Below are positions 1 through 64,000 of a DNA stretch of 64,000 nucleotides, one piece after another. The position numbers were made by a program, and so were the translations under genes. Each line of letters begins with the position of its first letter. Within the stretch, counting starts at the first letter, position 1. The notes beneath the pieces are model-generated. The model did no database searches, was not told where the DNA came from, and saw nothing but the letters and a program-made list of their open reading frames with translations. Source of the stretch: Deltaproteobacteria bacterium (GTDB lineage Bacteria > Desulfobacterota > Deferrimicrobia > Deferrimicrobiales > Deferrimicrobiaceae); the NCBI GenBank assembly GCA_016218975.1, contig JACRCO010000037.1:1-64000 (forward strand), read 5' to 3'.

Positions 1-141
1 GAGATGGTCATGCCCGGGGACAACGTATCGATGACCATCGAGCTGATCGTTCCCGTGGCGATGGAGAAGGAATTGCGGTTCGCGATCCGTGAAGGCGGCC
101 GGACGGTGGGCGCCGGGGTCGTCGCGGAAATCATAGAGTAG
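1..141 (+). CDS. tuf: Elongation factor Tu, C-terminal fragment (5' cut by window)
   Basis: The last 46 residues of EF-Tu, the GTPase that delivers aminoacyl-tRNA to the ribosomal A site. The frame is open from base 1 and shows the end of beta-barrel domain 3, with [18 protein letters not shown] and the [12 protein letters not shown] ending typical of bacterial EF-Tu. The GTP-binding domain lies before the window and is not visible. The stop is 34 bases before rpsJ, the usual str-to-S10 junction, so transcription may continue into the S10 operon. Confidence 0.95.
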
Positions 142-175
142 GCAGTACTCGGAAGATCAGGAAGGGGGAGAACCC

Positions 176-490
176 GTGGCTATCGAGCATCAAAAGATCC
201 GGATCCGGCTGAAAGCCTTCGACTGCAAACTCCTGGACAAGGCGACGGGAGAAATCGTCGAGAAGGCGAAACAGACGGGAGCCAAGGTGGCGGGTCCGAT
301 CCCTCTGCCTACGAAAATAGAGCGTTTCACCGTGAACCGTTCGCCGCACGTCGACAAAAAGAGCCGCGAGCAGTTCGAGATCCGCACGCACAAGCGGCTG
401 CTGGACATCCACGAGCCGCCTGCGGCGACGATAGACGCGCTTATGAAGCTGGATCTGCCGGCCGGCGTTGAAGTGGAGATAAAGCTCTAA
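176..490 (+). CDS. rpsJ: 30S ribosomal protein S10
   Basis: S10 sits in the 30S head near the A site and also acts as NusE in antitermination complexes. The 104 residues match the usual length of about 103. Recognisable stretches are RIRLKAFD near the start, [10 protein letters not shown] in the long loop, and [19 protein letters not shown], ending [12 protein letters not shown]. The start is GTG behind a GGGGGAGAA-type ribosome binding site. It is the first gene of the S10 operon and is followed by a 57-base gap before rplC. Confidence 0.97.
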
Positions 491-547
491 AAGTTTCGAA
501 GGGCTTGAATCCGGAATCCAATGAACGAAACGGCGTAGGTGAGAGCC

Positions 548-1195
548 ATGAAAACCGGAATATTAGGAAAGAAATTGGGGATGACCCAGGTGTTCGACGC
601 CGACGGGAAGGTGATCCCGGTTACGGTGATCGAGGCGGGCCCCTGCACGGTGGTCCAGAGGAAGACTTCACGCGGCGACGGATACGACGCCGTCCAGATC
701 GGGTTCGGTCCGAAGAAGGCCCAGCGGGTCGGCCAGCCGATGGTCGGGCATTTCCGAAAGGCGGGCAAGGGGGCGTTCGGGACGCTGAAGGAAGTCCGGA
801 TTCCCGCGGAGTCCCCCCTGGACGCGGGTCAGGAGATCCACGTCGACATCTTCCGTGAAGGGGACTTCGTCGACGTGACCGGGCAGAGCAAGGGGCGCGG
901 GTTCACGGGGCTGATCAAGCGGTGGAATTTCCGCGGCGGACGCGCGACCCACGGCTCCATGTTCCACAGGGCGCCGGGCTCGATCGGCGCTTCGGCGTGG
1001 CCTTCGCGGGTCATCAAGAACATGAAGATGGCCGGCCACTACGGCAACGAGAAGGTGACCGTCCTTAACCTGAAGGTAGTCGGAGTCCAGCCGGAGAAGA
1101 ACCTCCTCCTGGTGCGCGGCGCGGTTCCCGGGGCGAAAAACAGCCTGGTTTTCGTGCGGCATGCGGTGAAGAAGGTCGATTCCGCGGTTTCGTGA
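548..1195 (+). CDS. rplC: 50S ribosomal protein L3
   Basis: L3 is an early assembly protein of the 50S subunit whose extended loop approaches the peptidyl transferase centre. The 215 residues open with MKTGILGKKLGMTQVF and carry the conserved HRAPGSIG and MAGHYGN segments. Where gammaproteobacterial L3 has a methylated glutamine after SIG, this one has SIGASAWPSRV, closer to the form in Gram-positive and some delta lineages. An in-frame GTG nine bases upstream exists, but the ATG better fits the GGTGAGAG binding site and the family N-terminus. Confidence 0.97.
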   Translation: MKTGILGKKLGMTQVFDADGKVIPVTVIEAGPCTVVQRKTSRGDGYDAVQIGFGPKKAQRVGQPMVGHFRKAGKGAFGTLKEVRIPAESPLDAGQEIHVDIFREGDFVDVTGQSKGRGFTGLIKRWNFRGGRATHGSMFHRAPGSIGASAWPSRVIKNMKMAGHYGNEKVTVLNLKVVGVQPEKNLLLVRGAVPGAKNSLVFVRHAVKKVDSAVS

Positions 1196-1205
1196 GGAGC
1201 TTGCA

Positions 1206-1826
1206 ATGGCGATGATGGAACTGGTCGACAAGGAACGGCGGGTCAAGGAGACGGTCGAGCTGCCGGAGTCGGTGTTCGGGGCCGAGGTCAAGACGCACCT
1301 CCTGCACCATGCCGTGGTAGCGCAGCTCGCGGCGCGTCGTTCGGGAACGGCGTCCACCAAGACGCGGACCTATGTCTCCGGCGGAGGGAAGAAGCCGTTC
1401 AGACAGAAGGGGACCGGCCGGGCCCGCATGGGAAGCACCCGCTCTCCGCTCCTGCGCGGCGGGGGCACGGTGTTCGGGCCTCATCCGAGGAGCTATGACA
1501 TAAAGGTGAACCGCAAGGCGATGAAGGCTGCGCTGCGATCCGCGCTGAGCGCGAAGGCGAAGGAGAACAAGCTGTTCCTGGTGGACGACCTGGAGCTGCC
1601 CGCACCGAGGACGAAAGAGTTCCTTAAAGTTGCGACCGCCCTTGGCCTTTCGGAAGCGCTGCTCGTGGTCGACGGGCCTTCGGAAAACCTGTCCCTGGGA
1701 ATCCGCAACCTGCGGTCCTTCAAGGCATTGCCGGCCTCCGCCATCAACGTATACGACATCCTTTCGTACGACCAGCTGGTCCTCACCCGGCCGGCGCTGG
1801 ACAGGATCGCGGAGGTGCTCGGATAA
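1206..1826 (+). CDS. rplD: 50S ribosomal protein L4
   Basis: L4 binds 23S rRNA domain I and lines the peptide exit tunnel; in some bacteria it also represses its own operon. The 206-residue protein has the loop rich in glycine and arginine, [20 protein letters not shown], that reaches into the tunnel, followed by [11 protein letters not shown]. In-frame methionines at 1212 and 1215 are alternative starts, but the first ATG follows a GAGGAG site. Its stop shares one base with the rplW start, showing tight translational coupling. Confidence 0.96.
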
Positions 1827-2113
1827 TGAATCCCTCCGATATCCTGAAGCGGCCGCTGATCACGGAAAAGGCCACGCACATGAAGGGGACGGCGAACGCG
1901 GTTTCTTTCGAGGTCGACCGGCGCGCGAAGAAGAAGCAGATCCAGGAAGCCGTCGAGAAACTGTTCAAGGTGAAAGTAGAGGAAGTGCGGACGATGAACG
2001 TTTCCGGCAAGGTGAAACGCCGCGGCCGGACCGTCGGCCTGCGTCCCGGGTGGAAGAAGGCGATCGTCACCCTGAAGGCGGGCGACAAGATCGAGTTCTT
2101 CGAAGGCGTGTAA
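1826..2113 (+). CDS. rplW: 50S ribosomal protein L23
   Basis: L23 sits at the tunnel exit and is the docking point for trigger factor and SRP. It has 95 residues, the typical size. Family marks are [13 protein letters not shown] at the start and the surface segment [18 protein letters not shown], with [14 protein letters not shown] in the rRNA-binding loop. The ATG overlaps the rplD stop by one base (TAATG). It lies in the invariant order rplD-rplW-rplB. Confidence 0.97.
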
Positions 2114-2141
2114 GGGACCGCAAGGGAAGGAGCGAATCGTC

Positions 2142-2963
2142 ATGGGTATCAGGAAATTCAAGCCTACCTCTCCCGGCGTGCGGGCCATGACGGTCCTCAC
2201 GAATGAGGAACTGACGGACAAGAAGCCGGAGAAGGGGCTTGTCGAGAAGAAGCGGCGCACCGGCGGGCGGAATAACCTGGGAGAGATCACCGTCTGGCAC
2301 CGGGGAGGCGGCCATAAGAAGAAGTACCGGATCGTCGATTTCCGCCGGGACAAGAAGGGCATTCCCGCGAAGGTCGCCGCGATCGAGTACGACCCGAACC
2401 GCTCGGCGCGGATCGCTCTTCTCCATTACGTGGACGGGGAGAAGCGATATATCCTCTGGCCGGTCGGGCTTTCCGTGGGCGACACGGTGGTCGCCGGAGC
2501 CGAGGCCGACATCAAGCCCGGGAACGCCCTCCCGATCCGAAACATCCCGGTAGGCACGTTGGTGCACAACGTGGAGCTGAAGGTCGGCAAGGGCGGCCAG
2601 CTCGCCAGGTCCGCGGGAACCGTTGTTCAGATCCTCGCCAAGGAAGGGGCCTACGCACACCTGCGGCTCGCCTCCGGCGAAGTGCGGCTGGTCTTCATGG
2701 ACTGCATGGCGACTATCGGGCAGGTCGGGAACCTGGACCATGAGCAGGTTTCCATCGGCAAGGCGGGGAGGAATCGCTGGCTGGGCCGCCGGCCGATCGT
2801 GCGGGGAGTGGCGATGAATCCCGTGGACCATCCCATGGGGGGCGGCGAAGGGAAAGCATCCGGTGGACGGCATCCCTGCACGCCGTGGGGAAGACCGACA
2901 AAAGGTTACAAGACGCGCAGCAATCCGTCTTCGGATCGATACATCGTCAAGCGCAGGAAATAA
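2142..2963 (+). CDS. rplB: 50S ribosomal protein L2
   Basis: L2 is needed for subunit association and for formation of the peptidyl transferase region. The 273 residues equal the E. coli length. Landmarks are [19 protein letters not shown] early on, [17 protein letters not shown], and the C-terminal [16 protein letters not shown]. The histidine that corresponds to E. coli His229 (in DHP) is present, while the next histidine of the common DHPHGGGEG motif is methionine here. The C-terminus is the usual basic tail ending IVKRRK. Confidence 0.98.
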
Positions 2964-2984
2964 CGGAGAAGGGGCGAGAATAAA

Positions 2985-3266
2985 GTGGCGCGATCCGTCA
3001 AGAAGGGGCCGTATGTGGAGGAAAGCCTGATGCGCAAGGTGCGCCGGGCCATCGAAACCGGAGAGAAAAAGGTCATCAAGACCTGGTCGAGGCGGTCGAC
3101 CGTAATCCCGGACATGGTCGGTTACACCTTCGCCGTGCACAACGGGCGGAAGTTCATGCCGGTGTTCGTGACCGAGAACATGGTGGGGCACAAGCTCGGC
3201 GAGTTTTCCCCCACGAGGACGTTCCACAGCCATTCCGGAGACCGGAAGGCGAAGGTCAAGAAGTAG
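2985..3266 (+). CDS. rpsS: 30S ribosomal protein S19
   Basis: S19 is a 30S head protein that contacts S13 and the 23S rRNA bridge B1a. The 93 residues are typical. It opens [18 protein letters not shown] and has [19 protein letters not shown] and [12 protein letters not shown]. The start codon is GTG, 21 bases after rplB, preceded by GGAGAAGGGG. The C-terminus ends in lysines, as usual for the family. Confidence 0.97.
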
Positions 3267-3287
3267 GGCGACCAAGGAGAGGATGCG

Positions 3288-3620
3288 ATGGAAGCCAGGG
3301 CGACGGCGAGATTTGTCCGCGTGTCACCAAGGAAGGCGCGGCTTGTGGTTGATTTGATCCGCGGCAAGCGGCTCACCGAGGCGAAGACGGTGTTGAACCT
3401 CGCCAAAAAGGCATCGGCGTCGTTGGTGAAGAAGGTCCTCGATTCCGCGGTGGCGAACGCCGGGCAGACAGGCGTCATCGACCTCGACACGCTTTACGTG
3501 AAACAGGCGTACGTCGATCTCGGGGCCTCCCAGAAGCGGTTCCGCCCCGCGCCGATGGGGCGCGCGCACAAGTACCGCAGGAGAACGAGCCATATAACGA
3601 TCGTCGTGGACGAGAAGTAA
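3288..3620 (+). CDS. rplV: 50S ribosomal protein L22
   Basis: L22 binds several 23S domains and its beta-hairpin narrows the exit tunnel, where macrolides act. The 110-residue protein has the family core VRVSPRKARLVVDLIRGK and the hairpin region ending RFRPAPMGRAHKYRRRTSH. The ATG follows AAGGAGAGG. The order rpsS-rplV-rpsC is invariant in bacteria. Confidence 0.97.
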   Translation: MEARATARFVRVSPRKARLVVDLIRGKRLTEAKTVLNLAKKASASLVKKVLDSAVANAGQTGVIDLDTLYVKQAYVDLGASQKRFRPAPMGRAHKYRRRTSHITIVVDEK

Positions 3621-3644
3621 ACGGACGAAGCCAAGGAGGCGGTT

Positions 3645-4298
3645 TTGGGACAGAAGACACATCCGTACGGACTGCGGCTGGGGATCATAAAGACCTGGAG
3701 GTCCCGCTGGTATTCGGAAAAGGAATACTCCAACTACCTGCAGGAAGACCTCAAGATCCGGACCTTCGTCAAGAACCGGCTGATCCATGCGGGAGTGTCC
3801 TCCGTCGAAATCGAAAGGAAGTCGAACCGGGTGCACGTAGTTATTTCGACCGCCAGACCCGGGATCGTCATCGGCAAGAAGGGGGCGGAAATCGAGAACC
3901 TGCGTAAGGACCTCCAGAAGTTCACGGACCGCGAGGTGTCGATAACGATCCAGGAAATCCGCAGGCCGGAAACCGACGCTCAGCTTACCGCGGAGAACGT
4001 GGCGATGCAGCTCGAGCGGCGTGTCGCCTTCCGGCGGGCGATGAAGAAGACCGTCCTCTCCTCGATGAAGCTCGGCGCGAAAGGGATAAAGATCCAGGTC
4101 GCGGGACGTTTGGGCGGCGCGGAAATGGCGCGCACCGAGTGGTACCGGGAAGGCCGGGTCCCACTGCACACGCTTCGGGCCGACATAGATTACGGATTTG
4201 CGCAGGCACGGACCACCTATGGAACGATCGGCGTGAAGGTATGGATCTACCGCGGAGAAGTCCTGCCGTCCGCCGCACAGGCTCCGAAAACCGAATAG
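3645..4298 (+). CDS. rpsC: 30S ribosomal protein S3
   Basis: S3 lies at the mRNA entry pore of the 30S head and helps to unwind mRNA. The 217 residues include a KH domain with the RNA-binding loop [15 protein letters not shown] at about residues 66-80, and a C-terminal domain with [20 protein letters not shown]. The start is TTG (read as [12 protein letters not shown] after Met), with a strong AAGGAGG site six bases before it. No competing ATG fits the family N-terminus, which begins MGQK in most bacteria. Confidence 0.97.
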
Positions 4299-4313
4299 GG
4301 GAGTGAAAGTCCG

Positions 4314-4724
4314 ATGCTGGCACCGAAGAGGGTAAAGTTCCGCAAGACGCAGAAGGGGCGGAGGCGGGGGAACGCGCAGGCGGGTAACACGCTCAATTTC
4401 GGCGATTACGGCGTGAAGGCCACCGACGCCGGGTGGATCACCTCCAGGCAGATCGAGGCCGCCCGCGTCGCAATGACCCGGTTCATCAAGCGGGGCGGCA
4501 AGATATGGATCCGGCTCTTTCCCGACAAGCCGATAACGAAGAAGCCGGCGGAAACGCGAATGGGAAAGGGGAAGGGCGCCCCGGAAGAATGGGTCTGCGT
4601 CGTGCGTCCGGGACTTGTCCTGTACGAGATCGAAGGTGTCGACGAGGCGACTGCCCGCGAGGCGTTCCGCCTGGCCGCGCACAAGCTGCCGATACAGACG
4701 AAGTTCCTCTCGAGGGAGGGGTAG
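4314..4724 (+). CDS. rplP: 50S ribosomal protein L16
   Basis: L16 stabilises tRNA in the A and P sites of the 50S subunit. The 136 residues match E. coli closely in length. Visible marks are [16 protein letters not shown] at the start, [19 protein letters not shown], and [18 protein letters not shown], the stretch near the peptidyl transferase centre. The gene follows rpsC by 15 bases and precedes rpmC by 6. Confidence 0.97.
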
Positions 4725-4730
4725 AAACCG

Positions 4731-4931
4731 ATGAAGCGCAAAGATCTGAAGGAGCTTGCCGCGGAGGAACTGAAGCAGAAGGAAAAGGAGCTTCGGGACG
4801 AGATCTTCCGGCTGAAGATGAAGCGGGCGGCATCCGCCCTCGACAACCGGATGCTTATACGCAACCGCAGGAAGGACCTGGCTCGCGTCATCACGTATCT
4901 TGGGCTGAAATCTGAAGGAAAGGCACAATAA
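4731..4931 (+). CDS. rpmC: 50S ribosomal protein L29
   Basis: L29 is a small two-helix protein beside L23 at the tunnel exit. The 66 residues show the expected helical pattern with [20 protein letters not shown], then the conserved [13 protein letters not shown] and a final helix with [13 protein letters not shown]. It starts with ATG six bases after rplP and ends one base before rpsQ, so the three are probably translated together. Confidence 0.95.
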
Positions 4932-4932
4932 G

Positions 4933-5214
4933 ATGGCTTCGGAGACTTCGATGAAGAAGCGCGGGATAAGGAAGAACAAGGTCGGAACGGTGGTGAGCGA
5001 CCGGATGGACAAGACGGTGGTCGTCCGCGTGGAACGTCTGGTCCCGCATCCCGTCTACAAGAAATACGTCAAGCGCCGCACAACCTACAAGGCGCACGAC
5101 GAGACGAACGAATACCGCGTGGGCGACAGGGTGGAGATCGTGGAGACCCGCCCTGTAAGCAAGGAAAAGTGCTGGAAAGTGAAGCGGCTGATCGAACGGC
5201 CGGTGGTCCGGTAA
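4933..5214 (+). CDS. rpsQ: 30S ribosomal protein S17
   Basis: S17 is a primary 16S rRNA binding protein with an OB fold. At 93 residues it is slightly longer than the usual 80-88 because of a short N-terminal lead MASETSMKK. An internal ATG at 4951 would give an 87-residue protein. The core shows [19 protein letters not shown] and [15 protein letters not shown], with [13 protein letters not shown] near the end, all family hallmarks. The upstream AAGG supports the first ATG, but the second cannot be excluded. Confidence 0.95.
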
Positions 5215-5239
5215 TCACGAAAGCGGGAGAGCAGGCGCC

Positions 5240-5608
5240 ATGATCCAAATGCAAACCATGCTGGACGCCGCCGACAACTCCGGGGCAAAGCGTCTCTGTT
5301 GCATCAAGGTCCTGGGAGGCAGCAAGCGCAGATACGCCGGGGTCGGCGACATCATCGTGGTCAGCGTCAAGGAAGCCATACCCCACGGGAAGGTGAAGAA
5401 GGGGGACGTCTACAAGGCCGTGGTCGTAAGGACCACGAAAGAGGTGGGGCGGCAGGACGGCAGCTACCTGCGGTTCGACCAGAACTCGGCGGTTCTTATC
5501 AATCCGCAGATGGAGCCGATCGGCACCCGTATATTCGGGCCGGTGGCGCGCGAGCTCCGGGCGAAGAAATTCATGAAGATCATATCCCTGGCGCCCGAAG
5601 TGCTGTGA
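5240..5608 (+). CDS. rplN: 50S ribosomal protein L14
   Basis: L14 lies at the subunit interface and contacts 16S helix 14 (bridges B5 and B8). The 122 residues are the standard length. The protein starts [17 protein letters not shown] and has the signature [18 protein letters not shown], with [19 protein letters not shown] and a C-terminal [19 protein letters not shown]. It begins the spc operon portion of the cluster; the preceding 25-base gap contains GGGAGAGCAGG as ribosome binding site. Confidence 0.98.
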
Positions 5609-5628
5609 GGCGGGGGGGAGAGGAAGCG

Positions 5629-5967
5629 ATGGCCGAGGGAACGCTGCATATCCGGAAGAACGACATCGTGAAGATAATGTCCGGCAGGGAGAAGGGCAAG
5701 GTAGGCCGTGTCCTGAAAGTCGACCGGGAAAAGAGCCGCATCCTCGTCGAGAAGCTGAACATGGTGAAGCGCCACGTTAAGCCCGGGAAGACGAATCCGC
5801 AGGGCGGGATCATAGAGAAGGAGGCTCCCCTGGCCTTTTCCAACGTTCTTGTCATGTGCGGGAAATGCAACAAGCCGACGCGCATCGCCATGAAGATAGA
5901 CGGGTCAGGAGAGAAGCACCGTACATGCAAACGGTGCGGCGACATCATCGAGGAAAAGAAAAAATAG
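5629..5967 (+). CDS. rplX: 50S ribosomal protein L24
   Basis: L24 initiates assembly of the 50S subunit. The 112-residue form starting at this ATG fits the family; the open frame runs further upstream but only inside rplN in another frame. The KOW motif is clear in [19 protein letters not shown], followed by [18 protein letters not shown]. The C-terminus has two CxxC pairs ([10 protein letters not shown] and TCKRCGD), a zinc-ribbon form common outside the gammaproteobacteria. A GGGGGGGAGAGGAAG tract serves as binding site. Confidence 0.96.
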
Positions 5968-5971
5968 CGAG

Positions 5972-5989
5972 CCGCCGCCGGACCGGCGG
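5972..5989 (+). other. GC hairpin between rplX and rplE
   Basis: A perfect 6-bp inverted repeat, CCGCCG with CGGCGG, around a six-base loop lies just after the rplX stop. No T-run follows, so it is not a simple terminator. It could be an RNA processing or protection site in the polycistronic mRNA, or chance in GC-rich DNA. Confidence 0.4.
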
Positions 5990-6005
5990 ACGGGGGTGTT
6001 CGGAT

Positions 6006-6545
6006 ATGCCAAGGCTTCAGGATCATTACAAGACGGACGTCGTTCCAAAGCTTAAGGAAAAGTTCCGGTACGCGAACGCGATGCAGGTTCCGAAGCTTTC
6101 CATGGTCGTGGTCAACATGGGGTTGGGTGAAGCGATCGAAAACGTGAAGATCCTCGATTCGGCCATGGACGAGATCGGTGTAATCACCGGCCAGAAGCCG
6201 GTCATCACGAAGGCGCGGAAAAGCATTTCGAACTTCAAACTTCGGGCGGGGGTCCCGATCGGAGTGAAGGTAACCTTGCGACGGGACCAGATGTACTTCT
6301 TTCTCGACAAGCTGTTGGCAATCGCCCTCCCCCGCGTGCGCGACTTCAAGGGGGTTTCGCCAAAGGGTTTCGACGGGCGTGGGAACTATACCCTCGGCAT
6401 CAAGGAACAGATCATATTCCCGGAAATAAACTACGATAAAATAGACAAAATAAAAGGCATGAACATTACGATTGTAACCACAGCCCGCACTGACGAGGAG
6501 GGGCTTGAACTTCTTCGCCTCCTCGGCATGCCGTTCCGGGCATAA
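6006..6545 (+). CDS. rplE: 50S ribosomal protein L5
   Basis: L5 binds 5S rRNA and forms bridge B1b with S13. The frame is open from 5856, but the ATG here gives 179 residues, the standard size, and the expected start [16 protein letters not shown]. Other landmarks are [37 protein letters not shown] and [18 protein letters not shown], with the basic loop [22 protein letters not shown] tract precedes the start. Confidence 0.97.
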
Positions 6546-6559
6546 GAGGAGGGCAGGAG

Positions 6560-6745
6560 TTGGCAAAGAAGTCGATCATCGCCAAGTCGAAACGGGAACC
6601 GAAATTCGGGGTCCGGAAATATAACCGTTGCCCGCGCTGCGGAAGGCCGAGGGCGTTCTACCGGAGGTTCAGGCTTTGCCGGATCTGCCTCCGGGAACTG
6701 GCGCTCAAGGGAGAGCTTCCCGGCGTGGTCAAGGCAAGCTGGTAG
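6560..6745 (+). CDS. rpsN: 30S ribosomal protein S14, zinc (type Z) form
   Basis: S14 helps to organise the 30S head. At 61 residues this is the short zinc-binding form, with [20 protein letters not shown] providing the four cysteines. The longer cysteine-free form seen in E. coli is not present in the operon. The start codon is TTG with GGAGGGCAGGAG immediately upstream. The C-terminus [11 protein letters not shown] is characteristic. Confidence 0.97.
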
Positions 6746-6754
6746 GAGGAAAAT

Positions 6755-7153
6755 ATGCCCGTCAACGATCATGTCTCGAACCTGCTTGCCCGAATCCGGA
6801 ATGCCCAGATGGGCCGGTTCGACCAGTTGGAATTGCCCTCCACGCGTGTGATCGAGAACATCGCACGCATCCTGAAAGAGGAGGGGTTCATCAGGAATTT
6901 CCGGGTGGTCGCGGAAAAGAACCAGCCCTCGCTCAAGATCTTCCTGAAGAACGTGCCGGAAGCGGGATACGCGATCAAGGGGATGCGGCGGGTCAGCAGG
7001 CCCGGGCGCAGGGTTTACGTCGGAAAGGACGAAATTCCGGTGGTGAAGAACGGTTTCGGCATCGCCATCGTTTCCACGTCGAGAGGGGTGATGACCGGGG
7101 AAAAGGCCCGGAAGTTCACGATCGGCGGGGAACTGCTCTGCAAAATCTGGTAG
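6755..7153 (+). CDS. rpsH: 30S ribosomal protein S8
   Basis: S8 binds the 16S central domain and, in E. coli, represses the spc operon by binding its mRNA. The 132 residues open with MPVNDHVSNLLARIRNAQM and end with the family signature STSRGVMTGEKARKFTIGGE. The region SRPGRRVYVGKDEIPVV is also conserved. ATG follows GTAGGAGGA nine bases after rpsN. No S8-binding mRNA structure could be identified by eye. Confidence 0.97.
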   Translation: MPVNDHVSNLLARIRNAQMGRFDQLELPSTRVIENIARILKEEGFIRNFRVVAEKNQPSLKIFLKNVPEAGYAIKGMRRVSRPGRRVYVGKDEIPVVKNGFGIAIVSTSRGVMTGEKARKFTIGGELLCKIW

Positions 7154-7186
7154 GCGATCGCCGGGTTTCTCTCTTGGAGGAATGAG

Positions 7187-7720
7187 ATGTCAAGAATCGG
7201 CAAGGTGCCAGTGGTCATACCGTCCGGCGTAACCGTTCAGGTCGATAACGGCAACCTGACGGTATCCGGGAAAAAAGGGAAGCTCTCGAGGCCGGTCCCT
7301 TCCCAGGTCGTCGTGAACGTATCGGGGGACAAGGCCGTGGTGTCCGTCGCATCGGCGGGCAGCGGGAACCTGTACGGGATGTACCGCACGATCCTGGCCA
7401 ACATGGTCAAGGGCGTGACGGACGGATTCACGAAAACCCTGGAGATCGTCGGCGTCGGCTATAAGGCCGAGGCGAAGAAGGGCTCGCTGCAGCTCGCGCT
7501 CGGGTACTCCCACCCGGTCGTGTTCGCGCTGCCCGACGGGATCAGCGCCGAGGTGGAAGCCAACACGGTGGTAAAGATCGGCGGGATAGACAAGGAACTG
7601 GTCGGGGAGACCGCGGCCCGTATACGCTCCCTCCGCAGGCCGGACGCCTACAAGCTGAAGGGCGTCAGGTACCGGGGCGAACGGCTCGTCAAGAAGGTCG
7701 GCAAGGCGGCGGGCAAGTAA
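7187..7720 (+). CDS. rplF: 50S ribosomal protein L6
   Basis: L6 sits near the sarcin-ricin loop and GTPase centre. The 177 residues form the typical two-domain protein: SRIGKVPVVIPSGVTVQV at the start, EIVGVGYKAEAKKGSLQLAL in the middle and the diagnostic RRPDAYKLKGVRYRGE near the end. The C-terminus is basic. A CTTGGAGGAATGAG site precedes the ATG. Confidence 0.97.
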   Translation: MSRIGKVPVVIPSGVTVQVDNGNLTVSGKKGKLSRPVPSQVVVNVSGDKAVVSVASAGSGNLYGMYRTILANMVKGVTDGFTKTLEIVGVGYKAEAKKGSLQLALGYSHPVVFALPDGISAEVEANTVVKIGGIDKELVGETAARIRSLRRPDAYKLKGVRYRGERLVKKVGKAAGK

Positions 7721-7768
7721 GCGGACGGAAGCCATGAACGGAATACAGGGGACGGAGCAACAATAGCC

Positions 7769-8137
7769 ATGAGCCAGACCAATGCTCGCGAAGTCGCACG
7801 GCAGAACCGGAAATCGAGAGTCCGGAAGAGGATCTTCGGGACCGAGCAGCGTCCGCGATTGTCGGTTTTCCGCAGCGCAAAGCACATCTATGCCCAGCTC
7901 GTGGTGGACGCCACGGGGTCGACGGTGCTTGCGGCATCCACCCAGAGCCCGGAAATCCGCGGAGAGATCGCGGGGCTCAAGAAAAGCGAAGCGGCGAAGA
8001 AGGTGGGCGAGCTGCTCGGCAGGAAGGCCGTCGAACTGAACATCCGGAAGGTGGTTTTCGACCGCAACGGGTTCCTCTACCACGGGCGGATCAAGGCCCT
8101 TGCGGACGGAGCGCGGGAGTCGGGGCTGGAATTCTGA
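7769..8137 (+). CDS. rplR: 50S ribosomal protein L18
   Basis: L18 delivers 5S rRNA to the 50S subunit together with L5. The 122 residues have a basic N-terminus ([20 protein letters not shown]), the core [20 protein letters not shown] and the C-terminal [20 protein letters not shown], which is a family signature. The 48-base gap after rplF contains GGGGACGGAGCAA but no obvious promoter. Confidence 0.97.
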
Positions 8138-8170
8138 CGCTTTGAAACGGCGGGATACAGGGAGGGTCGT

Positions 8171-8671
8171 TTGAAGAGAGTGAATCCGGAAGGACTGGAC
8201 CTGAAAGACCGGGTGGTGCACATAAGCCGCGTGGCCAAGGTCGTCAAGGGCGGACGGCGGTTCTCGTTCAGCGCCGTCGTCGTCGTGGGAGACGGCAACG
8301 GGCACGTAGGCACGGGGCTCGGGAAAGCGAACGAAGTGCCCGACGCCATACGGAAAGCGGTGCAGAACGCGAAGCGGACGCTCGTCGAGGTCCCCCTTGT
8401 GAACGGCACGATCCCGTACGAAGTCATCGGGGAATTCGGCGCGAGCCGCGTCGTGATCCGGCCGGCCTCCCCCGGGACCGGGGTCATCGCCGGAGGCGGG
8501 GTTCGGGCCGTCGTCGAGTCCGCGGGCATTTCGAACATCCTCACCAAGTCGCTGGGCAGCAACAACCCCCACAACCTGGTGAAAGCAACCATCGAAGGCC
8601 TGGCGCAGCTTAGGACCTCGGAACAGATCGCAGGCGTGCGCGGGCCGAAGGAAGAAGAGGCGTCGGCATGA
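8171..8671 (+). CDS. rpsE: 30S ribosomal protein S5
   Basis: S5 is at the mRNA entrance and influences decoding accuracy. The 166 residues contain the double-stranded RNA binding-like N-domain ([19 protein letters not shown]) and the C-domain with [20 protein letters not shown] and [17 protein letters not shown]. Translation starts at TTG with GGGAGGGTCG just upstream. The stop overlaps the rpmD start by four bases. Confidence 0.97.
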
Positions 8672-8862
8672 GCGGAATGCTGAAGATCACGCTGGCGAAG
8701 GGATTGAGCGGCAGGCGCGAGTCTCACCGGCGTGTTGTGGAAGGGATGGGGCTCACCCGCCTCAACCGGTCCGTGATCCTGAAGGACACCCCCGAGATCC
8801 GTGGGATGGTGGAAAAGGTCAAGTTCCTTCTCCGTGTGGAGGAGGCGGGAGAATCCAAATGA
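8668..8862 (+). CDS. rpmD: 50S ribosomal protein L30
   Basis: L30 is a small 50S protein of the spc operon. It has 64 residues, with the family core [20 protein letters not shown] and [19 protein letters not shown]. The first ATG overlaps the rpsE stop (ATGA); an in-frame ATG three codons on would give a more typical N-terminus MLKITL. Its own stop overlaps rplO by ATGA, so rpsE, rpmD and rplO are translationally coupled. Confidence 0.95.
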
Positions 8863-9308
8863 AACTTTCCGATCTGAGGCCCGCCAAGGGGGCCAGGAGC
8901 GCGAAGAAAAGGGTCGGCCGCGGGCAGGGTTCCGGCCTCGGGAAAACGTCCGGCCGCGGCCACAAGGGACTGCGCGCCCGCAGCGGGGGCGGAACGCCGC
9001 CGGGATACGAAGGCGGGCAGATGCCGTTGCAGCGGCGCCTTCCGAAACGGGGGTTCACCAATCTTTTCCGGAAGGAATACACGATCGTCCACGTGAAGGA
9101 CCTTAACCGGTTCGAAGCCGGGTCGGTGGTCGATCTTGCGTCGCTCATGGCGGCCGGCCTCGTCAAGAAAGCCCTTGACGGAGTGAAGCTGCTTGCCGAT
9201 GGAGAGCTTGACCGTCCGTTGACGGTCAAGGTAGACCGCGCCAGCCGCGCAGCGCGCGAGAAGATCGCCGCCGCCGGCGGGACGCTCGAGGTGTCTTCCC
9301 CTTGCTGA
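8859..9308 (+). CDS. rplO: 50S ribosomal protein L15
   Basis: L15 is a late assembly protein of the 50S subunit. The 149 residues begin [19 protein letters not shown] and have the long glycine- and arginine-rich N-terminal arm ([18 protein letters not shown], then [20 protein letters not shown]). The C-terminal globular part ends at [12 protein letters not shown]. It overlaps both neighbours: rpmD by four bases and secY by seven. Confidence 0.97.
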
Positions 9309-10609
9309 CGGGCTTCCAGAACATAACGAAGGTCCCGGAACTCAAGAAGCGCATCCTCGTTACATGCGCGCTGCTGATCGTGTACCGGATCGGCGTGTAT
9401 ATTCCCACGCCGGGAATCGACAACCAGGCGCTTTCATCGATCTTCGCCAGCCAGGCCGGGACGCTCTTCGGGTTGATCGACATGTTTTCGGGGGGCGCGC
9501 TAAGCAGGTTCTCCATCTTCACTCTGGGCATCATGCCGTACATCAGCGCGTCGATCATCCTGCAGCTCCTGACCGTCGTGATCCCCCAGTTGGAGAAATT
9601 GTCGAAGGAAGGCGAGCTGGGTCGCAGGAAGATAACCCAGTACACGCGTTATGGAACGGTCCTTCTCTCCCTAATCCAGGGGACGGGAATCGCCGTAGGA
9701 CTCGAGAGCGTCGGCACGGGCGGCACTTCCGTCGTGTACCACCCCGGATGGGAGTTCAGGCTGCTGACGGTCCTTACGCTTACCTCCGGCACCGCGTTCA
9801 TCATGTGGCTCGGGGAGCAGATCACGGAACGCGGGATCGGAAACGGGATTTCCCTCATCATCTTCGCGGGCATCGTGGCCCGATTCCCCAGCGGACTGGT
9901 CCGGACGATGACGCTGATCCGCACGGGAGAAATGTCGCTCTTCATCGGCCTCTTCATCCTTATCCTCATGGTCGGAGTGGTCGGCGTCATCATCTACTTC
10001 GAGCGGGCCCATCGCAGGATACCGGTCCAGTACGCACGCCGTATCGTGGGACGCCGGGTGTACGGCGGGCAGAGCACGCACCTCCCTCTCAAAGTGAACA
10101 CGGCAGGCGTGATCCCTCCCATCTTCGCCTCGTCGATACTGCTGTTCCCGGCGACGCTGGCCAGCTTCATCGCGCACCCGATTACGAAGCGGATCTCCGA
10201 TGCGCTGACCCCGGGGAGCTTCGCATACGAGGGCCTCTACGTCGCGTTCATAATCTTCTTCTGCTATTTCTACACGGCGGTAACCTTCAACCCGGTCGAC
10301 GTAGCGGACAACATGAAGAAGTACGGCGGCTTCGTCCCGGGCATCCGGCCGGGAAAGAAGACGGCGGAATACATAGACAGGATCCTGACCCGCATCACGC
10401 TGGGCGGCGCCCTGTACGTCGCCGTCATCTGCGTACTGCCGAGCATACTGATTTCCCGCTTCAACGTCCCGTTTTACTTCGGCGGAACGGGCCTCCTTAT
10501 AGTGGTGGGCGTAGCCATGGACACCGTACAGCAGATCGAATCGCACCTCATCACTCGCCATTACGAAGGTTTCCTCAAGAAGGGACAAATCAAGGGGAGG
10601 AGGGCATAA
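9302..10609 (+). CDS. secY: Protein translocase channel subunit SecY
   Basis: SecY forms the inner-membrane channel for secreted and membrane proteins. The 435 residues contain about ten hydrophobic segments, the N-terminal [18 protein letters not shown], the plug region [19 protein letters not shown] and the cytoplasmic loop [20 protein letters not shown]. The start is TTG, seven bases inside rplO; it gives MLTGFQNI, which matches the usual MLxxFxNI. It remains in the spc operon, as in nearly all bacteria, and is followed at once by adk. Confidence 0.97.
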
Positions 10610-10614
10610 GGCCT

Positions 10615-11259
10615 ATGTTGGGAATCATCCTGCTGGGGCCTCCCGGCGCCGGAAAAGGAACGCAGGCGAAGAAAATCTCCGTCGATTTCTCCGTTCCTCA
10701 GATTTCAACCGGAGACATGCTGCGCGAAGCCGTGAAAAACGGGACGGAGATGGGGAAAAAGGCGAAGACCTTCATGGACGCGGGCGGCCTGGTTCCCGAC
10801 GAGGTGGTCATCGGCATAGTAAAAGACCGGCTTCAGGCGGCGGATTGCGCGAAAGGGTTCATCCTCGACGGATTTCCGCGGACCATCCCCCAGGCGGAGG
10901 CCCTCGACCGGGTCACGAAGGACCTGAAAAAGGAAGTTCGCGTTGTGCTTTCACTCGAAGTGGATGAAAACGAACTTATGGAACGCCTCTGCGGGCGGCG
11001 TACGTGCACCGGGTGCGGCGCGATGTACCACGTTAAGTTCAACAGGCCCAAGGCGGACGGAAGGTGCGACAAGTGCGGCACGTCCCTAATCCAGCGGGAT
11101 GACGACAAGGAAGAGACGATAAAGGCGAGGCTCGTGAACTACAAGAAGATGACCGAGCCGCTTCTGGCGTATTACCAGGGAACCGGGAAGATCCGCTCCG
11201 TAATGGCCACGGGAGATATCGGAGATATCTACGCGAACATCGCGAAGCTTCTGCGGTAA
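10615..11259 (+). CDS. adk: Adenylate kinase, zinc-lid form
   Basis: Interconverts ATP plus AMP and two ADP in the cytosol. The ATG here gives 214 residues; the open frame extends upstream only within secY. The P-loop is LLGPPGAGKGTQAKK, followed by the AMP-binding QISTGDMLREAV and LDGFPRTIPQAEAL. The lid carries four cysteines in CTGCGAMYH and CDKCGTSL, indicating a structural zinc site as in Gram-positive and many delta enzymes; E. coli lacks it. The secY-adk-map order is common. Confidence 0.97.
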   Translation: MLGIILLGPPGAGKGTQAKKISVDFSVPQISTGDMLREAVKNGTEMGKKAKTFMDAGGLVPDEVVIGIVKDRLQAADCAKGFILDGFPRTIPQAEALDRVTKDLKKEVRVVLSLEVDENELMERLCGRRTCTGCGAMYHVKFNRPKADGRCDKCGTSLIQRDDDKEETIKARLVNYKKMTEPLLAYYQGTGKIRSVMATGDIGDIYANIAKLLR

Positions 11260-11262
11260 CGA

Positions 11263-12012
11263 ATGATAATCATAAAGTCGCCCCGGGAGATCGAGGCGAT
11301 GAGGCGTGCCGGCGCCATCGTCGGCCGGTTCTTTGAAGAAGTGAAACAGTTGATCCTGCCGGGAGCCACGACGTACTCCCTCGAGGAATTCGCGGAGGAA
11401 TACGTGTCGCGGCATGGCGTCAGGGGGGCGTTCAAGGGATACCTGGGATATCCCGCCAACCTGTGCACGTCGGTCAACGAGGAAGTCGTTCACGGCATCC
11501 CTTCCCGGAAGAAAGTACTGAGGGACGGGGATATCGTAAGCATCGATTTCGGAGTCGTGCTGGACGGGTACTACGGCGATGCGGCAAAAACCTACGCCGT
11601 AGGGGGCGTGCCGGAAGCCTCCCTGAATTTGATGCGGGCGACCGATGCCGCCCTGGCCAGGGGTATCGAGGCGTCGATACCGGGAAACCGGCTCGGCGAC
11701 ATCTCGGCGGCCGTGCAGGAAACGGCGGAAGGCGCAGGGTACTCGGTTGTGCGTGATTTCGTCGGCCACGGAATCGGCAAAAGCATGCATGAGGAGCCGC
11801 AGGTTCCCAATTTCGGCGTACGCGGTACAGGTCCGAAACTGTCGGCAGGCATGGTCCTGGCGATCGAGCCGATGGTAAACGAGGGAGACTGGCAGGTAGA
11901 GGTCATGCAGGACGGCTGGACGGTGGTCACCAGGGACCGCAAGAGGTCGGCGCACTTCGAGCACATGGTCGCCGTGACGGATGAAGGCGCCAGGATCCTC
12001 AGCATTCCCTGA
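11263..12012 (+). CDS. map: Type I methionine aminopeptidase
   Basis: Removes the N-terminal methionine from nascent proteins. The 249 residues have the metal-binding aspartates in [19 protein letters not shown], the histidine in [17 protein letters not shown] and glutamates in [10 protein letters not shown] and HFEHMVAVT. The short form without an N-terminal zinc-finger extension is typical of Gram-negative bacteria. It starts three bases after adk, with no good binding site of its own, suggesting coupling. Confidence 0.96.
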
Positions 12013-12040
12013 AGCGAAGGGGAGGAAAAGAAAGGAGAAC

Positions 12041-12259
12041 ATGGCGAAGGAAGAAGCCATCGAAGTCGAGGGGACGGTCATCGAACCCCTCCCCAACGCC
12101 ATGTTTCGCGTGGAACTGGACAACAAGATGAGGGTTCTCGCGCACATTTCGGGCAAGATGAGGATGCATTTCATAAAGATCCTCCCGGGCGACCGGGTCA
12201 CGGTGCAGCTGACGCCGTACGACCTGACGCGCGGCCGGATCGTTTACAGATCGAAGTAA
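12041..12259 (+). CDS. infA: Translation initiation factor IF-1
   Basis: IF-1 covers the A site during initiation. The 72-residue OB-fold protein starts [19 protein letters not shown] and has [19 protein letters not shown] and [19 protein letters not shown], family marks throughout. The ATG follows AAAGGAGAAC; an open frame upstream within map is not used. The position between map and rpmJ is normal for this cluster. Confidence 0.97.
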
Positions 12260-12271
12260 AGGGGCTTCGCG

Positions 12272-12385
12272 ATGAAAGTCAGGCCGTCGGTGCGCAAAAT
12301 GTGCGTGAAGTGCAAGGTGGTCCGGAGAAAAGGCGTCGTCCGGATCCTCTGCGAAAACCCGAAACACAAGCAGCGCCAGGGCTGA
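12272..12385 (+). CDS. rpmJ: 50S ribosomal protein L36, zinc form
   Basis: A 37-residue protein, the smallest of the 50S subunit. It reads [19 protein letters not shown], then a stretch ending [11 protein letters not shown]. The CxxC pair, the later cysteine and the histidine make the canonical zinc ribbon, so this is the C+ form. It lies 12 bases after infA and 39 before rpsM. The gene is short enough to be missed by length-filtered gene callers. Confidence 0.97.
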
Positions 12386-12424
12386 TAGCGCAAGGCGCGG
12401 AACGCAAAGGGCCAGGAGGGGCAT

Positions 12425-12808
12425 TTGGCACGAATAGCAGGAGTGGATATCCCCAAGAACAAGAAGATCGGGGCCGCGCTGTCCTACATTTACGGCATCG
12501 GGCCGACGACGGCGATGAAGATCCTCGAGGAGGCGAGAGTGTCCGCGGACACCCGGACCAATACGCTCACCGAGGATCAGGTCGCTCGAATCCGGGACGT
12601 CATCGACGCGAACTACCGCGTCGAGGGAGACTTGCGCAAGGAAGTCTCCATGAACATCAAGCGCCTGATGGATCTCGGCACGTACAGGGGGCTGCGGCAC
12701 AGGAAAGGGCTTCCGGCGCGGGGGCAGCGCACGCACACGAATGCAAGGACGCGCAAGGGCCCGAGAAAGGGCGCGGTCGCAAGGAAGAAGGAACCCACCA
12801 AGAAGTAG
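12425..12808 (+). CDS. rpsM: 30S ribosomal protein S13
   Basis: S13 in the 30S head contacts L5 and P-site tRNA. The 127 residues open [20 protein letters not shown] and include the helix-hairpin-helix [14 protein letters not shown] and the basic tail [18 protein letters not shown]. The start codon is TTG, preceded by GGCCAGGAGGGGCA. In many bacteria this begins the alpha operon, but no promoter is evident in the 39-base gap from rpmJ. Confidence 0.97.
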
Positions 12809-12818
12809 GAAGAGAACC

Positions 12819-12838
12819 TTCCCGCCGCACGGCGGGAA
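12819..12838 (+). other. Perfect 9-bp hairpin between rpsM and rpsK
   Basis: TTCCCGCCG pairs perfectly with CGGCGGGAA across a two-base gap, in the 42-base rpsM-rpsK spacer. No T-run follows; instead the ACCGGAGGAAGG ribosome binding site of rpsK starts four bases after the stem. It is therefore more likely a translational or mRNA-processing element than a terminator. Binding by S4, the usual alpha-operon regulator, is only a guess. Confidence 0.55.
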
Positions 12839-12850
12839 ACCGGAGGAAGG

Positions 12851-13240
12851 ATGGCAACGCCGAAGAGGAAAGGAAAGCGGAAGGTCCGGAAGAACGTCCC
12901 CGTGGGCATGGCCCACATAAAGGCGACCTTCAACAACACGATCATCACGATAACAGATCCGGACGGGAACACCCTGGCGTGGTGCAGCTCGGGATCGAAG
13001 GGGTTCAAGGGGTCGAGGAAAAGCACTCCGTTCGCCGCCACGGTCGCGGCGGAGGAGGTGGCGAAGAAGGCGATGGAATGCGGATTGAATACCGTGTCCG
13101 TGCATATAAAAGGGCCGGGCTCCGGCAGGGAAGCGGCGCTGCGCACTCTGCAGGCCGCGGGCTTGAAGATCAATTATATCCGGGACGTGACGCCGATTCC
13201 TCACAACGGGTGCCGGCCGCCGAAGCGGCGCCGGGTGTGA
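12851..13240 (+). CDS. rpsK: 30S ribosomal protein S11
   Basis: S11 forms the 30S platform near the E site. The 129 residues have a lysine-rich N-terminus ([16 protein letters not shown]) and the core [19 protein letters not shown], then [14 protein letters not shown]. The C-terminal [20 protein letters not shown] is the diagnostic end of the family. A CCGGAGGAAGG site lies just downstream of the intergenic hairpin. Confidence 0.97.
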
Positions 13241-13275
13241 ACAAAGGGCGTACATAAGGAACAGGAGGAAGGGAT

Positions 13276-13902
13276 TTGGCCAGGTATCGCGAAGCGGTAT
13301 GCCGGCTCTGCCGGAGAGAGGGCATCGAACTCTACCTGAAGGGAGACCGCTGCTTTACGGACAAGTGCGCGATCAAGCGGCGGGGTTATCCCCCCGGGCA
13401 GCACGGGCAGCGGCGTCCCAAGCACAGCGATTACGGGGTACAGCTCCGGGAGAAGCAGAAGGCCAAGCGCATTTACGGGCTCCTGGAGAAGCAGTTCCGG
13501 AACTACTTCGAAAAGGCCGACAGGATGAAGGGGAAGACGGGCGACAACCTGCTGATCCTTCTGGAGCGCCGGCTGGACAGCGTGGTCTACAAGCTGGGAT
13601 TCGCGCAGACGCGCAGGGAGAGCAGGCAGCTCGTGCGGCACGGGCACTTCAAGGTCGGCGGACGCAAGGTGAACATCCCGTCGTTCCTCGTTTGCACCGG
13701 TGATGTCGTGGAACTCCGGGAAAAGAGCCGGAAGATCCCGACGCTCAACGAGGCGCTGGAGGCCGTGGTCCGCAAGGGGATTCCTCCCTGGCTCGAGCTG
13801 GACCGGGAGAACTATCGCGGGTCGGTCAAGACGCTGCCTTCGCGCGCGGACATCAAGGAGCCGATCCAGGAGCAGCTGATCGTGGAACTTTACTCGAAGT
13901 AA
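13276..13902 (+). CDS. rpsD: 30S ribosomal protein S4, zinc form
   Basis: S4 nucleates 30S body assembly and in many bacteria represses the alpha operon. The 208 residues start [20 protein letters not shown] and hold four cysteines (CRLC, then CFTDKC), the zinc-binding N-domain of the C+ type. The S4 RNA-binding domain is seen in [20 protein letters not shown] and [19 protein letters not shown]. Initiation is at TTG behind ACAGGAGGAAGGG. Confidence 0.97.
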
Positions 13903-13929
13903 GCATTCCGGGGCGAAGAAGGGGGCACC

Positions 13930-14937
13930 ATGTTCCAGCGAAATTGGAAGCAGTTGATAAAGCCGAGGCGCATCGAGATCCAGTCCGATTCGGCGACCTC
14001 GGATTACGGAAAATTCGTGGCCGAGCCCCTCGAAAGGGGCTACGGTACGACATTGGGGAATTCGATTCGAAGGATCCTCCTGTCCTCGCTCCAGGGGGCG
14101 GCGATCACGTCGGTGCGGATCGAAGGGGTGCAGCACGAGTTCTCCACCATCGTGGGGGTAGTGGAGGACGTCACGGATATAGTCCTCAACCTCAAGGAGA
14201 TCCGGCTGAGGATGCATTCCCCGGAGCCGCGGAACCTGTACGTGGAAGCCAAGGGACCCAGGAGGGTCAAGGGGTCCGACATACAGCCCGATCCGATGAT
14301 CGAGATCCTTAACAAGGATCACCATATCGCGGAGCTATCGGAGAACGCGACGCTGAAGATGGAAATGACCGTACGGATGGGCAAAGGGTACGTGCCCGCG
14401 GAACGGAACCTCGAGGAAGGCGCGCCGATCGGCACGATCCCCATCGACGCCATCTTCTCCCCGATCCGCAAGGTGAATTTCACGGTGTCGAACGCACGCG
14501 TGGGGCAGCAGACCGATTACGACAGGCTGACGCTGGAGGTGTGGACGGACGGTTCCATCCTGCCGGCCGACGCCGTGGCCTATGCGGCGAAGATACTGAA
14601 GGACCAGTCGACGGTGTTCATCAATTTCGACGAGGAGGCGGAGCTGCCCGACGAACCGGCCCACCTGGAAGGCGGGGCGGTGAACGAGAACCTCTACAAG
14701 CCGGTAGAGGAGCTCGAGCTTTCGGTACGGGCATACAACTGTCTCAAGAACGCGGACATAAAGTACATCGGCGAACTGGTCCAGCGTTCCGAGCAGGAGA
14801 TGCTCAAGACGAAGAACTTCGGCAAGAAGAGCCTGAACGAGATCAAGGAAGTTCTCCATGGGATGGGATTGTCGCTCGGGATGAAGGTAGAGAGCTTCAC
14901 TCCGGAGAAGTTCAGCCCGGCAAGAGAAGAAGACTGA
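13930..14937 (+). CDS. rpoA: RNA polymerase alpha subunit
   Basis: The 335 residues carry both RpoA domains. The N-domain, which dimerises and scaffolds beta and beta-prime, spans about residues 1-235, with [20 protein letters not shown] and [18 protein letters not shown]. The C-domain, which binds UP elements and activators, covers about 255-325, with [19 protein letters not shown] and [20 protein letters not shown]. It lies between rpsD and rplQ as in most bacteria. ATG follows GAAGAAGGGGGC. Confidence 0.98.
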
Positions 14938-14963
14938 CAAATCAGGATATACGGGGAAGCAAC

Positions 14964-15521
14964 ATGCGTCACGCCATGGACCACCGGAAACTGCGCCGCA
15001 ATCCGTCACACCGGAAGGCGATGCTCAAGAACCTGATGAACTCGCTGGTTCGATCGGAAAGGATCGAAACCACCGTCGCAAGGGCTAAGGAGCTCCGCCG
15101 GCTCGCGGACAGGCTGATCACCCTCGGGAAAAAGGAAACGATGCACGCGAGGCGGCTCGTCTTCTCGATGCTCGGCGACAAGAAGAACACGGAGAAACTG
15201 TTCGGAGGGCTTGCAGGCCGGTTCTCGGAGCGCGCGGGAGGTTATACCAGGATCATCCGCACGGGGTTCCGGGCGGGGGACGGCGCTGAGATGGCGTTCC
15301 TCGAATACCTTCCGATAGAGGAGAAGAAGGCCGGAGCGAAGAAGGGGAAGAAGAAGGCGGCCGGCAAGGGCAAGGCCGGAGCGGCCAGGCCCAGGACCGC
15401 GAAACCGGCGGCGAAGAAGGAAGCCGCCGTGAAGGGCGCGGAGAAGGAAGAGGGTGGGAAGCCTTCCGCGAGAAAAAGGGCCGCAAAGCCCAAAGCCGGG
15501 AAAATGCCCGAAAACGAATAA
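14964..15521 (+). CDS. rplQ: 50S ribosomal protein L17 with long basic tail
   Basis: L17 sits at the bottom of the 50S subunit near the tunnel exit. The first 115 residues or so are standard: [40 protein letters not shown] and [20 protein letters not shown]. The protein then continues to 185 residues with about 70 residues of almost only Lys, Ala, Gly, Glu, Arg and Pro (for example [20 protein letters not shown]), like a histone H1 tail. Typical L17 is about 115-130 residues. The frame extends upstream into rpoA sequence, but the ATG here gives the family start. It is the last gene before a terminator. Confidence 0.95.
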
Positions 15522-15544
15522 TCGATTTCAATATAACGGATAAT

Positions 15545-15575
15545 AAACAAAAGGCGCCTTGGGCGCCTTTTGTTT
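15545..15575 (+). terminator. Intrinsic terminator of the ribosomal operon
   Basis: A 14-bp perfect stem (AACAAAAGGCGCC with GGCGCCTTTTGTT, plus an outer A-T pair) closes on a TTG loop, 23 bases after the rplQ stop. The A-rich and T-rich arms give a stem that can end transcription in either direction. It separates the ribosomal block from feoB. Confidence 0.9.
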
Positions 15576-15615
15576 AGGGGCCGATTTCAAATACCGCACG
15601 GTCGGCGGCGAATCT

Positions 15616-17601
15616 ATGCAGCAAACGGATCGCAATCCGATTCATGTACATGCCATGCCGCCCGGCAAGGTAATACTTGTAGGCAACCCCAACGTCGGGA
15701 AAAGCGTGGTCTTCGGATACCTGACGGGCAGGTACGTGACCGTTTCCAACTATCCCGGGACGACGGTCGAGATCACCAGGGGCGAGGCAAGGGACAGGGG
15801 TAACGTTTTCGAGGTAATCGATACCCCGGGCGTATATTCCCTTCTCCCGATGTCCGAGGACGAACGGGTCACCCGGGACATCCTTATGGCCGAGCCCGCC
15901 GCGCGTATCATCCAGGTCTGCGATGCGAAAAACATGCGCAGGTCCCTCATGATCACCCTTCAGCTTGCGGAGATGGGCCTCCCCGTCGTCCTTGCCGTCA
16001 ACATGGCCGACGAGGCGATGGCCCGCGGCGTCATGCCCAGGCTGGATGAACTGGAAAAGAAGATCGGCATGCCCGCCGTGCCTACCGTCGCGATCAGGAA
16101 AAAGGGCGTTGACCGCCTCATCGGATTGTCGGAGAGATCGAGTCCGTCCGATCTGCGGATTTCGTACGGCGAAAAGATCGATACCGCCGTCTCGGGCATG
16201 GAGGCGCTTATTCCCGAACATGCGCCGCTCGGGAAGCGCGCCCTTGCACTGATGCTTCTGTGCGGCGACGATTCCCTTACGCCCTGGCTGGCGGAAAACG
16301 TGAAGGGCGAAAAAATCCGGAAGATGAACGCCATCCGGAACCGGCTCGTGGAGGAAACGGGTGAGGACGTCGCGTACAGGGTCAACCAGTTCCGGCTTCA
16401 GTGGATCGACTCCATACTCGACGAGGCCGGAGAAGAACCCTCCGGCGCAAGGGGCACCGACTGGACGCAGGTCTTCGGGCGGTACGCCATGGACCCGGTG
16501 TACGGCATGCCCATCCTTCTCGGAGTCCTGTTTCTCGCCTATGAATTCGTAGGCGTTTTCGGAGCCAAATATCTCGTGGACCTCCTGGAGGGGAGCGTGT
16601 TCGGGAAGGGGATCGTCCCGGCGGTTTCCTGGCTCGCCGAGCGGACCGTCCCGTGGGCGATCGCGAGGGACTTCCTCGTCGGGCCTTACGGGATGATCTC
16701 CATGGCGCTTTCATACGCCATCGCGATCGTGCTTCCTATCGTGGGCACTTTTTTCCTCGGGTTCGGTATCCTGGAAGATTCCGGATACCTGCCTCGACTC
16801 GCCGTCATGGTCGACCGCGTGTTCAAGCGGATCGGTTGCAACGGGAAGGCGGTGCTTCCCATGATCCTCGGGCTGGGTTGCGACACCATGGCCACGCTGA
16901 CGACACGGATCCTCGAGACGCGCAAGGAACGGGTCATAGTGACGCTTCTCCTTGCCCTGGGCATTCCATGCTCTGCGCAACTCGGCGTGATCCTGGGGAT
17001 GCTGGGGAAAGTCGGCCCCGCGGCCACCTTGACGTGGGTGGCCGTCCTGCTTGGCGTCATCCTCGCCGTCGGCTGGCTCGCGTCGAAGGTCATCCCGGGG
17101 GAGTCCGCGGACTTTATCCTCGAGATTCCGCCCATCCGCTTGCCGCAGCTCGGCAATCTCGCCGTCAAGACGATGGCGCGGATCGAATGGTACCTGAGGG
17201 AGGCGGTTCCCCTGTTCCTGCTTGGGACCTTCATCCTTTTCGCCGCCGACCGTTTCGGGTGGCTGCTGTGGCTGCAAAAAGCCGCGGAGCCCCTCGTTGT
17301 CGGAGCCCTGGACCTCCCGCCGAAGACCGCGGAGGCGTTTCTCATCGGTTTCCTGCGCCGGGATTACGGCGCAGCCGGGCTGTTCGACATGGCGAGGGCC
17401 GGGCTTCTCACCAATCTCCAGGTCGTCGTGAGCCTCGTCACCATAACGCTTTTCATCCCTTGCCTTGCGAATTTCCTCGTTATCGTGAAGGAGCACGGTT
17501 CGAAAGTCGCCGCGGGAATGGCGGCGTTCATATTCCCGTTCGCAATCCTGGTCGGGGCGCTCGTGAATTACGCGGCGAAAAAAATGGGGATCGCGTTCTG
17601 A
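15616..17601 (+). CDS. feoB: Ferrous iron transporter FeoB
   Basis: FeoB moves Fe2+ across the inner membrane, powered or gated by its cytosolic G-protein domain. From this ATG it has 661 residues. The G motifs are GNPNVGKS (G1), DTPG (G3) and NMAD (G4), at about residues 22-135. The membrane part starts near residue 300 and has the Gate motifs with conserved cysteines, GLGCDTMATLTTR and GIPCSAQLGVI. A start at 15655 is possible, and neither has a strong binding site; the open frame before 15616 runs through the terminator and is unlikely. No free feoA lies upstream; the FeoA domain is two genes downstream. Confidence 0.93.
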   Translation: MQQTDRNPIHVHAMPPGKVILVGNPNVGKSVVFGYLTGRYVTVSNYPGTTVEITRGEARDRGNVFEVIDTPGVYSLLPMSEDERVTRDILMAEPAARIIQVCDAKNMRRSLMITLQLAEMGLPVVLAVNMADEAMARGVMPRLDELEKKIGMPAVPTVAIRKKGVDRLIGLSERSSPSDLRISYGEKIDTAVSGMEALIPEHAPLGKRALALMLLCGDDSLTPWLAENVKGEKIRKMNAIRNRLVEETGEDVAYRVNQFRLQWIDSILDEAGEEPSGARGTDWTQVFGRYAMDPVYGMPILLGVLFLAYEFVGVFGAKYLVDLLEGSVFGKGIVPAVSWLAERTVPWAIARDFLVGPYGMISMALSYAIAIVLPIVGTFFLGFGILEDSGYLPRLAVMVDRVFKRIGCNGKAVLPMILGLGCDTMATLTTRILETRKERVIVTLLLALGIPCSAQLGVILGMLGKVGPAATLTWVAVLLGVILAVGWLASKVIPGESADFILEIPPIRLPQLGNLAVKTMARIEWYLREAVPLFLLGTFILFAADRFGWLLWLQKAAEPLVVGALDLPPKTAEAFLIGFLRRDYGAAGLFDMARAGLLTNLQVVVSLVTITLFIPCLANFLVIVKEHGSKVAAGMAAFIFPFAILVGALVNYAAKKMGIAF

Positions 17602-17614
17602 CGCGGGTGATGAC

Positions 17615-17809
17615 TTGAATATCAGGTGCCCGCTTTGCCAATATGAAATAGACCCGTCCCTGGCGGGATGCAGGACCGGCTGTCCCATGGGAAAGAGCTG
17701 CTCGCTGGTCTGCTGTCCGAGGTGCCGTTATTCGTTTCCCATGCCGGAATCGAAAGTCGTGAATTTTTTGAAGTCCCTCTTCGGGGCAAGGAAAGGAACC
17801 CGGCCATGA
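17615..17809 (+). CDS. Small eight-cysteine protein of the feo locus
   Basis: A 64-residue protein of unknown function. Cysteines are at positions 5, 8, 19, 23, 29, 33, 34 and 37, in the pattern CPLC, CRTGC, C, CC and C, followed by the short tail ESKVVNFLKSLFGARKG, which could form an amphipathic helix. The spacing suggests zinc or Fe-S binding, but no known domain is recognised. It starts at TTG (GGTGATGAC upstream), 13 bases after feoB, and its stop overlaps the next gene by ATGA. The context points to a role in iron uptake or in sensing beside FeoB, comparable in position, not in sequence, to FeoC. Confidence 0.75.
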   Translation: MNIRCPLCQYEIDPSLAGCRTGCPMGKSCSLVCCPRCRYSFPMPESKVVNFLKSLFGARKGTRP

Positions 17810-18453
17810 CCGAGTACGGGCAGGACGAAATCCTGGAGCTGATCTGGACGCTGCGGGAGGAGAACTGCTCCTCGAAACGGCGGCTGCTGGAGCGGTCCGA
17901 AGAGGAGCGTCCTGAAGGGATATTGGAGGAGTTGCGCGCGGCGGGACTTGTCGACGCGGCGGAGGACGATATTCGTCTTACGCAGGCCGGAGAAGAGAGG
18001 GCTCGGGGGATCATCAGGCGCCACAGGCTTGCGGAAGTGCTGCTGCAGAACCTCTTCGACCTCGATCCGTTCCAGATGGAAAGCAGCGCGTGCAAGTTCG
18101 AGCACATCCTGACCACCCAGGTGACCGACAGCGTCTGCTCGTTCCTTGGGCATCCGCCGGTCTGCCCTCACGGGAGGGCGATCCCGCGCGGGGAATGCTG
18201 CGACCGCATCCGGGCGGATGTCCAGCCTCTCGTGACCCGCCTTTCCGACGCCGCGCTCGGGGACGGCGTGCGCATCGTCTTCATCACCCCGAAATCAAGG
18301 AAGCGGCTCGAAAAACTGAGCTCGCTCGGTATCGTTCCGGGAAGCAGCCTGCGGCTTCTCCAGAGGAACCCCTCCTTCGTGCTGCAGATAGGGGAAACCA
18401 CGGTCGCGGTGGACAGGGACATCACGGATGAGATCTACGTCAAGCGCGCGTAG
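17806..18453 (+). CDS. DtxR/MntR-family metalloregulator with C-terminal FeoA domain
   Basis: Probably an iron-responsive repressor of the feo operon. The 215 residues show a winged-helix N-domain (about 1-65, TEYGQDEILELIWTLREE and GLVDAAEDDIRLTQAGEERA), a metal-binding dimerisation domain (about 66-135, ARGIIRRHRLAEVLLQ, SACKFEHILT, CPHGRAIPRGECC) and an SH3-like FeoA domain (about 145-215, LSSLGIVPGSSLRLLQRNP). Cysteine ligands in CKFEH and PVCPHG are typical of iron-sensing members. The longer frame from 17668 overlaps the Cys-rich gene and lacks homology, so the ATG in the ATGA overlap is chosen. Confidence 0.88.
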   Translation: MTEYGQDEILELIWTLREENCSSKRRLLERSEEERPEGILEELRAAGLVDAAEDDIRLTQAGEERARGIIRRHRLAEVLLQNLFDLDPFQMESSACKFEHILTTQVTDSVCSFLGHPPVCPHGRAIPRGECCDRIRADVQPLVTRLSDAALGDGVRIVFITPKSRKRLEKLSSLGIVPGSSLRLLQRNPSFVLQIGETTVAVDRDITDEIYVKRA

Positions 18454-19675
18454 GGGGCTCGCCCTTTTCCTGTGCGTCCTGTTCGCCCTGCAGGGGGCAG
18501 GGACGGCGGGATGGGCGGCCGCGGAACGCCCTCCCGAACCATGCCTGCTTCTCAAGCTGTCTTCCCCTTCAGTTCCCGAGGATTTCGCGCGCGGGCGGAT
18601 GGCGCCTTTACCGGCATTGCTCTTGAGGGAGTTGAACGTCCGATGGGTGGCCCCTCCTGCCGCTGCGGTCCCGCCGGACATCAAGGCGGCGTTTCCCGAT
18701 GCGGACGACGCCTCGCTCGACGGAATTTCGAGGACATTGGCCGATGCGCTTCGCCAGATGGACCGGATGGAGATGCGGGAGGCCGAGCGCTCATTGTCCA
18801 AGGCCGAGAACGACGTGAGAAAGTTCCGCATCGGCGTCGGAACCAGGCCCCTTCTGGCGGAAATTTTCATGAGGCGCGGGCAGATGAAGCTGTGGGAAGG
18901 AAATCCGGCGGGAGCGGAGGAGATGTTCGCGCGGTCCCGGGCCATGCGCAACGATTTTTCGCCGGACCCTGCCCTGTTTTCGCCGTCCTTCCTGGAAGTG
19001 TGGGAACGCTCGAAACACCGCCCTGCCCCGGAGGCGGAGCTTCTCGTCCGATCCATCCCTCCGGGCGCTTCCGTTTCGGTCGACGGAACGCAGCGCGGCG
19101 CTACTCCCTGCAGGATCCGGGTGTCCTGCGCGGGACCGGTGCGTATCAGGGTGTCCCTGGCGGGTTACCAGGACGTGGAGAAGGCAGGCCAGTGGCTGCC
19201 GGGGGATTCCGAATCCCTGGAATGGATCCTCGGCCGCGATCGCATCGCCACGCTTGGGGATTTGATTGCCGCCGCACCCGACGGAAAGGGGACCGGGAAA
19301 CTTTTACACGAGCTTGCATCCGCGGCGGGCGCCTCCCGGACGGCCTTGGTGGTGCTGGAGGACCGCAAGGGGAAAACCGTCGCGCGCGTCCTTTCCTCCG
19401 GCGGCGGAGACGCGGATCCCGCGCTTCTTGGAGAGTTCGAATGGCCGCAGGGTGACGACGGAATCGAAGAGGCGGCAGGCGTGGCTGCGAAGCTCCTGCG
19501 CGATGCCGGATGGCCCCCCGCCAAGGGCAGCCCGTCGGACCCCGATTCACCGTGGTACCATAAGTGGTGGATATGGGTCTTCATCGGAGCGGTGGCGGTC
19601 GGCCTGGCGGCAGGCGGAGGAGGAGGGGGAGGAAGCTCCGGCGGTTCCTCCGGGACGATAGGCGTTTCGTTTTGA
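18428..19675 (+). CDS. PEGA-domain protein with signal peptide and C-terminal membrane segment
   Basis: An envelope protein of unknown function. The 415 residues begin with a signal peptide (RGLALFLCVLFALQGAGTAG, cleavage near residue 30), then an alpha-helical region (about 90-190) that may hold repeat helices. A PEGA domain (about 200-265) is shown by LLVRSIPPGASVSVDGTQRG and RIRVSLAGYQDVEKAGQW; such beta-domains usually bind surface or wall partners. Near the C-terminus a membrane helix (WWIWVFIGAVAVGLAAGG) is followed by a glycine/serine tail. It overlaps the regulator gene by 26 bases and so may share its mRNA. Confidence 0.75.
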   Translation: MRSTSSARRGLALFLCVLFALQGAGTAGWAAAERPPEPCLLLKLSSPSVPEDFARGRMAPLPALLLRELNVRWVAPPAAAVPPDIKAAFPDADDASLDGISRTLADALRQMDRMEMREAERSLSKAENDVRKFRIGVGTRPLLAEIFMRRGQMKLWEGNPAGAEEMFARSRAMRNDFSPDPALFSPSFLEVWERSKHRPAPEAELLVRSIPPGASVSVDGTQRGATPCRIRVSCAGPVRIRVSLAGYQDVEKAGQWLPGDSESLEWILGRDRIATLGDLIAAAPDGKGTGKLLHELASAAGASRTALVVLEDRKGKTVARVLSSGGGDADPALLGEFEWPQGDDGIEEAAGVAAKLLRDAGWPPAKGSPSDPDSPWYHKWWIWVFIGAVAVGLAAGGGGGGGSSGGSSGTIGVSF

Positions 19676-19697
19676 GCACGCTCCCCCGGCCGATTTC

Positions 19698-21014
19698 ATG
19701 AGCGCCGCGTCCGGAAAGAGAGATCCGCCAGGTGAACCCCTGCCGGACGGCGCGTCGATAGGCGTCATCGGAGCGGGCCCCGCCGGCTCTTTTTTCGCTC
19801 TCCACCTGCTGAATTTTCTTTCCGCCGACGGGCGGACCGCACGCATCACGCTGATCGACAGGAAGACATTCTCTTCATCGGGGCCGTCGGGCTGCAATAT
19901 GTGCGCGGGCGCGATCGGCGCCGCCATGGTGAAAAAGATCGCCGCCCTCTCGCTGCCTCTGGAAGGGAAGGTGATCCGAAGGATCGCCGACGGGTACGAA
20001 ATCCACGGCAGAGACGTGGCCGTCACGGTCCGCCATCCGGACAGGGGCGAGATATACACCGTTTTCCGTGGGGGAGGGCCGGTGGCGCCCCGCCCCGATG
20101 CGAAGAGCTTCGACCAGTTCCTGCTGGACGCGGCGGTGGCGAGAGGCGCGGAATTCATCCATGATCGCGTGGAAAGAATCGAAAAGATTCCGTCCGGCTA
20201 CAGGCTGGCATTCACGGGAGGGGCGGTAAGGGATTTCGATTTCCTGGTGGGGGCGTTCGGCGTAAACAGCACGGTTTCCAGGATGCTTCGCATCGGCTAT
20301 GCGCCGCCTGCCACCTGGCATACGGTGCAGGCCGAAATTCCCGCCAGCGACCGGTTCATCGTCGAGCGGCTGAAAAACCGGATCCATATCGTGCCTGGCC
20401 GCGGGAAGGGGATCAGGTTCCTCGCGATCACCCCGAAGGACGATTTCCTTACACTGACCGGGATCGGGGAGCACGTGAAGATCGGGGACCTGGAGAACGA
20501 AAGAAAGATAAATTCGTCGCTTGCTTCACTGCTTCCCGAGGATGCGAAAGTCGTTTGCCACTGCCACCCGCAGGCCCCCGTGGGCGTGGCGGAGCATCCG
20601 TTCGCCGAACGGGTGGCGATCATAGGAGACGCCTTCATATCGCGCTACCTTAAAAACGGGATCGAGTCGTCCCACGATACCGCGAGGATCCTTGCGAATG
20701 CCCTGGCGTTCCACGGGATCTCGGTTCCCGCGCTGCGCGAGCGCTTCCATCGTCCCTGCCTGGAACTGTTTCGTTATGATAATTTATGGGGCAGGCTGCT
20801 GCTGGGCGTCTACGAGAGCGTGCTGCGGAAAGGCCGCCTGTCCGACGCCTACCTGAGGATCGTCAATCGCGAAGCGGCGGAAGGCAACATGACCCAGGCG
20901 CGGATACTATGGTCGGTTTTCGCGGGGGACACCCCGTATCGCGAAATCGCCGGTGAAGCTTTCGCCGTAAGTACGCTCGTCGACCTGGTGCGGTTTCTGC
21001 CGCGGAGAGGATGA
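19698..21014 (+). CDS. FAD-dependent oxidoreductase, geranylgeranyl reductase family
   Basis: Probably reduces isoprenoid chains of lipids or quinones, though the substrate is unknown. The 438-residue protein opens with a Rossmann FAD-binding motif, GVIGAGPAGSFFALHLL, at about residues 22-38, followed by GPSGCNMCAGAIG, which resembles the conserved cysteine segment of archaeal GGR enzymes. A second FAD motif is VAIIGDAFISRYLKNGIESS near residue 310. It lies between a PEGA protein and a cell-division gene, 22 and 4 bases away, which says little about substrate. Halogenase-like or other PHBH-fold monooxygenase function is less likely. Confidence 0.72.
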   Translation: MSAASGKRDPPGEPLPDGASIGVIGAGPAGSFFALHLLNFLSADGRTARITLIDRKTFSSSGPSGCNMCAGAIGAAMVKKIAALSLPLEGKVIRRIADGYEIHGRDVAVTVRHPDRGEIYTVFRGGGPVAPRPDAKSFDQFLLDAAVARGAEFIHDRVERIEKIPSGYRLAFTGGAVRDFDFLVGAFGVNSTVSRMLRIGYAPPATWHTVQAEIPASDRFIVERLKNRIHIVPGRGKGIRFLAITPKDDFLTLTGIGEHVKIGDLENERKINSSLASLLPEDAKVVCHCHPQAPVGVAEHPFAERVAIIGDAFISRYLKNGIESSHDTARILANALAFHGISVPALRERFHRPCLELFRYDNLWGRLLLGVYESVLRKGRLSDAYLRIVNREAAEGNMTQARILWSVFAGDTPYREIAGEAFAVSTLVDLVRFLPRRG

Positions 21015-21018
21015 GAGA

Positions 21019-21369
21019 ATGCAGCCGGAGCCGGGACCGCGCTGGAAGCCGCGAATTCCCTTCCTTGTTGCGGGCGGCATCGCCTTGTTGCTCCTCCTGT
21101 TTTCGCTGTTCCGGGAAATGGGGGTCGTCGGCACGTTGAAACTATACCGGACCCACCGCCAGGCCGTCGAGGAGAACGCGAAATTGCGGGAGGAGAACCG
21201 CCGCCTTCAGCAGGAAGTGGAGAAGCTCAGGACCAACGCTTCCTACATCGAAGAGATCGCTCGCAAGGAGCTCGGTCTCATCGGCGATAAAGAGAATGTC
21301 ATCGTCCTCGATCAGAAAAAGGATGCCCCCGCGCCACCGCCCGCGAAAAAAGGATCCGGCCGTCCGTAG
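21019..21369 (+). CDS. ftsB: FtsB/DivIC-like septum formation protein
   Basis: A bitopic divisome protein. Of its 116 residues, about 1-15 are cytoplasmic, a membrane helix covers about 14-33 (FLVAGGIALLLLLFSLFREM), and a periplasmic coiled coil spans about 45-80 (HRQAVEENAKLREENRRLQQ). The segment [19 protein letters not shown] matches the conserved end of the family. The tail is proline- and lysine-rich. In proteobacteria FtsB works with FtsL and FtsQ; neither is nearby. The 3' end overlaps the next ORF by 74 bases if that starts at its first ATG. Confidence 0.85.
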   Translation: MQPEPGPRWKPRIPFLVAGGIALLLLLFSLFREMGVVGTLKLYRTHRQAVEENAKLREENRRLQQEVEKLRTNASYIEEIARKELGLIGDKENVIVLDQKKDAPAPPPAKKGSGRP

Positions 21370-23458
21370 GCATATCATCCCGGCCGTTTCACTGGCGCAC
21401 CTTTCGCTTTTTCTGCTCGCATGGAGATGGAGCGGCGGTTCGGGCCGGGCGGCGCTTCTTCCCGTTTCGGCAGCTGCGGCGTTCGCCGGACTCCTGGCGA
21501 GGGATTTCTTCACTTCGCGGCGGAAAGACCGCCTGCCCGACATACCCGCAATGCTGGCCTGGGGCGGGGCGGCACTGCTGGAAGCCGGAGTATGCTTCCC
21601 GGGATTTTCCGAAACCCGCATCGCCCCCGCGATCCTTTTTCCGTCCTTCGCCTGTTTCCTTCCTTCGATTCCGGCGGCTGCGTACGCGGCCCTCGCTTCC
21701 GCCTGGCTCCTTTTCTCTCCGGACGGAGAATGGCCTGCCGTCGTTCGGATCGCTTCCATCGCAGGTTTGGGCGTATTCGGAACATTCGCAGGACGGATCG
21801 CCAGGTCGAAAATACCTGGATCGCCGCAAATCGGAGGACCGATGGATGGCGGCATACGCGAAGCGCGTCCGGCGGAGGTTCCTTGGGAAAACGGGAAAGA
21901 CGCCGAAGGGGATGCGGAATTTGCAGCGGAACGTGTGGGGTTGGTCCGATCCCGCGAAGATCTCATGGAGGGCGTTCTTAGGATACTGGAAGGCGTCCTT
22001 CCGGTCATCGGGGCGGAAAGGATACATTTCCTTTTTCCTTCACCCGGATCCGGGGGGTCGTTCCGCGTGGGGGCTTCGGCATTCCGCGGAGGGTGCAGGG
22101 GAGCGGAAAGCGGAGTCGTCTCCATACCGGGGGATTACATCCCCGTTCGCGAGGCGATGCTGTTGCGCCGGACGTTTATCGCCGAAGGCGAAGAAGCGGG
22201 AAAATGGCGGATCCCCCGCAGGGACGGCGAATCCGGCGTTCCGACAGGAGTGGCGGCGGCCCCGGTCCGTATCGGGGAGAAGGCCGAATGCGCGATCCTC
22301 GCTGTCCGGTTCGCCGAAGGCGGATGGGACGGGCCCGCAGGGCAGATTCTCGAAATGGCGGCCTTCCTCGCAGCGAGGGAACTTGCACGAGCGCGGCGGC
22401 AAAACCGGATGGACAGGTATCTTGCGGAGCAGGAAGGATTCCATCTGCTGGTCAGGAAGATCGCCGAGGTTTCGGAACGCAGGGAAGGAGAGGAGAGGGA
22501 GAGCATTTCAATGCGGAAGGAGGTGTACAAGGTTGCCGTGGAGCAGGCCCGCCGCCACCTTGACGCGGGACGCGTGCTCTTCGTGGAAGCATCTGCAGAC
22601 GGCAGGCGCGGACGGATCGGCTGGGAAACGGGAGGGCTTCCGGGGGCGGGGGAAGAGTGGGTATCCCTCGATGGAACCTACGCCGAGTGGGTGCTGAAGC
22701 AGGGAGTTCACCGCATGTTCGGCGCCGATCACGGCTCTTCGGGAAGGCACCCCGTCCTCCCGCAGGCGTGGAGCGGAGATCAGGGAAGAGGATATCTTCT
22801 GGTTCCCGTCCCCGAGCCGGGAGGATTTCGAGGGATCCTTGCGTGCGAAGCCTGCGAGGGGCGGCGCTTCGAAGGGGAGGATGCGGAAGCTGCGAAGGAC
22901 ATCCTCGCCATAATGCGGATGGGGATCTCCCATGCCATGCGACTGGAGAACCTCGAGCGGGAAGCGAAGATAGACGGACTCACCGGGCTGCTGAACAGGA
23001 AAACTTTCCATGAGCGGCTAGTCAACGTCCTGTCGCGGATGGACGGCAGATATCCTTGCGCCGTGGTCATGCTGGATATCGATCATTTCAAAAGGATAAA
23101 CGACACGTACGGGCATCCGGCGGGGGATGAAGTGTTGAGGAAAGTCTCCGGAGTCATAGGGAAGACGGTCAGGAAAGCCGACATGGCAGGCAGATACGGC
23201 GGTGAGGAATTCTCGATATACCTTCACAGCATAGACGAGGCTCACGCGGTCATGTTCTCCGAACGGTTGAGGCTCATCATACGGCAAACGAGGTTTGTAT
23301 TCGGCGGGAAGGAAGTATTCGTAACGGCATCCATGGGGATCGCCTGCCATCCCGCGCACGGCATGACCGGAGAGGAACTGATGCGGCAGGCCGACGAGGC
23401 GCTTTACCTTTCGAAACAGGGAGGCAGGGACCGCACGACGGTATATATAAAACGTTGA
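21296..23458 (+). CDS. Membrane diguanylate cyclase (GAF-like plus GGDEF)
   Basis: Likely makes cyclic di-GMP. The 720 residues show several hydrophobic segments within about 25-165, a GAF-like sensor region (about 210-370), a second putative sensor stretch (about 410-540) and a C-terminal GGDEF domain (about 555-718). The active-site motif is GGEEF in [11 protein letters not shown], with an RxxD inhibitory site (RKAD) five residues before it, so product inhibition is expected. [16 protein letters not shown] and [19 protein letters not shown] are intact. The start is uncertain: this ATG lies 74 bases inside ftsB, and an in-frame ATG at 21326 is the alternative. Confidence 0.85.
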
Positions 23459-23490
23459 TTGGAATTATCCCCTTAATTATCAGGCACTTA

Positions 23491-23518
23491 TTGACAATTC
23501 CCGACTCCCTGTGATACT
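23491..23518 (+). promoter_or_regulatory. Sigma70-like promoter of the cold-shock gene
   Basis: A perfect TTGACA -35 box is followed, after 16 bases, by GATACT with an extended -10 (TGTGATACT). The predicted start is about 25 bases before the cold-shock ATG, so the leader is short. Confidence 0.7.
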
Positions 23519-23549
23519 TCATCCTTACATCTTTGACGGGGGTCGTGCC

Positions 23550-23753
23550 ATGAAGGGAGCCGGAAAGGTGAAATGGTTCAATGAGACGAAAGGGTACGGT
23601 TTCATCGAGCAGGATGGCGGCAGGGATGTCTTCGTGCATTATTCGGTTATACGGATGGATGGGTACCGGACGCTGAAGGAAGGCCAGCAGGTCGAGTTCG
23701 AAGCCCGTGAAACTCCGAAGGGGCTTCAGGCTTCCGAAGTAATCTTCACATAG
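23550..23753 (+). CDS. csp: Cold shock-domain RNA-binding protein
   Basis: A CspA-family RNA chaperone of 67 residues with a single cold-shock domain. The RNP1 motif is KGYGFIEQ and RNP2 is VFVHYS; the start [14 protein letters not shown] and end [10 protein letters not shown] are typical. The ATG is preceded by GGGGGTCGTGCC; a frame open from 23511 would begin inside the likely promoter-proximal leader and is rejected. It is monocistronic by appearance, with its own promoter and an AT-rich dyad downstream. The leader is much shorter than that of E. coli cspA. Confidence 0.95.
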
Positions 23754-23776
23754 TCGGCGCGTTTACCTGCCGGCAG

Positions 23777-23805
23777 TTGACTTGCCCTCCGATGAGTAAT
23801 AAAGT
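23777..23805 (+). promoter_or_regulatory. Candidate promoter of argS
   Basis: TTGACT and TAAAGT are separated by 17 bases, about 40 bases before the argS start. The -10 box and its downstream flank (AGTATCTACTTTA) closely match those of the alaC promoter at 53657-53685. A perfect dyad overlaps the -10 box. Confidence 0.6.
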
Positions 23806-23825
23806 ATCTACTTTATTACTTTTTT
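23795..23825 (+). terminator. AT-rich perfect dyad with T-run (terminator or operator)
   Basis: AGTAATAAAGTA pairs perfectly with TACTTTATTACT over 12 bp with a two-base gap, followed by five Ts. It could end the cold-shock transcript. The stem is poor in G and C and overlaps the -10 region of the argS promoter, so an operator role is equally possible. Confidence 0.5.
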
Positions 23826-23844
23826 CCCGTTATCGAGGTTTTGC

Positions 23845-25509
23845 GTGGACGTACGAAAGGTCACGGAATCGCTCCTTCTTGCCGGAATAAAACGGAAATT
23901 GACGCAATGGGGGATCGAGCGGGACATCTCCTTTTCCGTCGAGATCCCGCGGCAGGAAGAACACGGGGATTTCTCGAGCAATGCCGCCATGCAGCTTGCG
24001 AAGCATGTGGGGAAGAAGCCCAGGGAGGTCGCCGCCGAACTCGTCGAGGCGATCCGCAGGGCGGACGAAAGCGGCTGGATCGCATCGCTGTCCGTTGCCG
24101 GTCCGGGATTCATAAACATTGTTCTTTCCGAAAACGCATGGAGGGAAGTGATCGCCACCGTCCTGCGTAAAGGCGAAAGGTTCGGGTCGTCGGACCAGGG
24201 AGAAGGTACGAAGGTGCTCGTCGAGTTCGTGTCGGCCAATCCCACCGGGCCGCTCCATGTGGGGCACGGGAGGGGTGCGGCGGTGGGAGATGCGCTGGCG
24301 AGGCTCCTTTCATTCGAGGGGTACCACGTCTCGACGGAATATTACGTGAACGACGTCGGCAACCAGATGGACAACCTCGGGCGATCGCTGTTCGCGAGAT
24401 ACCTCCAGGAGTGCGGCATGGACGCCGCACTTCCCGAAGACGGCTACCGGGGGGAATACCTCGCGGAGCTTGCGAGGGATTTCCGCAAGGAGGCAGGAGA
24501 CCGATACAAGGATTCCACGGAAGAAGAAGCGCTCCCCGCATTCCGCAGGGAGGCGTGCGAGCGGATCCTCGACGGGATCCGGAAGGACCTCGAAGACTTC
24601 AGGGTGCGTTTCGACCTATGGTTCCGGGAAGAAAACCTTCACCGCGACGGAGACGTAAAGGGAGCGATCGACGATCTGCGGAAACGCGGGCTTCTTTACG
24701 AATCGGAGGGCGCGGTCTTCTTCAAGAGCGAGACGCACGGCGACGAGAAGGACCGCGTGCTCGTCCGCGCAGACGGCAGGACCACCTACTTCGCGGCGGA
24801 CGTCGCGTATCACCGGCAAAAGTACCTGAGGGGCTATTCGCGGATGATCGACATCTGGGGAGCGGACCATCATGGATACGCCCCGAGGATCCTGGCGTCG
24901 ATGCGCGGGCTCGGGCTCGACGACAACCTGCTGGAGATCCTCCTCGTCCAGTTCGTGACCCTTATAAGGGAAGGGAAGGCGGTCCAGATGTCCACTCGCT
25001 CGGGGGAGTTCACGACGCTCCGGGAGGTGCTGGACGAGGTGGGGACCGACGCGGCGCGTTTCTTCTACCTGCTGAGGAGCTTCCACTCACACCTGGATTT
25101 CGACCTTACCCTGGCGAAGACCCAGTCGAGCGAGAACCCGGTATATTACATCCAGTATGTGCATGCCCGGATCTGCAGCATCTTCAGGGAAGCCGCCGCG
25201 CGTGGAATCGACCAGTGCGACCGTCCGCACCTTTCTTCCCTGACGCTTCCCGATGAAGTGGGGTTGATGAAAAAGGTGGCGAGGTTCCCCGATGTGGTGT
25301 CGGAAGCGGCGCGGCAACGTGAGCCCCACAGGATTCCGTTTTACCTCCTCGAACTGTCCCGGGAGTTCCACGGTTTCTACCAGAACCACCGGTTTCTCGG
25401 CGAGACGCCCGAGCGGACGCAGGCGAGGCTTGCGCTGGCGAAATCGGTGCGGACGGTCGTGGCCACGGGGCTTTCGTTGATAGGCGTCTCCGCGCCGGAG
25501 CGCATGTGA
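23845..25509 (+). CDS. argS: Arginyl-tRNA synthetase
   Basis: Charges tRNA-Arg. The 554 residues include the N-terminal additional domain (about 1-90), the class I catalytic fold with the HIGH-type motif NPTGPLHVGHGRGAAVGD at about residue 131-148, and the anticodon-binding DALR domain near the C-terminus (LSREFHGFYQNHRFLG). As in most ArgRS, the KMSK position is degenerate (VQMSTRSG). It starts at GTG after TCGAGGTTTTGC. The stop overlaps the next gene by four bases, and the run of coupled genes that follows goes on through trp to lepA. Confidence 0.97.
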   Translation: MDVRKVTESLLLAGIKRKLTQWGIERDISFSVEIPRQEEHGDFSSNAAMQLAKHVGKKPREVAAELVEAIRRADESGWIASLSVAGPGFINIVLSENAWREVIATVLRKGERFGSSDQGEGTKVLVEFVSANPTGPLHVGHGRGAAVGDALARLLSFEGYHVSTEYYVNDVGNQMDNLGRSLFARYLQECGMDAALPEDGYRGEYLAELARDFRKEAGDRYKDSTEEEALPAFRREACERILDGIRKDLEDFRVRFDLWFREENLHRDGDVKGAIDDLRKRGLLYESEGAVFFKSETHGDEKDRVLVRADGRTTYFAADVAYHRQKYLRGYSRMIDIWGADHHGYAPRILASMRGLGLDDNLLEILLVQFVTLIREGKAVQMSTRSGEFTTLREVLDEVGTDAARFFYLLRSFHSHLDFDLTLAKTQSSENPVYYIQYVHARICSIFREAAARGIDQCDRPHLSSLTLPDEVGLMKKVARFPDVVSEAARQREPHRIPFYLLELSREFHGFYQNHRFLGETPERTQARLALAKSVRTVVATGLSLIGVSAPERM

Positions 25510-26177
25510 AATATCTGTACAATAAGAGAGGGCGCCGCTGGGGGGGCGGAGAGAGGAATACCTTCGCGTTTTTCGCAGTGGGCGCTTTCGCCGCGCTGAT
25601 CGTCGTTTTCGTTATCGGCCTGCAGGTAGGCAGGGTCATCGAGAAGAACGCGGTTTCAGCCGAGGGCCGGCAGGGAAAAGGCGCCGCGCCCGCGCAGGCT
25701 TCGCAGGGATCGCCGCCGCGGGCGGAGGCGAACGATATCGGGAAGAAACTTGGGGCTTTTTCGGAGGAAGCCGTAAAGGTTCCGGTCGTGCCGCCGCCCG
25801 ATGCGAAAACGACGATGGGGGACGTGGAAAAACGCCTCACGTTCCAGGAGACGCTTGCACGGAAAGAGGCGGGGCCCGTGCCTCTCGTGGCCCCGGCGCA
25901 GAAGGACGATGCGGCCGAACAGAAGAAGGCGGAAGCCGGCCGGAAGAAATACGTCGTGCAGGCGGGTTCTTTCCGCGAGAAGGGGAAGGCCGAATCGTTC
26001 CGCAAGCGGCTGGCGAAGGCGGGGTATTCCGTCAGGCTCGCGAAGGGGGCGGGGAAGAACCGCGAAAGGTACTTCCGCGTACTGGTCGGCCCGTACGCGG
26101 AGCGTGAAGCCGCGAGGAAAGCGATCGAAAAGCTGAAGGGGGAAATGCAGGTGGATGCGCGCCTGCTGCCGGGGTGA
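25506..26177 (+). CDS. Membrane-anchored SPOR-domain protein
   Basis: A 223-residue bitopic protein. A short basic cytoplasmic part is followed by a membrane helix at about 18-40 (FAFFAVGAFAALIVVFVIGL), a low-complexity linker rich in Ala, Lys and Pro, and a C-terminal SPOR domain at about 145-222 (KKYVVQAGSFREKGKAESF, RVLVGPYAEREAARKAIEKL). SPOR domains bind denuded peptidoglycan glycans at septa, so a cell-division or wall role is likely. The GTG start lies in the argS stop overlap, with GGAG six bases before it. Confidence 0.88.
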   Translation: MKYLYNKRGRRWGGGERNTFAFFAVGAFAALIVVFVIGLQVGRVIEKNAVSAEGRQGKGAAPAQASQGSPPRAEANDIGKKLGAFSEEAVKVPVVPPPDAKTTMGDVEKRLTFQETLARKEAGPVPLVAPAQKDDAAEQKKAEAGRKKYVVQAGSFREKGKAESFRKRLAKAGYSVRLAKGAGKNRERYFRVLVGPYAEREAARKAIEKLKGEMQVDARLLPG

Positions 26178-26182
26178 ACCGT

Positions 26183-27673
26183 ATGAATATCCGTCCCGCC
26201 AAGGAAGAGTTCCGTTCCCACGCCCGCGAATACACGGTCCTCCCCGTCTGGGAGGAGTTCCACGCGGACCTGGAAACTCCGGTTTCGGCCTACCTGAAGA
26301 TCGCGGCCCGTTTCCCGGACGACCATTTCCTTCTGGAAAGCGTCGAGGGAGGTGAGAAGTGGGCGAGATATTCCATCATCGGCTTCGACCCGTATCTCCG
26401 CTACTGCGCGTCCGGCGGCAAGGTCTCGATCCGGAAAGGCGGAGAAGAAAGGGTGCTTCCGGCCGAAGGAGATCCGCTTCGGGAACTGGCGGGAATAATT
26501 TCGGGGATACGGTACCGGCATGAGGAAGGGCTCCCGCGGCTGTCCGGCGGCGCGGTCGGATTCCTCGGATACGACTACGTGCGGAGCATCGAGCGCATCC
26601 CCGACACCCACGCTTCGGACGGAACGCCGGATGCCCAGTTCCTTTTCCCTTCCAGGCTGGTGATTTTCGACAACGTGAAACACACTATCCTGATCGTCGC
26701 GCACGGAGAGGTTTCGGGGGCCGCGGATGCGGACGCCGCCTACGAACGGTGCCGCCGCGCGGTCGGCGAAGTCCGCGAAATCCTCCAGGGGCCGTTGCCG
26801 TGGTCGGAGATCCCGGAAGGGCAAAAGGCCACCGGCCCGTTCTTCGAGGCTCCGAAGGAGAAGTTCCTCTCCGCGGTCCGGAAGGCGAAAGAGTATATCC
26901 GTGACGGGGAGATCATCCAGGCCGTCCTGTCGAACCGCGCGCGGGTCCCGACGGGGCGGACCCCTTCCGAAGTGTACCGGGTGCTGCGCGCCCTGAATCC
27001 CTCTCCGTACATGTACCTGCTCCGGTTGGGGGACCTTTCCATCGTCGGCTCGTCGCCGGAAATCCTGGTCAGGCTGGAGGGGGGCCTCGTGCAGCTTCGG
27101 CCCATCGCCGGCACAAGACCGCGCGGTGCGGCCCCCGAGGAAGACCGGCGGCTGGAAGCGGACCTCCTGTCCGACCCGAAGGAGATAGCGGAACACGTCA
27201 TGCTGGTCGACCTGGGGCGCAACGACGTCGGAAGGGTCGCCGAGTGGGGTACTGTGAAAGTGGACGAACTCATGGCGGTGGAGCGGTATTCCCACGTGAT
27301 GCACATCGTATCCAATGTCGTGGGCAGGCTCCGCGAAGGCCAATCGGCTTTCGACGTGCTGCGAGCCACCTTCCCCGCCGGGACGGTCACGGGCGCGCCC
27401 AAGGTGCGGGCCATGGAGATCATCGAGGAACTGGAGCCGTTCCGGCGCGGCGTCTACGCGGGATCGGTAGGGTATTTCGATTTCAATGGAGGGATGGATT
27501 TCTGCATCACCATCCGCACGATAGTGATGCGGAACGGGGAGGCCATGATACAGGCGGGCGCAGGGATCGTCGCCGACTCCGACCCGGAGAGGGAATGGCA
27601 GGAAATCCGAAGCAAGGCCCGCATCCTGTTCCGGGCAATCGGCGTAGATGACGGAGAGGAGGCATCCTCTTGA
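26183..27673 (+). CDS. trpE: Anthranilate synthase component I
   Basis: Makes anthranilate from chorismate with ammonia from TrpG, the first step to tryptophan. The 496 residues hold the feedback-binding LLES motif ([19 protein letters not shown]) near residue 50, so inhibition by tryptophan is expected. The catalytic part has [35 protein letters not shown] and [14 protein letters not shown]. An upstream in-frame GTG (26174) overlaps the SPOR gene, but GGGGTGA is well placed for this ATG. There is no leader peptide or attenuator space before it. Confidence 0.96.
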
Positions 27674-29292
27674 TAGCGGTCATCGACAATTACGATTCGT
27701 TTACCTACAACCTGGTCCAGTACCTGGGAGAACTTGGAGCGGACGTCCGGGTCTTCCGCAACGACGGGATTTCGGTGGCGGACCTCGCCGGGATGAACCC
27801 TTCCGGCATTCTCGTATCTCCCGGTCCGGGCGGGCCGGATGACGCTGGGATTTCACTGGAGGCCATCCGCGCATTTTCTGACAAGGTCCCCATCCTCGGA
27901 GTGTGCCTCGGGCACCAGTGCATCGGCCAGGCATTCGGCGGGAAGATCGTCCACGCACAGGCGCTCATGCACGGTAAGACTTCCAAGATCCGCCACAACG
28001 GAAAAGGGATCTTTTCCCTCATAGAAAACCCGATGACGGCCACGAGGTACCATTCGCTCGCGATCGACCGGTCCTCGCTTCCCGCCGAGCTGGAGGTGTG
28101 CGCGGAATCGGAGGACGGCGAAATCATGGGCGTACGGCACGTTTCCCGCCCGATCTTCGGTGTCCAGTTCCATCCCGAGTCGATCCTGACGCAGTACGGC
28201 ATGCGGATCCTGGAGAATTTCCTGTCTCTCATCGATCCGAGGCAGCCGGTGCTGCGCTGTTTCGGCAATATCCGCGAGGCTATTTCGGAGGTGGCGGCGA
28301 AGAAGAACCTCACCGCCGACGGGATGAGGGACGCGATGTGGATGATCATGGGAGGGGAGGCCACGCCGGCCCAGATCGCCTCCTTCCTTTCCTGCCTCGC
28401 GATGAAAGGCGAGACGACGGCGGAGATCGCCGCCGCCGCCGGTGTGATGCGGCAGAAGGCGATCCGGATCAGGACGGCCCCCGGCGATGACGTTCTGGAT
28501 ACCTGCGGGACGGGAGGCGACCGTGCTGGGACATTCAACATATCCACAACCGTGGCGTTCGTCGCCGCCGGCGCGGGCATAAGGGTCGCGAAGCACGGCA
28601 ACCGGTCCGTAACGAGCCGCGCGGGAAGCGCCGATGTGCTTGAAGCGCTCGGTATGGACCTTGCTGCTTCCGCCGAGAAGGTGCAGAAGTCGCTGGACAC
28701 GGCGGGGATCACATTCATGTTCGCGCCCAAGTTTCATGCGTCGATGAAGTACGCGATAGGACCTCGGCGTGAAATCGGCATCCGCACGATCTTCAACATC
28801 CTCGGACCCTTGAGCAATCCGGCGGAAGCGAACTGCCAGGTTGTCGGCGTCTACAGCGAGGAGCTCGGCGAAGTATACTCCGGCGTCCTTGCGGAGCTGG
28901 GACTAAAGAGGGCATTCGTCGTCCACGGCACCGACGGGCTGGACGAGGTGACGCTGGGGGCGCCATCCATAGTGTGGGAAGTGGGAAGCGGGAAAGTAAA
29001 GCGCTACCTTTTCGACCCGAGGTCCGCCGGGTTCGATTACGTCCCGATGCAGGAGCTGAAAGGCGGAGATGCCGCGACCAACGCCGGAATCCTTTCAGGG
29101 ATACTTTCGGGCGCGGCCGGCCCCGCCCGCCAGGCGGTGTTGTTGAACGCCGCGTTCGCCATCGTCGCAGGAGGGATGGCGGAGAACGTCAGGGAAGGGG
29201 TGGAGAAAGCGAAGAAGTCGATCGATTCGGGCGCCGCGACGGCCCGGCTGAAGGCATTCCTTGAAGTGTTGGGGCGCAAGGAGGCTCGCTGA
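27670..29292 (+). CDS. trpGD: Anthranilate synthase glutaminase fused to anthranilate phosphoribosyltransferase
   Basis: A two-domain protein of 540 residues. TrpG (about 1-190) is a class I amidotransferase with the nucleophile Cys79 in [14 protein letters not shown] and the His-Glu pair in [11 protein letters not shown]. TrpD (about 195-540) adds phosphoribose to anthranilate; [20 protein letters not shown] and [20 protein letters not shown] bind PRPP. Fusion of this kind is known from E. coli and some others. Start is TTG inside the trpE end (four-base overlap), read as [15 protein letters not shown], the standard TrpG N-terminus. Confidence 0.96.
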
Positions 29293-29298
29293 GATCGA

Positions 29299-30093
29299 AT
29301 GGCGTCGTTCCTGGACAAGATCCTTCCGGGCGTGCGGGAGGAGCTCGCGAAGAGAAAGGCGGCAGAACCGATTTCTTCCGTCATGGCGCGGGCGAAGGAG
29401 AACCGCAACCGCCGCGATATAAGGGATCGCCTGGGAAACGGACCGGGCATAATCGCGGAGATCAAGCGGGCTTCACCGTCCCGCGGATGGATCCGGAAAG
29501 ATCTTCACGCGGCTGAAACCGCGCGTGCTTATGCCGAAGGAGGCGCTTGCGCCATTTCCGTTCTGACGGAAGGCCGTTATTTCGGCGGCTCTCTCGACGA
29601 CCTGTCGGCCGCGAGCACGTCCTGCGGGACAGTGCCCGTTCTACGGAAGGATTTCGTGCTGGACGAGTACATGGTCGCGGAGTCACGGGCCTGCGGCGCC
29701 GACCTTGTCCTGCTGATCGTAGCGGTGCTGGGGAACGAGACGGGCCGGCTTGCCCGCGAGGCCGCTACCTTCGGCATGGAGGCGCTCGTCGAGGTGCACG
29801 ACGAAAAGGAACTGGAAATGGCGGCGGCATGCGGGGCCGCGCTCATCGGGATCAACAACCGGAACCTTGCGACCCTGCGGGTGGACCTCGAAACTTCCCG
29901 GCGGCTTCTCCCCATGGTCCCGGGAAACGCCGTGAAAATCGTGGAAAGCGGAATCGGTTCCCCCGCGGAGATCGCGGAATTTTCCTCCATGGGGGCGGAC
30001 GCGTTTCTCGTGGGCGAAACGCTCGTAAGGGCAGGAAACCCGGCGGCGGCTATCCGCACGCTCCGGGGATATCGGACTCCCGCGAAAGGATAA
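29299..30093 (+). CDS. trpC: Indole-3-glycerol phosphate synthase
   Basis: Closes the indole ring from carboxyphenylaminodeoxyribulose phosphate. The 264-residue TIM barrel has [55 protein letters not shown] and [18 protein letters not shown], with the catalytic lysines and glutamates of the family. It is a stand-alone enzyme, not fused with TrpF. The ATG is six bases after trpGD with AGGAGG 15 bases upstream. Confidence 0.96.
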
Positions 30094-30103
30094 GCGAAGG
30101 AGC

Positions 30104-31468
30104 ATGTCCGTGGAAACGAAGATCGTGCTGAAGGATTCGGAAATCCCGAAGACCTGGTATAACATCCTTGCGGACATGCCGAACCCTCCCGCGCCGGTGC
30201 TGCACCCCGGGACGGGGAAACCCGTCACTCCGGACGACCTGCTTCCCCTCTTCCCGATGTCGATCATCGAGCAGGAAGTTTCAACGCAGAGGTTCATTCC
30301 CATTCCGGAAGAGGTGAGAAAGGTATACGCATTATGGCGCCCCACGCCGATGTACCGCGCCAGGCGCCTCGAAGCGGCGATCGGGACCCGCTCCCGCATC
30401 TATTACAAGTACGAGGGGACCAGTCCGGCGGGAAGCCACAAGCCGAACACTTCCATCCCGCAGGCGTACTTCAACAGGATGGCGGGCAGGAAGCGCATCG
30501 CGACGGAGACGGGAGCGGGGCAGTGGGGCTCCGCGCTCGCGCTGGGCGCATCGTTCTTCGGCCTGGAAGCGAAGGTGTACATGGTGAGGGTGAGCTACAG
30601 CCAGAAACCGTACCGCAGGATGCTGATGGAGTCCTATGGTGCGACGGTCGTCCCGTCTCCGAGCCCGGATACGCAAAGCGGGAAGGCCATCCTCGCCGGA
30701 AATCCGGATTCCCCGGGCTCTCTTGGAATCGCCATAAGCGAGGCAGTCGAGGATGCGGCAACGCGCGAGGATACCAGCTATGCGCTCGGGTCCGTCCTGA
30801 ACCACGTCCTTCTCCACCAGACGGTGATCGGGGAGGAATGCCGGGAACAGATGAAGATCGCGGGGGATTATCCCGACGTCGTCATAGCCTGCTGCGGGGG
30901 CGGAAGCAACCTCGCGGGGATCGGGTTTCCGTTCCTGCGGGACAAGTTCTCCGGGGCGAAGAATCCAAGGGTCGTCGCCGTGGAGCCCGCGTCCTGCCCC
31001 ACGCTTACAAAGGGGATCTACGCTTACGATTTCGGGGATACTGCGAAGCTGACGCCGTTGGTCAAAATGTATACGCTGGGGCACGATTTCGTTCCGGCCG
31101 GGATCCACGCCGGTGGGCTGCGCTACCACGGTGATTCCCCGCTGGTCAGCCAGCTTTATCACGAAGGGCTGATCGAGGCGCAGGCCTATCCCCAGAACAT
31201 GGTGTTCGAGAGCGCGCTCGCATTTTCACGGTCGGAGGGTATCCTGCCCGCGCCCGAATCGTCCCACGCCGTTCATTGCGCGATCGCCGAAGCGAAAAAG
31301 GCGGACGAGGAAGGGAAAGAGAAGGCCATCCTGTTCAACCTCAGCGGTCACGGGTTCTTCGACCTGGCCGCGTACGACGATTTCCTGGCGGGAAGGCTGA
31401 CCGATCACGAGCATCCCGCGAGCGATATCCGGGAGGCGCTCGCGCGGCTGCCGCAGGTGGAGGAATAG
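30104..31468 (+). CDS. trpB2: Tryptophan synthase beta-like protein, TrpB2 type
   Basis: A PLP enzyme of 454 residues in the TrpB2 subgroup, which is longer than the classic beta chain and generally does not bind TrpA. The PLP lysine is in [18 protein letters not shown] near residue 110; [20 protein letters not shown] and [17 protein letters not shown] bind cofactor. Family members can condense free indole with serine, and salvage of leaked indole has been proposed. Here it sits inside the trp operon, upstream of trpF and of a normal trpB, so both kinds coexist. Confidence 0.93.
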
Positions 31469-31471
31469 GGT

Positions 31472-32110
31472 TTGAAGCTGTTCAGGATCAAGGTCTGCGG
31501 GGTGACTTCGGCGCAGGACGCGGCGCTGGCGGCTTCGTTGGGCGCCGACGCCGTCGGCATAAATTTCTACAAGGGATCGCGTAGGCACGTCCCTGTGTCG
31601 GAGGCCGCACCGATCGTCGCGGCTGTGCGAGGCAAGGCCGTTCCGGTGGCGGTGTTCGTCAACGAGCTCCCGGAAACTATCGAGAGCGTCTGCCGGCTTC
31701 TGAAGATCGATATGGTGCAGCTTTCAGGGCATGAGCCCCCGGCCGCGGCACGGAGGCTGAAATTTTTCCGGATCAAGGCGGTGCATCTTCGCGACGGCTC
31801 GGAACTGAACCTGTACGGGAAATACCCGTGCGAAGCGTTCCTGCTGGACACCTCCGTTCCGGGAGAGTTCGGGGGCACCGGAAAGCCGTTCGATTGGGGA
31901 AAGATCGAAGGAATGAAGCCCGGGAAGCCCTGGGTGCTTGCCGGCGGGCTTACACACGAGAACGTGGCGGCTGGGATAAAAACCTTGCATCCGGACGGTG
32001 TGGACGTGGCGAGCGGAGTCGAAGCGGCGCCGGGGAAAAAGGACCAGAATATGTTAAGGTCTTTCATTAATAATGCGAAGGAAGCATTTGAATATGCTCG
32101 AAAACATTAA
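31472..32110 (+). CDS. trpF: Phosphoribosylanthranilate isomerase
   Basis: Isomerises phosphoribosylanthranilate in the tryptophan pathway. The 212-residue barrel begins [19 protein letters not shown] with the catalytic cysteine, and has [19 protein letters not shown] with the catalytic aspartate and [12 protein letters not shown] for phosphate binding. The usual QLHG motif reads QLSG here. Start is TTG, three bases after trpB2. The end overlaps trpB1. Confidence 0.94.
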
Positions 32111-33311
32111 GTACAAAATGCCGGATTCCTGCGGGCATTTCGGGCCTTTCGGGGGGCGGTACGTCGCCGAGACGCTCATGGCGGCCCTGATAGAGCTTGA
32201 AACCGCGTACGGGAAGGCTTCCTCCGACAGGGGGTTCTCGGCGGAGCTATCCGGACTGCTGCGTAATTATGCGGGGCGCCCCACCCCTCTGTACTTTGCG
32301 GGCAGGCTTACGGAGAAGGCAGGCGGCGCGAGGATTTACCTCAAGCGCGAGGACCTGGCGCATACCGGTTCCCACAAGATCAACAATACGCTCGGGCAGG
32401 GGCTACTCGCTCACCGAATGGGGAAAAGGCGGGTCATCGCGGAAACCGGCGCGGGACAGCACGGCGTGGCGACCGCCACCGTATGCGCGAAGCTCGGCAT
32501 CGATTGCGCGGTTTACATGGGTTCGGAGGACGTACGGCGCCAGGAGTTGAACGTTTTCCGGATGCGGCTTCTGGGATCCGGGGTGATCCCCGTGGAATCC
32601 GGAAGCAAAACGCTTAAGGACGCCATGAACGAAGCGCTGCGGGATTGGGTCACCAACGTGCGAACGACCTATTACCTGATCGGCTCGACAGCCGGCCCGC
32701 ACCCGTATCCCATGATGGTCCGCGACTTCCAGTCGGTAATAGGAAAGGAAACCCTGCGGCAGTTCCGCGCCGTGGAGGGCGGGCTGCCTTCCGCCGTCGT
32801 CGCCTGCGTAGGCGGAGGAAGCAACGCCATGGGGATCTTCACGCCGTTCATCCCGAAGAGGAAAGTCCGGCTGGTAGGCGTCGAGGCCGCGGGCCATGGC
32901 CTGTCCTCGGGGAAACACGGCGCGACGCTGTGCAGGGGGCGCGTCGGCGTCCTTCACGGAAGCAAGTCCTTCGTGATCCAGGACGACGACGGGCAGATCC
33001 GGGAGGCGCATTCCATTTCGGCAGGACTGGACTACCCCGGGGTGGGCCCGGAACATTCTTATCTTAAGTCCACCGGCAGGGCGAAATACGTATCCATTAC
33101 GGACGAGCAGGCGCTGGAAGGGTTCGACCTCCTGTCGAGATACGAAGGGATACTTCCGGCGCTCGAGTCCTCGCACGCCCTCGCTTACGGCATCCGAATG
33201 GCGCGAAGCATGCGGCGGTCCGAGTCCGTCGTCATAAACGTGTCCGGCAGGGGGGACAAGGACATTACCATCCTTTCGGAGAGAATGGGGGGGGCGCATG
33301 TCGCGGATTGA
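32094..33311 (+). CDS. trpB: Tryptophan synthase beta chain (TrpB1)
   Basis: Makes tryptophan from indole and serine, paired with TrpA. The 405 residues from this ATG start with the family [20 protein letters not shown]. The PLP lysine is in [17 protein letters not shown] near residue 87, with [16 protein letters not shown] and [12 protein letters not shown] for phosphate binding. An in-frame ATG at 32073 exists, but AAGGAAG lies about 11 bases before the chosen one. The gene overlaps trpF by 17 bases and trpA by 14. Confidence 0.95.
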
Positions 33312-34092
33312 GGAAGTTTTCGCGTCCCTCGCAAGACGAGGAGAAAAGGGCCTCGTGGTCTACCTGACGGCGGGGGACCCGGATGCCGGGTCATCGCTTG
33401 CATATCTTCGCGCGGCGGCGGACGGCGGAGCGGACATTCTCGAAGTGGGGATCCCGTTTTCCGACCCGATGGCAGACGGCCCGACGATACAGGCAGCCTC
33501 CCGGCGCGCCCTGGACGGCGGGATGACGGTTGACCGGGCGCTTTCCATGGTCCGGGACCTAAGGAAAACCCATCCGCTGCCCGTCGTACTGTTCGGTTAC
33601 TACAATCCGTTTTTCAGCTACGGCGTGCGCCGTTTCTGCAAGGTTGCGAAGGCCTCGGGGGCGGACGGAACGCTCGTGGTCGACCTGCCGTACGAGGAAG
33701 CCGGGGAGATGGCGCCGGAAGCTCGGATGGCGGGGCTTGACTGGATTCCGCTGGCTTCGCCGACGAGCAGTCTCCCGAGGATACGCAAGGCTGTCGATTC
33801 CGGCTCCGGTTTCCTGTACCTTATTTCAGTGACCGGAATCACGGGGGCCAGGACGTCGCTGCCGGCCGATGTCGCCGCCTGGGCGAAGGCGGTGAAGTTG
33901 CGCAGCAGGCTTCCCGTCGCGGTGGGATTCGGCATATCCACGCCGGGAATGGCTCGCGGGGTTGCCGGATTTGCGGATGCGGCGGTCGTCGGGAGCGCCT
34001 GCGTGAAGATCGTGGAGAAGCACGGCGCGTCGCGCACCGGGCCGGAAGCGCTCAGGCGTTTCGTTCGGTCCCTCAAAAAGGAATTGAGGTGA
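33298..34092 (+). CDS. trpA: Tryptophan synthase alpha chain
   Basis: Splits indole-glycerol phosphate and channels indole to TrpB1. The 264 residues have the catalytic glutamate and aspartate in [20 protein letters not shown] and the loop [20 protein letters not shown]. The C-terminal [20 protein letters not shown] and [16 protein letters not shown] hold the phosphate. The ATG overlaps trpB1 by 14 bases, and the stop overlaps a possible GTG of accD. Confidence 0.96.
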
Positions 34093-34097
34093 ATACG

Positions 34098-34946
34098 ATG
34101 CCCATACGTCTTTTCCGAAGGAAGGACGAAAGCGAAAAGAAGATCAAGATCCCGGAAGGGATGTGGATCAAGTGCGACGCCTGCCTCGAGATCATCTACA
34201 AGCCCGAGGTCGAACGGAACCTGAACGTCTGCCCGAAGTGCAATTACCATTTCCGCATCCCGGCCATGGAGCGTCTGCGCGCCGTCGCCGACGAGGGGAC
34301 CTTCCTGGAGTTCGGCGAGGACCTCGAGTCCGTGGACATGCTGACCTTCACCGACACGAAGAAGTACACGGACAGGCTGAAGGAAGCGAAGAAGAAAACG
34401 GGACGCAAGGAGGCGGTCATTACGGGATCGGCGAAGATCAACGGGATCGACGTCGTCCTCGCCGTCCTCGACTTCGAGTTCCTCGGCGGGTCGATGGGCT
34501 GCGTAGTTGGGGAAAAGGTCACCGCCGCCGCCGAGTCCGCGCTGGAGCTGTCCTTCCCCCTGATCGTTTTCAGCGCTTCCGGGGGCGCAAGGATGCAGGA
34601 AGGGGTCCTGTCGCTCATGCAGATGGCGAAGACGAGCGCCGCCCTCGCGCGGCTGGCCGACGCGCGCCTGCCGTTCATAAGCGTACTTACGGACCCAACG
34701 ACGGGGGGAGTCGCCGCAAGCTTCGCCATGCTGGGAGACATCATAGTATCCGAGCCTGGCGCCCTTATCGGGTTCGCCGGGCCGCGGGTGATCGAGCAGA
34801 CGATCAAGCAGAAACTGCCCGAAGGGTTCCAGAGGGCGGAGTTTCTCCTCGAACACGGAATGATAGACATCATCGTGGAGCGGACCCGCCTGAAGCCCAC
34901 GCTTACCCAGCTGCTCCGCTTCATGACGGCATTCCCCGGGAAATGA
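34098..34946 (+). CDS. accD: Acetyl-CoA carboxylase carboxyltransferase beta subunit
   Basis: Half of the carboxyltransferase that makes malonyl-CoA for fatty acids; the alpha subunit gene is not in the window. The 282 residues begin [20 protein letters not shown], then a four-cysteine zinc finger ([11 protein letters not shown] and CPKCNYHF, about 24-46) and the crotonase-like core with [19 protein letters not shown] and [20 protein letters not shown]. The ATG has GAGGTG six bases upstream; a GTG at 34089 overlaps trpA. Linkage of accD to folC and trp is common in proteobacteria. Confidence 0.96.
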
Positions 34947-36262
34947 CCGGGGGCATCGCCCGTATCCCACAACGGTCTTCCGCCGGTGCGGCGGGCACGA
35001 TCCGGCCGGGACTCGAGCGGATACGGGCGGCGTTCGAACTGACGGGCCACCCCGAGCGCTCCTTCCGCACCATTCATATCGCGGGGACGAACGGAAAAGG
35101 ATCGACGGCTGCGTTCATCGAGGCGGTCCTTCGCAGGCTGGTCACAGGTCCGGTCGCGTTGTACACCTCCCCGCATCTCGTTTCTCCCGAGGAACGCATC
35201 CGGGTCGCCGGACGGAAGATCCCGGCGGAAGCGTTGAGCCGCACCTTGCGGAAGGCGTCCGCCCTTTCCAGGGCCATGGGACCGGAAAGCGCTCCTCCGG
35301 CATCCTGGTTCGAGGAGATGACCTGGGCCGCCTGCGACTGGTTCCGGAAGTCGAAAGCGGCCGTCGTGGTCATGGAGGCGGGTCTGGGAGGACGCTGGGA
35401 CGCGACGAACGCCTGCAACCCTGCCGTTTCCGTGATAACCACCGTGGGGATCGACCATAGTGAATGGCTGGGGGGCACTTTGCGGGAGATCGCAGGGGAA
35501 AAGGCGGAAATCATTCGGCGCGGGATCCCCGTCGTGATCGGCGCGCTCCGCCGTATCCCGCGGGGCGTCGTGATCCGCAAGGCGGAAGAGATGGAATCCC
35601 CGGTTTGGGAGCTGGGAAGGGATTTCCGGTGGGAGGAATTCGGCCGGGACAGGATTCGGGTCCGCCTGCCTGGAGCCGAAGTACCCGCAGCCCGGCTGTC
35701 GATGGCAGGCGTTTTCCAGCGTGACAATGCCGCCATTGCGTGCGCCGCCGCATGGCGATGGGCTTCCGCTTCCGGGGTGGATCCGGGCGACTTCGCGATA
35801 GCAGCGAGAGAGGGCATGGAATCCGCAAAATGGCCGGGGCGTTTTTCCCCTTTGCCCGGGCGCGGCAACGCCGGAGCATGGGTGGACGGTGCGCATAACC
35901 CGGATGCGGCGAGGGCGCTGGCAAGGGAACTTCGCGCCCGCAAGGCGGTGAACGAAGCCGCGCGGATCATCGCCCTTTGGAGCATGCTGCGCGACAAGGA
36001 CATTTTCGGGTTCCTGAAAGAACTGCGTGGAACGGTGGACGGGTGGGTCGTATTCCCGATGGAACACGAGCGCGCGGCATCCCTCGATGAGCTTTCCGGC
36101 GCCTGCCGGCGGATCGGTTGCGCATTCCGGGCTGCGGAAAACTTCGATGACGGATGGACGGAAGCGAGGAAGTGGGCGCGCCGTGGGGGATTGGTGATCG
36201 TGTGCGGCTCACTCGTTGCCGTGGGGGAAGCATACCGCAGCAGGGTGGGGGAAATCCCGTGA
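34943..36262 (+). CDS. folC: Dihydrofolate / folylpolyglutamate synthase
   Basis: Adds glutamate to dihydropteroate and to folates. The 439 residues contain the ATP loop [17 protein letters not shown] at about 45-61, [17 protein letters not shown] and [20 protein letters not shown] of the Mur-ligase fold, and [19 protein letters not shown] in the C-domain. The open frame runs far upstream within accD, but the ATG in the four-base overlap with the accD stop gives the correct N-terminus, which has a somewhat long lead before the P-loop. Confidence 0.94.
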
Positions 36263-38448
36263 TGCGCCTGCCGGCGGTAATCGCGGCGGCGGTCATCCTT
36301 GCCGCCTTGTCGGCGCCCGTCCGTGCGGCCAACCTCCTTCCCGGCGTCTTTAAATCCGGGACGAAGCAGGCCGCCGGGATAACGCTGGGCGGACCGGTGA
36401 CGCTTAACGCCGACTCGCTTTCATACGACGAGGACACCGGGATCGCCGTGGCCGAGGGGAACGTCGAGATAGGGTTCGGGAACCGCTCCATCCGCGCGGA
36501 CCGGATCCGGTACAATTCGGAAACAGGGGATGCCGAGCTGGTCGGGCGCGTGCATTACAAGGAAATGGGGGACGAATTCTCCTTCGACCGGATCGAATTG
36601 AACATAGGGACGGAACTCGGGGTGATGTACAACGGGAGCATCCGCCTCGCCACCAACAACTACCAGATCCAGAGCGAGAAGTTCGAGAAGATCGGCGCCC
36701 GGAAGTTCCGGATCAGGAAGGGGACGCTGACCACCTGCCCTTGCGATCCCGAGCCGGACTGGAAATTCGAGGTGAGGAGATCGGAAGTCACCATAGACGG
36801 GTACGCCGTGGGGAAGGACGTGACGTTCAAGATTCGGGGAAAGCCCGTCCTCTGGCTCCCCTGGGCGGCATTCCCCGTGAAGCTCACCCGTCAAAGCGGA
36901 TTGCTCATGCCGAATTTCTCGCACAGCGGATCGAAGGGATATTCGTTCCAGCTCCCGTTCTACTGGGCGATATCGAAGTGGAGCGACGCCACTGTTACAC
37001 TCGAACATATGAGCGACAGGGGTCTCCGCCCCGAAGTGGAGTACCGATACGCCTTGACTCCCTCCGCGGGGGGTGAGGCGCATTTCACGGCGCACCACGA
37101 CAGAAAATTCGACGGCGACAGGTACCGCGTCTACGGCAAGAACGCTTACTGTAACGGCGACGGCTGGACCTCGAACGCGAAATGGGACTTCGTTTCGGAC
37201 GATCCGTATTACGTCGACCTGGTGGACGAGGATATCCTGAGGACGGGAAGGCACGTGGCTTCCAGGGCGTTCATCGGCCGCGGATCCGGGGAAAACTACG
37301 GCGCGCTTTCCGCGTCGTGGGTCCAGGACCTTCAGGACGTCCCGGACGACAACACCGTTCAGCGGCTTCCCGAGGCGACGGCGGCCTTTCTTCCCCGGCC
37401 CGTGGGCTTCGGAGGCATCGAAGCCGGCGGCGAGATCGCGGCCGTTTTTTTCTACCGGCGCGCGGGCGACCGTGAACTTCGCGGCAGAAGCTACGCCGAG
37501 CTGAACCGGTCATTCAGGTTGCATCCCGGCGTCACGTTCACGCCCTTCCTGTTCCTGGATCTGCTGGGCTCCACGCCGACGACGGATGTATACGGTACCC
37601 GGAGCGGGGGAAGGGTCCTTCCCGGCGGCGGCGGTCATGTAGAGACCGATTTCCGCCGGACATTCGAAAGGGAGGACGGAAAGAGGCTGGTCCACCTGGT
37701 GCAGTCCGACGTCGCGTTCCGATTCGTCCCTTCCGTAAATCAGACCGATATACCGCTTACCGACCAATGGGCGCGCGTCACGGAACAGCGGCAGCTCACA
37801 TTTTCGGTGACACAACGGCTGCTGCGCCTGGGCGGCGCCGACAATGCGGCCCAGGGCGGCACGGACAACGTCACCGGGCCGTACGAGCTGGCATCGCTTG
37901 CCCTGGAATGGGCGCTGGAGCTTGGGGAGAGGGAGCCTACCGGTTCGCCTTATCTTGATCCCCTCTCGCCGTTCGTAAGGTCGCTGCGCGACCAGATCGA
38001 CGTCGCGGCGGGAAGGATCGGGCGGCAGCGCGAGGCGGCTTCCGACGTCTTTGCGAGGTTCCAGGTCCGTCCCTCCCCGCCCTGGACGCTGACCGGCGAG
38101 ACCCTGTTCGACACGGGGCGAGGAAATTTCACGCTGGCCGCGCTGGGAGCGGAGTGGAAGCGCTCCGCCGACCACAGGGCGTCGCTGGAGTACCGCATAT
38201 CGCGGGACCTCGCTGAGGACCTGAACGGACAGTTCGCCGTCCGTCCCGTCAGGTCATTGGGATTGAAGACGACCATGAATTATTCCATCAGGGAGGCCCG
38301 GTTGGCCGAGGGGACCGCGACCCTGACGGTGTATCCGCGCAGCGAATGCTGGAACGTGGGGATCGAGGCCGGCAGGAAGACGAGGCCTGACATCTCAAGC
38401 TACAAGCTCCTCTTCTCGCTCAGGGGCATCGGAACGCTGGGGAATTGA
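36262..38448 (+). CDS. lptD: LPS assembly outer-membrane protein LptD
   Basis: Inserts lipopolysaccharide into the outer leaflet of the outer membrane. The 728-residue precursor has a signal peptide ([20 protein letters not shown], cleavage after VRA at about residue 22). An OstA/LptA-like N-domain follows (ADSLSYDEDTGIAVAEGNVE, to about 170), then the LptD beta-barrel with the marker LPWAAFPVKLTRQSGLLMPN and later strands of alternating polar and apolar residues. The ATG overlaps the folC stop by one base. It shows that the host makes LPS or a similar outer-membrane lipid. Confidence 0.92.
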   Translation: MRLPAVIAAAVILAALSAPVRAANLLPGVFKSGTKQAAGITLGGPVTLNADSLSYDEDTGIAVAEGNVEIGFGNRSIRADRIRYNSETGDAELVGRVHYKEMGDEFSFDRIELNIGTELGVMYNGSIRLATNNYQIQSEKFEKIGARKFRIRKGTLTTCPCDPEPDWKFEVRRSEVTIDGYAVGKDVTFKIRGKPVLWLPWAAFPVKLTRQSGLLMPNFSHSGSKGYSFQLPFYWAISKWSDATVTLEHMSDRGLRPEVEYRYALTPSAGGEAHFTAHHDRKFDGDRYRVYGKNAYCNGDGWTSNAKWDFVSDDPYYVDLVDEDILRTGRHVASRAFIGRGSGENYGALSASWVQDLQDVPDDNTVQRLPEATAAFLPRPVGFGGIEAGGEIAAVFFYRRAGDRELRGRSYAELNRSFRLHPGVTFTPFLFLDLLGSTPTTDVYGTRSGGRVLPGGGGHVETDFRRTFEREDGKRLVHLVQSDVAFRFVPSVNQTDIPLTDQWARVTEQRQLTFSVTQRLLRLGGADNAAQGGTDNVTGPYELASLALEWALELGEREPTGSPYLDPLSPFVRSLRDQIDVAAGRIGRQREAASDVFARFQVRPSPPWTLTGETLFDTGRGNFTLAALGAEWKRSADHRASLEYRISRDLAEDLNGQFAVRPVRSLGLKTTMNYSIREARLAEGTATLTVYPRSECWNVGIEAGRKTRPDISSYKLLFSLRGIGTLGN

Positions 38449-38453
38449 CGGAG

Positions 38454-39362
38454 ATGACGGATACGAACGAACGGGCGGTAGAGGCGCCGGGACAGGTTAA
38501 ACGGCGGATGTTGATCACCGGGGGCAGCGGTCTGCTCGGAAAAGAGATTTTCGGCGTTTTCGAAGGCGACTACGACGTGCATGCCACGGACGTGAAGGAT
38601 TGCGACGTCTCGAATCCCGTGGATTGCCGAAGGGTAATGCGAGAGTTCCGGCCGATGACCGTCGTGCATTGCGCAGCGTATACCGCGGTGGACCGGGCGG
38701 AAACCGAGGAGAAGCGCGCGTTCGCGGTGAACGCCGGGGGAACGAGGAACATTGCGCGTCAATGCAGGGAACAGGGCGCCCTGCTGGTGGCATACGGGTC
38801 GGATTACATATTCGACGGGAAATCCCGGCGACCCTATGCGGAAGACGACGAGGCGAACCCGCTCTCGGCATACGGCAGGACCAAGTGGGAGGCGGAAAAG
38901 GCGCTCCGGGAGGAAGCCCCCGACCACCTTCTTGTCCGGTCGCAGTGGCTATACGGGCCGCACGGCAGGAACTTCGTGTTCGCCGTGCTGGAAAAGGCCC
39001 GCAGGGGGGAAACGCTGCGCGTGGCGAACGACCAGACCGGCTGTCCGACGTTCGCGCGCGATCTCGCGGAGGCGACCCGCCGCCTCATCGATGCGGGGGC
39101 GCGGGGCACCTTCCATTTTTCGAACGAAGGGGAGACCACCTGGTACGGATTCGCCCGCTTTATCTTTGCGCACGCATGCTCCGGGCCGGTTTCCGTGGCG
39201 CCGGCCGTCGCCTCCGAACTGCCGTATCCGGCGCCGAGACCCGCCTATTCCGTGCTCGACAAGAGAAAGTACCGCGACGCTACGGGAGCGTTTCCGAGGC
39301 GTTGGGATGATGCCGTCCTTGAATTCATAAAAAAAACTTGCGAGAAAGGAGTGGCCTGGTAA
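38454..39362 (+). CDS. rfbD: dTDP-4-dehydrorhamnose reductase-like NAD(P) enzyme
   Basis: Likely the last step of dTDP-rhamnose synthesis for surface polysaccharide. The 302 residues have the N-terminal NAD(P) motif MLITGGSGLLGKEIFGVF, AAYTAVDRAETEEKRAFAVN, the YIFDGKSRRPYAED loop and the SDR pair YGRTKWEAEK. WLYGPHGRNFVFAVL and DQTGCPTFARDLAEATR are typical of RmlD. The rest of the rhamnose genes are not in the window. A TTG at 38445 overlaps lptD, but GGGGAA fits this ATG better. About 18 residues precede the fold. Confidence 0.88.
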   Translation: MTDTNERAVEAPGQVKRRMLITGGSGLLGKEIFGVFEGDYDVHATDVKDCDVSNPVDCRRVMREFRPMTVVHCAAYTAVDRAETEEKRAFAVNAGGTRNIARQCREQGALLVAYGSDYIFDGKSRRPYAEDDEANPLSAYGRTKWEAEKALREEAPDHLLVRSQWLYGPHGRNFVFAVLEKARRGETLRVANDQTGCPTFARDLAEATRRLIDAGARGTFHFSNEGETTWYGFARFIFAHACSGPVSVAPAVASELPYPAPRPAYSVLDKRKYRDATGAFPRRWDDAVLEFIKKTCEKGVAW

Positions 39363-40300
39363 TGCGCATAATCGTCACGGGGGGAGCGGGGTTCATCGGT
39401 TCCAACATCGCCGACTCTTACGTAGCCGACGGGCATGAAGTCATGGTGATCGACAACCTGTCGTCGGGGAAAAAGGAGAACGTCCCTTCCGCCGCGCGCT
39501 TCGTCCTTTGCGACATCTCCTCCGACACCGCCGACGAGGCGGTCCGCACCTTCCGCCCGGAAATCATCAACCACCATGCCGCGCAGATAGACGTTCGCTC
39601 TTCAGTAAAGGACCCGCAGTTCGACGCGCAGGTGAACATCATCGGATCCATCAGGCTCCTGGAGGCCGCCCGCGTGCATGGAGCGAGAAAATTCATCTTC
39701 GCCTCTTCGGGAGGCGCCGGATACGGGGAGCAGGAGAAGTTTCCCGCAGACGAAAACCACCCCGTCCGGCCCCTCAGTCCCTACGGGGCCGCGAAGATGT
39801 CCGTTGAGCTGTACATGAACTTTTTCCGGGCGCAATACGGCCTGGAATACACCGCTCTCCGGTACGCCAACGTGTACGGTCCAAGGCAGGATTCCCACGG
39901 CGAAGCGGGGGTGGTCGCCATATTCGCCGAGCGTCTCCTGCGTGACCAGGCGGCAATCGTAAACGGCGACGGGGAACAGACCCGGGACTTCGTATTCGTG
40001 GGCGACGTGGTGCGCGCGAACCTGGCGGCGCTTTCCCGCGGAGACGGGAAGTCCATCAACATCGGCACCGGCGTGGAGACGAACATCAACACCGTCTTCC
40101 GCGCCCTTCGGGACCTATCGGGAAGCCGGCAGGAGGAGATCCACGGCCCGGGCATGCCGGGAGAGCAGCGCCGCTCATGCCTGGAGAACCTTATGGCGTC
40201 CGTCGAGCTGGGATGGTATCCTGAAACTCCGCTGGAGGAAGGTCTCGCCCGCACGCTGGAATTCTTCCGGGAAAAGATAAAAAACACCGGCACGTGGTAG
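39362..40300 (+). CDS. NAD-dependent epimerase, GalE-like
   Basis: A UDP-sugar 4-epimerase-like SDR of 312 residues. The nucleotide motif is [18 protein letters not shown] at the start; catalytic residues lie in [10 protein letters not shown] and [14 protein letters not shown], and the substrate loop in [39 protein letters not shown] is common to the GalE and WbpP groups. The actual substrate cannot be told. The ATG overlaps the preceding stop by one base (TAATG), and it probably supplies sugars for the same surface polymer. Confidence 0.85.
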
Positions 40301-40302
40301 GC

Positions 40303-42102
40303 ATGCGCATAGAGCACATCCGAAATTTCTCCATCATCGCACACATCGACCACGGGAAATCCACGCTCGCCGACCGGCTCCTGGAGTTCACGGGAACGCT
40401 CACCGAGCGCGAGAAGGTCGACCAGTTCCTCGACAAGATGGACATCGAGCGGGAGCGGGGGATCACCATAAAGGCGCAGACCGTCCGGATGCGTTACCGC
40501 GCCAAGGACGGAAAGGAGTACGTCCTCAACCTGATCGACACGCCGGGGCACGTCGATTTCTCCTACGAGGTTTCGCGGAGTCTCTGCGCCTGCGAGGGGG
40601 CCGTCCTGGTCGTGGACGCTTCGCAGGGGGTGGAGGCCCAGACGCTGGCGAACGTCTACATGGCGCTGGAGCAGAACCTCGAGATCGTCACGGTGCTGAA
40701 CAAGATCGATCTTCCGAACGCCGAGCCGGACCGGGTCAAGCGCGAGATCGAGGAAGTGATCGGGCTGGACACGGCGGACATCATCGAGGCGAGCGCGAAG
40801 AAGGGGACGGGAATCGAGGAGATCCTCGAGCGGATCGTCCGGAAGGTGCCGCCACCCTCGGGCGAGCCCGAGGCGCCTCCCAAGGCGCTGATCGTCGACT
40901 CCTGGTTCGACAACTACCAGGGAGTGGTGATCCTCGCCCGGATGTTCGAGGGGACGCTGCGGCCCGCGCAGAAGATCATCCTCATGTCGACGGGGAACGT
41001 CTTCGAGATCCAGAAGGTGGGGGTCTTCTGCCCCCATCCGAAGGAGGTCGAGTCGCTGGGCCCCGGAGAAGTCGGGTTCGTCATCGCCAACATCAAGGAC
41101 CTCAATGAGACCAAGGTAGGCGATACCATCACCGATGCGAAGAACCGGGCGGCGGTACCCCTTCCGGGGTTCAAGGTCGTGCGGCCGATGGTGTTCGCCG
41201 GATTCTACCCCGTGATCTCCGATGAATACGGCCAGCTGCGCACCGCAATCGAGAAGCTCCGCTTGAACGACGCCTCTTTCACCGCGGAACCGGAAACCTC
41301 CGTTGCGCTGGGGTTCGGCTTCCGGTGCGGGTTCCTCGGCCTTCTCCACATGGAGATCGTGCAGGAACGGCTGGAACGGGAGTACGGGGTGGAACTCATC
41401 ACCACGGCCCCCACCGTCGGATACCGGGCGGTGAAAATCGACGGGACCGTCGATTTGGTCGACAGCCCGGCGCGGCTGCCGGAGCCCCTGGAGCTGGACC
41501 ACATCGAGGAGCCGGTCATACTGGCGACCCTCCATCTTCCATCGGAGCATCTCGGGGCGGTGCTCAAGCTTTGCGAGGAGCGACGCGGCGTCCAGCGCCA
41601 GATGAAGTTCGCATCCTCCAACCGGGTCATCCTGGAGTACGAATTGCCGTTGAACGAGGTCGTCCTCGACTTCTACGACCTGCTGAAGACCGCATCGCGA
41701 GGGTACGCGTCCATGGACTACGAATTCCTCGAGTTCCGGCGGTCCAACCTGGTGAAGCTCGACATCCTTCTTAACGGAGAAAAGGTGGACGCCCTGTCCC
41801 TGATCGTGCACAGGGACAACGCCTACCCGAAGGGGAGGGACGTGACGGAACGGCTCCGGAAGCTGATCCCCCGTCAGATGTTCGAGGTGGTGATCCAGGC
41901 GGCGATCGGATCGAAGATCATCGCCCGCGAGTCGATCCGGGCGATCCGGAAGAACGTCATCGCGAAATGCTATGGCGGAGACATAACCCGGAAACGGAAG
42001 CTGCTGGAAAAACAGAAGGAAGGGAAGAAGCGGATGAAGCAGGTCGGCACAGTCGAAATCCCGCAGGAAGCCTTCCTTTCGATCCTCAAGGTCAAGGAAT
42101 AG
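40303..42102 (+). CDS. lepA: Elongation factor 4 (LepA)
   Basis: A ribosomal GTPase implicated in initiation and in back-translocation under stress. The 599 residues show [18 protein letters not shown] (G1), [12 protein letters not shown] (G3) and [10 protein letters not shown] (G4), domains like those of EF-G ([20 protein letters not shown]) and the LepA-specific C-terminus ([20 protein letters not shown]). An upstream GTG (40294) in the galE-like gene is possible, but [14 protein letters not shown] is the normal start. The 3' end is duplicated in the spacer behind it. Confidence 0.96.
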
Positions 42103-42137
42103 TACTGGGATAAGTACTATGGTGAAGGAATAGTACT
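42094..42137 (+). repeat. Direct repeat at the lepA 3' end
   Basis: The 13 bases AAGGAATAGTACT, which include the last two lepA codons and its stop, recur 31 bases later. AAGTACTATGG and TAGTACTATGG between and after them extend the similarity. It looks like a small tandem duplication of the gene end. Confidence 0.7.
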
Positions 42138-42163
42138 ATGGAGATAAAAGAGGGAGCGTGTCA

Positions 42164-42835
42164 ATGAAACCGACATCCATGCCGCCGATCGGGAAGGATC
42201 GGAAGGGGAAGGTACGGGAATACGCCGAGGCGTTCGCCGTCGCTCTCCTGATAGCGCTCGTGGTGCGCACGCTGGTGATCCAGGCTTTCAAGATCCCTTC
42301 CAGCTCCATGGAAAACACGCTCCTGATCGGCGATCACATCTTCGTGAACAAGTTCCTCTACGGCTATCACATCCCGTTCACCAAGGGACGGGTGCTGCAG
42401 TTCGGCAGCCCGAAGCGGGGCGACATCATCGTATTCGTGTTCCCCGAGGACCCGAGCAAGGATTTCATCAAGCGCGTCATCGGGGTGCCGGGGGACACCG
42501 TGGAGATCCGTCAAAAGAAGGTATTCATCAACGGGCACCCTGTCGAGGAACACTACACGCGGTTCGCCGACGGAAGCGCAATCGACAGCTTCGTGCGGGC
42601 CAGGGACAACCTTCCGCCGATCAAGGTGCCGCCCGGGAAGCTGTTCACGATGGGCGACAACCGCGACCGCTCATACGATTCGAGGTTCTGGGGCTACGTG
42701 GACATGGACGCGGTCATAGGGAAAGCCATGTTCATCTATTTTTCGATCGACTGGAGCCGCGGTGTCCTCTGGTCCGAGCCCTGGCGCTACCCCGAGCTGG
42801 TGCGCTGGAGCCGAATCGGGCAACTTCTTCACTAA
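42164..42835 (+). CDS. lepB: Signal peptidase I
   Basis: Cuts signal peptides from exported proteins at the outer face of the inner membrane. The 223 residues have one membrane helix near 20-40 (YAEAFAVALLIALVVRTLVI), the catalytic serine Ser48 in IPSSSMENTL, and the lysine Lys103 in DFIKRVIGVPGDTVEIRQK. The final TMGDNRDRSYDSRFWGYV is the conserved box E. The ATG is preceded by GAGGGAG; an upstream GTG is less well placed. Its adjacency to lepA is like that in E. coli. Confidence 0.95.
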   Translation: MKPTSMPPIGKDRKGKVREYAEAFAVALLIALVVRTLVIQAFKIPSSSMENTLLIGDHIFVNKFLYGYHIPFTKGRVLQFGSPKRGDIIVFVFPEDPSKDFIKRVIGVPGDTVEIRQKKVFINGHPVEEHYTRFADGSAIDSFVRARDNLPPIKVPPGKLFTMGDNRDRSYDSRFWGYVDMDAVIGKAMFIYFSIDWSRGVLWSEPWRYPELVRWSRIGQLLH

Positions 42836-42878
42836 GGATTGCAAGGCTACAGAGGAACGCCAGAGAAGCAGGCGCCTT

Positions 42879-42953
42879 CGGGGGACATTCCTGTATCCGG
42901 GATGAGGGAGAGTAATATCCCCCGCGTGGTGTCCCCCGCGTGGTTGACGCGGG
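42879..42953 (+). repeat. Repeats and dyads upstream of the pyr promoter
   Basis: TCCCCCGCGTGGT occurs twice with a 14-base period (42918 and 42932). CGGGGGACA (42879-42887) is the inverse of TGTCCCCCG (42930-42938). CCCGCG and CGCGGG form a 6-bp dyad around the -35 box (42935-42953). These may be operator sites or the end of the lepB transcript. Confidence 0.5.
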
Positions 42954-42972
42954 AAGGATATTCGATTAGTAT
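42944..42972 (+). promoter_or_regulatory. Promoter of the pyr operon
   Basis: TTGACG and TAGTAT are separated by 17 bases. Transcription would begin at about 42979-42981, so the RNA starts exactly at the PyrR-binding hairpin. Confidence 0.7.
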
Positions 42973-42980
42973 CGTTTCGG

Positions 42981-43013
42981 CCTTTTAAGCTAATCCCGCG
43001 AGGTTAGCAAAGG
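42981..43013 (+). promoter_or_regulatory. PyrR-binding RNA hairpin (pyr attenuator)
   Basis: The loop AATCCCGCGAGGTT matches the consensus ARUCCNGNGAGGUU for PyrR-binding loops at every defined base. It is closed by GCTAA with TTAGC and by an outer CCTTT with AAAGG, the usual shape. The intrinsic terminator follows 26 bases later, and pyrR is the first gene behind it. When UMP is plentiful, PyrR should hold this hairpin and allow termination. GAGG (43000-43003) can pair with CCTC (43039-43042) as a possible antiterminator core. Confidence 0.85.
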
Positions 43014-43038
43014 ATGGATGGAATCTGACATCATGCCG

Positions 43039-43068
43039 CCTCCCCGAATCCAGGGGAGGTTTTTTTTT
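43039..43068 (+). terminator. Attenuator terminator upstream of pyrR
   Basis: CCTCCCC and GGGGAGG form a 7-bp stem around GAATCCA, followed by nine Ts. It lies inside the leader, 58 bases before the pyrR ATG and just after the PyrR hairpin, so it is a regulated stop rather than an operon end. Confidence 0.9.
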
Positions 43069-43125
43069 GGCGCCAGGCCAAATCCTTACAATCACGGTCG
43101 CGGCCGAAAGGGAGGGAAGTGCGCG

Positions 43126-43686
43126 ATGAAGAAGGCGAGCAGGAAGGTGATACTGGACGCCAAGGGGATGGAGCGGGTCCTTTCGCGGCTTACCCACGAG
43201 ATCCTGGAGAAGAACAAGGGGGCCGAGGAACTTGTGCTTGTCGGTATTATGTCCGGCGGCGTTCCTCTCTCCAGGTTCATAAAGGATAAGATCCGCGTCA
43301 TAGAGGGTGTGGACGTTCCCGCGGGTTACGTCGATATCACGCTTTACCGGGACGATCTTTCGCGCGCAGGATACCAGCCGCGCCTGAAGCGCACCGAAAT
43401 CCCGTTTTCGATCGATGAAAAGAAAGTCGTGCTTGTGGACGACGTGCTGTTCACCGGGCGCACGATCCGCGCGGCGATGGACGCCCTGATCGATTTCGGG
43501 CGCCCGAAGAACATCCAGCTCGCCGTGCTGGTCGACCGGGGCCACCGGGAGCTGCCGATCCGGGCCGATTACGTCGGAAGGAACGTTCCCACATCCCGCA
43601 GTGAAAACGTCGACGTCATGGTTCAGGGGGAACGAGAGGACTGGAAGGTCGTCCTCAAGGAATCCGCTCCTGAGAAGGGGGAATGA
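43126..43686 (+). CDS. pyrR: Pyrimidine operon attenuator PyrR / uracil phosphoribosyltransferase
   Basis: Binds pyr leader RNA when UMP or UTP is high, and often also salvages uracil. The 186 residues have the PRPP-binding loop [20 protein letters not shown] and the typical [28 protein letters not shown] and [20 protein letters not shown]. The ATG follows GGGAGGGAAG; the open frame further upstream crosses the terminator and is not used. It is the first gene after its own likely target site, an autoregulatory layout as in Bacillus. Confidence 0.96.
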
Positions 43687-44624
43687 GAAGGATGGACTGG
43701 AAACGGAAGCACGTTCTGGGGCTGGCCGATTTCCGCCCCGAGGAGATGGAATTCGTGGTCGACACCGCGAGGTCGATGGAAGAGGTGCTGACAAGGGATA
43801 TAAAGAAGGTCCCTGCGCTGCGCGGAAAGACCGTTGTGAACCTCTTTTTCGAAGCGAGCACGCGCACCCGGACCTCGTTCGAGATAGCGGGGAAGCGCCT
43901 CTCCGCCGACGTTGTGAATTTCAGTTCGGCCACATCAAGCGTCACCAAGGGAGAGACGCTGCTCGACACCGCGAAGAACATCGAGGCGATGAAGCCCAAC
44001 ATCGTCATCCTCAGGCATCACGCATCCGGCGCCCCGCACTTCCTCTCGCGATTCGTTTCCTGCTCCATCATAAACGCGGGAGACGGCGCGAACGAACATC
44101 CCTCCCAAGGATTGCTGGATCTCTATACGATACTTAAGGCAAAAGGCAAGGTAAGCGGCCTTAAGATTGCGATAGTAGGAGATATATTGCATAGCCGCGT
44201 GGTAAGGTCCGACCTTCATTCCCTGGGGCGCATGGGAGCGAAACTTTGGCTCTGCGGGCCGGCCACGATGGTCCCGAGGGAAATGGAACGTACCGGCGCG
44301 AAGGTAACATACGATATCAAGGAGGCCATCCGGGACGCAGACGTCGTCATGATGTTGAGAATACAACTGGAGCGACAAAAGACCTCCTATTTCCCGTCTC
44401 TTAGGGAATATTCCTGCAAGTATGGCTTGAACCGCTCCGTATTCTCGCTGGCAAAAGAAGACGCGGTGATCATGCACCCGGGCCCCATAAACAGGGGAGT
44501 CGAGCTTTCCGACGAACTCGCCGATTGCGCGCAATCAAGGATTCTGAACCAGGTGGAGTCCGGGGTCGCCATCCGGATGGCGCTCCTTTATCTCCTTGCG
44601 GGAGGTCGCGATGCTGCTCATTAA
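43683..44624 (+). CDS. pyrB: Aspartate carbamoyltransferase catalytic subunit
   Basis: Forms carbamoyl-aspartate in UMP synthesis. The 313 residues hold the carbamoyl-phosphate motif [13 protein letters not shown], the aspartate-loop region [34 protein letters not shown] and [15 protein letters not shown]. No pyrI regulatory gene follows, so UTP inhibition through PyrI is not expected. The start could be this ATG (overlapping pyrR by four bases) or one three codons later. Confidence 0.96.
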
Positions 44625-45915
44625 AGGAGGAAGGGTGATCGACCCTGCAAGCGGAAGGGACGAAACCGGCAGCGTAATACTCGAAGACGGAAAGGTGCGG
44701 GACTTTCTCCCGGGAAACCAGGCGCCGAAAGGTTTTCAGGGCCGAACGATAGACGCGTCGGGGAAATGGGTGCTGCCCGGCCTTGTCGACATGCACGTTC
44801 ACTTGAGAGACCCGGGATTCGAATGGAAGGAAGACATCGTGACCGGGACGAGGGCCGCTGCGGCGGGGGGGTTCACCTCGGTAGCGTGCATGGCGAACAC
44901 GAAACCGGTGAACGACCACCCGGAGGTGACACGGTATATCAGGTTGAAAGGGAAGAGGGAAGGGTTTGCGGACGTATTCCCGGTGGCCGCCGTCTCGAAG
45001 GGGCTCGAGGGGAAAGAGATGTCGGACTACGCGGAACTTGCGGAAGCGGGAGCGGCGGCATTCTCTGACGACGGGAAGCCGGTCGCCGATTCCCTGCTGA
45101 TGCGGCGGGCGCTGGAATACGTGAAGGCGTTCGATCTCACGATCCTTTCCCATGCGGAGGATCCGTCACTCAGCGCGGAAGGCGCGGCGCACGAAGGTTG
45201 GACGGCGCACCGGCTGGGGATTCCGGGCATTCCCGCAGCTTCGGAAGAAGTGGCCATCGCGCGGGACATCCTCCTGGCGAAGCAGACAGGCGGCAAAATC
45301 CATATCCAGCACATCAGCACGAAAGTCGGGGTTGCCCTGCTTCGCATGGCGAAGAAGTCGGGCCTTCGGGTGACCGGGGAGACCGCGCCGCACTACTTCA
45401 CGCTCACCGACGCACTGCTGGAAGGGTACAACACGAACGCCAAGATGAACCCCCCGCTGCGCGGAGAAGAGGACCGGATGGCTATACTGGAAGGGTTGAA
45501 CGACGGGACGATCGACGCGATCGCGACAGACCACGCCCCGCACGACGATTACGTCAAACGGTGCGAATTTATCGCGGCCGCAAACGGGATCATCGGCCTG
45601 GAAACCGCGTTGCCCCTGTCTCTCGTGCTCCTTGCGGGAGGCAAGGTAACGCCTTCGCGGCTCGTGGAGCTGCTGAGCGCGAATCCGGCGGGCATCCTGA
45701 AACTTGCCGGGAAAGGGACTCTTCGTAAAGGCGCGGATGCGGACGTCGTCGTCGTGGATCCGGAGGCGGAGTGGGAATACCGGCGGGAGGACGTTTTGTC
45801 GAAATCGAAGAACAGCCCCTTCCTGGGGTGGAAACTTAAAGGACGGGCGGTGGCTACCATACTGGGAGGACGCGTAACGCATTCGTTGTTGACGGGGGTC
45901 GCGGCCGATGCCTGA
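44611..45915 (+). CDS. pyrC: Dihydroorotase, class I
   Basis: Cyclises carbamoyl-aspartate to dihydroorotate. The 434-residue amidohydrolase has the metal ligands in [37 protein letters not shown] and IATDHAPH, and begins [18 protein letters not shown]. The length and motifs place it in the class I group found with pyrB in Gram-positive and many delta genomes, unlike the shorter E. coli enzyme. The ATG follows GGGAGGTCGCG and lies 14 bases inside pyrB. Confidence 0.96.
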
Positions 45916-47056
45916 GAAGCAGGCGATCCTCGCGCTGGCCGACGGCACCGTGTTCCGGGGGGCGGCCTTCGGATTCGAGGGGGAGAGCGGAGGCGAGGTG
46001 GTCTTCAACACCGGGATGGCGGGGTACCAGGAGGTGCTCACCGATCCGTCGTACCGGGGCCAGATCGTCACCATGACATACCCGGAAATCGGAAACACAG
46101 GGATCAACCCCGAAGACGTCGAGTCGACAAGGCCGTGGGTGGAGGGGTTCATCGTACGTGAGGCGTGGCGGCTGCCGTCGAACTGGCGGCACGTGGAGAC
46201 CCTGGACGGCTACCTGCGCCGGTACCATATCTGCGGAATTTCCGGAATCGATACGAGGGCGCTTACGCGGCTGCTTCGGGACGGCGGCTCGCAGATGGGG
46301 GTCATTTCCTCGGTCGATCTCGACGGGAAACGTGTCGCAAGGAAGGCGAGGGAGCTGCCTCCCATCGTGGGGCGCGACCTGGTCAAGGAGGTGACCTCGG
46401 AAGCGGAAGCCCACTGGGACACCGGTGATTGGGACCTCGAAAAAGGATACCTGCCCGCATCGGAATACCGGAACCGGGTCGGCAAGATCCCGCGTATCGT
46501 GGCGATCGATTACGGGATCAAGCAGAACATACTGCGAATGCTGGTGTCTCACGGGTTCGACGTGACGGTCGTTCCCGCGGACGCGACCGCGGAAGCGATA
46601 CTGGCGAAGAAACCGGACGGCGTCTTCCTGTCGAACGGGCCGGGGGATCCGGAGGGCGTTCCATATGCCATCGAGACGGTTCGTAAAATGTTAGGCAAGA
46701 TCCCCATGTTCGGCATCTGCCTGGGGCACCAGATCATGGGGCTCGCGCTCGGGGGGAAGACCTTCAAGCTCAAGTTCGGCCACCACGGCTGCAATCAGCC
46801 GGTATCGGACCTTGCGACCGGGCGGGTGGAGATCACAAGCCAGAACCACAATTTCTCCGTTGACCCCGATTCCCTCGGCGGACGCGCGAAGATCACGCAC
46901 ATCAACCTGAACGACCGGACGGTCGAGGGGCTATCCATCCCGTCCCTGCGGTGCTTCTCGGTCCAATACCATCCCGAGGCGTCCCCCGGGCCGCACGACT
47001 CCCGCTACCTGTTCACCCGTTTCTACCGCTTCCTCGCGGGGGAAGAAGACCTTTGA
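45908..47056 (+). CDS. carA: Carbamoyl-phosphate synthase small subunit
   Basis: The glutaminase subunit that feeds ammonia to CarB. The 382 residues comprise the N-terminal CPSase domain ([38 protein letters not shown]) and the class I amidotransferase with the nucleophile in [18 protein letters not shown] and the histidine in [18 protein letters not shown]. The start overlaps pyrC by eight bases. carB is not adjacent: a palindromic element and a radical SAM gene lie between. Confidence 0.96.
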
Positions 47057-47360
47057 AGCGGCATCCTGGATCTTCCGGCGAGCTGAAAAGTGACGCCCGG
47101 AAAGCGTATAATCTTACGGGTACATTCCGGGCTCGGCACGCCTCGCGGGGTACCCCTCGCGGGGGACGCCTTGCCCGGCCGTCCATGGCCGGCCTACGGC
47201 TCGCGAGCTCCTTGCTCCGCCATCCCTGGCTCCCGCTTCGTCGCTCGACGCCCCCGCGAGGGGCACCCCGTCTCGGCGGCTCGCCCGGATGGATCATCAA
47301 TTGGAAACACGCTATCCGCACTTCATCTGAAATAACCGTGTTATTGGGAAGGAACGTATA
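47057..47360 (+). other. 304-base spacer between carA and the radical SAM gene
   Basis: No protein gene is supported here. The spacer holds a TATAAT hexamer (47107-47112) without a convincing -35 box, and the palindromic element at 47129-47286. Its end carries GGGAAGGAAC, the binding site of the next gene. Confidence 0.7.
47129..47286 (+). repeat. 158-bp element with long imperfect inverted ends
   Basis: About 42 bases at the left end (47129-47170) are the imperfect inverse of about 41 bases at the right end (47246-47286). The best matching core is CCCCTCGCGGGGG against CCCCCGCGAGGGG. The centre holds smaller dyads (GGCCGTCCATGGCC, GCTCGCGAGC) and GC-rich, codon-like text without a useful ORF. 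It resembles a REP-type or miniature palindromic element. No transposase or clear target duplication is seen. Confidence 0.65.
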
Positions 47361-48287
47361 GTGCCAAGCGCATTGCATTCGTCCATTCAACCAAGCGGTG
47401 GGGACGTGTCCTTCCTCCATCATCGGCGGGACGAAGCGGCCGGGATGCTGCGGGAGTGTCGCCTTTGCCCGAGGTATTGCGGCGTGAACCGGCTCGAAGG
47501 GGAGACGGGGTACTGCGGCGCCGGCGGCGGAGCGAAGGTGGCCGCGGTCTCCGTGCACCACGGCGAGGAGCCGCCGATCTCCGGCACGCGGGGGTCGGGA
47601 ACCGTCTTCTTCAGCCATTGCAACATGGCGTGCCTCTTCTGCCAGAATTTCCCGATCAGCCAGATGGGAGTCGGGAAGGATCTTTCCGCCGAAGATCTCG
47701 GAGACAGGCTTCTGGAACTGGAAAAGAAAGGGGTCCATAACGTCAACTTCGTCACCCCCACGCCGCATGTCCCGCAGATGATCGCGGCACTCGAGCACGC
47801 GCGCGAGAAGGGATTCGCACTTCCGGTGGTCTACAACACGAACGGATACGATTCGATGGAGACCCTCTCGCTGCTTGACGGGATCGTGGACATCTACCTG
47901 CCCGACATGAAATACGGCGAGGGGGAGTTGTCCGGGAAACTGTCCGGGACGCCCGACTACGCGGAGCACAATTCCGCGGCCATCGAAGAGATGTTCCGGC
48001 AGGTCGGGCCGTTTTCTAAGGGGAGGGACGGGATCGCCAGCCGGGGCGTTCTGGTCCGCCACCTGGTCCTCCCGGGAAAAGCCGAAGAAACCGGGAGAGT
48101 GCTCTCCTCCCTGCGCCGGAAATACGGCAGGCGCGTTCCCCTGTCGCTTATGGGGCAATATTTTCCGGCATACAGGGCGATGGGGAAGCCGGGATTCGAC
48201 CGCAAGCTGCTGCCCGAGGAGTACGATAGCACCATCCTCACGGCGAAACGGATGGGGCTCACCAACGTGTACATCCAGGAGCTATAG
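47361..48287 (+). CDS. Radical SAM protein, PflX-like, within the car locus
   Basis: Probably a radical SAM activase or transferase of unknown substrate. The 308 residues contain an N-terminal Cys cluster (CRLCPRYC, then GETGYCG; C33, C36, C40 and C52) and the radical SAM motif CNMACLFC (C87, C91, C94) followed by [25 protein letters not shown] and [10 protein letters not shown] are typical of the PflX/COG1313 group. GTG start after GGGAAGGAAC. Its stop shares a base with the carB start, so it is translated with carB; a pyrimidine link is not known. Confidence 0.82.
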
Positions 48288-51200
48288 TGCCGAAACGAAC
48301 CGACATCAGGAAGATCATGCTGATCGGATCCGGGCCGATCATAATCGGGCAGGCGTGCGAGTTCGACTATTCCGGTACGCAGGCGTGCAAGGCGCTCAAG
48401 GAAGAGGGGTACGAGGTCGTCCTGGTGAACAGCAACCCGGCGACGATCATGACCGACATGGAGTTCGCCGACCGCACCTACATCGAGCCGATCACTCCTG
48501 AGATGGTGGGGAAAATCATCGAACGGGAAAGGCCGGACGCCCTCCTTCCGACGATAGGCGGGCAAACGGGGCTGAACATCGCCGTCTCGCTCCACGAGAT
48601 GGGGATCCTGCAGAAATACGGCGTCGAGCTGATCGGTGCGAGCTTCGAGGCGATCCAGAAGGCGGAAGACAGGGATCTCTTCCGGAAGGCGATGGAGAAG
48701 CTGGGACTGGTCGTCCCGCGTTCCGGTTACGTGAAATCGCTGGACGAGGCGCTCGCCGCCATCCCGTCCATAGGGTATCCGGCGATCATACGGCCTTCGT
48801 TCACCCTCGGGGGGACGGGCGCCGGCATCGCCTACAACCGGGAGGAATACGAGGAATCCGTCCGCTGGGCGCTGGACGCATCGCCGAAAAAGACAGCGCT
48901 CGTCGAGCAGTCGGTGATCGGATGGAAGGAGTTCGAGCTCGAGGTGATGCGCGACCTGAAGGACAACGTCGTCATCATCTGCTCGATAGAGAACCTGGAC
49001 CCGATGGGTGTGCACACCGGGGATTCCATCACGGTAGCCCCTGCGCAGACGCTGACCGACAAGGAATACCAGATAATGCGGAACGCCGCCCTTGCGATCA
49101 TACGCGAGATCGGCGTGGATACCGGGGGGAGCAACATCCAGTTCGCCGTCCATCCCGACACCGGGGAGATGGTTATCATCGAGATGAATCCGCGCGTCTC
49201 CCGCTCTTCGGCGCTTGCCTCGAAGGCGACAGGGTTCCCCATCGCCAAGATCGCCGCGAAACTCGCGGTCGGGTATTCGCTCGACGAGATCCCCAACGAC
49301 ATCACCCGTGAGACTCCCGCGTCGTTCGAGCCGACGATCGATTACGTGGTGACGAAGATCCCGCGGTTCACGTTCGAGAAGTTCCCGCAGACACAGGACA
49401 TCCTGGGGACGCAAATGAAATCGGTGGGCGAGGTGATGGCGATCGGCCGCACCTTCAAGGAGTCGCTCCAGAAGGCGCTCCGATCCCTCGAAATCGGTAT
49501 TTACGGGCTGGAGGAAATCCTCCCCGCGGCGGCGACGCCTGAAGCGAGACGAAAGACCATCGACGGAAAGCTCAGGAAGCCGAATTCCCAGCGGCTGCTC
49601 TACATCGGCGAAGCCATAAGGGACGGATGGAAAATAGAGGATATCTACCGGGTCACGGGGATCGACGTCTGGTTCCTCGAAAACATAAGGCAGATCGTCG
49701 AATCGGAGGGGGAGCTGCGGGCAGGCGCGGAAGCGTACCGGGCGGTCGCCGGAAGCGGGTCGCTCTCGCGGAAAGCGGAGGAGCTTCTCCGGCGCGCGAA
49801 GGGAAACGGGTTTTCCGACCGGCGGCTGGGAAAGCTTCTGGGGATCGGTGAGGACGCGGTGCGGGGGATCCGCGGCCGAGCGGGCATTCACCCCGTGTTC
49901 AAGCGGGTCGACACCTGCGGTGGGGAATTCGAGGCCCAAACCCCATACCTTTATTCCTCCTACGACCTGGAAGACGAAGCGCGGCCCACCACGCGGCGGA
50001 AGATCGTCATCCTCGGAGGAGGCCCGAACCGGATCGGGCAGGGCATCGAATTCGACTACTGCTGCGTGCACGGCTCCTTCGCGCTCCGCGAAGAAGGCTT
50101 CGAAACGATCATGGTGAACTGCAACCCGGAAACGGTCTCCACCGACTACGATACCTCCGACCGTCTCTACTTCGAGCCTCTTACCAAGGAAGACGTGCTT
50201 GCGATCATCGAGGAGGAGAAGCCGGAAGGGATCATCGTCCAGTTCGGCGGCCAGACTCCCCTGAAGCTTGCCGTGCCGCTCGAAAAGGAAGGCGTGCGGA
50301 TCCTCGGGACCTCCCCCGACAGCATAGACCGTGCGGAGGACAGGGAACGGTTCATGGACCTTCTCGACAAGCTCAAGCTGAGACAGCCTCCCAACGGAAT
50401 AGCCCGCTCCACGGAGGAAGCCGTGGCGATCGCGGCGCGGATCGCCTATCCGGTTCTGCTGCGGCCGTCGTATGTCCTCGGCGGCAGGGCGATGGAGATA
50501 GTGCACGACGAGGAGGGATTGCGGAAATACCTGGCCCACGCGGTCCAGGCGTCGGAGGAACGGCCTGTTCTCATCGACAAGTTCCTCGAAGACGCGATCG
50601 AGATCGACGTCGACGCCATCTCCGACGGGGAAACCGTCGTCATAGGCGGCATCATGGAGCACATAGAAGAGGCGGGGGTCCACTCGGGCGACTCGGCCTG
50701 CTCGCTTCCGCCGCATTCCATCCCGCGGGAGACGGCACGCGAAATCGCGCGCCAGGCGAGGGAACTGGCGAAGGAGCTTCGGGTCGTGGGGCTTATGAAC
50801 GTGCAGTTCGCGATCCAGAAGGGGGAAATTTTCATACTCGAAGTCAATCCGCGCGCGTCCCGGACCATTCCCTTCGTCAGCAAGGCTATCGGCGTTCCCC
50901 TGGCGAAGCTGGCGGCGAAAGTGATGGCCGGGAAAAAATTGACGGACCTGGGATTCACGGCGGACGTCACGCCGGCGCACATAAGCGTCAAGGAGGCGGT
51001 CTTCCCGTTCATCAAGTTCCCCGACGTGGACACGATCCTGGGCCCCGAGATGCGGTCCACGGGAGAGGTGATGGGGATCGACGAGAACTTCGGAAAGGCG
51101 TTCGCCAAGGCGCAGATCGCGGCGGGAATGATGCTCCCGAGGGGTGGCAGGGCGTTCGTAAGCGTAAGGAACGAGGACAAGGCGGGAGTGCTGCCGGCGG

Positions 51201-51541
51201 CGCGCATGCTTCACGAGGCGGGATTCAGGATCGTGGCGACGAGCGGCACGGCGGAGTTCCTATCCGCCAGCGGAGTCCCGTCGGAAACGGTGCTCAAGAT
51301 CAACGAGGGGCGTCCCCACGTAGCGGACCTCATCAAGAACGGGGAGATCGACCTCGTCATAAACACCCCGCTCGGCGCCCAATCCAAGGCGGATTCCTTC
51401 TATATCCGGCGGACGGCGCTCGTATATAACATCCCGTACTTCACCACGCTATCGGCGGCGAGGGCCGTGGCTCACGCGATTTCCCACCTGATCCGCGAAG
51501 ACCTCTCCGTGAAAAGCCTGCAAGAGTACCACGGACGCTGA
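48287..51541 (+). CDS. carB: Carbamoyl-phosphate synthase large subunit
   Basis: Makes carbamoyl phosphate for arginine and pyrimidines. The 1084 residues show two homologous ATP-grasp halves, with [20 protein letters not shown] at the start and [20 protein letters not shown] near residue 570. [20 protein letters not shown] and [20 protein letters not shown] mark the two active sites. The C-terminal MGS-like regulatory domain (about 935-1084) has [20 protein letters not shown] and [13 protein letters not shown]. The start is GTG, one base inside the radical SAM stop. Confidence 0.97.
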
Positions 51542-51547
51542 CGTGCC

Positions 51548-53632
51548 ATGACGGACGCCCCCGCCATCCAGTTCGTCAAGGGGGTAGGCCCGAAGATCGC
51601 CGAGAAGCTGGCCGCCCGTGGAATCCGCACACCGTACGACGCCCTGCATTTTTTCCCGAAGGGATACGAGGACCGGCGGCATATCTTGCCGCTGAGGGCG
51701 CTCAAGCCCGGGATGACGGCGCCGGTTAAAGGGACCGTCGTCGGCGTGCACGGCGTGCAACGGGGATTCGCGGGACCGCGCCTCCTGGAAGTGACGATCT
51801 CCGACGGCACGGGACGTCTTTCGGCCAAGTGGTTCCATTTCCATCCGTCGCTCAAAGAAAGGTTCCGCGAGGGAGAGGTCGTGGTCCTCTGCGGCACGGT
51901 GCGCTCCTTCCAATTCCACCCCGAGATGCACCACCCGGAAATCCTGGGGACGGCGGAGGAGCACGACCCGGTTCACATCGGCCGGATAGTCCCGGTCTAT
52001 CCGGAGATCGAGGGAGTGCCGCCCCGCATCCTGCGCCGTATCCAGTGGGAAGTCGTTTCGCATCACGCTTCCTCCGTGAAGGAGTATTTCCCGCGGTGGA
52101 TCCTCGATGAGGCGGGCGTTCCGCCGATCCACGAATCGCTGACGACCCTCCATTTCCCCCCCCCGGCGGCCGACGCCACTGCGCTGCTTTCCTTCTCCTC
52201 CCCCGCCCAACAGCGACTCATTTTCGGAGAGCTGTTCTACATCCAGTGGTCGCTCGCCCGGCGGCGGGCGGGCATTATGAAGGAGGCGGCTACCCCCCTC
52301 CACTGGGACAAGGAGATCGTGGAGGAGATCAAGCGTCGGCTTCCTTTCGCGCTCACAGGAGCCCAGCGCAGGGTGGTGAACGAGATCCTGAAGGACATCG
52401 CGTACCCGCATCCCATGCACCGGCTGCTCCAGGGCGATGTGGGGAGCGGGAAGACAATCGTCGCATGGATCGCGGCGCTGGTGGCTTGGCGGAAAAACGC
52501 GCAGGCCGCCGTCATGGCCCCTACCGAGATCCTGGCCGAACAGCATTACAGGCGGTTCGTCGCGCTGTGCGAGGGGCTGCCGGTGCGTGTGGTCCTCCTT
52601 ACGGCGGTGCTCAAGGGCAAGAAGAAAGCGGCACTGCTGCAGGAGATCCGGGAGGGGAAGGCGCACATCGTCATCGGCACGCACGCGATCATCCAGGAAG
52701 GCGTCGAGTTCGATCGGCTGGGGCTGGGCATCGTGGACGAGCAGCACCGGTTCGGCGTCCTTCAGCGGGCGGCACTGCGCGGGAAAGCGAAAACCGCGCC
52801 GCACCTCCTCGTCATGACCGCCACGCCGATCCCCCGGACACTTGCGATGACTCTCTACGGGGACCTCGACATCTCAGTGATCGACGAGATGCCCCCCGGA
52901 CGGAAGGCGATCGCAACGAAGATCGTGCGCGAGGGGGAGAGAAAAGCGGCCTGGGCCAGGGTGCGGAAGGAGTTGGCAGAGGGAGGACGCGTCTACATCG
53001 TCCTGCCGCTGGTGGAGGAATCGGAGAAATTGACCTTGCGGGACGCGACGAAAACAGCGGAACGGGTCCGGGACGCCTTCCCGGAGATCGGCGTGGGACT
53101 TCTGCACGGACGGATGAAGGCGGAGGAGAAGGACTCGGTGATGCGTCGATTCCAGAACGGGGAGATCCGGATTCTCGTTTCCACCACCGTCGTCGAGGTG
53201 GGGATCGACGTTCCCGAAGCCACCGTGATGATGATCGAACACTCCGAGCGGTTCGGGCTCTCCCAGCTTCACCAGCTCCGAGGCAGGGTGGGACGGGGGA
53301 CCCGGCCGTCCGTATGCCTCCTCTTCGTCGAAGGACCGCAAGGAGAGGATGCGGTCGCACGCCTCTCGGTGATGGAAAAAACGAACGACGGGTTCCGGAT
53401 CGCGGAGGAGGACCTGAAGATCCGGGGACCGGGCGACTTCGCCGGCGTCCGGCAGTCCGGCATCCCCGATCTTGTCTTCTCCGATATCGTTCGTGACGCG
53501 AAGATGTTATCCCGCTCCCGGGAGATCGCGAACGACCTGCTCGTGCGCGACCCGGGCCTTGCCCAACCCGAACACGCCGCCCTTTCCCGCTGGATCGCGA
53601 TGAAGGAAGCCTCCTTGCCGACAATCGGTTGA
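51548..53632 (+). CDS. recG: ATP-dependent DNA helicase RecG
   Basis: Remodels stalled replication forks and Holliday junctions. The 694 residues have the wedge/OB domain at the N-terminus (VKGVGPKIAEKLAARGIRT, ARGIRTPYDALHFFPKGYED), Walker A GDVGSGKTIVAWIA near residue 298, DEQHRFGVLQR (motif II) and the RecG-type LRGRVGRGTRPSVCLL and FAGVRQSGIPDL. The protein is close to the E. coli length of 693. The ATG is six bases after carB, so it probably shares the mRNA. Confidence 0.96.
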   Translation: MTDAPAIQFVKGVGPKIAEKLAARGIRTPYDALHFFPKGYEDRRHILPLRALKPGMTAPVKGTVVGVHGVQRGFAGPRLLEVTISDGTGRLSAKWFHFHPSLKERFREGEVVVLCGTVRSFQFHPEMHHPEILGTAEEHDPVHIGRIVPVYPEIEGVPPRILRRIQWEVVSHHASSVKEYFPRWILDEAGVPPIHESLTTLHFPPPAADATALLSFSSPAQQRLIFGELFYIQWSLARRRAGIMKEAATPLHWDKEIVEEIKRRLPFALTGAQRRVVNEILKDIAYPHPMHRLLQGDVGSGKTIVAWIAALVAWRKNAQAAVMAPTEILAEQHYRRFVALCEGLPVRVVLLTAVLKGKKKAALLQEIREGKAHIVIGTHAIIQEGVEFDRLGLGIVDEQHRFGVLQRAALRGKAKTAPHLLVMTATPIPRTLAMTLYGDLDISVIDEMPPGRKAIATKIVREGERKAAWARVRKELAEGGRVYIVLPLVEESEKLTLRDATKTAERVRDAFPEIGVGLLHGRMKAEEKDSVMRRFQNGEIRILVSTTVVEVGIDVPEATVMMIEHSERFGLSQLHQLRGRVGRGTRPSVCLLFVEGPQGEDAVARLSVMEKTNDGFRIAEEDLKIRGPGDFAGVRQSGIPDLVFSDIVRDAKMLSRSREIANDLLVRDPGLAQPEHAALSRWIAMKEASLPTIG

Positions 53633-53656
53633 ACCGTTGGCGGAACGCCGCCAAAA

Positions 53657-53685
53657 TTGACTTAACCGCTGCAATTCATTAGAGT
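53657..53685 (+). promoter_or_regulatory. Promoter of the alaC-hom-thrC operon
   Basis: TTGACT and TAGAGT are 17 bases apart in the recG-alaC spacer. From the -10 box onward the sequence (AGTATCTTCTTTA) mirrors that of the argS promoter. The start would be about 24 bases before the alaC ATG. Confidence 0.65.
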
Positions 53686-53715
53686 ATCTTCTTTAATCTT
53701 TCCGGGAGAAGGCGA

Positions 53716-54918
53716 ATGGAAGAATTCCCACGGATAAAGCGTCTGCCGCCGTACGTGTTCGCGGTGGTGACGGAGCTGAAGTCGAAAATGCGGCATGCGG
53801 GGGAGGACGTGATCGACCTCGGGATGGGAAATCCCGACCTGCCGACCCCGAAGGCCATCGTCGACAAGCTGATCGAGGCCGCGAGAAATCCCCGCAACCA
53901 CCGGTACTCCCTGTCTCGCGGAATCCCGAAACTGCGGCAGGCGATCTGCAACTGGTACAAGCGTAAGTACGACGTAGAGCTCGACCCGACCACAGAGGCG
54001 ATCGCGACGATCGGAGCCAAGGAAGGGCTGTCACATCTCGTCATGGCGATCATGGGGCCGGGTGACATCGCGCTGGTGCCCAACCCCACTTATCCGATCC
54101 ACGCATACTCGGTGATAATCGCCGGTGCGGATGTCCGTTCCATCTCTCTCACAAGCGGCGAAGGCGACTTCCTTGACCGCGTCCAGCGCGCCATGAAAAC
54201 CATCTGGCCAAAGCCCAAGGTGATGATCATCTCCTTCCCTCATAATCCGACTACCGAGGTGGTCGACCTTGCGTTCTTCAAGCGCGTCGTGGCGTACGCG
54301 AAGGAGCACGACATCCTCGTGATCCACGATCTTGCATACGCCGACCTGGTGTTCGACGGGTACAAGGCTCCCTCCATCCTCCAGGTGCCCGGCGCCAAAG
54401 ACGTGGCGGTGGAGCTGTACTCGATGTCCAAGGGATATTCCATGCCGGGATGGCGGGTCGGGTTCGTGGTCGGAAACAAGCGGATGATAAATGCGCTCAC
54501 GAGGCTGAAGAGCTACCTCGATTACGGCATGTTCCAGGCGATCCAGATCGCGGCGACTGTCGCGCTGAACGGCCCCCACCGGGTAGTCGACGAGGCGGTG
54601 GAAGTTTACCGGAAGCGGCGCGACTGCCTTGTGGACGGTTTCGCACGCATCGGATGGGAATTCCCCAGGCCCCAGGGGACGATGTTCGTCTGGGCGCCGG
54701 TGCCGGAAGCATACTCTTCTATCGGCTCGCTGGAATTTTCCAAGCTGCTCCTGACGAAGGCGAAGGTCGCCGTGTCCCCCGGAGTAGGGTTCGGCGAGCA
54801 CGGGGAAGGGTTCGTACGGTTCGCGCTCGTGGAGAACGAGCACCGCATCAGGCAGGCGATCCGTGGCGTGAAACCCTTGCTCCAATCGCCCGTTCACGTG
54901 AAGGTCAAGACAAGATGA
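53716..54918 (+). CDS. alaC: PLP aminotransferase, AlaC-like
   Basis: A class I aminotransferase of 400 residues, probably glutamate-pyruvate (alanine) transaminase; LL-diaminopimelate or aspartate transamination is possible. It opens [20 protein letters not shown], has [38 protein letters not shown], and the PLP lysine in [20 protein letters not shown] near residue 240. Its position before hom and thrC suggests a role in aspartate-family amino acids. ATG follows GGGAGAAGGCGA; the stop overlaps hom by ATGA. Confidence 0.88.
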
Positions 54919-56237
54919 GCGAAGCCTTAAAGGAAATCGGCGTCGGCATCGTGGGATTCGGCACCGTCGGCACGGGGGCGGTGAAGCTTCTGCTCGAAAA
55001 CGCCGAACTGCTGCGCAGGCGCGTCGGGATCCCGTTGAAGATCCGTGGAATCGCCGACCTCGATACCGTTCGCGACCGGGGATTGAAGCTGCCGGAAGGC
55101 ATCCTCACCGACGACGGGTTCCGGCTTATACGGGATCCGGAAGTCCGGATAGTGGTGGAGTTGATCGGCGGCACGGGCGCCGCGAAGGACCTGGTGCTCG
55201 AAGCGCTGCGGCTCGGAAAGCCCGTAGTCACCGCGAACAAGGCGCTGCTCGCCGAGCACGGACCGGAGATCTGCCGTGCGGCCGTCGCAGGCGGGGCGGA
55301 CCTCGGATTCGAGGCGAGCGTGGGGGGCGGAATCCCCATCATCAGGGCCATGCGGGAAGGGCTAGCCGCCAACCGGATCCGCGAGATCTTCGGGATCATA
55401 AACGGAACCTGCAATTACATACTCAGCCGGATGTCGAACGAAGGCAAGGAATTCGCCGATGTGCTGGCGGAGGCGCAGCGTACCGGGCTGGCGGAAGCGG
55501 ACCCTTCCTTCGACGTGGACGGCATCGATTCCGCGCACAAACTGGCGATCCTCGTATGGCTGGCCACCGGCATGTACGTATCACCGAAGGAGATCTTCGT
55601 GGAGGGGATCCGCGACGTCTCGGCAGTGGACATCGCCTTCGCCCGGGAGTTCGGTTTCACGATAAAGTTGCTGGCGATCGCCAAGGAGAAGGGCGACGGG
55701 GTCGAGGTCCGCGTCCACCCGACGATGATCCCGTCGGATCACCTGCTGGCGACGGTCGCGGGCGCGAACAACGCGATATACGTGAAAGGAGACTTCGTGG
55801 GCCCCACCCTGTTCTATGGGCAAGGTGCGGGCATGAATCCCACCGCATCGGCGGTGGTGAGCGATATCGTGGAAATCGCGCGCAATCTGCGCGGGGGCGG
55901 GACGGGCAGGATCCCCCCGAGCGGTTTCTTTCTGCACGACCCGGGCGAAAAGGCGGCGGTTTCCCCCTTCTCCGGCGTGCGCTCGGAATACTACCTGCGG
56001 TTCAAGGTCGTGGACAAGCCCGGCGTCCTGTCGAAAATCGCAGGCGTGCTCGGAAACCATTCCATCAGCATCTCCTCCGTCATCCAGAAGGGACGGAAGG
56101 AAGAGAGCGCAGTGCCTATTTTCATCGTGACGCACCACGCTAAAGAAAGCGACATGCGCGCGGCGCTCGCGGAAACGGACATGCTTCCCGTCGTCCTCGA
56201 CCGCACCCGCATGATCCGGATCGAAAACAACCTGTAA
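54915..56237 (+). CDS. hom: Homoserine dehydrogenase
   Basis: Reduces aspartate semialdehyde to homoserine. The 440 residues contain the NAD(P) motif [19 protein letters not shown] at about 10-28, catalytic [15 protein letters not shown] and [20 protein letters not shown], and a C-terminal ACT domain (about 355-440; [20 protein letters not shown]), which suggests allosteric control by threonine. The reading frame runs upstream within alaC, but the ATG in the four-base overlap is the true start. Confidence 0.95.
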
Positions 56238-56263
56238 ATCACAACGACGAGGGCAGCGAAGCG

Positions 56264-57319
56264 ATGCACTGGGAAGGAATCATCCGGCACTTTTCAGCCT
56301 TTTTCACCAAGGTCCCCGACGACTGCGTGGTGACTTTACTGGAAGGGAATACTCCGCTCGTGCCGGCGCCGGGCCTTGCGCGCAAGGTAGCCCCCGGCAC
56401 GGAGATCTTCCTGAAGTACGAGGGGCTGAATCCCACCGGCTCCTTCAAGGACCGCGGAATGACGATGGCTGTGTCGAAGGCGAAAGCCGACGGGTCCGAT
56501 TCCGTGATCTGCGCATCCACCGGAAACACCTCGGCTTCCGCGGCGGCGTATGCGGCAAGGGCGAATCTGAAGGCGTTCGTCCTGATCCCGGAAGGGCGGA
56601 TCGCGTTGGGGAAGTTGTCGCAGGCGATGATACACGGCGCCCGCGTCATCCAGATCCTCGGAAACTTCGACGACGCGCTGACGCTCGTGAAGGAGATCTC
56701 CGCGAAATACCCGGTGACGCTGGTCAACTCGCTGAACCCGTATCGCATCGAAGGACAGAAGAGCGCCGCCTTCGAAATCTGCGATGCGCTGGGGGACGCG
56801 CCGGACTATCACGTCCTTCCTGTGGGCAACGCGGGGAACATCACCGCCTACTGGGCGGGATACAAGGCGTACCGGGATGCGGGAAAATCCCGGCGGGTCC
56901 CCCGCATGCTGGGATGGCAAGCGGAAGGGGCGGCGCCGATCGTGCGGGGGCGCCCGGTAGCGAAGCCGGAAACCGTCGCCACGGCGATCCGGATCGGGAA
57001 CCCGGCCTCGTGGAAGCAGGCGGAAGCGGCGAGAGACGAGTCCGGCGGGTTGATCCGCATGGTGAGCGATGCGGAGATCCTCGATGCATACAAGCTCGTA
57101 GCGGAGACCGAGGGGGTATTCTGCGAGCCCGCGTCGGCGGCATCCATCGCCGGTGTGATAAAATTGGCGCAAGAAGGATTTTTCCGGAGCGGGGACAGCC
57201 TGGTCTGCACTCTCACCGGTCACGGGCTCAAAGACCCGGACAACGCGATCGCGCAATCCGATTCGCCGGTGACCGTCCCGCCCATTTTGAACGAAGTCAA
57301 AAAAGTGCTCGGGTTCTAA
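56264..57319 (+). CDS. thrC: Threonine synthase
   Basis: Turns phosphohomoserine into threonine with PLP. The 351 residues place the PLP lysine in LNPTGSFKDRGMTMAVSKA near residue 61, with GNTSASAAAYAARANLKAFV and LPVGNAGNITAYWAGYKAYR for cofactor phosphate. This is the short class found in plants, archaea and many bacteria. It needs a homoserine kinase; no thrB of the GHMP type lies beside it, and the next gene is an ApgM-like protein. Confidence 0.95.
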   Translation: MHWEGIIRHFSAFFTKVPDDCVVTLLEGNTPLVPAPGLARKVAPGTEIFLKYEGLNPTGSFKDRGMTMAVSKAKADGSDSVICASTGNTSASAAAYAARANLKAFVLIPEGRIALGKLSQAMIHGARVIQILGNFDDALTLVKEISAKYPVTLVNSLNPYRIEGQKSAAFEICDALGDAPDYHVLPVGNAGNITAYWAGYKAYRDAGKSRRVPRMLGWQAEGAAPIVRGRPVAKPETVATAIRIGNPASWKQAEAARDESGGLIRMVSDAEILDAYKLVAETEGVFCEPASAASIAGVIKLAQEGFFRSGDSLVCTLTGHGLKDPDNAIAQSDSPVTVPPILNEVKKVLGF

Positions 57320-57329
57320 AGGAGAGGGA

Positions 57330-58550
57330 ATGGCGCGGAAGTATCTCATCCTGATCGGCGACGGAATGGCCGACTGGCCGATCGCTTCGCTCGGAAACCG
57401 TACCCCGCTCGAGGCTGCCGACAAGCCGAACATGGATTTCATGGCATCCAACGGGGCGCTTGGAATGGTGCAGGTAGTGCCGAAGGAGATGTATCCGGGC
57501 AGCGACGTGTCGAACCTGAGCATCATCGGGTACGACCCGCGGGAAGTTTACACCGGCAGGTCTCCGCTGGAGGCCGCCTCGATGGGGATTTCGCTCGGCA
57601 TGAACGACGTGGCGGTCCGGTGCAACGTCGTCACGCTTAAAAACGACGGCGCCGACTCGGAGATGGAGGACTTCTCGGCCGGCCACATCTCGTCGGCCGA
57701 ATCGGCGGAGTTGCTGAAGGACCTCCAGGAAAAAGTCGGAGAGAAAGGCGTTCGCTTCCATCCCGGCGTCAGTTACCGGAACCTCATGGTCTGGCCCGGC
57801 GGGAACGACGCGGTGGAGACGACCCCCCCCCACGATATCCACGGGAAGAAGATCACGGAATATCTTCCTCGAGGAGACGGCGCGGACCTCCTCCTCGACC
57901 TCATGGCCGCATCACGCGAGCTGTTCGAGGACCACCCCGTCAACCGGCAGCGCAAGGCGGAGGGGAAGGCCGCCGGTAATTCCATCTGGCTATGGGGGCA
58001 GGGGAAGGCCCCCCGCATCGAGCCTTTCAAGGAGCGGTACGGATTGTCCGGGTCGGTAGTCGCGGCCGTCGATCTCATCAAGGGAATAGGGATCTATTGC
58101 GGCCTCGAGATCGTGCCGGTGCCGGGCGCCACCGGCTACGTCGATACAAATTACCGCGGGAAGGCCGAGCACGCGCTCCGCGCTCTCGAGACGAAGGACT
58201 TCGTCCTGATACACGTGGAAGCTCCGGACGAGGCGGGGCACAACGGCAGCGTTCCCGACAAGGTGCGCGCGATCGAGCGGATCGACCGGGAAATGCTTTC
58301 GCTAATCATCGGCCGGGCGAAGGAGGGAGGCGACCTGAGCGTATTGCTGCTTCCGGATCATCCGACGCCCGTCGCCATACGCACCCACGCGCAGGAGCCG
58401 GTGCCCTTCGTCATTTACCCGGCGCCTGAAGGGCTATCCACGCATCCCGGGAAGCGATACACAGAAGCCGACGCTCGTTCCACGGGGCAGTTCGTGGAAA
58501 TCGGAACGCGCCTGATGGGATACCTCGTCGGCAAGCGCCAAGGAGCCTGA
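57330..58550 (+). CDS. ApgM-family phosphomutase, probable alternative homoserine kinase
   Basis: A 406-residue alkaline phosphatase-superfamily protein like archaeal cofactor-independent phosphoglycerate mutase. Metal-site segments are LIGDGMADWPIASLGNRTPL at the start, VSNLSIIGYDPREVYTGRSP with the nucleophile serine, VHVEAPDEAGHNG-type text (IHVEAPDEAGHNGSVPDK) and LLPDHPTPVAIRTHAQEPVP near the end. Members clustered with hom and thrC, as here, have been proposed as homoserine kinases, which would complete the pathway. True phosphoglycerate mutase remains possible. ATG 10 bases after thrC, with AAAGGAGAGG. Confidence 0.85.
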   Translation: MARKYLILIGDGMADWPIASLGNRTPLEAADKPNMDFMASNGALGMVQVVPKEMYPGSDVSNLSIIGYDPREVYTGRSPLEAASMGISLGMNDVAVRCNVVTLKNDGADSEMEDFSAGHISSAESAELLKDLQEKVGEKGVRFHPGVSYRNLMVWPGGNDAVETTPPHDIHGKKITEYLPRGDGADLLLDLMAASRELFEDHPVNRQRKAEGKAAGNSIWLWGQGKAPRIEPFKERYGLSGSVVAAVDLIKGIGIYCGLEIVPVPGATGYVDTNYRGKAEHALRALETKDFVLIHVEAPDEAGHNGSVPDKVRAIERIDREMLSLIIGRAKEGGDLSVLLLPDHPTPVAIRTHAQEPVPFVIYPAPEGLSTHPGKRYTEADARSTGQFVEIGTRLMGYLVGKRQGA

Positions 58551-58559
58551 GCGTACCCG

Positions 58560-58979
58560 GTGGAGCACGTCGCGGACGTCCGGGTGATCTTCGCGGACAC
58601 CGACGCCATGGGGATCGTGTACTACGCGAACTATCTCAAGTGGTTCGAGATGGGGCGCGTGGAGCTCCTGCGGAAGAAGGCGATGGTTTACCGGGACCTG
58701 ACCTCACGCGGGTATCACCTTCCGGTCGTGGAGGCGGGGGTCCGCTACCATACGCCGGCGCGATACGACGACTCGCTAAGGATCCACGCGGAGGTAAGAA
58801 AGCTGGGCGGAGCCAGCATCGAGTTCGGATACGTAATAGACCGCGCGGACGGGAAGCGTATAGCGGAAGGCGAAACCCTCCATGCCTTTACGGATGATTC
58901 CGGGAAAGTGGTTCGCATGCCGGCTGATTTCCTCGAGCTTGTGCGCATCGACATAATTACGGGAGTGAAAGGGGGGTAG
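58560..58979 (+). CDS. ybgC: YbgC-like acyl-CoA thioesterase
   Basis: A single hotdog domain of 139 residues that hydrolyses acyl-CoA thioesters. The active-site strand-helix is FADTDAMGIVYYANYLKWFE with the catalytic aspartate, followed by MGRVELLRKKAMVYRDL. Start is GTG with AAGGAG about 13 bases upstream; no better start is visible. Linkage to the Tol-Pal genes, seen for E. coli ybgC, is not found. It precedes glpX by two bases. Confidence 0.88.
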   Translation: MEHVADVRVIFADTDAMGIVYYANYLKWFEMGRVELLRKKAMVYRDLTSRGYHLPVVEAGVRYHTPARYDDSLRIHAEVRKLGGASIEFGYVIDRADGKRIAEGETLHAFTDDSGKVVRMPADFLELVRIDIITGVKGG

Positions 58980-58981
58980 AC

Positions 58982-59938
58982 GTGGAGCGTAACCTGGCGC
59001 TGGAAGTGGTTCGCGTGACTGAAGCGGCGGCCCTCGCGGCGGCGCGCCTGATGGGACGTGGGGACAACATCGCGGCGGACCAGGCTGCCGTGAACGCGAT
59101 GCGGAAGGCCTTGAATTACGTCCAGTTCAAGGGGCGCGTGGTGATCGGCGAGGGCGAACGCGACGAGGCCCCCATGCTCTTCATCGGCGAGGAAGTCGGC
59201 GCCGCCGACACGCCGCGGGTCGACATCGCGGTGGATCCGCTTGAGGGGACGAGCATCGTCGCGACCGGCGGTAACAACGCGCTCGCCGTCATCGCCATCG
59301 CGGAGGAAGGAGGGTTTCTGCACGCGCCCGACACCTACATGCAGAAGCTGGCCGTCGGTCCGAAGGCGAAAGGGGCGATCGACATCACCGCCTCGCCGAC
59401 GGAAAACCTGCGCAGCGTCGCAAAGGCGCTCAAGGTCTACGTGGAGGACCTTTGCGTCATTATCCTCGACCGGCCAAGGCACCAGGACCTGATACGCGAA
59501 TGCAGGGAGGCGGGCGCGCGTATAAAGATGATCGGAGACGGGGACGTCGCCGGGGCGATCGCCACCGCGAAGGAGGATTCCGGGGTGAACGTGCTCATGG
59601 GCATCGGAGGGGCGCCGGAGGGGGTGCTCGCCGCTGCCGCGCTGAAATGCCTGGGAGGGGACTTCCAGGGGGTCCTGAAATTCCGGAACAAGGAAGAGGC
59701 CGAAAGGGCGAATGCGATGGGGGTAACCGACCCGAACCGGGTCTACTCGATGGATGACCTGGCAAAGAGCGATGTCATGTTCGCCGCGACCGGGGTTACC
59801 TTCGGGGACTTTCTTACGGGAGTCCGGTTTTTCAGCGGAGGGGCCCATACACAGTCGGTCGTCATGCGGTCGAAGTCGCGCACGATCCGCACCATAGACA
59901 CGACGCACTATTTCGAGTTCAAGCCAAGGTACGAATAG
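58982..59938 (+). CDS. glpX: Fructose-1,6-bisphosphatase, class II (GlpX)
   Basis: A gluconeogenic phosphatase. The 318 residues have the metal- and phosphate-binding VVIGEGERDEAPMLFIGEEV, VDIAVDPLEGTSIVATGGN and VLMGIGGAPEGVLAAAALKC, all strong class II marks. Starts at GTG behind GGGGGGTAGAC. With the ferredoxin oxidoreductase downstream this suggests growth on small organic acids or by CO2 fixation, where gluconeogenesis is needed. Confidence 0.95.
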   Translation: MERNLALEVVRVTEAAALAAARLMGRGDNIAADQAAVNAMRKALNYVQFKGRVVIGEGERDEAPMLFIGEEVGAADTPRVDIAVDPLEGTSIVATGGNNALAVIAIAEEGGFLHAPDTYMQKLAVGPKAKGAIDITASPTENLRSVAKALKVYVEDLCVIILDRPRHQDLIRECREAGARIKMIGDGDVAGAIATAKEDSGVNVLMGIGGAPEGVLAAAALKCLGGDFQGVLKFRNKEEAERANAMGVTDPNRVYSMDDLAKSDVMFAATGVTFGDFLTGVRFFSGGAHTQSVVMRSKSRTIRTIDTTHYFEFKPRYE

Positions 59939-59954
59939 GAGACGGGCAACCGGT

Positions 59955-60191
59955 ATGCAGCAGGCCGCGAAAAAGGAAAGCGCCCCGAAGGGGCGGATAG
60001 AAATCGATTTCGAGCGGTGCAAGGCATGCGAACTCTGCGTGCCGGCCTGTCCGAAAAAGTGCATCGAGATGGGAAGCGGAATCAACGCGGGGGGGTTCGC
60101 CGCGGCGGTTTTCGCACGTCCCGCGGACTGCACCGGCTGCGCCATCTGCGCGGAGTTTTGCCCGGACGTTTGCATAGAGGTATGGCGGTGA
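59955..60191 (+). CDS. korD: 2-oxoacid:ferredoxin oxidoreductase, ferredoxin (delta) subunit
   Basis: A 78-residue protein with two [4Fe-4S] binding motifs, CKACELCVPACPKKC and CTGCAICAEFCPDVC. It is expected to pass electrons from the TPP enzyme to ferredoxin. The first of four subunits, in the order delta, alpha, beta, gamma. Its end overlaps the alpha gene by ten bases. Start ATG after GGAGACGGGCAAC. Confidence 0.93.
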   Translation: MQQAAKKESAPKGRIEIDFERCKACELCVPACPKKCIEMGSGINAGGFAAAVFARPADCTGCAICAEFCPDVCIEVWR

Positions 60192-61264
60192 GCGTGGGGG
60201 CGCGCGTGGACCAGCGCGTTTTCATGAAAGGGAATGAAGCGATCTGCGTCGGCGCGATCGCGGCCGGGTGCAGGTTCTATTACGGCTATCCCATCACTCC
60301 GCAAAACGATATCCCCGAATACATGTCCGCGCACCTGCGGGCCATGGGTGGAACATTCCTCCAGGCGGAAAGCGAGATCGCGACGATCAACTTCATCCTG
60401 GGCACTTCCGCCTCGGGAAAGCGCGTCATGACCTCCTCATCGGGACCGGGGATCTCCCTGATGCAGGAAGGGCTCTCCTACATGGCGGGATCCGAACTGC
60501 CGGCCGTCATCGTCAACATATCGCGGTCCGGCCCCGGGCTGGGGGGGATCGCGCCTTCGCAGGGGGATTACTTCCAGGCGGTAAAGTGCGGCGGGCACGG
60601 CGGATACCGGATGCCTGTCCTCGCGCCGCATTCCGTCCAGGAGATGTACTCGCTGGCGATGCTGGCGTTCGACCTCGCGGACAAGTACCGGAATCCCGCC
60701 ATGATCCTCGGAGATGCCATCGTGGGGCAGATGAAGGAGCCGTTCCTTCAAACCACCTATGTGTCCACCGTTTCCCCGGAGAAACCGTGGGCGCTGACCG
60801 GATGCGAAGGCCGGCCGCGGCAGCACGTGAAATCCCTCTACTTGAAGGACAACGCGATCGAGGTCCACAACTGGAAGCTCCACGCGAAATACCGCCGGAT
60901 GCAGGAGGAGGAAGTCCGGTACGAGGATTACCATCTTGACGATGCGAAGATCGCCGTCGTCGCCTTCGGGACTGCCGCGCGAGTGAGCAAAACGGCGATC
61001 CAGTGGGCGAGACGCGAAGGGATAAAAACCGGCATGCTCAGGCCGATCACCCTGTTCCCGTTCCCTTCGTCGCATTTGGACGAAGTGGCGCGGCGGGTGG
61101 ACATCGTCCTGGTGATCGAGATGAACACCGGCCAGATGCTTGAGGACGTCAAGGCGAGCACGACGTGCCACGACAAGATCCGGTTCCTGGGGAAACCATG
61201 CGCGATGCCCACCCCGGAGGAGATCCACCGGGAGCTTCGCAAGCTTTCCGGGAGGGGCGAATGA
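60182..61264 (+). CDS. korA: 2-oxoacid:ferredoxin oxidoreductase, alpha subunit
   Basis: Part of the enzyme that interconverts 2-oxoglutarate (or branched 2-oxoacids) and acyl-CoA with ferredoxin. The 360 residues show the pyrimidine-binding domain [20 protein letters not shown] and [20 protein letters not shown], then the C-terminal domain with [18 protein letters not shown]. Kor and Vor enzymes cannot be told apart from this alone. The frame extends upstream within korD, but the ATG here fits; a GTG at 60188 is an alternative. Confidence 0.9.
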
Positions 61265-62040
61265 CGGATACGAGGGAAGAGCGGATGGAAAAGAAGGTAT
61301 TCGGGCGCCCGAAGTCCCTCGTGGACGTGAAGTCTCATTTCTGCCCCGGATGCCATCACGGGATCGCACACAGGATCCTTGCGGAGACGATCGACCACTT
61401 CGGTCTTCGGGAGAAGACGGTCGGGGTCGCCTGCGTGGGCTGCGCGGTCTTCCTGTACGATTACATCGACGTGGACGTGGCGGAAGCCCCGCACGGGCGC
61501 GCCCCCGCCGTGGCCACAGGAGTCAAGCGCGCGCAACCCGACAAGTTCGTATTCACATATCAGGGAGACGGAGACCTGGCGGCAATCGGCACATCCGAGG
61601 TGATCCACGCGGCGAACCGCGGGGAGAACATCACCGTTCTTTTCGTCAACAACACGACGTACGGCATGACAGGCGGACAGATGGCCCCTACGACGATGCT
61701 GGGGCAGAAGACTTCCACCTCCCCGTACGGCCGCGACTTCCGCAAGGACGGGTATCCCATCAAGATGGCGGAACTGCTGGCGACGCTGGAAGGCACGGCA
61801 TACTCGGCGCGCGTGGCGACCAGCACCCCGGGACAGATACGGAAAGCGAAGGAAGCGGTGAAGAAAGCGTTCGAAATGCAAATGAAGGAAATGGGATTTT
61901 CCATCGTGGAATTTCTTTCGACATGTCCGACCAACTGGGGGATGAAACCCCTTGATGCTCAAAAGCGCGTTCTCGGGGAGATGTCGGAATATTTCCCGCT
62001 GGGCGTTTACAAGGAACGCAAACAGGCGGACTTCCTGTGA
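61261..62040 (+). CDS. korB: 2-oxoacid:ferredoxin oxidoreductase, beta (TPP) subunit
   Basis: The thiamine diphosphate-binding subunit, 259 residues. Cysteines for a [4Fe-4S] cluster are in [18 protein letters not shown] and [11 protein letters not shown], with a later one in STCPTNWGM. The TPP/Mg motif is [20 protein letters not shown] and [16 protein letters not shown]. The ATG overlaps korA by four bases. The frame opens further upstream, but only within korA. Confidence 0.92.
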
Positions 62041-62588
62041 ACACGGACGTCATCATGGCCGGTTTCGGCGGCCAGGGGATACTTATGATCGGGAACCTCC
62101 TTTCGATCGCCGCGATGGGGGAGGGAAGGCACGTAACCTATTTCCCCGCATACGGAGTAGAGATGCGCGGAGGGACCGCGAATTGCACCGTCGTCATCTC
62201 CGACGAGGAAATCGGGTCGCCCGTGGTGGGAGAACCGAGGGCCTGCGTCATCATGAACGGTCCGTCTCTCGAGAAGTACCTCCCATCGATCCGGAAAGGC
62301 GGGGACCTCGTCATCAACAGTTCCCTCGTCGATCCCGCGAAAGCCGGACGGGCGGATATCCGGCTTCTTTCCATTCCCGCGAACGACATCGCCCGGGAGG
62401 CCGTCGGAAGCCAGCAGCTTGCTTCGATGGTGGCGCTCGGCGCCTACGTTACGCGGACGGGCGTCGTCCGGCTCCAGTCCCTTTTCGACTGCCTTCCCAA
62501 GGTAATATCGAAGAAATACGAAAAGTTCATCCCGCTGAACGTGAACGCCCTGAAGGAGGGGGAATCCTTTGCCAGAAATCACGCGTGA
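62037..62588 (+). CDS. korC: 2-oxoacid:ferredoxin oxidoreductase, gamma subunit
   Basis: The gamma domain of the complex, 183 residues, contributing to CoA binding or subunit contact. Family marks are [20 protein letters not shown] at the start and [20 protein letters not shown]. The start is GTG in a four-base overlap with korB. It ends 20 bases inside the following regulator gene, so that regulator is translated from the same mRNA. Confidence 0.92.
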
Positions 62589-63222
62589 CGAATCGCTGGA
62601 CGACCTGCTTTCAAAGATAGCCGAAGAGTCGGGGGACTGGGGGCCGGCCGCCGGAGACCCGGAAGTCCAGGTCGGGGACCACATCAGGAAATTCCGGGAA
62701 TCCAGGGGCGTGACTCTCCAGCAACTAGCCGAGAAGACCGGGTTCTCGGCGGCTCTCCTGTCGCAGATCGAGAACCGGATGACGTCCCCGCCTCTTGGAA
62801 CACTTGTAAAAATCGCCAATGCGCTCGACACCTACGTTTCCTCATTCATCGGCAAGGAGGAGAGGGAATTCTCGATCGTTCGGAAGCAAGACCGGACGAC
62901 CATTTCCCGTGTGGGATTGAAGGATGGCGGACAGTCGGCCTACACCTACGAGGCGTTGGGCGCGGGAAAGGCGGGACGAAAGATGGAGCCGTTTCTCGTA
63001 CGCCTTAAGCCGCTCATCGACCGGAATGTCGTGCGCAACTCGCACGAGGGGGAAGAGTTCATTTACGTATTGTCCGGCAGGGTAGAGGTATTTCTCGACA
63101 AGTATTCCGACCTGTTGGGCGAAGGGGACTGCATCTATTACAACTCCACGATCCCGCACCACGTCCATTCCGCGGAAGAGAAGGAGGCGCTGATCCTGGC
63201 GGTCCTGTACCAGGGAAAGTGA
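62569..63222 (+). CDS. XRE-family regulator with cupin sensor domain
   Basis: A transcription factor of 217 residues: an N-terminal lead (1-35), an XRE helix-turn-helix (about 36-92; HIRKFRESRGVTLQQLAEK, FSAALLSQIENRMTSPPLG) and a C-terminal cupin (about 150-215; EGEEFIYVLSGRVEVFLDK, NSTIPHHVHSAEEKEA) that may bind a metabolite or metal. It starts at TTG with AAGGAGGGGG upstream and overlaps korC by 20 bases. It likely controls the kor operon or related genes; the ligand is not known. Confidence 0.85.
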   Translation: MPEITRDESLDDLLSKIAEESGDWGPAAGDPEVQVGDHIRKFRESRGVTLQQLAEKTGFSAALLSQIENRMTSPPLGTLVKIANALDTYVSSFIGKEEREFSIVRKQDRTTISRVGLKDGGQSAYTYEALGAGKAGRKMEPFLVRLKPLIDRNVVRNSHEGEEFIYVLSGRVEVFLDKYSDLLGEGDCIYYNSTIPHHVHSAEEKEALILAVLYQGK

Positions 63223-63414
63223 CAAAATTAACAGGAATTTCCTTTCCGTATTAACGCCATAGCTTGCGGCATCGTGGGCGCGTGACCTGCCGGAATGGCG
63301 GCTACTTAAAAAAATTGTCGCCGAATTTGAAATGAAACATCCCTGAATAAAATACGGGTTGACAGTTTGCGGAAGGTTATGTACATTCTCTGCCAGTTAA
63401 CGTAAGGTGGAATT
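63223..63414 (+). other. Spacer between XRE-cupin and merR genes
   Basis: 192 bases without a supported gene. It is more AT-rich than its surroundings and contains the merR promoter. No strong terminator after the kor operon was seen; the palindrome GGAATTTCC at its start is short and has no T-run. Confidence 0.6.
63359..63387 (+). promoter_or_regulatory. Promoter of merR
   Basis: A perfect TTGACA -35 box and TACATT -10 box are separated by 17 bases. The start would be about 20 bases before the ATG. GTTAACGTAAG lies just downstream and contains a short inverted TTAACGTAA that could be an operator half. Confidence 0.6.
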
Positions 63415-63813
63415 ATGGGGTCCCCGGAGAACACTCGCACATACCCGATAGGCGAGCTTAGCCGCATGGTGAACCTCACCCAGAGGACAATCCGGTACTA
63501 CGAGGAAATCGGGCTTCTCCACAGCATCCGAAGGATCGAAAACGGAAAGCGCGTCTACACGGACGACGACGTCCGCCGCCTCAAGTTCATCAACCGGCTC
63601 AAGGTGCTTGGGCTGTCGCTTGCAGAAATGGTCGACCTGGAGAAGACCTACCGGCAGCAGCGCAACAACCGGGAAATAATCCCGAAACTCATCGTTATTC
63701 TCGACGAGCGCGCCGACCAGATCGACGATCGGATCCGGCAGCTCGCGATGCTCAAAAAGGAAATCCGGGAGTACCAGGTGAGGCTCCGCGGAAAGTTGCC
63801 GCAGGAAACGTAA
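63415..63813 (+). CDS. MerR-family transcriptional regulator
   Basis: A 132-residue dimeric DNA-binding protein. The winged helix-turn-helix spans about 9-75 (YPIGELSRMVNLTQRTIRYY, EEIGLLHSIRRIENGKRVYT, DDDVRRLKFINRLKVLGLSL), followed by a long dimerisation coiled coil. No cysteines for metal sensing are seen. A thiolase gene follows in the same direction, so control of acyl-CoA metabolism, as for LiuR-type MerR proteins, is plausible. ATG after CGTAAGGTGGAATT. Confidence 0.88.
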   Translation: MGSPENTRTYPIGELSRMVNLTQRTIRYYEEIGLLHSIRRIENGKRVYTDDDVRRLKFINRLKVLGLSLAEMVDLEKTYRQQRNNREIIPKLIVILDERADQIDDRIRQLAMLKKEIREYQVRLRGKLPQET

Positions 63814-63827
63814 CGCAATTCGCGTTA
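63811..63827 (+). other. 6-bp dyad after the merR stop
   Basis: TAACGC and GCGTTA flank AATTC, using the merR stop codon. Without a T-run it is not a classical terminator. The TAACG core recurs near the merR promoter, so it might be a regulator site. Confidence 0.35.
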
Positions 63828-63846
63828 GCGGAATAGGAGAATGGCC

Positions 63847-64000
63847 ATGAAGGAAGTCGTCATCACCGGGGCAGCCAGGACGGCGGTCGGAAGTTTCATG
63901 GGGACCCTTGCCGATATCCCGGCGCCGAAGCTCGGCGCGGTCGCCATCGCGGAAGCCGTCTCCCGCGGGGGGATCAAGAAGGAAGAGGTCGAGCAGGTCA
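63847..64000 (+). CDS. Acetyl-CoA acetyltransferase (thiolase), 5' part
   Basis: The first 51 codons of a thiolase-like gene that continues beyond the window. It reads MKEVVITGAARTAVGSFMGT, then LADIPAPKLGAVAIAEAV, the N-terminus of acetyl-CoA C-acetyltransferases. The active-site cysteines lie outside. AGGAG is seven bases before this ATG; an in-frame ATG at 63841 is too close to it. It would function in acetoacetyl-CoA formation or beta-oxidation, probably with the MerR regulator upstream. Confidence 0.88.
   Translation, partial: MKEVVITGAARTAVGSFMGTLADIPAPKLGAVAIAEAVSRGGIKKEEVEQV

Follow-up and report, generated by a model that had tools for sequence, protein, structure and literature searches.

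In a stretch of 64,000 nucleotides from a Deltaproteobacteria bacterium (hereafter the window), feoB is followed by a gene for a DtxR-like protein which carries a FeoA domain at its C-terminus. The question is whether this domain belongs to a repressor or works with the transporter. A previous sequence-only reading assumed a repressor and proposed that the domain, moved onto it in a locus with no free feoA, might let FeoB or iron flux communicate directly with repression. Our analysis makes it rather likely that the locus encodes a variant three-part Feo system, in which FeoB, a cysteine-rich protein and an iron-sensing FeoA protein acting on FeoB are combined and the last of these is not a repressor. 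As part of this same reading, and with the same confidence, the sensor part would have been taken from the DtxR/IdeR family.

The locus and the Feo genes of the genome

Table 1. Features of the feo locus, with positions in the window.
Feature	Positions	Strand	Remarks
Inverted repeat, then GTTT	15549..15571	+	Seen by eye; taken for the terminator of the gene in front
feoB (661 aa), sole FeoB of the genome	15616..17601	+	TIGR00437 and Pfam matches
Small cysteine-rich protein, 64 aa	17615..17809	+	TTG start as listed; start uncertain
FeoA joined to a DtxR-like iron sensor, 215 aa	17806..18453	+	
N-terminal winged-helix fold, residues 1-59	17806..17982	+	H2-H3 acidic, unconserved; E8 and E11 kept
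Metal-binding and dimerisation domain, residues 59-128	17980..18189	+	
Cysteine/histidine loop	18136..18201	+	C111, H116, C120, H122, C131, C132
FeoA (SH3-like) domain, residues 145-213	18238..18444	+	Sole one found in the genome

The gene upstream of feoB, named by eye, is presumably rplQ. feoB starts 45 bases past the inverted repeat, which is not among the sites listed by a consensus scan, and its product matches TIGR00437 with 393.7 bits (cut-off 315.65). The third gene, located at 17615-17809 between feoB and the regulator gene, was overlooked by the previous reading; its stop overlaps the ATG of the DtxR-like gene (ATGA). The possibility that the latter is a pseudogene was ruled out, its reading frame being intact in the window and retained in 57 relatives.

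The genome, 97.6% complete in 100 contigs, was searched for Feo and DtxR domains. It holds a single Pfam FeoA domain, which forms the C-terminal part of the DtxR-like protein encoded behind feoB, a single FeoB (one FeoB_C match; the nine further FeoB_N matches are far weaker, with E of 4e-12 or worse vs. 7.4e-52) and a single Fe_dep_repr_C match. FeoC, known to adopt a winged-helix fold, gave no Pfam match in the genome. The proposed lack of a free feoA is thus borne out, and a rival feoA/feoB pair or other second Feo system was looked for with FeoA, FeoB_N and FeoB_C without one being found. The Pfam search also confirmed the domain composition of the regulator: Fe_dep_repr_C (PF02742) matches with an E of 1.5e-21 and FeoA with an E of 2.5e-12. 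The FeoA score is not weak, since it amounts to 47.1 bits vs. a cut-off of 23, and a chance match was ruled out on the same grounds. The same set, one FeoB plus one Pfam FeoA domain placed on a DtxR-like protein, was found in 17 of 24 genomes of the order, including G015, where a custom profile also picks up a partial FeoA-like stretch. The suggestion that the domain had moved onto the repressor did not hold. DtxR proteins ordinarily carry a C-terminal SH3/FeoA third domain, and a shift in this genome alone was ruled out because the layout is common to the family and beyond, being found across the phylum.

The small protein has seven invariant cysteines (C5, C8, C19, C23, C29, C34 and C37) in the pattern CxxC-C-C-C-CPxCxY. 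It is present in at least 70 of 395 phylum genomes, this being a lower bound since at most 16 candidates a genome were scored. As many as 68 of the 70 copies sit between feoB and a FeoA domain, in the order FeoB, cysteine protein, FeoA on one strand. These rows, like those behind the counts of sensor-less loci and of upstream Fur-type ORFs given below, are not independent, because L040-L054, the named loci through which the main copies of the window's family were counted (not the short loci L055-L070), belong to a single species or to closely related ones. The loci retrieved do not include six weak matches with E of 3e-5 to 6e-4 (G050, G060, G241, G282, G320 and G337); L162 (G351, E 1.7e-5) was retrieved but proved not to be a triad, and L174 ends at its contig end. 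Another set, of 30 loci, consists of the top-scoring entries of a longer list and overlaps in part with the triad genes. Judged by this recurring gene order, feoB, the seven-cysteine protein and the DtxR-like protein form a conserved triad. No named family matched the cysteine protein: PF12669 has no match to the window's copy (E up to 0.1) and is absent from the 25 listed of 29 families that match 53 of its relatives. Comparison with the PDB gave weak matches only (E 0.04 or worse), zinc-finger and rubredoxin-like ones included, and the structure model, with a mean pLDDT of 64, is too poor for use. A likely ligand of the small protein is Fe2+, Zn2+ or an Fe-S cluster, and the protein probably takes a FeoC-like place.

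Metal site and DNA-reading helices

The primary metal ligands of the DtxR-like protein are kept. In alignment A3, which comprises the window's protein and 57 of 61 relatives (L045, L047, L143 and L151 left out), E8, H73, E77, C96, E99 and H100 are invariant (58/58). In an alignment with IdeR, the primary ligands E8, C96, E99 and H100 fall on IdeR ligand positions, with E8 standing in place of IdeR M10; H73 and E77 are candidate ancillary ligands. E92 occupies the place of the IdeR ancillary ligand H98; it is found at 90% or more in near relatives (alignment A1) but is not conserved in all 58. The PF02742 metal domain and Pfam FeoA are each recognised in 58/58. The NCBI DtxR and MntR models match all 58 at E up to 0.001, the window's protein reaching 64 and 69 bits, respectively, far below the cut-offs of 290 and 350.

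The Cys/His loop reveals 73% pairwise identity, the highest among the stretches measured. This conservation and the seven-cysteine neighbour would suit a different function, that of an iron-handling partner whose dimer, together with the cysteine protein, takes Fe2+ from FeoB and passes it onward, FeoA being the docking domain. We consider this quite improbable, as the ligands match a sensor site of the regulatory kind and the sensor is missing in seven loci in which the cysteine protein and FeoA are retained.

The DNA-reading part looks quite different. PF01325, the DtxR helix-turn-helix, matches 0/58 of the DtxR-like FeoA proteins, the window's protein included even at E up to 0.1, and in the genome, for which 15 of 20 candidates were scored, none was found at E up to 0.001. 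The missing match in the regulator had been overlooked by the previous reading. H2-H3 carries a mean net charge of −3.05 (−8 to +2, n = 62), compared with a mean of +4.04 for true DtxR proteins (+2 to +5, n = 50), and the recognition-helix motif is found in 2/62 (L148 and L156) vs. 50/50, where the 62 include near copies and L170 and L173 are not counted as triad regulators. With 18% pairwise identity, H2-H3 is the least conserved part measured in the DtxR-like FeoA proteins (46% for the whole protein, 58% for the metal domain, 47% for FeoA); in true DtxR proteins the values are 55% for H2-H3 and 41-42% for the whole. The true DtxR controls of both the charge/motif and the identity comparison were found with the helix-turn-helix model itself, which raises the conservation of their helix-turn-helix. 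By charge and identity, a basic, conserved recognition helix is therefore absent. The generic winged-helix model HTH_45 matches 1/58 (E 0.0044), and the region is shorter in L120, L146 and L151. That the winged helix has vanished altogether was ruled out by the structure model, which is predicted to keep the fold (helices 24-30 and 36-45, and a wing) and superposes on IdeR over ~127 columns at ~2 Å; the region is degenerate, not gone. On these sequence comparisons the DNA-reading part seems to be lost, and with it, we infer, DNA binding.

The evidence above bears directly on the possibility of an ordinary DtxR/IdeR iron-dependent repressor, having a divergent winged helix and a merely structural FeoA/SH3 domain and regulating feoB. 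The acidic, poorly conserved H2-H3 and the 0/58 for PF01325 make it unlikely, notwithstanding the overall DtxR fold, the ligands, a third domain that is normal for DtxR, the two motif-pattern matches and the single HTH_45 match. IdeR was reported to read DNA mainly via backbone shape (PMC8464063), so that divergence of base contacts alone does not exclude DNA binding, and PgMntR, an MntR with twin FeoA domains (PMC4805248), indicates that a DtxR protein of this kind can be a DNA-binding regulator.

Occurrence of FeoA beside FeoB and possible control of the operon

True DtxR genes also adjoin FeoB, in 11/50 control loci; neighbourhood alone therefore proves nothing and was dropped as the sole argument. 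More informative is the fate of the free FeoA. Beside FeoB it occurs in 0/23 loci with the DtxR-like FeoA protein vs. 11/12 loci with a true DtxR, the single exception being L216, for which about 1 kb of flank was fetched. Three FeoA-only versions (L119, L132 and L166) still have remnants of the first helix. The FeoA-only form corresponds to at least three separate changes on the FeoB tree, from which frames under 450 aa (L121 among them) were left out and whose outgroup consists of three rows on a long branch; a tree of the FeoA domains alone contains too few columns for the fusion to be dated. Judging from the FeoA-only versions, some lineages can do without the sensor, which counts against the three-part reading. 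Because free FeoA is missing from the 23 loci and FeoA is kept without the sensor, the regulator's FeoA domain very probably serves FeoB. Both observations also weigh against an ordinary repressor. In Shewanella oneidensis both FeoA and FeoB were reported to be required for iron uptake (PMC8749426), and in Bacteroides fragilis FeoA contacts NFeoB and slows GTP hydrolysis (PMC8980893).

A Fur-type ORF lies directly upstream of feoB in 44/64 loci (counted where at least 500 bases of upstream sequence were available, which excluded five loci), which is another point against DtxR-type control of feoB. The window's own operon has lost this gene and the window holds no good Fur box (best match with 5 mismatches; the shuffles preserve base content only), so there would be work here for another iron regulator, and the loss counts in favour of an ordinary repressor. 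The adjacent Fur-type gene in most relatives, taken with a degenerate DNA-reading part and a kept sensor, also brings to mind an anti-regulator, a DNA-blind DtxR controlling transcription by pairing with a regulator such as Fur. This appears very improbable: Fur has a fold different from that of DtxR, no other DtxR partner was found in the genome (one Fe_dep_repr_C match), and the FeoA-only versions would be left unexplained.

The proposed link between FeoB and repression thus stands for the service to FeoB and fails for repression. Since the helices look disabled and a Fur-type gene precedes feoB in most relatives, the likely link runs from iron sensor to transporter, not from transporter to repressor. 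Under the three-part Feo reading, the sensor-FeoA protein would be dimeric and would have given up gene repression, and its FeoA domain would dock on the FeoB GTPase domain, as free FeoA does. Fe2+ would bind the DtxR-type site (E8, C96, E99 and H100, with H73 and E77) and shift the placing of the FeoA domain, so that FeoB would be sped up or slowed. Ferrous iron import would thereby come under direct feedback from its product; having apparently lost the DNA-reading part and kept the importer-linked domain, the protein may act on the transporter itself to adjust iron import. We are evenly divided on the wider claim that this is a separate Feo class, in which FeoA fused to a DNA-blind DtxR sensor gives post-translational feedback of cytosolic Fe2+ on FeoB, a repressor turned transporter subunit whose best scores are nevertheless obtained with repressor models. 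If true, some proteins which look like DtxR or MntR are not repressors. Iron feedback at the level of the transporter is not known from Feo systems.

Relation to known systems

The layout itself is widespread; what is unusual is the triad, the disabled-looking helices and the replacement of free FeoA. The FeoA-only forms and the lost Fur-type gene here are further unusual features. The protein resembles the DtxR/IdeR/MntR repressors in its three-domain order, fold, primary metal ligand positions and FeoA third domain. It differs from them in that its family lacks PF01325 (0/58), has an acidic and unconserved H2-H3, and replaces free FeoA in the 23 examined loci beside FeoB.

As in the Feo(AB) fusion of B. 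fragilis (PMC8980893), a FeoA domain is joined to another polypeptide and, here very probably, functionally tied to FeoB; here, however, the partner is an iron sensor, whereas in Feo(AB) it is FeoB. The Feo(AB) survey excluded DtxR-joined FeoA proteins from its data, and according to the same source the role of FeoA for FeoB is still debated (PMC8980893). With a FeoA that already bears a well-understood iron site, this role would become testable. The locus is also like FeoABC in combining FeoB with SH3, winged-helix and cysteine-rich parts (for the cysteine motif, see PMC8749426), but the winged helix resides in the sensor-FeoA protein and the cysteines in a separate protein, in a genome without a FeoC match. 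The small cysteine-rich product right after feoB recalls PF12669, the FeoB-associated Cys-rich protein, from which it is set apart by the lack of a match and by its cysteine pattern.

A similar described arrangement is the feoB1 - R operon of Geobacter and Desulfuromonas, in which feoB1, without feoA, is followed by a gene "R", with fur2 also in front in Desulfuromonas and predicted Fur boxes at the feoB1 operons (PMC545781, Table 3). A gene "R" in this position speaks for an ordinary repressor; the operon is known from the table entry, and the passages around it give no sequence for R. We infer that the Geobacter "R" is the same gene as the sensor-FeoA gene, in which case well-studied iron reducers use this protein too.

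Gene content and distribution of the locus

Three genes lie head to tail in the order feoB, cysteine-rich protein and DtxR-like regulator, the last two being joined by an ATGA overlap. In Pfam searches, the regulator scores E 1.5e-21 for the DtxR metal-binding domain and E 2.5e-12 for the FeoA domain and gives no match to PF01325, the DtxR helix-turn-helix (HTH). The whole genome reveals one FeoA domain, one FeoB, a single DtxR metal domain and two Fur-family matches, with no match to FeoC; a genome-wide search for PF01325, with 15 of 20 candidates scored, found none either. The sequence-only reading held that there is no free feoA and that the sole FeoA domain sits on the DtxR-like regulator. 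Since each of FeoA, FeoB and the DtxR metal domain occurs once in the genome, this observation turned out to be right: there is no separate feoA and feoB elsewhere, and the FeoA score is not weak. The next gene (18428-19675) encodes a PEGA-domain protein, its listed frame overlapping the regulator's end; the sister locus L044 has a 416-residue frame in the matching position.

Features of the window's feo locus and of relatives' loci that retain FeoA
Locus	Feature	Coordinates	Strand
Window	feoB	15616-17601	+
Window	Cysteine-rich protein, 64 residues	17615-17809	+
Window	DtxR-like regulator, 215 residues	17806-18453	+
L119, L132, L166	First-helix remnant fused to FeoA		
L144	Cysteine protein and FeoA in a single uninterrupted frame	4512-5150	
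L159	HTH and FeoA pieces in separate frames		
L167	FeoA alone		
L121	Fragmentary		

A phylum-wide profile search for the cysteine-rich protein matches at least 70 of 395 genomes and at least 41 of 246 genera. Among 70 copies, drawn from the loci of these matches and the named loci of the nearest relatives, 68 show FeoB no more than 300 bases upstream and a FeoA domain no more than 900 bases downstream, all on one strand; of the other two, one is a weak match (L162) and one sits at a contig end (L174). The full sensor-FeoA protein is found in 61 loci and FeoA only in seven. The cysteine-rich protein, which may carry a metal or a cluster, belongs to no named family: its seven cysteines are invariant in 53/53 sequences, the window's copy has no NCBIfam match, and the Pfam matches listed are scattered zinc-ribbon or rubredoxin-like ones in at most 9 of the 53. 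In L121 the FeoB of the triad lies in two frames, possibly a pseudogene or an assembly error.

The class of degenerate sensor-FeoA proteins is wider than the triad. Such a protein stands beside FeoB, with the cysteine protein undetected, in L230, L231, L232, L233, L237, L239, L240, L244 and L250, preceding FeoB in L239 and L250; another (L251:1291-1980) has no FeoB match within ~1.3 kb on either side. Within the order, the FeoA domain and FeoB are each present in 23 of 24 genomes, the one without being 61% complete. Exactly one of each occurs in 17 genomes, where the frame containing FeoA spans 249-301 residues and is matched by the regulator profile as well. For one of these, G015, our own profile adds a partial FeoA-like stretch unreported by Pfam (L172); the stretch resembles the C-terminus of second-locus regulators and lies in a 129-residue frame. 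FeoB was looked for in that locus and gave no match. The nearest named records are mostly MAGs titled Deltaproteobacteria, including CSP1-8, with one each titled Actinomycetota, Syntrophorhabdaceae and plain bacterium.

Iron site and DNA-reading helices

In an alignment of 58 regulators, E8, H73, E77, C96, E99 and H100 are invariant. Aligned with IdeR, they coincide with DtxR/IdeR metal ligands, E8 taking the place of M10 in DtxR numbering. E92, at the position of H98, is conserved in near relatives, not throughout the 58. C111, H116, C120, H122, C131 and C132 (window 18136-18201) are likewise invariant, and this cysteine/histidine loop may provide a second metal site or carry a cluster.

The DNA-reading helices behave differently when 62 regulators, the window's and near copies included, are compared with 50 same-phylum DtxR proteins chosen by the HTH model. 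The net charge of a 26-residue block spanning helices 2 and 3 averages -3.05 (-8 to +2) in the regulators vs. +4.04 (+2 to +5) in true DtxR; 2/62 regulators (L148, L156) vs. 50/50 true DtxR carry the recognition-helix pattern V[ST]xxL. Mean pairwise identity among the 58 regulators is 18% in this region vs. 46% for the whole protein (metal domain 58%, Cys/His loop 73%, FeoA 47%); by the same measure true DtxR is reversed, 55% vs. 41–42%, in a control set whose selection by the HTH model favours HTH conservation. An alternative set, the best-scoring 30 loci of a longer list selected by the metal domain, divides likewise: 25 loci carry a degenerate protein, and FeoB is present in 23 of these; the other five carry a true DtxR, none with FeoB. 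In Pfam, PF01325 matches 0/58 regulators and a generic winged helix one, weakly; the metal domain and FeoA match 58/58, partly by construction, because the proteins were selected with our own profiles of both. With invariant primary ligands and divergent helices, selection thus preserves the primary iron site and leaves the DNA-reading helices free to drift.

The AlphaFold2 model of the regulator (mean pLDDT 87.3, pTM 0.64) still has a visible winged helix, and its domains 1-2 superpose on IdeR at ~2 Å over ~127 columns; the DNA-reading part is therefore degenerate, not absent. The whole-chain fit is ~10 Å, the third domain being differently placed. Going by these sequences the regulator probably does not bind DNA, though it still may, since IdeR is reported to read DNA mostly via backbone shape (PMC8464063).

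FeoA as the probable output, and control of the operon

A separate FeoA is present in 11 of 12 loci where a true DtxR adjoins FeoB (the exception, L216, has only ~1 kb of flank) vs. 0/23 where the degenerate protein does. Seven loci retain FeoA with the metal domain not found (see table). L144 carries a GHCCGKC stretch between its two parts and looks as if the sensor had been excised and the flanking ends fused. In a FeoB tree of 70 rows, a quick search with some long branches and a small outgroup, the triad FeoBs separate from three canonical FeoBs (SH-aLRT 100), and the FeoA-only state requires at least three changes. Because helix remnants are present, these changes are read as probable losses. 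A repressor that had lost its iron site would have little reason to retain FeoA; the retention is understandable if FeoB depends on FeoA.

The sensor-FeoA protein is thus read, from sequence comparison, as most likely an iron-sensing FeoA for FeoB. It would dock on FeoB, and iron would gate FeoB through it, either speeding or slowing the transporter. The earlier suggestion that the domain had moved onto the repressor, linking FeoB or iron flux with repression, survives in part: FeoA very likely serves FeoB, given the missing free FeoA, whereas the degenerate helices and the lack of PF01325 speak against repression.

Of the 64 triad loci with sufficient sequence before feoB, 44 have a same-strand Fur-family ORF immediately upstream of that gene. 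L118, lacking fur, has a true HTH-type DtxR without FeoA (2024-2485) directly upstream of the triad. Fur boxes with up to two mismatches occur in 7/70 upstream regions, where shuffled sequences of equal base content would give 0.1. The window itself speaks against such Fur control, its operon having lost the fur-type gene: L044 reads rplQ (named by eye), fur, feoB, and the window reads rplQ, a terminator-like repeat, feoB. Some 185 unalignable bases lie in between, and window 15476-15661, compared with L044 2133-2862, holds no fur-like gene or alignable remnant. The best match in the window's Fur-box scan has five mismatches.

Comparison with known systems

For Geobacter, Table 3 of a 2004 survey (PMC545781) gives 'feoB1 - R' and predicts Fur boxes; for Desulfuromonas it gives 'fur2-feoB1 - R'. 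Neither entry has feoA, and a word search of the survey text finds no 'DtxR'. The words 'DtxR' and 'deltaproteobacteria' are absent from the searchable text of a Feo-evolution survey (PMC8749426), and among the papers listed in searches of open-licence PMC literature none was seen to describe the sensor-FeoA protein as a FeoB partner. In an uptake test with the S. oneidensis proteins (PMC8749426), strains grew only if they had FeoA as well as FeoB. In a B. fragilis fusion, FeoA bound the FeoB GTPase domain and slowed GTP hydrolysis; the survey in the same paper excluded FeoA proteins fused to DtxR domains (PMC8980893). PgMntR is also a DtxR protein with FeoA domains, yet, as described in PMC4805248, it is a real DNA-binding regulator.
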